Part shown: positions 1 through 32,895 of the stretch, in pieces | Numbering within the stretch: position 1 is the stretch's first letter | Layout: each line of letters starts with the position of its first letter | IMG/VR virus record: IMGVR_UViG_3300006736_000040 | Span: 1 to 32,895 of that record | From: a virus | Reading direction: 5' to 3' (one strand) | Length of the DNA: 32,895 bases | Notes under the pieces: generated by a model | What the model saw: the letters and a program-made list of their open reading frames with translations, nothing else | Told to the model about the DNA's origin: nothing | Database searches by the model: none | Translations under genes and position numbers: made by a program

Positions 1-531
1 AGCAGCAGTGGGATTCATCCTCGTCACGCTCGATATTACATCCGTCGTGTACGCAATGATAAGAAAGATCCGCTATCTCAAAAGCTTATCTGCAGCGGGA
101 TCCAATACATAGAAGATCCTTACAACAAAGATGCGTGGGTGTTTGAGTTTCCTATGAAAGCTACAAGCTCCATAACGCGTCACGATGTATCTGCTATGGA
201 ACAGTTAGCACTATGGAAGAAGTTCGCATTACATTATTGCGAGCATAAACCCAGTATGACTTGTTATGTTAAGGAGACAGAGTGGCCATCTGTAGGTGCT
301 TGGATATGGGAGAACTTCGATATAGTCAATGGAATCAGCTTCTTACCTAGTGCTGATGAGGGTCACGTGTATCAAGCAGCGCCATACGAGGATATATCTA
401 AAACGACATTTCAGAAATGGAACAAAAAATATGGTAAAATAGAGCTTACCTGGGATGACCTGATAGAACAGGTTGATGATACTACAGGTAGCCAGGAGTA
501 CGCATGCGTCGCAGGCGCGTGTGAAATTTAA
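1..531 (+). CDS. nrdJ: Adenosylcobalamin-dependent (class II) ribonucleotide reductase, C-terminal part; 5' end outside window
   Basis: The frame is open from base 1, so only the last 176 residues are present. Class II reductases reduce ribonucleotides to deoxyribonucleotides with a cobalamin radical, and phages use them to feed DNA synthesis. What I see: a W-x-W-E-N-F-D-x-V-N-G-I-S-F-L-P block, then a HVYQAAPYE segment, and a C-terminus ending CVAGACEI. The two cysteines, five residues apart and two residues from the end, match the redox-shuttle pair (C731/C736) of the monomeric Lactobacillus leichmannii RTPR type. A GTG at 139 is not the real start, because homologous-looking sequence continues upstream to base 1. 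The catalytic cysteine and glycyl/cobalamin regions lie outside the window. The gene is followed after 21 bases by a small gene with a strong Shine-Dalgarno site. The family call is firm; the exact subtype is inferred. Confidence 0.88.
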   Translation, partial: SSSGIHPRHARYYIRRVRNDKKDPLSQKLICSGIQYIEDPYNKDAWVFEFPMKATSSITRHDVSAMEQLALWKKFALHYCEHKPSMTCYVKETEWPSVGAWIWENFDIVNGISFLPSADEGHVYQAAPYEDISKTTFQKWNKKYGKIELTWDDLIEQVDDTTGSQEYACVAGACEI

Positions 532-552
532 CGGTGTAACAGGAGGTGTATT

Positions 553-822
553 ATGAGATTAGTACTACAAAACCAGCACGTTCGTGCTATGGATCGTTTT
601 TTCAACAGAGCTTTAGATTATGGAATGGGCAATCCATTCGCAGTAATGGACCGTATGTTAGATGCTATAACAGTACCGGTTCCGCCCGCAGAGGGAACAG
701 AGTTCACAACTTATAAGATGGTACCAACTACCTATCGGACTGAGTACGAAAAGGACGACAAAGGTAATGTCACTGTCAAGTATATCGTGGTAGAACCTGA
801 AGAGGAGAAAGAAACTGCGTGA
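553..822 (+). CDS. Small hypothetical phage protein (89 aa)
   Basis: ATG start preceded by a near-perfect AGGAGGTG ribosome site at about 541-548, which makes this start secure. The product is 89 residues. The N-terminal half is mildly basic (MRLVLQNQHVRAMDRFFNRA), the middle is proline-rich, and the C-terminus is strongly acidic (EPEEEKETA). No catalytic motif, membrane segment or cysteine pattern is visible and I do not recognise the family. It lies directly downstream of the ribonucleotide reductase and its last bases overlap the next gene in a GTGA arrangement. It is therefore probably co-transcribed and translationally coupled. Such small genes beside nucleotide-metabolism genes are common in phages, but no function can be given. 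Confidence 0.75.
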   Translation: MRLVLQNQHVRAMDRFFNRALDYGMGNPFAVMDRMLDAITVPVPPAEGTEFTTYKMVPTTYRTEYEKDDKGNVTVKYIVVEPEEEKETA

Positions 823-1073
823 AACTAGTCAAGGTTGAGTGGTTTGATACTGTTCAATCGTCTGGTTGGGATACAGCCGATGAGGTTAACATTATGAAAG
901 TTAGCCAAATCGGTTATTTCCTTAATCGATCTACTTGGTCAGAGGAAGGCGTATTGAAACTGGCAGACACTGTAGCAGAAGAAGAGTATTACGGTATTAC
1001 CGCTATACCCAAAGGTTGTGTACACAGAGTCTCATCTTTCTCAGGAGACGTAGATTTCATAGAAGTATTTTAA
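819..1073 (+). CDS. Small hypothetical phage protein (84 aa)
   Basis: GTG start overlapping the previous stop codon (GTGA at 819-822), typical of translational coupling; AGAGGAGAAA just upstream supplies a ribosome site. The 84-residue acidic product begins MKLVKVEWFD and has a tryptophan-containing segment followed by KVSQIGYFLNRSTW. The pattern resembles small cytoplasmic phage proteins that begin with K-V-x-W-x-D and carry a later 'G-Y-x-x-x' strand, possibly a compact beta-rich fold. No function is known to me. It is the last plus-strand gene before the convergent late operon, and its stop codon lies one base from the branched stem structure at 1074-1133. Confidence 0.7.
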   Translation: MKLVKVEWFDTVQSSGWDTADEVNIMKVSQIGYFLNRSTWSEEGVLKLADTVAEEEYYGITAIPKGCVHRVSSFSGDVDFIEVF

Positions 1074-1133
1074 GCTGGGACACCTAGCCTGTACTCACGC
1101 AGGGAGCAACGCTTTCTGAGACTAGGGCCCAGC
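1074..1133. terminator. Branched stem structure between convergent operons (candidate bidirectional terminator or structured RNA)
   Basis: The 62-base gap between the plus-strand genes and the giant minus-strand gene is filled by complementary arms. GCTGGG (1074-1079) pairs with CCCAGC (1128-1133). CCTAG (1083-1087) pairs with CTAGG (1122-1126). Inside are two small hairpins: CCTG/CAGG (1088-1091 with 1100-1103) and GAGC/GCTT (1104-1107 with 1111-1114, one G-U pair). The minus-strand transcript continues into TTAAAA and the plus-strand transcript into TTAATCTCTCTT, so neither has a classic U run. Position argues for termination in both directions; the branching would also fit a small structured RNA. 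Confidence 0.5.
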
Positions 1134-1135
1134 AG

Positions 1136-4100
1136 TTAATCTCTCTTACGCCTACGTCTACGACGTTTGCGTCTCCTTCTGCTTCTTGATGAAGATCCGC
1201 CACTAGAAAGAGTTGGACCCATAACCTGTTTAGATAACGGAAGCGTTTGACTAAGAAGCCTTAGCCACGCATTATCCTTGTCACTTAATAAAGCATCACC
1301 AAAAGCAGAAGCATCGCCACCTATTGGTCCTAATATCTCCCCAAAAATTCGACTTTGCGTCGAATCCCACCACCCTCTCTTATATGGGAAGGTAAGGTTT
1401 ACCAAAGCCGTACCTGGAGCAGAAAGTAAACCGGTTCTATCTAATCGGCGTACAAATTGTTTATAATCTCCAGGTATCACTTCCAGATCTTCGTCATCTA
1501 GATCACCACGTATCACGCCTCTTAAGATTTCGGCAAACATTACAGCACCATACATAGTCATAGCTGTGGCTGCTACACGGCCTACCTGTTTCGCCCGCTC
1601 TACGTTATCAACCTTAGTAGCCATATCATTACCAATAGCAGTCATCAATGTATTACCGAACGTGGTAATAAAACGCTTGAATAAGACTAGTGGGGCTATC
1701 AACGGATTCTTAAACGCCTTAGCCGTAGTCGCGTCATTAGGTCGAGTAATAACTTGGTCTATAAAACGTAAAGCACCAGCATTGAAAGCAGCTTGTCCAC
1801 TAGCAGTACTAAGATCTATATCCTCTGTAATGCCATAATCTAAAAGATCTTGTTTAAATTGCTTATACAATCTGGCGCGACGGCCACTTAAGCTTTTGCC
1901 CGAATGTTTCTGAACAAATTTGATTCTGCGCCCTGTATGTCTTTGAAAATTTCTCAACGCCATCAACTGTTGCATCTCTGTCATTGTAACAAGCATCGTA
2001 GCTTGCATAAAGACTTGCATATTGAACACAGCGCGCACACGCTTAGGAATCTTACCCGTAATACCTCCCCTCGCACCGGCTCGCAAACCACCTCGCGCGA
2101 AATTAGGATTAGAATACCTTGTAGCAACTAAATCACCCATAGCTTGAATATCAGCTATACCCAACTCACGTAATAGTTGTATGTCACTAATGATACCTGC
2201 CCCGCCGATATCCTTTGAATACTTGCGCATCGCAGGTAAGTGCTGGTTAAAGATAAGTTTAGATAATCCATTAGCAGCTTTATACCCAGCCCAGGCTGTA
2301 CCTGCCATGAAGTCCATAAACCAATGATGTGGCGAGACATCTCCTCGCAGCATAGGCGTGAAGAATTCAGGCATAGATGCAAGAGTTACCAATGGTAGTT
2401 TGAATAAAACCTGCGTGTTGCTGATACGCTGCAGCCACTTCCTTGTCGCCATATTGGCCACATCATAACCATATTGGTTACGTAGTATTCTAGCCATATC
2501 CCACACAGCTTTCTCAAAGCGCTTTTCGCTCATCCACGGCATAGGACTATCAGTTTTCTTAAGCTTCAATACCTCCTTATTGTGAGCGCGTATCTGTGCT
2601 ACGCCCTCTTTTATCATAGCTCTCAACAATTCATCATTACTACCAAAGCGCTTCGAATATTCCGTGCGCTCTACAGCTTTTTGAACAAACCTAGGCATTA
2701 ACGCTTGTAAATCATCAAGCACCAACCTCTCATCCATCAGTGCTTCAGTAGGTAACGAATCTAAATACTCTTGGATTAAATTATCCTTTTTGATATCTTC
2801 TTCACTTCTTAATTGATCTGCTACAATATTAGTCCAATCGCCCTGTACGAAGCCACCACTATTTATAACTGCATTATACAGATCTTCAACTGTTATACCA
2901 GCTTCTTCAAAAATAGTACTCTTACCACCATGCGGCGTGAACACGCTAGAAATTGCTCTCAGAAATTTAGCTTTACCTTGGCGGGTTGCTAGATATTCAA
3001 TATTCCATACACGTGGCACATGTGTATCACCGGCACCACGTAAGTTAAGTGGCTTCTTAAGGCCTGCCGTTTCCTCCGCTGCGTAAGTATCTATACGTGT
3101 TATTAAAGTCTTTAATTCTTTTGCGGCACTTTCAATCTTTTTACTAGAGAATGTAACCGGCCTATCTATTAAGTAATCAATAATTTCACGATTAGTAGCA
3201 TCGTCTATTACACCATCACGTCCTGTAACGCGAGCAAATATCTTGGATAATGTCGAATAAAATTCACCAGAACGCATGGAGACGTCTTGAACGAGATCAG
3301 AACCCGTCTCTAAACCTCCCGCCCTTCTTCCAGATACATGTGCTCGCTGTATAAGGTCGGCGATTTGATCTGCTGCCGTTATATTACCTTGTGATGTGCC
3401 AAACCTGGTTACCTTATTAAAATCACGTATAGCTTGTACTGGCTTGCCCCATAAGAAGCTAGTTATGTTATACCAAAAACCATCGTTGAAATGTTCTGTA
3501 TAATCTCTTTCTTTGGGTGGTTTACGTAAGCGTTCCAAATTATAGGTTTCGAATACAACCTTTTCCCAATCTTCTAACTTTGCCCCTTGTGGAATAAATG
3601 GAAGCTCTTCACCGTCTTTCTTGGCCCGCTCAACCTGTGGGTGTACATAACCATATGCGGTTAGTATACGAGGTATACCCGCTAACTGCTTCATTGCAGC
3701 CGGCGCTATTTCTGGTTCTGGAAAGGGCTTGATACGTTTTGCGATATCTTCTATACTTTCGCTAGGGGTCCACGCACCAGAAGCTTTCAAAGCCTCTAAG
3801 TATATCTGCGTAGTAGACTTCTTGGAATCTTCTGCATGCTTCTTTAAGTATTTAGTAAATTTTTGTATCTGTTTATTTTCAGAATCATGTATAGAGCGAT
3901 CCTTTAAGGATTCATTCCAACTCTTTGGCAACGGAAACATATTCCACGCGAAGTCTAACCCATACCCACGCAAGGGAACCATATGATCTGCGGAATGTTG
4001 TATACCCGTTTCTTTAGATAATTGAGGAATGATAACCTTTTCTATGACTCTCTTTATTTTTTCGTCTTTTGCTTTTCTATCACTGTTTATCCTTAAGGCC

Positions 4101-7100
4101 CGCCACTCCTTACTTATGTTAATTATAGATTCTCTTTGATAACGCCAAGCGTCTGTAGGACGTACCTTCGTTAACTCTGCAAAGTCGTTTAGAGATGTCC
4201 AATATGTTATACCCTTGTACTTTACAGGTACTAATTGCACACCACCTGTCATCAACACTCCACCCTCTGGATCTAAGTCGCTTTGATACAGTTCCTCTTT
4301 CTTCCTCTCCAAGATACCTTCAGGGGTTTCTACGGCATTACCATCTTCGTCTGTCAATTGATACCACGAAGGATCTATCGCTTCACCCTGTGAGTCGTAT
4401 TCAACGCCAGCTATCTCTGTAGTATCTTCTACATCATCTGATAACATACGATTCATACGAGCAACTTCCCAATTTTCTACTCTACTCTTGCTCTCTTTAT
4501 AACGCGTAATGGGCCCAGGAGCTAACCGTGTATATCGACCTTCTTTCTTAAGCTCTTCTATTAACGCTTCTGGATCAGCGGGTTTAGATTCCGTGTAAGT
4601 TTCTTTTTTGGCCAACTTTTCCCTAAACCTTGCAAGTTCAGCGCGTTCGGATTCATTCTTAAATTCTGCAGGTGCACGAAGGAAAAGTAATCTTGCTCTT
4701 TTGCCTTTCAACGAGGGCGTAGCGCCGCTTTCAACCCACAGGAGTTCATCTGCAGTCGGTGGAGCTTTCAATAAAGCTTGCTTTTGCTTATTGGTTATAT
4801 CAGTAGCATCGTAACGCGTGCGCGTAGCCTCAGCCTGCGCTACCTCAGCCCGCTCGCCCATGTCTGTCGCTTGTTCTTCAGTATAAACCTCTGCCCAAGG
4901 CACAAGATCTTCATAAGCTCCAATACCATAGACAGCTTCTGTGATAGTCCTCTTCACAGTTGGTCCAGCCTTACCTTGGAATATGCGTCTAACGTTATTT
5001 ACCGCTAAACGGCGAATCTCTGCCTCCTCGGGGGTAATATCGCCAGCCTTCTCCAACCTGTTGATTTCTTCTTGAGCAAAAGGATACGTCATCTTCCCTT
5101 CCATAGGATGCTTAGCGCCCTTGGGTCGATACTTAAGTATCTCTGCGTCTGTCTTACCTATCCTTCTGGCCCGTTGGTCACGACGCGCTTCTGCTTTTCG
5201 CACGCGCTCCTTAGTTCCTGTCATTTGCGCAGCGAATGGAGCGATAAACTTTTCAACCGCTTCTAAATTACCGTCAAGAATATTTTGTGATTGTTCTACA
5301 AAAACATCAAAATCACCTGCGTCTATACCACGCTTCCTAGCTGCCTTACCCATCACAGCACGAAGACGCGCGGCTAAATCCAATAGGGCAACTTTCTCAG
5401 ATTCGGATATATCCATAGCTGCGATTTCAGGACGTATCTTCTTACTCATCCTGTTACTTATATCGCGAACTACCGTATCTTTCTTGGGCATTCTTGCTCT
5501 TGATTCTAATATGCCCGGCTCTTCTAAAGCTTCAATACGTTGATTTACACCATCCCAAAGTTCTTCTCTTGTAAAGGGTGTATTGGCAGCATAAGAAGTT
5601 ATGCGATAATCCAGTGTACCGTCTTGTGCGGCTTCAGCAGCAGTAGCATCCTCATCATAGATATTCATGATCTCATCTATGGTGTCTACATATAATTCTG
5701 CATCTGTTTTTTCTGTGGTTTCTTTAGGCGCAGGCAATGCTTTCTGTGTAGGCCTTTCTATAGCAAGTGCTTTGGGCTCTGGTAGTCGCGGGGTTTCTCG
5801 TTCTGGTAAGCGTGGAGTTGTAGGTTCATCAAAGTAATCATATGCAGGACCGCGTTGGGTTGTAAGCTCCACTGCAGGACGACGCCATGTCTGTTGAGTG
5901 ATAGCCCTGTCTGGCACTCTTACAGTACCCTCTTCTACCATTTGCGCGAAGGATTCCCTCTGCCCAGACTCCATCTTCCTTTTAAGTTGACCAGCAACCA
6001 TATTTTGTGCTTGTTGCTTGTAACTAGTATTGGCGTCATTAAAAAACGCGTCCATTTCACTTTCGGATAATGGACCACCATCATCACCACCTTCTCCTTC
6101 AGGATCTCTTATAGGATCATGGACACTGTTTACGTTTTTACGACCATACTCATCATTGACATATTGTATTATAAGAGAATCAACATCTTCTTGATTCTCT
6201 GCAATATTAATTGTATCTACAAGTTCTTCTCCCTCATAAACCTCTATCAATTCTTGGTTAGCATCGTAATGAAACGTAACTTCCATTGATCTTTCACCTG
6301 GATCATCAGAACTAGTCCAACCCGCATTAGGATCTACAGCGATATCAAATTTATATATTGTATCTATATCCGGCACAACTACATCAGCTAGCTGTTGCAC
6401 AAATGGATCACCTGGAACTAAACGCGTTGCAGGCTCTAGTATCATTCTAGGATCTGCTGCAATACCAGCAGCTGCGCCACCAACCTGCTTCAGAAACTTC
6501 CTGCGACTTGGATCTTTTGGTCCACGTGATTCCAAAACGGCACCACTTAGTTCGTCCAACCACACCTCATAATTAAGATCCCATTCGGCCTCTTCAAACG
6601 TGTCAAAATCACCATATTCTCTACGTAGATAAAGTTCATTATCATCCCAATCTTCTTGGATAGATGCCATTCTTTGCTTGCTAAAACGAACTTTTTCATT
6701 AGGAGCCGTAGCACGCTCAACAGCTACTTCTCGCATTCTATCAGGAAACCGTGTTACATTGTCTCGTGATTCTAATATACCTTCCTTATTGATAATAGGT
6801 GCTTGCTTAGTTGTTCCACGCTCTGCCTGTACAGCAGCCTTAGTAATCAAATCATATATTTGACTATTGGAAAAATCTGCTTCGAACCCTAATATTTCCT
6901 TTTTTCTCAAAAAGTTCTTGACATTGGCGATAATAGATTTTGTGATACTAGCATCTATTCCCTTAGCGCGAGCTACACTACTTATAAACTCTGCAGCTAC
7001 GTCTCTATGACCATTTGGCCTCCGTAGATATTCAGCATATTGTGAATTACGTGACAACCATTCGTCTATGTCTTTTCTGCGCTTGTTGTAAAACTGATCT

Positions 7101-8365
7101 AAAAAACCAGCCTTGTCTTGTAAGTTTTCAAGAAATACTTTATGATCTATAGACTCCTCTGCAATTAAATCTCTTACGTATTTTTGTACTTGCTTACGAG
7201 TAGGTTTACCACCTAACTCGCGATAAGCATTTTCAACGATTACATTAGATGTGCCCGTAATTGGATCGTAATAACCTGCAGTCTCTGATGTTGGGCCTCT
7301 CCTACCCTCCAAAGCGGCAGCTAGTTGCGCACCTTCTAATGTATCGAACACTCTTTGTTGGTCAGGATTTATCCCTGTTAAGCGCGCTTGCTCAGCTAAA
7401 GCACTTTGCCTCATATATTCTTGATCCGCTGGCATTGCACCAACTATCTCTTGAGGAACGGCCATAGCGGCTGACGCGCCTCCACCTGCACCCCCTCCTA
7501 TTATCCCAGCCGATGCTATCTCACCAGGCACAAATTCAACCCCACCAGGAGTTCCGTATGTAGAACCCAGTTGTTCCACACCAGTTTGTGCTGCCTCAGT
7601 TCCCAACTCCCCCGCCATACCACCGGCGGTTCTTGTTGCTACTGACCGCAGTGCGCCCTTAGTAGCCGTATTCATGATAGCCCCTAAACCAGCTCTATCT
7701 AAAGCACCTACTGCGCCAGCTGTTAATATAGCTTGAGCCCAATCCGCAGAGTCAGGTTCTACTCTTCCATTAGCTATGGCAAGTTTATTAGCGGTAGGAC
7801 CCGCAACCTGGGATGCAGACCAAAACATAGGACCGAGTATCCCACCAATAATACCACCTATAGCTCGACCTCTAGCACCACCGAACCGTCCAAATCTAGC
7901 CCCTGCGGCCGCGCCAGCTTTCATAGAAGCCATACTACCAGCTATTTGACCCGTCTGTTCAGCAGCAGCTCCTGGTAGATTACTAACAACACCACCAATA
8001 TCTTGTGGCGCCCATTCAGGACCCCAAGATTGAGTGAGTTCCCCAGCAAAAGTTGGAGCATCGGGCTGTGCCCATGATTGCATCGCCTCACCTAGACCGA
8101 CATCGATTCCAGGTATAGCCGCTATAGTCTCACCCATACCCCGCATAGGTGCTTTGATAGCCTCTAATGGGATATCCCAACCACTAGGTTTAGACTGCTG
8201 AAATGCCTGCTGACCCACAGAAGCAATAGGTGCGTACGCCTCAGGTGTTCCTGATTCAGTAAGGTATTGTTGTCGTATATTATTTAGAGCAGCTATATCA
8301 CCGGAAGCTTCTGCGTTTCTAAGAAGGTCGAGATAATAGTTTGAACGCTCCTGGTCTAGAGCCAT
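1136..8365 (-). CDS. Giant virion-associated polyvalent-type protein (2409 aa), probable DNA-ejection/internal virion protein
   Basis: Last gene of the late module and 22% of the window. Visible regions: alanine/glycine-rich N-terminus with a glycine-zipper-like stretch (about 143-180); an AEESIDH segment at 402-408 that could be a decayed metallopeptidase motif; SRRKFLK followed by GGAAAG at 620-634, a perfect twin-arginine consensus but internal; a proline-rich linker (about 840-880); long charged helical regions; an HNH-like block (H1457, D1460-H1461, N1475, N1484); and a C-terminal third (about 1640-2300) with RKWLQRISNTQVLFKLPLVTLASMPE, typical of phage large polyvalent/internal virion proteins. 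The last 17 residues are almost all arginine and lysine. A repeated LESR-type motif (530, 610, 952, 1351) falls near domain borders. The role is inferred: such proteins are packaged and ejected with DNA, as T7 gp16 and N4 vRNAP are. I see no RNA polymerase or lysozyme motif. Start: ATG 6 bases after the upstream stop, weak ribosome site, so coupling is likely. Confidence 0.85.
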   Translation of the reverse strand: MALDQERSNYYLDLLRNAEASGDIAALNNIRQQYLTESGTPEAYAPIASVGQQAFQQSKPSGWDIPLEAIKAPMRGMGETIAAIPGIDVGLGEAMQSWAQPDAPTFAGELTQSWGPEWAPQDIGGVVSNLPGAAAEQTGQIAGSMASMKAGAAAGARFGRFGGARGRAIGGIIGGILGPMFWSASQVAGPTANKLAIANGRVEPDSADWAQAILTAGAVGALDRAGLGAIMNTATKGALRSVATRTAGGMAGELGTEAAQTGVEQLGSTYGTPGGVEFVPGEIASAGIIGGGAGGGASAAMAVPQEIVGAMPADQEYMRQSALAEQARLTGINPDQQRVFDTLEGAQLAAALEGRRGPTSETAGYYDPITGTSNVIVENAYRELGGKPTRKQVQKYVRDLIAEESIDHKVFLENLQDKAGFLDQFYNKRRKDIDEWLSRNSQYAEYLRRPNGHRDVAAEFISSVARAKGIDASITKSIIANVKNFLRKKEILGFEADFSNSQIYDLITKAAVQAERGTTKQAPIINKEGILESRDNVTRFPDRMREVAVERATAPNEKVRFSKQRMASIQEDWDDNELYLRREYGDFDTFEEAEWDLNYEVWLDELSGAVLESRGPKDPSRRKFLKQVGGAAAGIAADPRMILEPATRLVPGDPFVQQLADVVVPDIDTIYKFDIAVDPNAGWTSSDDPGERSMEVTFHYDANQELIEVYEGEELVDTINIAENQEDVDSLIIQYVNDEYGRKNVNSVHDPIRDPEGEGGDDGGPLSESEMDAFFNDANTSYKQQAQNMVAGQLKRKMESGQRESFAQMVEEGTVRVPDRAITQQTWRRPAVELTTQRGPAYDYFDEPTTPRLPERETPRLPEPKALAIERPTQKALPAPKETTEKTDAELYVDTIDEIMNIYDEDATAAEAAQDGTLDYRITSYAANTPFTREELWDGVNQRIEALEEPGILESRARMPKKDTVVRDISNRMSKKIRPEIAAMDISESEKVALLDLAARLRAVMGKAARKRGIDAGDFDVFVEQSQNILDGNLEAVEKFIAPFAAQMTGTKERVRKAEARRDQRARRIGKTDAEILKYRPKGAKHPMEGKMTYPFAQEEINRLEKAGDITPEEAEIRRLAVNNVRRIFQGKAGPTVKRTITEAVYGIGAYEDLVPWAEVYTEEQATDMGERAEVAQAEATRTRYDATDITNKQKQALLKAPPTADELLWVESGATPSLKGKRARLLFLRAPAEFKNESERAELARFREKLAKKETYTESKPADPEALIEELKKEGRYTRLAPGPITRYKESKSRVENWEVARMNRMLSDDVEDTTEIAGVEYDSQGEAIDPSWYQLTDEDGNAVETPEGILERKKEELYQSDLDPEGGVLMTGGVQLVPVKYKGITYWTSLNDFAELTKVRPTDAWRYQRESIINISKEWRALRINSDRKAKDEKIKRVIEKVIIPQLSKETGIQHSADHMVPLRGYGLDFAWNMFPLPKSWNESLKDRSIHDSENKQIQKFTKYLKKHAEDSKKSTTQIYLEALKASGAWTPSESIEDIAKRIKPFPEPEIAPAAMKQLAGIPRILTAYGYVHPQVERAKKDGEELPFIPQGAKLEDWEKVVFETYNLERLRKPPKERDYTEHFNDGFWYNITSFLWGKPVQAIRDFNKVTRFGTSQGNITAADQIADLIQRAHVSGRRAGGLETGSDLVQDVSMRSGEFYSTLSKIFARVTGRDGVIDDATNREIIDYLIDRPVTFSSKKIESAAKELKTLITRIDTYAAEETAGLKKPLNLRGAGDTHVPRVWNIEYLATRQGKAKFLRAISSVFTPHGGKSTIFEEAGITVEDLYNAVINSGGFVQGDWTNIVADQLRSEEDIKKDNLIQEYLDSLPTEALMDERLVLDDLQALMPRFVQKAVERTEYSKRFGSNDELLRAMIKEGVAQIRAHNKEVLKLKKTDSPMPWMSEKRFEKAVWDMARILRNQYGYDVANMATRKWLQRISNTQVLFKLPLVTLASMPEFFTPMLRGDVSPHHWFMDFMAGTAWAGYKAANGLSKLIFNQHLPAMRKYSKDIGGAGIISDIQLLRELGIADIQAMGDLVATRYSNPNFARGGLRAGARGGITGKIPKRVRAVFNMQVFMQATMLVTMTEMQQLMALRNFQRHTGRRIKFVQKHSGKSLSGRRARLYKQFKQDLLDYGITEDIDLSTASGQAAFNAGALRFIDQVITRPNDATTAKAFKNPLIAPLVLFKRFITTFGNTLMTAIGNDMATKVDNVERAKQVGRVAATAMTMYGAVMFAEILRGVIRGDLDDEDLEVIPGDYKQFVRRLDRTGLLSAPGTALVNLTFPYKRGWWDSTQSRIFGEILGPIGGDASAFGDALLSDKDNAWLRLLSQTLPLSKQVMGPTLSSGGSSSRSRRRRKRRRRRRKRD

Positions 8366-8371
8366 TTGATT

Positions 8372-8941
8372 TTATAACCCGAATCGAGACAGTTCTTGAT
8401 TTGTCGTGTTGATACCCACTCGAGCAGCAGCCTTTAATAGCTGTTGCATAGCAGTATCGAAGTTGAACGTACCGTCCTCATTTTGACTGCTACCTAATAA
8501 GTTTCTCCAATTCATAGCGTAACCCATAGGTTGCCCCTGTTTCTGCATTGCAAAACTAATTTCAGATGCTAGTTGCTGTAATTGACTTAACTTTTGTTCA
8601 CCATTAATACCGAACACAGCATCGAAAGCGTCTTGATCTACTTCGAAACTTTTGTCTTCTTGTTCGTCATAAACTGGATCATCAAACCAAAACTTCATAG
8701 GATCTTTTAATCCAGCTTCTTCTGTGGCGTTTAGTATATCATCCATAGCGCTTTGCTGGCCTTTCATAGCTTGGCCTAACGTTAATGACCCACCTGGAGG
8801 TTCGTTACGTAAGGCTTCAGCTTGAGCTCTATACAGTTCTGACCTTGCCCATTCTTCTTCTTGCTTAGCTAAAGCCTTTGGAATACCAAACAGTACGCTT
8901 AGTAATCCACTACCTTCGCCTTGTATAATTGGTTGTGGCAT
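8372..8941 (-). CDS. Hypothetical internal virion protein (189 aa)
   Basis: ATG start with AGGAG seven bases upstream. The product is acidic and mostly helical, with glutamine-rich segments (QKLSQLQQLASEISFAMQKQGQ, about residues 116-137) and a C-terminal LLKAAARVGINTTNQE stretch. There is no signal peptide or membrane segment. It sits between another helical protein (8956-9780) and the giant terminal protein. In podovirus-like genomes this stretch usually encodes two to four internal core or ejection proteins, so an ejection-complex role is plausible from position alone. I recognise no family. It ends six bases before the giant gene's ATG, so the two are probably translated together. Confidence 0.7.
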   Translation of the reverse strand: MPQPIIQGEGSGLLSVLFGIPKALAKQEEEWARSELYRAQAEALRNEPPGGSLTLGQAMKGQQSAMDDILNATEEAGLKDPMKFWFDDPVYDEQEDKSFEVDQDAFDAVFGINGEQKLSQLQQLASEISFAMQKQGQPMGYAMNWRNLLGSSQNEDGTFNFDTAMQQLLKAAARVGINTTNQELSRFGL

Positions 8942-8955
8942 TTTATTCTCCTATT

Positions 8956-9780
8956 TTACAGCATGTCGTGTCCAGTTTTAGGCATTGTTCTGTAATCACC
9001 TCTTCCCCCATATGTGCCCGCTGTTACCTCAACCTCTTTTTCGGAACCCGACTTTATCCAGCCTGGTAATGATGGAATCTTAGGACCAATCACTCTCGGT
9101 GCAAGACCTTTATATTTGTCATCTATCGCTGCCTTCTCTAAGCCAGCTTCCATACCAGCTCTTATTTCTCTTTCTTTCAGGGATGCTTTATCTACCTTAG
9201 CACTCTCACCAATTGCCGCCTTCAGTGTGTCACCCTCGGCTGACTTAGCTTTGGCACTCATCATTTCATCAGCAAGTCTAACTTCCTCGTCAGCACCCGC
9301 AAGCAATGTAGCGGCAGCATCGGATTCTATATCAGCCGCAGTCTTTTCAAGACCCATAGCTGCTGAAATCGAAGAGGCAAATTGATCACCAGCACCTGTA
9401 TAGTTACCACCTAACGCGCCGCCTGGATCAAATGATGGGTCAGTTGCGGCCTTAAGGTAAGTTGAATAATTTGCTTGTGTAGCATCTAAGATACCTGTAT
9501 CCATCATAGCTTTAACAATAGCTCCAGTGTCTCCACCTTTAGCTCCAGAGATTTCTTCCATCGCGGCCAACTTATCATTATAAGCCGCAGCCTCTGCATT
9601 GGTCAGATTATATTTGTCAACCAATTCACGCAAGCTAAGATTGATATCCTCACTAGCCCGTGTTATTGTTTCTCCAGCAGCTTCTTCTTGCGCTTTTTTA
9701 GCTTGATATTCTTGATACCAATTAGTAACAAAAGCGATAGTCTGTAGAACAGTTGCAGCATCGAAAACAGGCATACTCAT
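8956..9780 (-). CDS. Alanine-rich helical protein (274 aa), putative internal virion/ejection protein
   Basis: ATG with TTAGGAGATAAATT upstream, a good ribosome site. The N-terminus has a short hydrophobic stretch (ATVLQTIAFVTNWYQEY, about 9-25), followed by a long alanine-, glutamate- and lysine-rich helical region to about residue 220 and a glycine/basic C-terminus ending TGHDML. The composition resembles T7 gp14/gp15-like inner core proteins, which have an N-terminal membrane-active helix and long amphipathic helices. That is an analogy of architecture and position, not detected homology. It follows the basic 201-residue protein and precedes the acidic 189-residue protein. Confidence 0.7.
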   Translation of the reverse strand: MSMPVFDAATVLQTIAFVTNWYQEYQAKKAQEEAAGETITRASEDINLSLRELVDKYNLTNAEAAAYNDKLAAMEEISGAKGGDTGAIVKAMMDTGILDATQANYSTYLKAATDPSFDPGGALGGNYTGAGDQFASSISAAMGLEKTAADIESDAAATLLAGADEEVRLADEMMSAKAKSAEGDTLKAAIGESAKVDKASLKEREIRAGMEAGLEKAAIDDKYKGLAPRVIGPKIPSLPGWIKSGSEKEVEVTAGTYGGRGDYRTMPKTGHDML

Positions 9781-9800
9781 AATTTATCTCCTAACTATAT

Positions 9801-10406
9801 CTACCAAGGAAATGGACTAATGGCAGATTTATCAACACCCATGAAACCTCTATATGGAGTGTAACCGCCAGCACCTGCTGCCGTCTTACCGAACACAGAA
9901 GCTAATGATTTCTTCATGTCCGGCATCTTAGCAGGTACAATGCCGGTGCCTGTTAACCTACCACGAGCAGCTAGGTCTTTCATACCAGCAGTTGTAGCAG
10001 TAAGACCTTTCTTCCTATCTATTTCAGACTTAAGTATACCAGTTGCTGAAGTAGATCTCCTACCAGCACTAGCCTTCATTGCATCTACTAAAGCATCTTT
10101 ATGAGATGCACCCTTATAAGTCCCGGAGCGCGCAGAGGCGTGGCGTAGTCTACGCTCTGCATCTACGTCAGCAGCATCCAACCCTCTCTTAGCGAGTGTT
10201 TCGCTAGCTGCTCGATACCTAGGTAATCTACCTTTAAGTGAACCGCTTACAGTGTCAGCTAAAGCTGTACCACCTGCTATCCTACTCTTAGCACCCTCGT
10301 AAGGCTTAGGCAGTGGCGTTTTTCCACCAGCGAAGGTTGATAGTTTACGTAAGTCTTTTTTTGCTTTGTATAAAGGCGCGCGATGCGGCACCATTCTTTT
10401 AGCCAT
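9801..10406 (-). CDS. Basic hypothetical virion protein (201 aa)
   Basis: The start overlaps the stop of the beta-propeller gene (TAATG at 10404-10408), so translation is likely coupled. The protein is strongly basic throughout (MAKRMVPHRAPLYKAKKDLRK at the start; many KSRIA, KGRLPR and RRLRHASARS patches) and ends in an aromatic GGYTPYRGFMGVDKSAISPFPW-like tail that could be a docking peptide. No known enzyme motif is present. High charge suggests contact with packaged DNA inside the head. Position between the tail hub and the ejection-protein candidates supports a minor virion protein. Family not recognised. Confidence 0.7.
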   Translation of the reverse strand: MAKRMVPHRAPLYKAKKDLRKLSTFAGGKTPLPKPYEGAKSRIAGGTALADTVSGSLKGRLPRYRAASETLAKRGLDAADVDAERRLRHASARSGTYKGASHKDALVDAMKASAGRRSTSATGILKSEIDRKKGLTATTAGMKDLAARGRLTGTGIVPAKMPDMKKSLASVFGKTAAGAGGYTPYRGFMGVDKSAISPFPW

Positions 10407-11905
10407 TAGAAATGCCCCAAAGGATCGAAATAATAATTTATATTATTGAGTTGAAAGGTCGAGTTAGCAGTTTGATTAATATCGAAACTTAACTCGGTCG
10501 TCATTAATTCTACAGGAATTAACTGTCCTGGTCTTGAATCACCAGATAAAGAGATAGCTGTAGTTTTCTCGGTAGGAGATCTAGCATCGTATCTATGCTG
10601 GAAATCAGCAACACCATTAAACAAAACGTCCATGCCATAAACCTTCTTCCATCTACCAGCTGCTCTTAAAGTTTGAAATGAATTAGTGATATTCATATCG
10701 AACAAAGGTGTCGAGAAGCCATCTTGAAATGAATCAGGATTAAAACTATAAATATCATCAGCACCAGATAAATTAGTGCATCTTAAGAAACAATAACTAC
10801 GATGCGCAGCGATATCTGCAATATCATCTGAGGTTGTATATCTAGACCAAGCATGGACATCAGATGCTTTGGAGAAAGTAAATACAAATATTTGTTTTTC
10901 AACTATACACATGAACTGCGAAAAGCCACTATAATGAATGGATTTTGGCGGGAATAACAAATCATGTGTATCTAAGTGTGGTGTAACTATATCATCTATA
11001 GCAGCGCCTATATCTACTGATTGAGCATCATCAGTATAAAGCATTTGACTAACAGAGTTAAATCCGTCTCTATTAAGGAATATAACATCAGGTCCGATTT
11101 TAGCTATACTATTTGGGTAATTTGTATAAGCGTTCTCCACCACCATCTTAAGTTTTGAATTAATAGGATCAGTATCTGTATCCCATAACTGAATATTATT
11201 TGTCATGAATACTATCAAAGAATTCTTGTAAGTACCTAACGCAACTATTTCATCTTGATCTGGCGATTCTAAACCAGCAGGTAAACCCAAGGGTCCACTA
11301 GCATCCTTTGGCGATGTCCAATCTCTTGGTTTTTCCGTAGCAGAGTATCTAACATAAGCATTGTCAGCTGTATTTGGACCAACAGCATAAATCTTAGAGT
11401 TCTGCACTACTACAGATTTCGTGTTAGGACAGTTAGGGTCAGTAATAGCATCTGCTACACCATATGGTTCACTACCTCCTCCAGAGGGGTAGAAGTGTCT
11501 TATTGTGCCGCTATCATACTCTACGACAACGTAAAGCTTCCTGTTAAAAACTAAAAACTGCCACACGCGTTTTACATTATCTGCTAAATCATCGGGATTG
11601 GGCAAGTATAAAGTCGATATAACACTTGAAAGTCCACCAGAACCTATCCCATAACCTGATAATCCAGGATTAGAAGCTCCAGTGTGACTCACTGTATAAA
11701 TCTTACCATCAAATATAAACAACCCTTTAGTGAAGGGATCCATGGCAGTCGCAGTTATTTTATCTAAACCAGGTCGTTTAGCAATCGCATAACCCGTTGT
11801 AACGTAGGCATTCTTACACTCAACAAGACCTAGGTCATCAGCAACCAATTCAGATCGCCGACGATCTATACCTACTCTAAAGTCGTCAAGTGTATATGTA
11901 GACAT
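10406..11905 (-). CDS. Beta-propeller tail/DNA-stabilisation protein, P22 gp10-like in architecture (499 aa)
   Basis: The N-terminus (TLDDFRVGIDRRRSELVADD...LVECKNAYVTTGYAIAKRPGL) fits the opening of phage tail-hub or packaged-DNA-stabilisation proteins, where a 'R..L.E..N..VT..G...KRPG' pattern precedes a beta-propeller. Blade-like repeats with hydrophobic strands ending in a tryptophan or aspartate are visible at about 114-128 (WQFLVFNRKLYVVVE), 227-243 (NSLIVFMTNNIQLWD) and 340-358. Length is close to P22 gp10 (472 aa), which plugs the portal-tail channel after packaging. No transmembrane or signal sequence. It follows a 124-residue small virion candidate by two bases and overlaps the next gene. 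Tail function is well supported; exact equivalence to gp10 is inferred. Confidence 0.7.
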   Translation of the reverse strand: MSTYTLDDFRVGIDRRRSELVADDLGLVECKNAYVTTGYAIAKRPGLDKITATAMDPFTKGLFIFDGKIYTVSHTGASNPGLSGYGIGSGGLSSVISTLYLPNPDDLADNVKRVWQFLVFNRKLYVVVEYDSGTIRHFYPSGGGSEPYGVADAITDPNCPNTKSVVVQNSKIYAVGPNTADNAYVRYSATEKPRDWTSPKDASGPLGLPAGLESPDQDEIVALGTYKNSLIVFMTNNIQLWDTDTDPINSKLKMVVENAYTNYPNSIAKIGPDVIFLNRDGFNSVSQMLYTDDAQSVDIGAAIDDIVTPHLDTHDLLFPPKSIHYSGFSQFMCIVEKQIFVFTFSKASDVHAWSRYTTSDDIADIAAHRSYCFLRCTNLSGADDIYSFNPDSFQDGFSTPLFDMNITNSFQTLRAAGRWKKVYGMDVLFNGVADFQHRYDARSPTEKTTAISLSGDSRPGQLIPVELMTTELSFDINQTANSTFQLNNINYYFDPLGHF

Positions 11906-11907
11906 AA

Positions 11908-12282
11908 TTAGTAGTAACCAGCATCCCTCTTCATTTGACCAACTATAGAAGTGTCGTCATATTCATCAACATACTCGCGCTCTTGCCATGGAAATGTTTT
12001 CCCAGACCAATTCTCACCCTGCGCCCCAGGAACACCTGGATATAACTTATTTCTCCAATTAGGATCTGCTTCTGGATTGTTAAGTTTACCAGGCATAAGC
12101 ATTCCGGCTAATACACCAAGAGGTCCCATCAAATTTGGGGCAGCTCTTGCCGCTGAACCTGGCCAATTAAACCCTGCTAATGTAGAAGCACCTAACGCTG
12201 CAGCACCGGCACCCGTAGCGGCTTGCGTCATCGCGGCGCTCTTAGCTTGTTCATCTGCTAAATATCGCTGATATTGATCCAT
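11908..12282 (-). CDS. Small hypothetical virion protein (124 aa)
   Basis: ATG with AGGAGAAG seven bases upstream. The N-terminal half is helical and alanine/glycine-rich (TQAATGAGAAALGASTLAG, about 19-37). A Pro/Gly hydrophobic patch (NLMGPLGVLAGMLMPG, 50-65) follows, then a tryptophan- and proline-rich polar C-terminus with an acidic EYVDEYDD segment. It could be a small membrane-active virion component, but no family is recognised. It is placed between the membrane-protein cluster (12293-13731) and the beta-propeller tail gene, so it may belong to either module. Confidence 0.7.
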   Translation of the reverse strand: MDQYQRYLADEQAKSAAMTQAATGAGAAALGASTLAGFNWPGSAARAAPNLMGPLGVLAGMLMPGKLNNPEADPNWRNKLYPGVPGAQGENWSGKTFPWQEREYVDEYDDTSIVGQMKRDAGYY

Positions 12283-12292
12283 AAAACTTCTC

Positions 12293-12595
12293 CTACCTTA
12301 CCTTTGTTGCTAAAATCTTATCTAACATCTGCTCTATGCTCTGCAGTCTATACAGCATAACATCTAGATTCTTTACAGATTCTGCTACCTTCTCTTGATC
12401 CCCTGTGAGTTTCTTAAGGTTGTGTATCTCGATACCGCATTGCTTAGCTTCGGCCTCTAGAGCAGGTATAGCGCGTCCCTGGATGCCTGCTAGACGCTCT
12501 ACCTCAGCAGAGAGTCCAGAAGCCCACCAGATTGCACCACATGTCTGTATTACAAGAAAGATTATTGCACTAAAGAACTTAGCATCTATATTCAT
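12293..12595 (-). CDS. Single-span membrane protein with long periplasmic helix, i-spanin-like (100 aa)
   Basis: The ATG overlaps the upstream stop (ATGA at 12592-12595). An N-terminal membrane segment (about 7-29, FFSAIIFLVIQTCGAIWWASGL) with little charge before it is followed by a 65-residue heptad-like helical region (EVERLAGIQG...LDKILATKVR). This topology, an N-terminal anchor plus a periplasmic coiled coil of about 100 residues, is that of inner-membrane spanins (Rz-like), which pull the inner and outer membranes together at lysis. Spanin sequences are too divergent for a sequence-only call, and a virion or holin-like role is possible. The neighbouring frame with a lipobox-like motif makes a two-component spanin pair worth testing. 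Confidence 0.55.
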   Translation of the reverse strand: MNIDAKFFSAIIFLVIQTCGAIWWASGLSAEVERLAGIQGRAIPALEAEAKQCGIEIHNLKKLTGDQEKVAESVKNLDVMLYRLQSIEQMLDKILATKVR

Positions 12596-13065
12596 TTTCG
12601 TTTCTTCTTCGCTCTCTCAAGCGGACCTGGTAATAGCCAACCGAGCACCATTGGCACGATTATCACCAATATTAACAACCAACCCCCCATACCAACGAGA
12701 TCACCTAAAAGTGTCCAGAAGTTATCTGGGGCACAACTAGTCATGTCCTGCCCCCTCTGCGAACTCATAGGTTGGGATATTATCTGATCCGCAACCACAC
12801 TCGTCACAGAGGCACCGACCGTAGAGGCCAGAAGCACAGGAGCAGTCCCCGAAGTCGCAATCGATGCAATCGCACCCGGAACTAGAGCTCCCGCTCCCAC
12901 TAAGCTTGCTTTCTTTAGACTTGTACATCCGCCGATCCAAAGAGTAGGGAGTAGACAATAGTAGCGATGATTAGAACTGCCACTACCGCTATTGCAGGGT
13001 TTTCTTTTATCCAAGTTTTTAATATATTCATTAAGTTTCCTCAAGTGTGAATGTTTATCGTTCAC
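12592..13065 (-). CDS. Putative lipoprotein/membrane protein with uncertain start (up to 157 aa)
   Basis: The only good in-frame initiation codon is a GTG at 13063-13065 with no clear ribosome site; it overlaps the upstream gene by 11 bases. Residues 37-47 (CLLPTLWIGGC) look like the h-region and lipobox of a lipoprotein signal, with C47 as the acylated cysteine. A glycine/alanine-rich, membrane-active-looking segment follows (VGAGALVPGAIAS to about 90). A second clear membrane span lies at 125-146 with a basic C-terminus (RAKKKRK). The 46-residue leader would be unusually long and polar. A strong alternative ATG in another frame (12915-13031) begins a separate membrane segment. The C-terminal half is convincing coding sequence; the start is not settled. 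It could be an outer-membrane spanin partner or holin-like. Confidence 0.5.
   Translation of the reverse strand: MNDKHSHLRKLNEYIKNLDKRKPCNSGSGSSNHRYYCLLPTLWIGGCTSLKKASLVGAGALVPGAIASIATSGTAPVLLASTVGASVTSVVADQIISQPMSSQRGQDMTSCAPDNFWTLLGDLVGMGGWLLILVIIVPMVLGWLLPGPLERAKKKRK
12915..13031 (-). CDS. Tiny single-span membrane protein (38 aa), overlapping the lipoprotein frame
   Basis: Found by reading the strand directly; it is short. ATG at 13029-13031 is preceded by TTGAGGAAACTTA, a good GAGG ribosome site. The product is MNILKTWIKENPA followed by an uninterrupted hydrophobic helix (IAVVAVLIIATIVYSLLF, about residues 14-31) and a short tail. This is the layout of a small inner-membrane protein, such as a holin-like or anti-holin-like peptide. 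Its frame is different from the 12592-13065 frame and overlaps it fully. Either both are translated, or a frameshift joins this N-terminus to the downstream lipobox-like region. I favour a real small gene because of the start signal. Confidence 0.5.
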   Translation of the reverse strand: MNILKTWIKENPAIAVVAVLIIATIVYSLLFGSADVQV

Positions 13066-13342
13066 GTCTATGGCCTAGATTGTCTATCTTAACAGACAGG
13101 GATTTCAACATATCTTTTATCTCCCCAAACTGCTCAGAGTTTCTAGCATCTGACCTATCCATACGTTCAACCAGACTTTTTAGCTCAAGTTGGTTACGAA
13201 TGGTATCTTGTTCAATTCCAGTAACATAAGTAAAGAACCCAACCGCAATAGCAACCGTTCCTAGTAGGTGAGAAACACTGAGACTCTTCGACATGTGCCA
13301 TCCGCCATTCCCCCGTCGATCTAATCCAGTGTGTTCAGTCAT
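13055..13342 (-). CDS. Membrane-anchored coiled-coil protein, lysis or membrane module (95 aa)
   Basis: The ATG overlaps the previous stop (TAATG). The first 20 residues are polar and basic, then a membrane span (about 26-42, LLGTVAIAVGFFTYVTG), then a charged helical region with heptads (50-90, QLELKSLVERM...MLKSLSVKIDNL) and a basic tail (HRRER). The architecture resembles phage small coiled-coil membrane proteins often placed in lysis cassettes. A second start at Met17 (MSKSLSVSH) is possible and would give a shorter N-terminus. It is one of two proteins in this cluster (with 12293-12595) that have a single anchor plus a coiled coil, so the two may form a complex. Function inferred only. 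Confidence 0.6.
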   Translation of the reverse strand: MTEHTGLDRRGNGGWHMSKSLSVSHLLGTVAIAVGFFTYVTGIEQDTIRNQLELKSLVERMDRSDARNSEQFGEIKDMLKSLSVKIDNLGHRRER

Positions 13343-13731
13343 TAGTTTGCTATTTTTTGTGATTTGTTATTTGTTTCAACCTCAGGCATTTTAGCGGGTA
13401 AACTCTCTACTTCCAAGGTTCGCAAATAATCTCTAGCGGACCAGAAAATACAGGTTTTATCTATGCTCTGATTGTGCAGTAGAACGGTACTTGTTGGATT
13501 GTTTTTATTCTCTGTAATGTACATTTGTATATTTAATCCAGAAATCGCACTGATATCCATAGCATGGACAGGTTTCTCGTTATAGCCATCAAGTAGTTCC
13601 TTCATAAGCAACTCAGGACCGCCCTTACTACATAGAACGTTAACCGATACAACAGTCTGATATATCTTTGGTTTCTCTGCCTGTGCAGACAACGAAACTG
13701 CTAATAGAAGCGCTCCCAACAAGGTTTTCAT
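13342..13731 (-). CDS. Small exported protein with Sec signal peptide (129 aa)
   Basis: A textbook signal peptide: MK, hydrophobic TLLGALLLAVSLS, and an AQA cleavage site after residue 18. The mature part has two cysteines (C34, C94) that could form a disulfide, and a pattern (VNVLC...LLDGYNEKPVHAM...KTCIFWSARDYL) reminiscent of small exported proteins that recur in marine phage and bacterial genomes with a 'C...YgE.P...TW...G.sC' layout. Function of that group is unknown to me. The start overlaps the stop of the tail-chaperone gene (ATGA at 13728-13731), tying it to late expression. It could act in the periplasm during lysis or superinfection exclusion; this is speculative. Confidence 0.65.
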   Translation of the reverse strand: MKTLLGALLLAVSLSAQAEKPKIYQTVVSVNVLCSKGGPELLMKELLDGYNEKPVHAMDISAISGLNIQMYITENKNNPTSTVLLHNQSIDKTCIFWSARDYLRTLEVESLPAKMPEVETNNKSQKIAN

Positions 13732-14018
13732 GCGGGTTTCTCAGGCCACACTACGTCTTCAGAATTCTCCACACTTGCTGGTAGATCACGCAATGCTTGA
13801 CGGTAGGTTTCCATATCGTCAGACATAGTTACATCGGACAGAGCGTAGAAGTCTGTTGCGGCTAGGAGTGCGTTTCGTTTCGTGCGAACATTGCCCCAAC
13901 TGTATATGGCTAACGCATCTTCAAATTGCTGATCTGTTGGATCAGACCCAAGTTCCGTCATCAAAGCGGAAAAGATTTGAGCACGTTCCGGTGTGCTATC
14001 AATCAATGTTTGAAGCAT
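13728..14018 (-). CDS. Phage tail-assembly chaperone-like protein (96 aa)
   Basis: The C-terminal half carries the recognisable pattern of phage tail assembly chaperones (Pfam Phage_tail_APC type): RTKRNALLAATDFYALSDVTMSD, then TYRQALRDLPAS and a final EDVVWPEKPA. The 'R..LL..tD.....D' core and a closing 'W P.KP' are the diagnostic features. Such proteins help trimerise or attach fibres and are normally encoded just downstream of the fibre they serve. Here it follows the C1q-like receptor-binding gene at 14023-14907 by four bases. It differs from the other two chaperone-like genes in this region (15464 and 16663), suggesting one helper per receptor-binding cassette. Confidence 0.75.
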   Translation of the reverse strand: MLQTLIDSTPERAQIFSALMTELGSDPTDQQFEDALAIYSWGNVRTKRNALLAATDFYALSDVTMSDDMETYRQALRDLPASVENSEDVVWPEKPA

Positions 14019-14022
14019 AGCG

Positions 14023-14907
14023 TCAATCTCGCCTTATCAAGCGCCACCCGAGTTTACTTCCTTGAGCGTTCCCGGACCCGCCTAAGACATACGCCGCACT
14101 ACTATGAAGTGAACACCAAAAGGTTAGAACGTCACCTTTTGTGGCGTGCATAGGAAAGTCGGACATATTGCCAAACCCATAAGCTGAGTTCCAACCAGCG
14201 TTGACGTAGTTGTATTCTTTGGTTTGTGTGACGTTATAGACTTGCCAACCAGTGACATAAACCCCTGTTGGAGTTCCAGCGACATGACCACCAAACATAT
14301 AGTTACCAGTTTGCGGAATCGTATAATCGTCGTTGGATGTACTCCAGCCTTTTGCGATGTCTGTTTCCACGCTGTACGACGATGACCCCCCATAAGCGAA
14401 CACATCAATGCGACCATTTGCTGCGATATATGCATTTGTCGTTAAGTAAACGATTCCCATGACGGTAACGTATTCGTTGCCAGTTCTGAATACATTCGTC
14501 GCATCACTTACAAATTCACAATGGTCGCCTTTTGCATAAAGAGTATATTGTTCAACTGCTGAACTGTTTTTAATGGATACGGAATTGCCAGCACCATGAA
14601 CCGCTGTTGAAATCACATGCATCGCGCAAGTGCTAAAGTCAGCGGCGGCAGGTAATGTGATTACTGTTTCCGTGTCCGTTCCTGCCGACACATCCACAAA
14701 AACTATAAGACTTGATTTGCCTGTAAAATCGCCAGCCACAATAGAGTAAGCCGTGGTCTTAGAAAGAACGCCTTGAGCGCCAGTAGTGATCGGCACGCCA
14801 CCAATTGTTAGATTTCCAGCAGTCGTTACTGCAAGCGTCTTACCAGTAGGTACTGTAATAGTGCTACCAGAACTGGTGATGGTGTCTAGTGAAAGTGTTG
14901 CTGCCAT
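14023..14907 (-). CDS. Tail fibre/receptor-binding protein with C1q-like C-terminal domain (294 aa)
   Basis: The N-terminus (TLSLDTITSSGSTITVPTGKTLAVTTAGNLTIGG) is the attachment/shaft type common in phage fibres, with short glycine-threonine strands. A central domain (about 50-145) resembles a beta-sandwich over the sequence VLSKTTAYSIVAGDFTGKSSL and following strands. The last about 150 residues (MGIVYLTTNAYIAANGRIDVFAYG... DDYTIPQTGNYMFGG... KGDVLTFWC... GWRLIRRD) follow the strand order of C1q/TNF-like trimeric heads: 'y.ip..G.Y.....' near the middle and a final 'l..iR' strand. It is the last fibre gene of the array, directly before a tail-chaperone-like gene. Host receptor recognition is inferred. 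Confidence 0.65.
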   Translation of the reverse strand: MAATLSLDTITSSGSTITVPTGKTLAVTTAGNLTIGGVPITTGAQGVLSKTTAYSIVAGDFTGKSSLIVFVDVSAGTDTETVITLPAAADFSTCAMHVISTAVHGAGNSVSIKNSSAVEQYTLYAKGDHCEFVSDATNVFRTGNEYVTVMGIVYLTTNAYIAANGRIDVFAYGGSSSYSVETDIAKGWSTSNDDYTIPQTGNYMFGGHVAGTPTGVYVTGWQVYNVTQTKEYNYVNAGWNSAYGFGNMSDFPMHATKGDVLTFWCSLHSSAAYVLGGSGNAQGSKLGWRLIRRD

Positions 14908-14917
14908 AATGTTGTCC

Positions 14918-15451
14918 TCAGATCATTGTTAATTCACCACTGATCGTCCAAGTAAACGTATCAGCGATGGTAATTGGACCAGCAACGAATGCGGCCTTGG
15001 TTGATGCTACTGTAGTTGTTAAATTAGATGATATCGTATTGTAATTGTAGAAGTAATCACCTTCGGTTGTAATCGATCCACCGGCTACGGTAGCCCAATC
15101 GATAGTAGATGCCCCTGATTTCTTTAAGAATTGGCCCGTAGTACCGGCAGAAGTGGTGTTTAATGCGCCTACAGCGATACTATCATCTGCAGGCACGTTT
15201 AGACCTAATTCATTACCAGATACTAAAATCTGGACGTTATTAGTGCCAGCAGGAGTAGCAGAAGTAAACGTTAAATTACTCCCAGAGATGCTATAATTTA
15301 ATGGATCCTGTCTTACACCATCTATAAACGCTAGTACAGCATTTTCAGTGCCTGGCGATTGCCCCATAGCAAACGGACCTGCAGTGCCGCCATTATGACT
15401 ACTTGCAGAGAAGTTGCCGCTAGGTAGCGGTGAGTTTCCTATATATGCCAT
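14918..15451 (-). CDS. Tail fibre shaft-type protein, paralogue of 18556-19113 (177 aa)
   Basis: Begins MAYIGNSPLPSGNF and ends with a WTISGELTMI-type strand. A G-Q-F-L-K-K-S-G-x-x-x-x-D-W block at 106-119 matches the fibre 'GQxLxxxGxxxxxW' element repeated in neighbouring genes. The first 80 residues (VLAFIDGVRQDPLNYSISGSNLTFTSATPAG) form a strand pattern typical of T4-like fibre or baseplate-attachment domains: 'v.ngv.q....y.i.g..ltf...p..g'. The whole protein parallels 18556-19113, including the closing GPIT...W.I.GEL, so the two are probably duplicates. It likely acts as an adaptor carrying the C1q-like head encoded next. Confidence 0.65.
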   Translation of the reverse strand: MAYIGNSPLPSGNFSASSHNGGTAGPFAMGQSPGTENAVLAFIDGVRQDPLNYSISGSNLTFTSATPAGTNNVQILVSGNELGLNVPADDSIAVGALNTTSAGTTGQFLKKSGASTIDWATVAGGSITTEGDYFYNYNTISSNLTTTVASTKAAFVAGPITIADTFTWTISGELTMI

Positions 15452-15463
15452 TTTAACTCCATA

Positions 15464-15742
15464 TTACAGATCAAAAGCGTCTTTAATTTCGCCAGATGTT
15501 AAGCCCAGCACTTCCAATTTTGCTTTCACAGAATCTAACCTTTCTTGCTTTGATGCCTCTTTCGTATCCCATTCGGCCTGTTGGTTTTTTAGTTCTTCCT
15601 CTAACCATTCCTCGGTAGGTTTCTCATCAGCACTGTGTATGACTAGATTCTCATAAATCTTTTCTTTGCCACCCCAACCAAACCATTGACCAAGATGCAA
15701 GGCTACTAATACGTCTTCAATACTTTCTGATCTTATACCCAT
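15464..15742 (-). CDS. Small tail-fibre assembly chaperone-like protein (92 aa)
   Basis: An acidic helical protein (EEWLEEELKNQQAEWDTKEASKQERLDSVKAKLEVLGLTSGEIKDAFDL at the end). The closing 'R...v.akL..LGLt..E..a.' segment resembles the C-terminal region of XkdW-like and tail-fibre assembly helpers in marine phages. The N-terminus has a tryptophan-rich LGQWFGWGG patch. It directly follows the C1q-like fibre gene 15744-16367 (one base gap), the usual place for a fibre chaperone. The family match is by pattern only, so it could be an unrelated small virion protein. Confidence 0.5.
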   Translation of the reverse strand: MGIRSESIEDVLVALHLGQWFGWGGKEKIYENLVIHSADEKPTEEWLEEELKNQQAEWDTKEASKQERLDSVKAKLEVLGLTSGEIKDAFDL

Positions 15743-15743
15743 A

Positions 15744-16367
15744 TTACAATCCTCCGATTCTAATAAAAGTCGCGTAAGTCGAATTCATAGAGCCACTTCC
15801 GTACACGGTCGCGGTGGTGGGATCAACAAAACCAAATGAAACCTTATCGTTCGCTGTGGCTTCTACTTTTATCAAAAACATACTTTGACTGTTAAAACGG
15901 TAACCTCCCTCGTGAGTACCATTTGCCTGTGTTACTTTCACAAAGCTAGAACCATCTGGCGCATAGTTTATGAACCCGCCAAGTTCTACGTTGCTATTAC
16001 CACCCGGAAGAAAAGAAGTAATAAACTCTACAGTCCACCATCCTGTTACAGGAAAAGTCCAGAAACCAGTGCTTCCATCAACTGCCATCGGATCGCCTAG
16101 CGCAGTAGCACTCGTTGGCGATGTAGTGTTGGTTAGTGGTGTGTCGGCAACTACCGCTGCCCAATTTAATATGATCGGGTCAAAACCACCAGAAAAGTTC
16201 GCTGTTACTCTCCATTGACTCGCATGAGTACTACCAGCGGCAAAGCCCGATGTTGCCCCATTATTTGTAAATGTTGCGCCAGCAGGGATCACAAACGCAT
16301 CTCCACTCTGGCCGAACGTTAGTGTCGAACCTACAGGTTCTACCTTGTCTACGCTTAAAGTGCTCAT
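15744..16367 (-). CDS. Tail fibre/receptor-binding protein with C1q-like head (207 aa)
   Basis: I place the start at the ATG of 16365-16367 (MSTLSVDKVEPVGSTL). It overlaps the preceding stop as ATGA and has GAGGTGG upstream; an ATG four codons earlier has no better signal. The N-terminal STLSVDKV...GSTLTF motif is the short shaft/attachment type seen in many aquatic phage fibres. The rest is a compact beta domain ending STYATFIRIGGL, the terminal strand of C1q/TNF-like heads, with a 'GWWTVEF' strand near the middle. The receptor role is inferred from fold pattern and from its place in the fibre array next to a chaperone-like gene. Confidence 0.65.
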   Translation of the reverse strand: MSTLSVDKVEPVGSTLTFGQSGDAFVIPAGATFTNNGATSGFAAGSTHASQWRVTANFSGGFDPIILNWAAVVADTPLTNTTSPTSATALGDPMAVDGSTGFWTFPVTGWWTVEFITSFLPGGNSNVELGGFINYAPDGSSFVKVTQANGTHEGGYRFNSQSMFLIKVEATANDKVSFGFVDPTTATVYGSGSMNSTYATFIRIGGL

Positions 16368-16651
16368 AATATATACCACCTCGCCCCAGAGGGGACCGTT
16401 ACTGTTATTCCGCTATTTATTATTAAATTACCCAACGTAAGAGTATTAGTACTTGCTGTAATTGTGTAATCACTTGAAACTGTCTGGGCGTTCTCCCAGA
16501 ATACACTATCTGCTGCACCCGCGCCTCCCCAAGTACCATCTTGTTTCAAAAACGTTCCAGCAGAAGCTGCAGCAGAACCAGATATGTTCCCTATCGCAAC
16601 CTCGCCTGCGCCCAGTGTTCTTACGTCTTCTGTAACTTTAGTTAGTGCCAA
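16364..16651 (-). CDS. Short tail fibre-type protein with TTG start (95 aa)
   Basis: The start codon is TTG (16649-16651) with GAGG eight bases upstream; no in-frame ATG is available. The product begins ALTKVTEDVRTLGAGEVAIGN, a common opening of aquatic phage fibre proteins. It contains a G-T-F-L-K-Q-D-G-T-W element at 32-41, the same fibre motif as in neighbouring genes. The C-terminus ends in a strand-rich segment (NLIINSGITVTVPSGARWYIL). It overlaps the next gene by four bases (ATGA). It may be a truncated duplicate of a larger fibre or a separately made connector. Low G+C and a weak start suggest a modest expression level. Confidence 0.6.
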   Translation of the reverse strand: MALTKVTEDVRTLGAGEVAIGNISGSAAASAGTFLKQDGTWGGAGAADSVFWENAQTVSSDYTITASTNTLTLGNLIINSGITVTVPSGARWYIL

Positions 16652-16662
16652 AATACGATCCT

Positions 16663-16998
16663 CTAAATTGTCTTAGGATATTTTGTTTTAACCGCCTGAC
16701 GCTCACCTTCAAGTCGTGTCACCGCAGCCATTCTTTCTTCTACGACGCCCTCCCAAAGAGCGACTACCAGTTCGTCTATAGATGGGTATTCTGCTTTACG
16801 CTTCTCATCGTAAGGTCGTGTATCTGGGCCGGGATCAGGCTCTACAAATGTAAAAATATTTCCGTCCCAATTTCCACCAACACGAGTGCTATCAGTTGCC
16901 TCAACAAGTTCAGAATCAGGTACAGAAAATTCGGTTACCCCATCCCAAAGAACTATATTTTCTACCACACCGTTTTTTACTATAGCATAATTAGCCAT
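16663..16998 (-). CDS. Tail fibre assembly-like protein (111 aa)
   Basis: The start is the ATG at 16996-16998 overlapping the upstream stop (TAATG) with GGGAG nine bases before; an upstream in-frame ATG adds five residues inside the previous gene. The N-terminus MANYAIVKNGVVENIVLWDG is a hallmark opening of small phage proteins encoded beside fibre genes ('yAiV.nG.V.NvI.wdG'). The C-terminal half (RPYDEKRKAEYPSIDELVVALWEG...RMAAVTRLEGERQAVKTKYPK) matches the helical 'R...YP.i..qLdaLW.g..e....l......vK..yPk' pattern. These proteins are thought to help fibre assembly or tail attachment. It follows the glycine-rich adhesin gene 16998-17879, its probable partner. Confidence 0.75.
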   Translation of the reverse strand: MANYAIVKNGVVENIVLWDGVTEFSVPDSELVEATDSTRVGGNWDGNIFTFVEPDPGPDTRPYDEKRKAEYPSIDELVVALWEGVVEERMAAVTRLEGERQAVKTKYPKTI

Positions 16999-17879
16999 TA
17001 TTTGTACTCCCACACAATAACTATTCCGTCCATGCCGTCGCCACCCTTAGAACCAGCACCACCGCCAGTAACCCGTGAACCCTCTCCACCGCCGCCATAA
17101 CCTGTTCCAGGGCCAGATGGGTTTAATCCGCTTGTTATCGAATAATGCGATGGAGTAAAGAACGATCCGCCACCGTGGTTGTTTTCATTTGAATTACCAC
17201 CACCGCTTCCGCCGCTTATGTTTAGATCACCACCAGAAGAAACTCCACCAAGTCCTCCAGCGCCATAGCTATAAACACCTCCAGCGCCACCAAGACCGTC
17301 TATGCTTGGAAAAGATCCAGACCCTGATGCCTTGTAAAACTTGGATGCTCCACCGGGATTACCCGTCGAGTTTGTTGTGGGGTTAAGACCGCCCGCGCCT
17401 ACTTCAACAGTGCATGTATCTATGTCGGCTAATGTTGCGGCGTTCAAAAACTTTCTAACGTAACCACCGGCACCTCCGCCAGCACCTTTGCTTGCACCAC
17501 CACCTCCACCAGAACCCCCCGCTCCTTGCACTTCGACTACCAGCATCGTAGGATTGTTGTCAGTTTTAGTCCAAGTGCTAGATGCTGCGGTATAAACTGT
17601 GTAGCCAATGAATCCAGAAGCAGAAGCCGCTTGAAAAGTCGGTGCAGCACCAACACCATTAGAAGTCAACACTTCAGTTGCTGCTCCAGTGAGAACGTAA
17701 GCTGGATCACCGCTAGCATCGTAGGTAATCAAGTTACCGTCTGTGCCACCAGCCATCTTAGCTAGGGTTACGGCATTATCTGCAATCTGACCACCCGTAA
17801 CACCTATCGTAGCAGACAGGTCAGCGTTAGCTACTTGCCCGTCTTCTATAGACGATGATCTGATTTTAGTCGTAGCCAT
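16998..17879 (-). CDS. Glycine-rich tail adhesin (293 aa)
   Basis: The N-terminal 60 residues (TTKIRSSSIEDGQVANADLS...TVTLAKMAGGTDG) are a fibre shaft with the 'QIadnAVt.aKla' pattern. The middle and C-terminus hold a glycine-rich domain: VVEVQGAGGSGGGGGASKGAG at about 108-130, and multiple GGAGG, GGGSGG and GGGEG blocks to residue 284, ending DGIVIVWEYK. This is the 'v.v.GaGGgGG...G.aGgiVi.wEy' signature of glycine-rich adhesins, in which polyglycine helices pack into a rigid receptor-binding head, as in S16-like gp38. It is followed by a fibre-assembly-type gene. Receptor-binding is a confident inference; the receptor is unknown. Confidence 0.75.
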   Translation of the reverse strand: MATTKIRSSSIEDGQVANADLSATIGVTGGQIADNAVTLAKMAGGTDGNLITYDASGDPAYVLTGAATEVLTSNGVGAAPTFQAASASGFIGYTVYTAASSTWTKTDNNPTMLVVEVQGAGGSGGGGGASKGAGGGAGGYVRKFLNAATLADIDTCTVEVGAGGLNPTTNSTGNPGGASKFYKASGSGSFPSIDGLGGAGGVYSYGAGGLGGVSSGGDLNISGGSGGGNSNENNHGGGSFFTPSHYSITSGLNPSGPGTGYGGGGEGSRVTGGGAGSKGGDGMDGIVIVWEYK

Positions 17880-17889
17880 AAATCAACCC

Positions 17890-18546
17890 CTATGCGCCTA
17901 ACTTAATGAAATTGACGTATGTGTAATTTAAAGTTGACGATCCTTTAAAAGTTACAAAGTTGTTGGCATCAGCTACTCTACTTACTCTAAAAAGATGTGT
18001 TGAAGTATTTGTGCAATTAAAAATGCATGATGCTGTTCCTGAGTCGTATTCAGAGTTATGAACCAAAATAGAACATTGCGACCTAGTAGTCCATAATCCA
18101 CCAGTGTTTATAGTGGTTTGCAGTTTCATAAGTTCCCATGGGGCTGTACTACCAATGGTACAACTTGTGTGTAGACTACACAGCCAAACTCCTGTAGAAC
18201 CTAACGTAAAAACACCAGATGCAACAGAACCCGAACCACCGATGCTTGCATAACCAGATGTATTATCGACTGCCCATGTAACGCTATTACCTAACACTGT
18301 TTCGGTTGTCCCGCTACCAACAAAATCAGATTCCATCCTTATCGTATAAGCACCCGCCACCCCTTGCGTAGGTGCCGCGCTCCATGACAAACCATCTGAG
18401 CCATCGTTGGTTAGTATCTGTCCTGATGCTCCACCAGTAACTCTGTATTGAGTGTTAGCCCCAGCGATCTTCTTACCTGTGGCAAGCGTCACATCTGTCG
18501 CGTGTGATTGCGGTGCCAGTTCGTCTACTAAAATTTTACTTGCCAT
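17890..18546 (-). CDS. Tail fibre/receptor-binding protein with C1q-like head (218 aa)
   Basis: The N-terminus MASKILVDELAPQSHATDVTLATGKKI is a short attachment/shaft motif frequent in aquatic phage fibres. A G-Q-I-L-T-N-D-G-x-x-x-x-x-W element follows (42-55). The C-terminal about 140 residues form a C1q/TNF-like domain: VFTLGSTGVWLCSLHTS, NTGGLWTT and the final LNYTYVNFIKLGA strand. The domain contains several cysteines, unusual for a phage head. It lies between a shaft-type fibre gene (18556) and the glycine-rich adhesin (16998), consistent with a set of alternative receptor-binding tips. Confidence 0.65.
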   Translation of the reverse strand: MASKILVDELAPQSHATDVTLATGKKIAGANTQYRVTGGASGQILTNDGSDGLSWSAAPTQGVAGAYTIRMESDFVGSGTTETVLGNSVTWAVDNTSGYASIGGSGSVASGVFTLGSTGVWLCSLHTSCTIGSTAPWELMKLQTTINTGGLWTTRSQCSILVHNSEYDSGTASCIFNCTNTSTHLFRVSRVADANNFVTFKGSSTLNYTYVNFIKLGA

Positions 18547-18555
18547 GTTTAACTC

Positions 18556-19113
18556 CTAAAGGATATTTAATTCGCCGTCGATTTCCCAAATAGTACTAGC
18601 GCCTGACACGGTAATTGGCCCTATAATCGCAGCATTGATAGTGGAAGCGAACGTGCTTGTAACCAACCCGCCTGTGCTAATTTCATTCCAATTCTGGAAG
18701 AAGTTATTCGCTGTGGTGATATCGCCTGTAGTACCACTGCTTCCCCAAGAAAGCGTACTAACACCATCTGTCTTAAGATACTGCCCAGCAGAACCCACTC
18801 CAGGAGATAATTTTGAAAGTGTTACTGTCCCATCAGCCGGAGTAATAGTCGTACCGATATCGTTGATGGTTATAGCTTCTACAGTATCACCATCAGCAAA
18901 GAAGTCAGTAATGGGGGATAGGGTAAGCGTAGAACCTGCTATTGTATAAGTATTAGTAGCCTGAGTCACACCATTGACAGTTAAAACAACCGCTTGTATA
19001 CTGGGTGCAGCACCGCCCAATGCAACTGTATTGGTAGCTCCACCGCTAATAGTTATAACACCAGATGTTCTGATGTCACTAGCTTTTAATTCTACTTTGC
19101 CAATATACGACAT
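18556..19113 (-). CDS. Tail fibre shaft-type protein, paralogue of 14918-15451 (185 aa)
   Basis: Begins MSYIGKVELKASDIRTSGVI, contains a VVLTVNGVTQATNTYTIAGSTLTLSP strand pair, an SPGVGSAG linker and a G-Q-Y-L-K-T-D-G-x-x-x-L-S-W block at 110-123, and ends WEIDGELNIL. Each of these has a counterpart at the same relative position in 14918-15451, so the two genes look like diverged duplicates. The start overlaps the upstream stop (TAATG). Probably a short trimeric fibre segment connecting tail and tip. No catalytic residues seen. Confidence 0.65.
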   Translation of the reverse strand: MSYIGKVELKASDIRTSGVITISGGATNTVALGGAAPSIQAVVLTVNGVTQATNTYTIAGSTLTLSPITDFFADGDTVEAITINDIGTTITPADGTVTLSKLSPGVGSAGQYLKTDGVSTLSWGSSGTTGDITTANNFFQNWNEISTGGLVTSTFASTINAAIIGPITVSGASTIWEIDGELNIL

Positions 19114-19439
19114 TATGAGATCACTAGTATGCCCAAGACAGCATGCAATGTGTTAAGAGCAGACGAACTCATTTGTAGTATATCCCCAGCGGCCATATCA
19201 ATTGGTTTATCTAAAACCAATGTAGAACCTTGTGGTACTGGGACATTTTTAGCAACGTAGTAGTACGTGCTTCCACCGTCTGTAGTTACCTTGATATCGA
19301 CATCAGCAGAATCTGAAGCATGTATATTTGAAATAGTGCAAGAGTGTACTATAGCTTGATCTCCTACACCAACCGCTCCATAAACTGTAGCATCCGCCAT
19401 TGTTAAAAGTTGCCCTTCATTAATAAAATTATTTGCCAT
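19113..19439 (-). CDS. Small structural protein of the fibre module (108 aa)
   Basis: A compact all-beta-looking protein (ATVYGAVGVGDQAIVHSCTISNIHASDSADVDIKVTTDGGSTYYYVAKNVPVPQGSTLVLD...GDILQMSSS), ending HAVLGILVIS. The layout 'n.S.....v.v.......yy...v.vp.gstl.l......l..GD.l...' is common among small virion decoration or fibre-associated proteins in aquatic phages. It follows the long fibre gene by one base and overlaps the next fibre gene by one base, so it is co-expressed with them. I would expect it in the virion; its exact place is unknown. Confidence 0.6.
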   Translation of the reverse strand: MANNFINEGQLLTMADATVYGAVGVGDQAIVHSCTISNIHASDSADVDIKVTTDGGSTYYYVAKNVPVPQGSTLVLDKPIDMAAGDILQMSSSALNTLHAVLGILVIS

Positions 19440-19440
19440 A

Positions 19441-21207
19441 TTACCCTCCTAGAGCTATGGCCATGGCGATGGCCGTTCCTGCTGGGTCACCACTAGCTGG
19501 CACAGCAGCCCATGTTCCATCGCGTCTCCAGAATGTTCCTGAGCCAGCCAAATTGCCACTATCGAGATTCGCTACCGCCAGGTTACCAGTTATATTTGTT
19601 GCGTTACCTGTTAAAGGTCCTGTAAATCCAGTTGCTGTTAACATTCCTGTTCCAGCATTATAGGTTATACCAGCGTCTGTTTTCGGTTCTAAATCGCCTG
19701 TCGCCGACTCCCATAAACCTACAAACGTTGTCGTATCTGTTGTATCAGCAACTGTGACTGTTGTTGCGATTGAAGCGGTACCAGTTACGTCACCAGTTAC
19801 ATCGCCAGTTACGTCACCAGTTACATCGCCGGTCAAATCTCCAGTTATATCACCTGTAACATCTCCAGTTACATTGCCTGTTAAAGCAGCGGTAATAGTA
19901 CCAGCAGCAAAGTTACCAGAAACATCTCTTACAACCGCCTTACTAGCAGTATTAGTGGATGTGAACGTTGCTGTGTCAGCTAAATCTACCGTAAAAGTTG
20001 CTTCCGCACCGATATTGTCTCCCGTTACAGGGGTAGTACCTGCAAAGGATATACCATCACCACCAGCAAAACCTACACTTGTTACTGTACCACCAGTTCC
20101 TAAAGCAGTTGGGATATACTCCCCTGTAGCAGTGTTGTATTGTAATATATCGTTATCACTTGGCGATGTACTATCAACATCGCTTAAATTCTGTATGCTT
20201 ATTGGAGTGTCTACCCCACCAAGCGTTGAAGACTGTCCAGCTATACTCATGGTTGAGTTCGCAAGCGATGCGTTTGGTATGCTACCCAAGGCTAGGTTAA
20301 TAGTGCCTGTAGTAGTAACCGGATTTGTACCTGATACAGCAATGCCTGTGCCTGGGGTCACAGAGATACCAACAGATTGCACAGTTCCAGTGCCACCGGG
20401 GAATGTTTCAGCCTGCCAACCATTCGTTACGTTATAAGTTAGTATTTGACCACCCACCGGGGTCATAGTAGAATACACATCACTCAAATCTGTGATATCA
20501 GCTGTTATGCTAGCGGTACCATCGAAAGATTGACCTAGAATGTCTCTCGGCGTTTCTAAAGCCGTTGCGGTATCCGCGTTACCTATTAAAGCTCCCGTTA
20601 CATCGCCTGTTACATTACCTGTAAGATTGCCTGTAACATTACCATTTACATTACCTGTAACATCGCCAGTTACGTTACCTGTAACCCCACCAGTTAAAGC
20701 ACCTATAAAACCGCCAGCAGCAGTCACAGCATTAGCGTCGCTAATAGTAACACCGCTAGTCTTTATGGTTTTACCAGTAATGCCATCAAATCTAGGAATG
20801 GTCTTATCTACTGAAAGCGCGGGACCTGTAACGTCGCCACCACCAGCCGCAGCCGCAACTAGATTAGTAATGGATATCTTCTTTATATCCGACGTGCTAG
20901 TTTGATAAATCTGAAGATAGTCATCGCTGGCTGGTGTCGTACCTACAGCGGTTAATCCATCTATATTAACACCAAGTGTGACCGTTCCAGCGCCAGCAAT
21001 AAAAGCTTGACTTATTGATTTAGTTAAACTACTTTCTGCGCCAGCTCCATCATTATCGATAAGTATACCTTCGTTGATATAATCCCTATGCTGTTTTAGC
21101 GTTAGTTTCTCATCAGTCGTAGGAGATTCTGAAAGATAGAATAACTTATCCTCTATGTCAACGGTGCTAGTCGTTGGAGACATATCATAGACTTTCTTCA
21201 ATGTCAT
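19441..21207 (-). CDS. Long tail fibre with G-[D/N]-V-T repeats (588 aa)
   Basis: The largest fibre gene. The N-terminus (SPTTSTVDIEDKLFYLSESPTTDEKLTLKQHRDYI) is probably the tail-attachment domain. Two blocks of a four-residue G-[D/N/T]-[V/L/I]-T repeat lie at residues 173-209 and 442-477, like the collagen-like or beta-helical shafts of phage fibres. Between them are two LSDV-type segments (241-244 and 341-344) with similar surroundings, suggesting internal duplication. The C-terminus has a G-T-F-W-R-R-D-G-T-W element and ends PAGTAIAMAIALGG. The start overlaps the upstream adaptor gene (ATGA at 21204-21207). It is likely the main trimeric fibre of the tail. Confidence 0.75.
   Translation of the reverse strand: MTLKKVYDMSPTTSTVDIEDKLFYLSESPTTDEKLTLKQHRDYINEGILIDNDGAGAESSLTKSISQAFIAGAGTVTLGVNIDGLTAVGTTPASDDYLQIYQTSTSDIKKISITNLVAAAAGGGDVTGPALSVDKTIPRFDGITGKTIKTSGVTISDANAVTAAGGFIGALTGGVTGNVTGDVTGNVNGNVTGNLTGNVTGDVTGALIGNADTATALETPRDILGQSFDGTASITADITDLSDVYSTMTPVGGQILTYNVTNGWQAETFPGGTGTVQSVGISVTPGTGIAVSGTNPVTTTGTINLALGSIPNASLANSTMSIAGQSSTLGGVDTPISIQNLSDVDSTSPSDNDILQYNTATGEYIPTALGTGGTVTSVGFAGGDGISFAGTTPVTGDNIGAEATFTVDLADTATFTSTNTASKAVVRDVSGNFAAGTITAALTGNVTGDVTGDITGDLTGDVTGDVTGDVTGDVTGTASIATTVTVADTTDTTTFVGLWESATGDLEPKTDAGITYNAGTGMLTATGFTGPLTGNATNITGNLAVANLDSGNLAGSGTFWRRDGTWAAVPASGDPAGTAIAMAIALGG
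19777..19884. repeat. Imperfect 12-base tandem repeat encoding G-D-V-T units (second block)
   Basis: About nine copies of a 12-base unit (plus-strand form like CCAGTTACATCG) inside the long fibre gene, encoding residues 442-477. Copies differ mainly at synonymous or V/I/L positions. Such runs can change copy number by recombination or slippage in whole units without breaking the frame. Confidence 0.8.
20581..20691. repeat. Imperfect 12-base tandem repeat encoding G-N/D-V-T units (first block)
   Basis: About nine copies of the same 12-base unit type inside the long fibre gene, encoding residues 173-209, more asparagine-rich than the other block. The two blocks lie about 0.8 kb apart and could recombine with each other. 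Confidence 0.8.
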
Positions 21208-22010
21208 GGTGAGTCCGCCGTAATTATGTATTCACCGTCCACACCCGCTCCACTCAAGTATGTAGCGATTATATTCTCTGCTTGCGTTGATACGTTAGAA
21301 CCAATTGGCCATGCATTCTCTGGATCAAGAGCAAAACTTTCAGTTCTCTTAAAGTATCTGCGTGTAGAACCACCAGCTTGTAAACCAATAGTTCTTATTC
21401 GCCCTAACAGGGCATCTAATTGACCGACATACAATTGAAAATCTGGTTGCTGATAGTGAGCCTTCATAGCCACTATAGCATGCAGTAATATTAACTGAGG
21501 ATTAATAGTTGTCGTGTCTGTATCTTCGTCAAACGGTCCCAATGCAGCATTGTATTCTATTTTCACATTGTAAGCAGCATCTGGTGTCGGCCATAACTCT
21601 AACCTAGGCTTTACAGCCCCAGAGTAAGAACTATCGTTAAGTATATCCCACCGACTAGGAAATTGATTGTTTATAGTAGGATCAGCATTATGTTGAATAA
21701 CGCCAATTCCAATTTGCATCTCTACAAAAGGACTACCAGAGTCTCTTTGAATTGAAACTGTTAAGGCTTTCTGTGGTTCACAATCAACGGGGAAGTTATA
21801 CAGAACCTGACCATCAACCGTGGCACCAGGTTCTCTTGTGTTTACTCTATGCGATAATACATCACCATACTCATAGAATAGTTGTTCTTGACCGCTACGT
21901 AAAGCAGAGTTTAAAATACCCTGTTGGAGTATAGCACCTGAACCTGAAGAACTAAACCCTAGGCGTTGTCCTAGTTCCGTCCTTAGACTCTGTAATGTTC
22001 TTACTGCCAT
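21204..22010 (-). CDS. Head-tail adaptor/connector protein (268 aa)
   Basis: Start ATG with AGAGG eight bases upstream. The N-terminal helical part (LRTELGQRLGF...GILNSALRSGQEQLFYEYGD) and the later LELWPTPDAAYNVKIEYNAALGPFDEDTDTT segment match the layout of podovirus head-to-tail adaptors (P22 gp4 or tail-tubular-A-like). In these, an N-terminal helix bundle is followed by a beta part with an 'l.lwPtPd..y...i.Y' strand and a conserved helix (QLILLHAIVAMKAHYQQPD). The adaptor ring binds under the portal. Its position downstream of capsid and upstream of fibre genes supports this. It overlaps the upstream small gene by 59 bases, more than usual here. Confidence 0.6.
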   Translation of the reverse strand: MAVRTLQSLRTELGQRLGFSSSGSGAILQQGILNSALRSGQEQLFYEYGDVLSHRVNTREPGATVDGQVLYNFPVDCEPQKALTVSIQRDSGSPFVEMQIGIGVIQHNADPTINNQFPSRWDILNDSSYSGAVKPRLELWPTPDAAYNVKIEYNAALGPFDEDTDTTTINPQLILLHAIVAMKAHYQQPDFQLYVGQLDALLGRIRTIGLQAGGSTRRYFKRTESFALDPENAWPIGSNVSTQAENIIATYLSGAGVDGEYIITADSP

Positions 22011-22305
22011 CTATTTTCCTCTCTTCTTTGGATAACTTCTTCACAGATTCTAGTATTACATTTCCAAAATCAGGTCCAAAAGTTCTCGTTAGGATGCTAG
22101 TGCCATAGTGATCTACCAACCTGTCCATCTCAACATTCATGTCTTCGATTACGAAAACATCGTCAGGAATAACCTCACCAAGTGTAAATTCCGTTTGCCC
22201 CCACCTAGTGATCAACATTGGTATCTCATGCGCGGGCACATCAAAAACATATTTAGAAGAAGAATTCTTCTCAACAGTACCGTGTACCTTTTTTATAGTA
22301 TACAT
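21952..22305 (-). CDS. Hypothetical protein of the head module (117 aa)
   Basis: ATG with GGGAG upstream (AAGGGAGAATAAAT). The product is about half beta-strand/helix with an acidic middle (HEIPMLITRWGQTEFTLGEVIPDDVFVIEDMNVEMDRLVDHYG) and a basic, polar, probably disordered C-terminus (SKEERKIDGSKNITESKDG). No membrane segment or catalytic motif. Between capsid and head-tail adaptor, the usual occupants are head completion or neck proteins; that is position only. The last 59 bases overlap the adaptor gene in another frame, so the disordered C-terminus may be constrained by the adaptor's N-terminus. Confidence 0.65.
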   Translation of the reverse strand: MYTIKKVHGTVEKNSSSKYVFDVPAHEIPMLITRWGQTEFTLGEVIPDDVFVIEDMNVEMDRLVDHYGTSILTRTFGPDFGNVILESVKKLSKEERKIDGSKNITESKDGTRTTPRV

Positions 22306-22334
22306 ATTTATTCTCCCTTAATGTTTGTAGAAGA

Positions 22335-22352
22335 TGGGGCCCGAAGGCCCCA
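22335..22352 (-). terminator. GC-rich hairpin with UUCG loop after the capsid gene
   Basis: On the minus strand GGGGCC-TTCG-GGCCCC (22336-22351, plus a flanking A-T pair) forms a perfect stem with the extra-stable C(UUCG)G tetraloop, 14 bases after the capsid stop codon. The following bases are ATCTTCTACAAAC, so there is only a weak U tract. It may act as a partial terminator or as a 3' end that protects capsid mRNA. It is the strongest simple hairpin I saw in the late operon. Confidence 0.6.
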
Positions 22353-22365
22353 CCATCCATACAAC

Positions 22366-23601
22366 TTACGCACCACTCGCTGAAATAACACCGTGACAAT
22401 TCAGGCGATTCGCAGTTAACGCGCCGCGCCATGTCAGACCCCAGTAGTATTCGTAACGGGTATGCTCACGCGGGGGTTTCCGTGCGACCATATCATTACC
22501 TTCGATAGGACGAAGAGACAAATGGTTGGTATTTAGAAAATAACAACGCTTGGTCCAAGCCGTATCATACGTAGCGCTATTGTTGCTCTTGCCACTATCA
22601 ATAGCTTGAGCATCATCAAAGGTCGGATCCCAGAAAATAGGAACGCCTTGAAAGAATAGACCCGTAAAAGTACCGCCATCTTTGATTTCAACTGAAGGAT
22701 CCAAGTGCCATGGAGAGCTCATTGAACCAGGTTGAACCGCGTAACGCGACAACCCGCCAGAAGCTTTCGCTGCCAACTCGTAACCAGCAATGAAATCAGT
22801 ACCAGCAAGAATGAGGTTCGGCGAACCGCCGTTCTTCTGACAAGCGCGCCACATATTGCCCATAGCCTTCAATAAATTAGCATGAGCATAAGGCACCGGA
22901 GCACCCGCTGTGTTGAGACCTAAACCATTGTCATACTGGTTGCGCCAGTAATAAACACCAGAAGCACTTACAGCAGTTGCTCGGTTCAATCCGCCACACG
23001 TACCAGCAGCACCATGCAACGGCACGATAAAATCTAAGCCGTTAATAGTACTTGAGGGAGTGGGAGTTTCACCAATGGTATTAAAACCGTCACAATGTAG
23101 AGAAACATCAAGCTTCTCTTCAAAACCCAACCTTAGGGTTTCCATCGCTTCGTTGAAGATGTTAGTTAGCTGCACAAGGCTAGCATCACTAGAGTTTCGC
23201 GTACTTCCTGAATCACTAATAAGAATTCCGTTACCAATCAAGAAGTCTTCAGAGAACTGAAAACCATCATGGGCAGAGTTCCAAGGGTAATAAACCTGTC
23301 GGATAGTATCCTTGTTAGCATAAGAAACCGTATCGGACAAATTAGTACCACTGTCACCGAACCACTTAAACTTGGTAGCACCGTAACTGTCTCTAATTTG
23401 CTCGACGATCATTTTCCCACCAGAACCACCTACACCGCCACCCCATGGCTTCTTTTTAGCCATAAGAGCTTTGAGCAGTGGACGCTGCTGAGAAATCTGA
23501 TCAATAGGTTTATTTTTCAGAAAATTCGCTAAAGAGACGTATCCTAACTGGGTTATATCACCAGCAGTTAGTACGCCAGCATTAACAGTTGTTGCCGTCA
23601 T
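22366..23601 (-). CDS. Major capsid protein (411 aa)
   Basis: Called mainly from context: immediately downstream of portal and scaffold, of typical capsid length, followed by a strong hairpin. The sequence is soluble, without a signal peptide, with the mixed alpha/beta character of HK97-fold capsids: N-terminal helical arm (TQLGYVSLANFLKNKPIDQISQQRPLLKAL), a probable extended loop (WGGGVGGSGGKMIVEQIRDSYGATKFKWFGDSG), a long spine-like helix region (SDASLVQLTNIFNEAMETLRLGFEEKLD, about 144-171) and a C-terminal domain with QGVPIFWDPTFDD. I could not assign it to a named capsid family by eye. The ATG has AGGA upstream (TAGGAATATTTATT). A possible weak promoter lies in the 107-base gap ahead. Confidence 0.8.
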   Translation of the reverse strand: MTATTVNAGVLTAGDITQLGYVSLANFLKNKPIDQISQQRPLLKALMAKKKPWGGGVGGSGGKMIVEQIRDSYGATKFKWFGDSGTNLSDTVSYANKDTIRQVYYPWNSAHDGFQFSEDFLIGNGILISDSGSTRNSSDASLVQLTNIFNEAMETLRLGFEEKLDVSLHCDGFNTIGETPTPSSTINGLDFIVPLHGAAGTCGGLNRATAVSASGVYYWRNQYDNGLGLNTAGAPVPYAHANLLKAMGNMWRACQKNGGSPNLILAGTDFIAGYELAAKASGGLSRYAVQPGSMSSPWHLDPSVEIKDGGTFTGLFFQGVPIFWDPTFDDAQAIDSGKSNNSATYDTAWTKRCYFLNTNHLSLRPIEGNDMVARKPPREHTRYEYYWGLTWRGALTANRLNCHGVISASGA

Positions 23602-23664
23602 AATAAATATTCCTAGTTAATAGTTTTGCACTAATGTGCGCCGAACAGGTTGACTACACGAGAG

Positions 23665-23693
23665 TCTATACGTGCTATTGGCGATGAACCCAA
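23665..23693 (-). promoter_or_regulatory. Possible weak sigma70 promoter ahead of the capsid gene
   Basis: In the 107-base gap between scaffold and capsid genes, the minus strand reads TTGGGT, 17 bases, TATAGA. Spacing is ideal but the -35 matches only TTG and the -10 four of six positions. With the hairpin after the capsid gene it would mark a capsid-only transcript. The rest of the gap holds a small GCAC-TAAT-GTGC hairpin (23628-23639) and the capsid ribosome site. Confidence 0.3.
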
Positions 23694-23708
23694 CTATCAT
23701 CTTTCCTG

Positions 23709-24842
23709 TTATTGTTCCCTCATAGCCTCAAGATGCGCTTTTAGAAACTCTGGAGTTACTTCAGCAGTATCGAGGTCCTTTGGAGGTATTGCTCCGCCGC
23801 TTGTTCTACTGGGTGCTAGTGGCCCAGACCTTTTGCTAGCATTTCCATTCGTGGTAGCGGCACTCATTCCACGCGAAAGAATATTATACTGTTGTTGAAG
23901 AGATGGTAACCAGTTATCCGGTGAGATATTAGATGCTGCTAGTTCTCTTCCTACATCTAGCATAATATCTTTTTTGGCCGCGTAGTCAGCATCAGAAGAA
24001 GATATATTCTTTTCCCACTGCTCTATATCATGGTACGCCTGGTCTTTTAATGTCGACATATGTTGTTGGTATTGATGTTGTTGAGAATTAGCCTGAGCAA
24101 ACATTTCTTGCGCTTGATGTTGAGAATGCTCACCAACACGCTCAGCAGCTAAACGATTAGCCCAATCTTCGCTTAACTCTAGATTATCTACCGCAGCATT
24201 TAAGTCCTCAAAATCAGAGTATGAAGCTGATTCGTTGTTAGTCTTATTTACACCAAGAGCCTCACCAATTTTGTCCGCGAATTGATCTAAAGATTTTAAG
24301 GCACTTTGAGCTGAATTGTAATCTCCAGAGTTTAGATTTCTAAACAACTCGGCAGCCCACTGTAATTGCTCGGGATTCGTCGTGCTTTCATGTATATACT
24401 GATGTAACTGTTTAGATTGTTCAAGGTTATTGTTTATATCTTCTAGTTCCTTGGCGCGATTAATCCAGTGCTCGAATCTATCTTGAGCTTTAGGTTTTAG
24501 ATTACCATAAACCTCAGCATCTTCTTCCGTTAAATCTGTTCGCGCTTTGCGCTCCTCGCTTGGTTGAACTGTTTCTTCTGTTGTTTCAGATGCTTCTGCG
24601 CCAACCTCTCTACTGCCGGATTCTTCTTGTGCTGCCTCAGCTTCTTGGTAGGTGGGAGTGTCAGTATCGGTCGCTGATTGCTCTGGTTGGATAGATTCTG
24701 TTGGTTCATTGGTCACAACCTCCTCTTTAGCTTCTACTTCAGGTGGATCTGATTCATGCATCTCAGTCAATGCATTTTGCATTACTTCATAAGTGCTATC
24801 CCACTGTTCTGCATGAGTCACCTCTTTCTGTTCTTCTGCCAT
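23709..24842 (-). CDS. Capsid scaffold protein (377 aa)
   Basis: Lies between portal and capsid, the standard scaffold position. The N-terminal 110 residues are strongly acidic and low complexity (Glu, Thr, Ser, Pro rich), then a long predicted helical region rich in Gln, Glu and Lys (AQDRFEHWINRAKELEDINNNLEQSKQLHQYI and NRLAAERVGEHSQHQAQEMFAQANSQQHQYQQH). The C-terminus has a basic linker (KRSGPLAPSRTSG) and a terminal helix (TPEFLKAHLEAMREQ) suited to binding capsid subunits. These are the usual features of phage scaffolds, which guide procapsid assembly and leave before or during packaging. ATG with GGGAG upstream; it follows the portal stop without a gap. Confidence 0.8.
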   Translation of the reverse strand: MAEEQKEVTHAEQWDSTYEVMQNALTEMHESDPPEVEAKEEVVTNEPTESIQPEQSATDTDTPTYQEAEAAQEESGSREVGAEASETTEETVQPSEERKARTDLTEEDAEVYGNLKPKAQDRFEHWINRAKELEDINNNLEQSKQLHQYIHESTTNPEQLQWAAELFRNLNSGDYNSAQSALKSLDQFADKIGEALGVNKTNNESASYSDFEDLNAAVDNLELSEDWANRLAAERVGEHSQHQAQEMFAQANSQQHQYQQHMSTLKDQAYHDIEQWEKNISSSDADYAAKKDIMLDVGRELAASNISPDNWLPSLQQQYNILSRGMSAATTNGNASKRSGPLAPSRTSGGAIPPKDLDTAEVTPEFLKAHLEAMREQ

Positions 24843-26909
24843 TTAAATTTCTCCCTGGGGTTCTCGATACTCATTACGAGTGCGTTGAGCAACTCTGTTG
24901 CCTGGCGCATTTACTGCTTCATTTAACTCTTGTGGTGGCGCCATAACTTGCGCTTGGATTTTAGCTCCTGCTCCTTTGGGATCACCCATCGTCATTTGCA
25001 TTTGTGCCGTTTGCATTAACCATTGCTGTATAGCTTCTGGCAATGGTGGTAAGAATTTACCAATCTCTATTCGCTCATCAAAGCGTTTCAATGTCTCTTC
25101 TAGTAATTGAATATAAGGATTGAATTGATCTGGAATGCCGGTCTGTCTCATTGATTGAATCATCTGCAGGTTCTGCATAATAATCGGCATAATCTCCGTC
25201 CAACGCATGCGTTCTACATTTTCATCTGGCATGCCTGTACTACCAGCCTTTATTACACAATTGATATTGTTGTACATAGTTTCCTTGCCCATCTCTAACA
25301 CAGGCCAAAAAGCTCTCGGCCCCGCTACTTCAAAAACCATTTCAGGCGACATCTCCTGTATTAATATCTCTAAACTGTATTTAGCTATCTTATGCAACCA
25401 ACCCTCTACTTGATCTACTTTCTCGTTAATTCGTGTAGCTAACCCTTCCTGTTGGATATTAGCCTCTGTAGCTGTCTTGGATCTCATAACCCCACCACGT
25501 TGAGCATCACCAAGACCACTGATCCACTCCATATCTGAACGAATAGGACTAGTATCGTATACCACAGGATTCATGGGTGGTGGAACAGCAGGTTGAAATA
25601 CTTGATTGACACCTTGCCCACCAGCATTTATCAAAGCTATTTCACCCATTCTGGCATTACTAAAAACCTCTATATCTTCATAGTTAACACGAGAGGCGTC
25701 TGCAACGAAGAAAGGAGCAGACAACTCCCTATGCTTTGCCATCTGAGTTCTAATCGTATTATATTCGTCTTGCAATGCCATCAGTAATTCTGTTTCTGAG
25801 ATAGGCCATTCCTGCCCATCTACCCAGTTCAGACCAAGAATAAAGTATGGGAAGAAATCAGAACCTAACTTGTTGGGGTGCAAGGGTTCTTTGATCCATG
25901 TAGAACCACCCTCTATCCAAGTGTATACCGTCTGTGTGGTATTATCCCAATACTCCCAAACAGCAACCGCAAGATTAACATCGTTGTCTGTGTCTGCAGA
26001 ATATGTGGCATCATCTTTTGTTAGTCTATTTTGTATTCCCGCGGCTGTTCGTTTATAGATAACAAAATCACCAATGTCTTTCTTAGTTAATTGAAAGCGA
26101 TCCATAGCATCGTTCGGTGTCATCCAAGTAACATTAGCCATCCACTGCGCTGATTCATAATCTTGCAGTGAGTCTAACGATGTATCCATGCGAAAGTCTT
26201 CAGGTCTCACGAAACCTAGATTCAAACCCTCACGCTGCATTACATCAACTTCAGCTTCTAGACCACCAATAATATTGGTTATCTCTTCTACTAATTCATC
26301 CTTGTCACCACTGTAATTATCTTCAGATTGCAATCTAATGATATCATCCTGCATCCTAGCTAAACTACTTTGTGCATCTTTTAATTGCCGACTAATTAAT
26401 GGATCCGTATAATAGTCACGTTGGTAGGTAACCTTTACAATGCCGATCTTACTAGTCATGCAAGAGCGTAATATTTGTTTAGCGATTCTCTTTAATTGAG
26501 CTTTCTCCAAACAGTTATTTAAAACCAATTCAGCAGTTTGTGCAAATAAATCATATGGTCTGTAATCATAACCCTCAGGTTCCACTACCTTCATAGGTCT
26601 AATTTTTATCTCAGGATTCTGAGCATAGATATGAGGAAGTAACCCTTGCAGTGTTGCGTGAATTAAATTACCTTTAATAAGTCTGCCACCTTCTTGAACA
26701 GCTTGAGATGATGTCATAATATTAGAGCGACTATTTAAACGACCCAACGCATATTTCCTTGCGAAGTCAATTTGTTTGTAATATCCCTTCCACTTAGTAT
26801 ACGATAACTCTACATTTTTCTGGAATTTTCGAATCAACCCCTTTGAATCAGTAGGAATATTAGGATACATCCCAGAGCCAGGCGGTAACTGAAGATCTAA
26901 ATCTGCCAT
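24843..26909 (-). CDS. Portal protein (688 aa)
   Basis: Positioned right after the large terminase (13-base overlap) and before the scaffold, and large like podovirus portals (P22 gp1 is 725 aa). The N-terminal part (YTKWKGYYKQIDFARKYALGR, GNLIHATLQGLLPHIYAQNPEIKIRP) fits the clip/wing region of the podovirus-type portal family. A coiled-coil insertion with charged heptads spans about 171-228. An FVRPEDFRMD segment at 233-242 and an E-x-L-M-A-L-Q-D-E-Y-N-T-I-R-T-Q stretch correspond to the long helices that follow the stem. The C-terminus is Gln/Met/Ala rich (about 630-688). The portal forms the dodecameric DNA gate and docks the terminase. Confidence 0.88.
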   Translation of the reverse strand: MADLDLQLPPGSGMYPNIPTDSKGLIRKFQKNVELSYTKWKGYYKQIDFARKYALGRLNSRSNIMTSSQAVQEGGRLIKGNLIHATLQGLLPHIYAQNPEIKIRPMKVVEPEGYDYRPYDLFAQTAELVLNNCLEKAQLKRIAKQILRSCMTSKIGIVKVTYQRDYYTDPLISRQLKDAQSSLARMQDDIIRLQSEDNYSGDKDELVEEITNIIGGLEAEVDVMQREGLNLGFVRPEDFRMDTSLDSLQDYESAQWMANVTWMTPNDAMDRFQLTKKDIGDFVIYKRTAAGIQNRLTKDDATYSADTDNDVNLAVAVWEYWDNTTQTVYTWIEGGSTWIKEPLHPNKLGSDFFPYFILGLNWVDGQEWPISETELLMALQDEYNTIRTQMAKHRELSAPFFVADASRVNYEDIEVFSNARMGEIALINAGGQGVNQVFQPAVPPPMNPVVYDTSPIRSDMEWISGLGDAQRGGVMRSKTATEANIQQEGLATRINEKVDQVEGWLHKIAKYSLEILIQEMSPEMVFEVAGPRAFWPVLEMGKETMYNNINCVIKAGSTGMPDENVERMRWTEIMPIIMQNLQMIQSMRQTGIPDQFNPYIQLLEETLKRFDERIEIGKFLPPLPEAIQQWLMQTAQMQMTMGDPKGAGAKIQAQVMAPPQELNEAVNAPGNRVAQRTRNEYREPQGEI

Positions 26910-28342
26910 TCTTCATCCTCTTTATATAATTTATCTAACTGATCTAACCAAGCTATTGTAAACTTTGCTGGTACTACATCTTTCTTTTTCGGTTTTACCG
27001 TTCTAGCTCTACGTATCATAAGACCATATCGCGTGGCATCAAATAAATGATCTTCCGCACTTGTGTCAATATCTTCTACCCTTTTAGGGTCTGCAGGTAG
27101 TGATGGAACAGTTCGCAACCAGTGCTTGCACGTATTGAAAACCTTTAGGTTCTCGTTAGCCAAGCGATCAACAATTTCCTGTAAACCCTGGATCCTAGAT
27201 CCTGGACCTTTCGAACTAGGTTCCCACACAACACCATAATCAGCAAATACATCTGCAACACTTTTACTGCGACCGTCACGCATGAAGATCGAAGAATCCG
27301 CCACATTACTTTTAAACTTAACACCATTTTTCCTCTCTGTGCTTTCAACACTTAGTATCTCCCTTGCTATCTCTTCAATGGGCGACTCATCACCCTTGTT
27401 GGGTTTAGAACTCCAATAACGTTCTTTGTATATATAGATTATACCATCATAGTCTTGTGTAAACCAGACGCATCCAGCTGGAGATTTGTATCCATGATCG
27501 TACGCTTTCCACCGTTTCCATTCTAATGGTATGTCAAAAGGCTCTACAACATGTACCTTTGGATCCCACACGCCTTCAAAGAAAGCACCCGGTGCTATGT
27601 TCCAATCACCATCTAACCATGCCTTTACGAGCCATTCTGGTCCACTCTTTTTGATCCGGTCAACGTAACCCGGGTCATTCTCCATCAGAGGAGTGTTATC
27701 CTGTATCTTCGACGGAATAAAAATCGATTCCCCACCTTCAGTGTCAATATACCGTTCCTTTACCCAGTTATGTCCAGGCCCGCCTGGGTTGGCAGATGCC
27801 CTGAACAGAACCGGTACGCCGGCAGCCGAACGCATAGTAGCCCCAAGCATATCGATAGGTTCTGGCGATGGCCAGTTACCGAGTTCGTCAAAGCCTAGGA
27901 AAGTTACCGAAAACCCCTGCAGCTTCATCGCATCAGAGTCTTCATCAAGATGTTTAAGCTGTAGCACGGCTCCGCTGGGCGAGACCCATTTTCGCTCCCC
28001 AACTTTCCATTCCCAACCTTCCTGCACGAAGACATACTGACCAAGCTTTATGAGTTCTCCCGTTTCTGGAAATGACCGACGGAACAGAAGGCCCTGAGCT
28101 TCCTTCCCGTATTTCTCTGCATGCTTGCGAAATGCTAGAAGCATTCCAACACTTTTAGAACCTCCTCGCGCTCCGCCAAACAGTATATGAGGATGCTCAC
28201 TATTAACAAACTTTTTCTGTGGACCTTCGAGTGCTGTCCAGCGAGTCTTCCGCGATTCCATGCGTCGTTGCATTTCTGATAAAAGCAAAGCGCGTATCTC
28301 ATCCTTAGGAAGTCCATTTGCTAAGGCCAGTGAAAGGCTCAT
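26897..28342 (-). CDS. terL: Terminase large subunit (ATPase-nuclease) (481 aa)
   Basis: The packaging motor. Walker A GGARGGSKS lies at 56-64; Walker B with the catalytic carboxylate (TFLGFDE) at 147-153; the coupling motif region RASANPGGPG at 181-190. The C-terminal nuclease starts with an acidic motif KAYDHGY (D282), followed by a VADSS segment and the conserved H-x-F-D-A-T-R-Y-G near residue 440. Length is normal for podovirus terminases. It cuts concatemers and pumps DNA through the portal. The ATG overlaps the upstream stop (TAATG). The small DUF5681-like protein at 30820-31116 is the best candidate for its DNA-recognition partner. Confidence 0.95.
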   Translation of the reverse strand: MSLSLALANGLPKDEIRALLLSEMQRRMESRKTRWTALEGPQKKFVNSEHPHILFGGARGGSKSVGMLLAFRKHAEKYGKEAQGLLFRRSFPETGELIKLGQYVFVQEGWEWKVGERKWVSPSGAVLQLKHLDEDSDAMKLQGFSVTFLGFDELGNWPSPEPIDMLGATMRSAAGVPVLFRASANPGGPGHNWVKERYIDTEGGESIFIPSKIQDNTPLMENDPGYVDRIKKSGPEWLVKAWLDGDWNIAPGAFFEGVWDPKVHVVEPFDIPLEWKRWKAYDHGYKSPAGCVWFTQDYDGIIYIYKERYWSSKPNKGDESPIEEIAREILSVESTERKNGVKFKSNVADSSIFMRDGRSKSVADVFADYGVVWEPSSKGPGSRIQGLQEIVDRLANENLKVFNTCKHWLRTVPSLPADPKRVEDIDTSAEDHLFDATRYGLMIRRARTVKPKKKDVVPAKFTIAWLDQLDKLYKEDEEWQI

Positions 28343-28914
28343 TATAGTTCTATTAACGAAATGTTGTCGTCTGGAATAGAAAACAAAGACACTTCAGGCG
28401 TGGTTGATACCAACTGATGTGATAACGACTGTGCATCTATTTCCCATACATATTGCTGAGCTGTAGACCACACGTTAACAAATCCAGCATCTGTATCGTA
28501 TTCTATGTTGCTTATAACCCCAGGAAGAATCTCAGCTATAGGGTCCGCCGCTGCATGACCAGCAGCTGTTGTACCAAAAGCACCGCGCAGCACAGAAGAC
28601 GATAGCACAAATGACAAAGACGTCCAACTACTGTACTGAATAACCTCTGACCCAATCAATAAATAACCTGTAGCTGGCCAAGCTTCGTGAACCACGGTCT
28701 CAAGCACTGGTATAACGATGTCTGCAGCTATTATAGGTGTATCTAATATATCGAAGTTATTCCCAAGGCGTCTATAAAAAGAACCGCCGTTAGTTAACAC
28801 GACAACATCAGAACCAGCTGACCAAGGTTCTTCGTTTAGATAAGTGATAACCTCAGGCATGCCTTTTGTAGCAGCCGGCATAATAACCTTCTGGACATTT
28901 CTAATGATAGCCAT
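28342..28914 (-). CDS. Hypothetical structural protein (190 aa)
   Basis: A beta-rich protein with two recognisable phage-structural elements: LLIGSEVIQYSSW (about 105-117) and SSVLRGAFGTTAAGHAAADPI (about 124-145). The second resembles the 'RG..gT.a..H..G..v' segment of tail and baseplate-associated proteins in other phages. No membrane segment. The ATG lacks a clear ribosome site, and the tiny lysine-rich gene upstream ends three bases before it, so coupling is likely. It lies just before the terminase, where minor virion proteins are uncommon. Function unknown; a virion protein is the best guess. Confidence 0.65.
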   Translation of the reverse strand: MAIIRNVQKVIMPAATKGMPEVITYLNEEPWSAGSDVVVLTNGGSFYRRLGNNFDILDTPIIAADIVIPVLETVVHEAWPATGYLLIGSEVIQYSSWTSLSFVLSSSVLRGAFGTTAAGHAAADPIAEILPGVISNIEYDTDAGFVNVWSTAQQYVWEIDAQSLSHQLVSTTPEVSLFSIPDDNISLIEL

Positions 28915-28917
28915 AGC

Positions 28918-29061
28918 TTAAGCGTACGTTCGTTTAGAACCCGATTTTGCTCTTGACCCCGCGGCGTGCTTTACTGGAACACCTTTAGCTTTAGCGGCAC
29001 GTGATGCTTTAGCCTTACCCTTCGCTGTATAAGCATAATGTTTTCCTGCTACTACTGGCAT
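28918..29061 (-). CDS. Tiny lysine-rich protein (47 aa)
   Basis: Short but well supported: ATG (29059-29061) with AAAGGAGGTTGAT directly upstream, an almost perfect ribosome site that lies within the end of the previous gene. The product is MPVVAGKHYAYTAKGKAKASRAAKAKGVPVKHAAGSRAKSGSKRTYA, written here only in description: it has a 'h.aYTakGkA.A..AAk' start and an alanine/lysine/glycine body, pI very high. Small basic proteins with a 'yT..GkaaA...Ak' opening are common beside terminase genes in aquatic phages; their role (DNA condensation, minor head protein) is unknown. It stands in a pair with the next upstream basic gene. Confidence 0.7.
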   Translation of the reverse strand: MPVVAGKHYAYTAKGKAKASRAAKAKGVPVKHAAGSRAKSGSKRTYA

Positions 29062-29062
29062 A

Positions 29063-29299
29063 TCAACCTCCTTTAGAAGCTTTCATTGCGTTACGAGCAA
29101 AGTTAGCTCTTTTTTTCTGTAAGGGTGAAGCTTTGGGATTTGAAAGAACTTTGTTAGCATACGCGCCTGTAGACATACATGCCTTTTTTGCAGAGTTACT
29201 GAACGCGCCTTTCGTACCCCTTCGCTTCATACTTGCAGAGGCCTTACCAAGCCAATTCCTTTTCTGTGAACTAGTTTTACGAGAAGCCACCGTAACCAC
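29063..29299 (-). CDS. Small basic protein (up to 78 aa)
   Basis: GTG start at 29297-29299, overlapping the previous gene by 23 bases; a second GTG three codons in (giving MASRKTSSQKRN) is equally possible. The product is very basic, with SSQKRNWLGKASASMKRRGTKGAF, a KACMSTGAYANKVLSNP segment and KKRANFARNAMKASKGG at the end. The 'KGTKGaF...Ak.aG' and 'a..KkrAnlA..l.k' patterns match small phage proteins of unknown role that sit near packaging genes. With the 47-residue protein it forms a basic pair that may bind DNA in the head. Its last bases carry the next gene's ribosome site. Confidence 0.6.
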   Translation of the reverse strand: MVTVASRKTSSQKRNWLGKASASMKRRGTKGAFSNSAKKACMSTGAYANKVLSNPKASPLQKKRANFARNAMKASKGG

Positions 29300-29702
29300 C
29301 CTGACTCATACCACCTTGTCGTCCCATCAACCACTCCTCCTCATCTTCCCAAGGATTACGTTGATTCGCTGCCATATACATAGCATCTGATATGTTTCGA
29401 TCACCAGCGCCCCTTTTAACCGCGCCAGACGAACCCCACCAAGGGGAGAAGCTCGCCCTAGTACCAGGTGCCCATGTAGAACCACCAGATCTACCTGGCA
29501 AGGTTCTAAGATAACCTGTTGCCCATGGACCGGTAGGTGGAGGCGGTCCACCAACTGGTAAGTGCGCTGCAGAAGATGGCGTTAACGTGCCCATCAGTCC
29601 AGCGCGCGTTGGCATTGCCATTTTTGATACCGCACCTTGCGTTCGGTGGATGCCAGGCACACCTGGGTTATGAACTCTTAAAAACTCATCAAGATATGAC
29701 AT
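29277..29702 (-). CDS. Hypothetical glycine/proline-rich virion protein (141 aa)
   Basis: ATG preceded by AGGAGGAAATC, a strong ribosome site. The product is rich in glycine, proline, serine and tryptophan (HLPVGGPPPPTGPWATGYLR; GGSTWAPGTRASFSPWWGSS), with a final GGMSQGGYGGFS tail. Low complexity suggests a flexible virion or head-associated protein. The composition resembles that of the first gene of the operon (31120-32388), so the two may work together. No enzyme motif; family not recognised. Confidence 0.65.
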   Translation of the reverse strand: MSYLDEFLRVHNPGVPGIHRTQGAVSKMAMPTRAGLMGTLTPSSAAHLPVGGPPPPTGPWATGYLRTLPGRSGGSTWAPGTRASFSPWWGSSGAVKRGAGDRNISDAMYMAANQRNPWEDEEEWLMGRQGGMSQGGYGGFS

Positions 29703-29711
29703 GATTTCCTC

Positions 29712-30176
29712 CTAGGTCAAGGCTACGTAGCATTCAAGATCCATAGTAACAGCTTCCGTTGGTCCATAGGCTGATATAACCTCTATATCTGACATACTTG
29801 GAGCACCAACCGTTCCTGAGGCTACAGATTGTGTGCTGGCTTCAGCAGAACCCAATATAAAAGATCGCCCGGCAGGAACTCTCGTCCACGTATTGCCAGT
29901 CGCGTATTTCACGTTAATAGCAACTGGGTTAGTATCGTCCTTGTTTGTGATTCTTACATACTGCACATCCTCCTTCATAAACTGCCCTGGAGCAACCCAT
30001 GTAGAGAATTTAAAAAGCTCTACAGTTACCTGTGGTGGTAATGTCACAATGCGCTGACTAATTTCGTTTACATTTGGAATTGTTAGCGTATTTATAGAAT
30101 CGTAATTAGTACTGTTTAAAGAAACCGTTTCGGTAATCTTTACAGTAACTGTACCTGGACTAATAGTCGTTGCCAT
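29712..30176 (-). CDS. Small beta-rich structural protein (154 aa)
   Basis: Strand-rich throughout: GTVTVKITETVSLN, NVNEISQRIVTLP, VQYVRITNKDDTNPVAINVKYATGNTWTRVPAGRSFILGS, and a final AVTMDLECYVALT. The pattern 'y.ri.N.d...pv.v.......w..vpaG.sf.l.' is that of small head-decoration or tail-surface proteins in many phages. The start overlaps the previous stop (TAATG), so translation is coupled. It is probably exposed on the virion, but location cannot be fixed from sequence. Confidence 0.65.
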   Translation of the reverse strand: MATTISPGTVTVKITETVSLNSTNYDSINTLTIPNVNEISQRIVTLPPQVTVELFKFSTWVAPGQFMKEDVQYVRITNKDDTNPVAINVKYATGNTWTRVPAGRSFILGSAEASTQSVASGTVGAPSMSDIEVISAYGPTEAVTMDLECYVALT

Positions 30177-30820
30177 TACACAAACGCCTCTTTAGTTAGT
30201 TTCAATAATACATAACCATCAGTACCCGCCGCTGGGGTAACAACGATGTCAGCATTAGCAGCTGTGCCCGGTTGCGTCGTTGTATTCTCTATTGAGGTGT
30301 TGAAACTTCCTTGTCCTGGCGCTACCGTAATAGCTTCTGTAAGTCCGGTACCCGTAAACGTTACCGCTATAGCTTGATCAGTAGACCATTTCATGCTGCT
30401 GATGCGATATTTCTGAAACCCCTGTGTTCCATTAGATCCACCCAACTGAGCACTCGCATCGATAGTCGTTGCTGCGCCATGATTTGCAAACGTTAACAAA
30501 ACGGTAGTTTCCCCTGTATAAAGTGTAGGATCGCCAGTAGACATTACTGCGGTTGCCGCAGCCAATGATCCCCCACCGCCTGTAAATGAAACGATAGGTG
30601 CAAGGATATAACTGCTTCCTGGATCTGTAATAGTAACCGCTGTCACTATACCGCCGACTATAGTTGCCGTCGCTGTTGCTTGACCTCCACCCGATGGAGG
30701 AGCAGCCACTACTACAGTGGGTTCGCTAGTGTAGCCAGAACCCCCTACAGTCACAGTGAAGCTGGCTACTGAAAGCCCGCCATAGAAAGTGTCTTCAATA
30801 ATTCTTGTAGTTGTTGCCAT
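30176..30820 (-). CDS. Virion protein with GxGY repeat domain (214 aa)
   Basis: The N-terminal 90 residues contain two copies of a phage adhesin-like repeat: TVTVGGSGYTSEPTVVVAAPP and AVTITDPGSSYILAPIVSFTGGGG, the 'v.v...G.gYt..PtV...' unit frequent in tail-fibre and decoration proteins. The C-terminal part is another beta domain (VLLTFANHGAATTIDASAQLGG... ISSMKWSTDQAIAVTFTGTG... GYVLLKLTKEAFV). The start overlaps the upstream stop (TAATG) and has GGAGG upstream. It lies far from the other fibre genes, so it may be a head-surface fibre or decoration rather than a tail component. Confidence 0.65.
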   Translation of the reverse strand: MATTTRIIEDTFYGGLSVASFTVTVGGSGYTSEPTVVVAAPPSGGGQATATATIVGGIVTAVTITDPGSSYILAPIVSFTGGGGSLAAATAVMSTGDPTLYTGETTVLLTFANHGAATTIDASAQLGGSNGTQGFQKYRISSMKWSTDQAIAVTFTGTGLTEAITVAPGQGSFNTSIENTTTQPGTAANADIVVTPAAGTDGYVLLKLTKEAFV

Positions 30821-31116
30821 TAGTTAGCCTCCGTTCCGAGTTCGAATTCATTCATTAAGCCTAACAGCTCTTCATCAGAGATGCCACGCACAGAATCGTT
30901 AACATTAATATTCTGGTCTAATGCCCGCATTGACGGTACACATCGTTCGACCAGGATTCGTGCCGCCTGTACATCTCCTTGCTTAGCTGCATTAGCCAGA
31001 ACCTCAATAACATCTGGCAAGTGTTCGCTAATCTGGCTCCGCAATTGAGCCATCGTCTTTTGACTTTTCCTGGGTCTACCCTTGGGGTTACCCGATTGTC
31101 CTTGTTTCCAGGGCAT
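30820..31116 (-). CDS. DUF5681-like protein, candidate small terminase subunit (98 aa)
   Basis: The N-terminus WKQGQSGNPKGRPRKSQ is the hallmark of the DUF5681 family ('F..GqSGNP.GRPkG'), found in phages and prophages near terminase genes and likely DNA-binding. The rest is helical: LRSQISEHLPDVIEVLANAAKQGDVQAARILVERCVPSMR, an ARM-like or helix-turn-helix-like repeat, then an acidic tail (ISDEELLGLMNEFELG). Size and charge fit a small terminase, which recognises the packaging site and hands DNA to the large subunit. It lies 2.5 kb upstream of the large terminase with seven genes between, which is unusual; the small-subunit role is inferred. Confidence 0.65.
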   Translation of the reverse strand: MPWKQGQSGNPKGRPRKSQKTMAQLRSQISEHLPDVIEVLANAAKQGDVQAARILVERCVPSMRALDQNINVNDSVRGISDEELLGLMNEFELGTEAN

Positions 31117-31119
31117 TAT

Positions 31120-32388
31120 CTACCCCCACCGCCTGTAACGCGTCCGTGTTCTAGGTGGAGTGATTGGTGAAGGGTTATTCCATGGCATCTTATCCCACCA
31201 ATACGAAGCAGGATTTTCCCAGGTGGCATCATCGTAGTTTCTAGAATCTATGAAGTATTCTGTGAAGTCTTGCATACCTTCTTCGCCAGCTCCTTGACCC
31301 TGCAGCGGTGGTAAACCCTGCATAGCGCGCTGTGCGTTTATGTCTATTAGCTCGTTACCACTGTATTTTTGTGCAGCAAGTCCTTGGCGTTCTGTAAAGC
31401 CGGTGGGATCACCCCAAGCCGCGGTTCCCAAGTCTAATCCAGTCAAAGCCCATGCTGCTGGGTTTAAACCTCTTAAGAACGCTGCTGTCTTCGTATGTCC
31501 TAGATTCCTAACATGCTCAGGTATATTTCTACGTAACCAACCTTCTCGAAAGAAGTTTCCTGCACCACCAACCCCGCTTGGTGTGCCTCTTGGTGTTGTG
31601 CGACTCTCTAACGGCATACCATCGCCGCTTCCAGGGGCAACTCTTGCGCTCGTTGGCACTGCACCACCCACTCCTGCTGGTTTATGACCTCCCCATCGAT
31701 TCCATCGGCTCCATCTACCTCGTGTGCGGTCCATAGGTTCAGGTGGAATTGCTGCATCTACTACCGGTAAAGGTATCCTTGAGTGTCTTCCTCTACCAAA
31801 TGGGACACGACTACTGCGTCTAGCCGATGCTGCTCCTCCTACCCTTGGACCAGGTCGTACTGGTCTAGTAGTATCTACAGTAGGTCTTGTAGTTCCTCTT
31901 ACTACTGCTGGATCTGCTTCAGGTGGAATCCAACCACCGCGAACTGCCTTAGCCTTAGCAGCGTCTAAACCCGCTTCAAGTGCTGGCATTGTCATGCGTG
32001 GTGTAGGTACTTTACCTCGGAGTGGAGATGGTCTTGTCGCTGTTAAAAAACCATGAAGTGTACTATTACTCCTCTCACCATCGAAACCAACAGGTAGTGG
32101 AGCTGATGGCGTTACTACTGGGCTGGCTTGAGTTCCATCTGGTACAGTTGGTGTAGCAACACTTAAACTAGGAGGTTTTACCATTCTAAGGGTTTGTGTA
32201 TCACCCTCATATCCACCAGGGGTATAACCCGTGTACTCACCACCACCTTCATCTAGTGGAGCCTGCCACTGATATTCCATACCCTCGGGCGTGAACATCT
32301 CTTGGAAAGCATTTGGCTTATACGTCGGTTGTCCCTGTCTATATTGATACTCCTGTCGCTTTAGTAAGTCATCGTACCAACTAGCCAT
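31120..32388 (-). CDS. First gene of the late operon: proline/arginine-rich hypothetical virion protein (422 aa)
   Basis: I choose the ATG at 32386-32388 (MASWYDDLLKRQ) because CGAGGAC lies just upstream; a GTG 17 codons earlier (32439) has no ribosome site. The N-terminal part is Tyr/Gln-rich (RQEYQYRQGQPTYKP), followed by a long low-complexity region of Pro, Thr, Gly and Arg (about 80-270, with TPTVPDGTQASPVVTPSAP and RRSSRVPFGRGRHSRIPLP), and a more ordered C-terminal part (FREGWLRRNIPEHVRNLGHTKTAAFLRGLNPAAWALTGLDLGTAAWGDPTGF) with several tryptophans. It may be a head-associated or internal protein; no family recognised. The 185-base leader before it carries a palindrome. Confidence 0.7.
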   Translation of the reverse strand: MASWYDDLLKRQEYQYRQGQPTYKPNAFQEMFTPEGMEYQWQAPLDEGGGEYTGYTPGGYEGDTQTLRMVKPPSLSVATPTVPDGTQASPVVTPSAPLPVGFDGERSNSTLHGFLTATRPSPLRGKVPTPRMTMPALEAGLDAAKAKAVRGGWIPPEADPAVVRGTTRPTVDTTRPVRPGPRVGGAASARRSSRVPFGRGRHSRIPLPVVDAAIPPEPMDRTRGRWSRWNRWGGHKPAGVGGAVPTSARVAPGSGDGMPLESRTTPRGTPSGVGGAGNFFREGWLRRNIPEHVRNLGHTKTAAFLRGLNPAAWALTGLDLGTAAWGDPTGFTERQGLAAQKYSGNELIDINAQRAMQGLPPLQGQGAGEEGMQDFTEYFIDSRNYDDATWENPASYWWDKMPWNNPSPITPPRTRTRYRRWG

Positions 32389-32545
32389 ATATATGTCCTC
32401 GTTTGATAATCCCTCCCCAGGTGCCATATATTCTAACACAGTAATTATAATAACAAAAAAATTTTAGAAAAAAATAAGTTTCAAATAGATAGGTTGTGCG
32501 TCCGGTCGTATCAAGACAGATTACCCCAAAACTACATTAGAAAAG

Positions 32546-32557
32546 GGCTATATAGCC
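32546..32557. promoter_or_regulatory. Perfect 12-base palindrome in the late-operon leader
   Basis: GGCTATATAGCC is a perfect inverted repeat, about 15-26 bases downstream of the expected late-operon start site and about 110 bases before the divergent gene. It could be an operator for a dimeric regulator, or a short hairpin; on the minus strand it is followed by CTTTTCT, which resembles a weak attenuator. Confidence 0.4.
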
Positions 32558-32560
32558 ATG

Positions 32561-32588
32561 TTGATTTATAATTATTTAATTATATACT
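32561..32588 (+). promoter_or_regulatory. Possible divergent promoter for the right-hand gene
   Basis: TTGATT (32561-32566), 16 bases, TATACT (32583-32588) on the plus strand, 80 bases before the ATG at 32668. It overlaps the late promoter, so the two directions could compete. The matches are imperfect in an AT-rich background where chance hits are common. Together with the late promoter and palindrome it accounts for the 280-base gap 32389-32667; the rest is AT-rich with no other gene seen. Confidence 0.3.
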
Positions 32589-32608
32589 TATACTTAAAAA
32601 ATTGTCAA
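32579..32608 (-). promoter_or_regulatory. Consensus sigma70 promoter for the late operon
   Basis: On the minus strand the -35 is a perfect TTGACA (32603-32608), then 18 bases, then a perfect TATAAT (32579-32584). Both hexamers match the consensus, in an AT-rich intergenic region just upstream of the whole virion operon. Expected start site is near 32572, giving a leader of about 185 bases. A second TATAAT (32444-32449) closer to the gene has no matching -35. Use of host sigma70 fits the lack of a visible phage RNA polymerase in this window. Confidence 0.75.
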
Positions 32609-32667
32609 CTTGAAAATTCTTTATATAGAAGTTTTGAATATCAACCACTCAATATAAGGCAATACTT

Positions 32668-32895
32668 ATGAACGATAAGCCCATGAAACTACACACACAG
32701 AAAGGCAAGCGCCGACTTTGGCTCGAGGAGCAAAAGTACGGATTGCCCGGTTTCAAACCCGGTTCGCGGTTTAACGTTGTGTACAATGAGGATTCGGTGG
32801 AAATCAAGTCTGATCCGAATGGTACCAACACGGTGTTCACCCGCGTCAAAGCGGCCTCGAAACGCATTCCGACTGAGCGTCGTTTCGCCATCGTC
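32668..32895 (+). CDS. AbrB/SymE-like N-terminal domain, possibly the start of a DNA cytosine methyltransferase; 3' end outside window
   Basis: ATG with AAGG nine bases upstream; 76 residues are present before the window ends. The sequence KLHTQKGKRRLWLEEQKYGLPGFKPGSRFNVVYNEDSVEIKSDP follows a 'n.g..RlWlEg..L..aGF.pG.ry.v......l.l..d' pattern. I know this from AbrB/SymE-type swapped-hairpin domains, including those at the N-terminus of some bacterial and phage C5-cytosine methyltransferases. None of the catalytic methyltransferase motifs is in view, so a stand-alone SymE-like protein remains possible. Base composition is visibly richer in G+C than the rest of the window, which may indicate recent acquisition. 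It is transcribed away from the late operon. Confidence 0.5.
   Translation, partial: MNDKPMKLHTQKGKRRLWLEEQKYGLPGFKPGSRFNVVYNEDSVEIKSDPNGTNTVFTRVKAASKRIPTERRFAIV

Follow-up and report, generated by a model that had tools for sequence, protein, structure and literature searches.

A conserved Tat-type segment behind a repeated boundary motif in a giant polyvalent-type phage protein

Introduction

Large polyvalent proteins, which conjugative elements have as well as phages (Iyer et al. 2017, PMC5512222; the LPD entries of Pfam), are in phages very long, modular proteins of the late region, and the metallopeptidase domains found in them, for which HExxxH is a described variant of the motif, have been proposed to cut these proteins into units with distinct subcellular targets (PMC5512222). 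The available part of that paper describes no address label for the units once cut and, by term search, mentions neither signal peptide nor periplasm. The phage P1 proteins DarA and DdrB are large anti-host proteins that are cut by a protease during assembly, before packaging, and either a prohead protease or a peptidase of their own has been proposed as the cutter (PMC5512222, PMC12810830); no Tat-type signal was found for them in the available parts of these two sources. A further comparator is the group of podovirus internal (ejection) virion proteins of ~1250 aa that lie beside "internal virion protein" genes in the pelagiphages Lederberg, HTVC204P and HTVC034P. Tat signal peptides themselves, as captured by the models TIGR01409 and PF10518, combine S-R-R-x-F-[LMI]-K with an A/G-rich stretch. 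The literature we searched yielded no internal Tat signal in phage giant proteins or internal virion proteins.

The window, by which we mean the whole 32.9-kb record of an uncultured marine virus analyzed here, encodes a giant protein of 2409 aa (1136..8365; coordinates are window positions, and all window features named here lie on the minus strand). Like large polyvalent proteins it is a very long, modular, late-region phage protein, and five of its relatives have HExxH or HExxxH in a metallopeptidase-like region, but it differs from them in having no Pfam match, and none was found for its relative L004 either. It contains the same S-R-R-x-F-[LMI]-K and A/G-rich stretch as Tat signal peptides and, if cut at the first of its repeated boundary motifs (site 1), the window family would have an n-region of 6-13 residues; it differs from such peptides in that the segment is internal as encoded, its short h-region is closed by a conserved Asp, and its export is predicted only. 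The pelagiphage proteins of ~1250 aa lack the segment, and no homology between them and the window protein is detectable.

Results

The giant protein and its relatives

The giant open frame shares its strand and block with the terminase, portal, capsid and tail genes, and the window terminase is closest to those of HMO-2011-type marine phages (37% identity). From this gene position and from weak PHROG matches, including phrog_6958 ("virion structural protein", E 4.5e-8), we infer that the giant protein is a virion protein. No TatC is encoded in the window record, as expected for a phage. Eight relatives from uncultured viruses were found in viral contigs (L001, L002, L003-L005, L011, L012 and L014), and a last scan of these contigs with the C-terminal region returned no further one. 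In the bacterial and archaeal genome collection we found no relative of the giant protein, and in cultured phages none except for one distant C-terminal match in Pseudoalteromonas phage Slicky01 (E 4e-5), which lacks the Tat-like segment. The conserved C-terminal domain that follows the fourth boundary site (residues 1624-2409, 1139..3496) is 62-65% identical to that of L005.

A repeated motif at domain boundaries

A short motif recurs at about four domain boundaries of the giant protein. It reads LESR at site 1 (residues 611-614, 6524..6535; relatives have TRFAK or LLSK here) and at site 2 (residues 953-956, 5498..5509; LEAR or TR[FY]AK in relatives), and it is degenerate at site 3 (LERK, residues 1352-1355, 4301..4312; LENR, LESR or TRYAK in relatives) and at site 4 (LERL within NLERLR, residues 1610-1613, 3527..3538; LESR, TR[FY]AK or FFSR in relatives), where the counterparts precede a conserved EHFN domain. 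LESR is expected 0.055 times per protein and is seen three times (residues 531, 611 and 953), in addition to the LERK at residue 1352. The type of motif is lineage-specific at the same boundaries, being LE[SAN]R, TR[FY]AK or x-x-S-K. LE[SAN]R is found at residues 537, 826, 1230 and 1541 of L001 and at 551, 897, 1302 and 1558 of L002, and L003 has LESR at 627, 952 and 1353 with TFFSR at 1660; TR[FY]AK, expected 0.004 times per protein, is found at 707, 982, 1377 and 1735 of L004 and at 766, 1031, 1428 and 1774 of L005; and the boundaries read from the sequence are LLSK, LFSK, LQSK and MMSK in L011 and AASK, VYSK, VFSK and LHSK in L014 and L012. Outside the giant protein these motifs are rare, being nearly absent from the other open reading frames examined. 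The boundary motif would most simply be a protease site: it recurs at corresponding boundaries, which would suit processing sites, and its type switches together at all of them, as if the specificity of one protease had changed.

An extra LESR (residues 531-534, 6764..6775) stands ahead of a small inserted module of ~76 aa, which lies between two LESR copies (6524-6775), contains the boundary-type motif VRFSK (residues 559-563, 6677..6691; RFSD in L003), and is present in the window protein and L003 and absent from L001 and L002; by sequence comparison it is an insertion exactly between boundary motifs. An endonuclease VII-like region (~3821-4015; phrog_1035, E 7e-4) occupies a slot between sites 3 and 4 that varies among the relatives, as would suit an exchangeable cassette. 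Among the main open reading frames LESR otherwise occurs once, at residue 277 in a Pro/Gly-rich stretch of a frame of the structural block (31120-32439; PLESRTTPRG), and no homologues of this frame were found in the partial contigs of the relatives.

A candidate protease

The region just N-terminal to site 1 has HExxH or HExxxH in L003, L004, L005, L011 and L014. Glu takes the place of the first His in the window protein (E403, E404 and H408, with E459; 6956..7213), L001 and L002, giving EExxxH, with the next Glu and a downstream Glu invariant. A fold model of this region is of low confidence and too weak to confirm a zincin, and a structure search gave no fold match. This metallopeptidase-like domain is a possible protease for the boundary sites. 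The three proteins in which the first zinc-ligand His has become Glu all use LESR; L003 and the lineages with TRFAK or xxSK have the domain with this His intact. A prohead protease was also considered as the cutter, and none was recognized in the window; a 377-aa gene ahead of the capsid gene has no PHROG match and a scaffold-like appearance.

Position and model scores of the Tat-like segment

The Tat-like segment, PSRRKFLKQVGGAAAGIAADPRMILEPAT, spans residues 619-647 (6425..6511), and its twin arginines are R621 and R622 (6500..6505). SRRKFLKQVGGAAAG begins at residue 620, and the core reads S620-R621-R622-K623-F624-L625-K626-Q-V-G-G-A-A-A-G (6508-6464). VLESR occupies residues 610-614 (6538-6524), with five residues (GPKDP) between R614 and S620, so that the order is VLESR-GPKDP-SRRKFLKQVGGAAAGIAADPRMILEPAT. 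The sequence-only reading had noted SRRKFLK, an S-R-R-x-F-L-K Tat consensus, within residues 620-634 and VLESR five residues upstream, and we confirm both, with SRRKFLK at residues 620-626; six proteins have the arginine pair and the Phe without variation. Beyond K626 the uncharged stretch is 11 residues long (QVGGAAAGIAA) and is followed by a conserved Asp, and the h-region is accordingly short and marginal in length for a Tat signal; when a looser Tat pattern that includes ten uncharged residues is sought in shuffled sequences, it occurs with P=0.03. As encoded, the signal lies at residue 620 of 2409, and it would be N-terminal only if the protein were cleaved at site 1.

Fragments beginning after site 1 were scored with the NCBIfam Tat-signal model TIGR01409 (cut-off 16.7 bits). 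Four of the six family fragments exceed the cut-off (window, 17.3 bits; L001, 19.0; L002, 19.6; L005, 18.4), L003 lies next to it at 16.6, L004 reaches 12.9, and the L011 and L014 fragments have no match. The full-length window protein scores 12.2 bits, below the cut-off, and a scrambled window segment gives no score. By its motif the segment is Tat-like, and by its h-region it is marginal.

Conservation of the segment

The window protein and the five relatives L001-L005 all retain the arginine pair, the Phe and the A/G-rich stretch. The order is VLESR-GLQDP-SRRRFMKQVGGAVAGAAVDPSILLEPAT in L001, with L002 and L003 similar, TRFAK-GDPIDP-SRRKFMKQVGGAVAGAAVDPS in L005, and TRFAK-GRGKLESP-ERRKFIQQAAGAAAGIAADPR in L004. 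The remaining three relatives depart from it: L011 has a variant segment (LLSK-QSSDRELTDYQK-QRRGILKAGAAVAAAPSLAFEP), L014 is rearranged, keeping the signal-like stretch KKILTGAAVAAVPSLA with the arginine pair displaced upstream, and L012 lacks the segment. The spacer from site 1 to the segment is 6-13 residues in eight proteins, the rearranged L014 included. Over the 29 residues of the segment, pS is 0.35-0.88 and pN is 0.02-0.25 per site among the window protein and L001-L005, so purifying selection acts on the segment; between the window and the relatives that keep it, synonymous differences approach saturation. The arginine pair and the Phe are invariant although their codons vary, whereas both the sequence and the length of the neighboring linkers vary freely. 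Conservation runs on to DP..LEPAT, and the Asp is invariant in six proteins.

A check had been proposed on whether RRxF and the upstream LESR are conserved together, and they do co-occur in the window protein, L001, L002 and L003. Elsewhere the pairing holds for the place and not for the letters, with TRFAK in L004 and L005 and LLSK in L011 at the spot of LESR and the RR segment kept. Homologues without the arginine pair had been named as evidence against the idea: the pair is invariant in L001-L005, but L012 lacks the whole segment and the pair is displaced in L014, and from these two sequences the Tat-like segment is judged not indispensable.

Putative cargo between sites 1 and 2

Residues 615-956, the stretch from site 1 to site 2, are modeled by AlphaFold2, with low confidence, as a small beta-rich domain (residues ~669-749, 6119..6361; local pLDDT ~50-76) and a small helical domain conserved in relatives (residues ~888-948, 5522..5704) around a disordered linker; both are putative cargo. 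In six proteins a small, separate domain follows the segment; L011 and L014 have no beta-rich domain. Structure searches gave no fold match for the fragment from site 1 to site 2, and no cargo function was found.

Recurrence in other giant viral proteins

In viral contigs the DNA pattern for RRxFxKQxG[GA]A matched 14 stretches, four from the window family, six in other giant open reading frames, three in ordinary short N-terminal Tat proteins and one in no sizeable open reading frame. The pattern DPSRRxFxKxxG[GA]A matched seven, all internal in giant open reading frames, four from the window family and three from two unrelated families; most of these are recognized by TIGR01409. Both patterns were built from the signature of the window family and say nothing on the frequency of other internal Tat-like segments.

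The SRRxF[LMI]KQ signature is thus shared with two unrelated giant families. One is a protein of 1683 aa (L026/L029) with DPSRREFMKQTGAALATAA at ~residue 520; L026 carries LPD38 (E 7e-37), as large polyvalent proteins do, and sits in a late gene block. It is homologous over its C-terminal half to the pelagiphage proteins of ~1250 aa, which occupy the corresponding late block, and these cultured homologues adjoin internal-virion-protein genes and lack the segment. No repeated motif is evident just upstream of the segment in L026/L029. By eye, the segment in L026:8570-13618 and L029:2-4591 follows an ADP-ribosyltransferase-like region (VVYHGSS...).

The other family (L028, L030, L033 and L036), for which no cultured relative was found, has segments such as NQSRRKFLKQSGAAVAAAGVPKSLLKGASTLAQA ~20 residues after one repeat of a GG motif (for example YSKGGMIKKG), and the full-length proteins score 18.1-22.0 bits with TIGR01409. 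The arginine pair is at residue 78 of the L028 open frame, where the segment could be nearly N-terminal, and is clearly internal in L030, L033 and L036 (330-463). The repeated motif of this family, GG[LMIST], is unlike that of the window family, and L030 has a cell-wall-hydrolase domain (PF07486, E 3e-7).

Discussion

The best single explanation for position, conservation, co-switching of the motif and recurrence is cleavage at LESR followed by Tat targeting of the released fragment, to which we give a probability of roughly 40%. A short repeated motif, LESR here and a putative protease site, would divide the giant protein into modules, and the segment would be a selectively maintained Tat-type targeting element heading an internal module. 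Cleavage at site 1 would release a fragment whose front carries the arginine pair behind a short n-region of normal type (for example GPKDPSRRKFLKQVGGAAAG or SRGPKDPSRRKFLK...). In the cytoplasm the host Tat system could bind this fragment and take it, together with its small folded domains, to or across the inner membrane. The account presumes a protein that is packaged in the virion and delivered to the cell, cleavage of its motif, and recognition of the fragment by Tat. Counted against this explanation are the internal position of the signal as encoded and its 11 uncharged residues before the conserved Asp, the full-length window score of 12.2 bits, and the failure of TIGR01409 to recognize L011 and L014. 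So are the absence of the segment from L012 and its displaced arginines in L014, the lack of an upstream motif in L026/L029, the loss of the candidate protease His in the window protein, L001 and L002, and a cargo with no function found, no beta domain in L011 and L014, and empty structure searches.

The chief rival, somewhat unlikely in our estimate, is that the module opens with a conserved helix, amphipathic or membrane-seeking, that is Tat-like in motif only and no Tat substrate; its basic RR(K/R)F and A/G-rich stretch would serve in membrane contact, capsid packaging or binding within the giant protein. The short uncharged stretch, closed by an Asp that six proteins share, would suit such a helix, as would conservation that reaches DP..LEPAT, past a typical signal, the helix that AlphaFold2 places over residues 620-634 with low confidence, and the retention in L014 of the hydrophobic part and not of the RR spacing. 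Against a helix of this kind stand an arginine pair and a Phe held invariant with varied codons, and SRRxF[LMI]KQ in two unrelated giant families, with full-length proteins that pass the Tat model. The segment could also be a relic, in which a module was captured from a Tat-exported protein and its signal hitch-hikes without function in the fusion. Modules are clearly exchanged between the relatives, and the segment does stand ahead of a small separate domain in six of the proteins, but the strong purifying selection, the retention of the segment in L011 despite a different following domain, and the recurrence in unrelated giants make this improbable.

More improbable again is an uncut protein that docks as a whole at TatBC or the membrane through an internal RR loop; the degenerate metallopeptidase-like domain of the window protein and cleavage that is only inferred speak for it, yet it leaves unexplained why the segment stands directly behind the boundary motif in three motif lineages. 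An internal translation start before the segment, which would give a separate protein with a Tat signal, was rejected for want of a conserved start codon: the window has TTG 9 codons and GTG 19 codons upstream, but L001, L004 and L005 have no ATG, GTG or TTG within 33 codons upstream, and we regard this reading as very improbable. A chance match in a long and Arg-rich protein is scarcely credible, and was rejected on the expectation in a protein of the same composition (0.0015 per protein for [ST]RRxF[LMIV][KR] and 0.0001 for SRRxFLK) and on the conservation of the segment in relatives.

Beyond the cut and Tat-addressed fragment, we put forward more tentatively that injected giants are polyproteins with internal address labels, in which the repeated motifs would be protease sites and one fragment, with a folded phage domain, would be sent by Tat into the host envelope. 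SignalP-6.0 reads N-termini, and internal signals freed by cleavage would therefore be missed by it. In a Klebsiella screen, tatC mutants were fitter under three phages and SignalP-6.0 found no Tat motif among the phage proteins (PMC13412088), a result that is compatible with hidden internal Tat signals but is no demonstration of them.

An internal Tat-type segment together with a co-switching boundary motif appears to be undescribed in the available part of PMC5512222. Placed behind a boundary motif, such a segment would be an address label of the kind that cut polyvalent-protein units call for, and it makes the idea of cutting and targeting testable; the concerted switching of the motif would let the specificity of the protease be tracked by sequence. 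If the explanation is true, there are phage Tat substrates that are hidden from predictors confined to N-termini.
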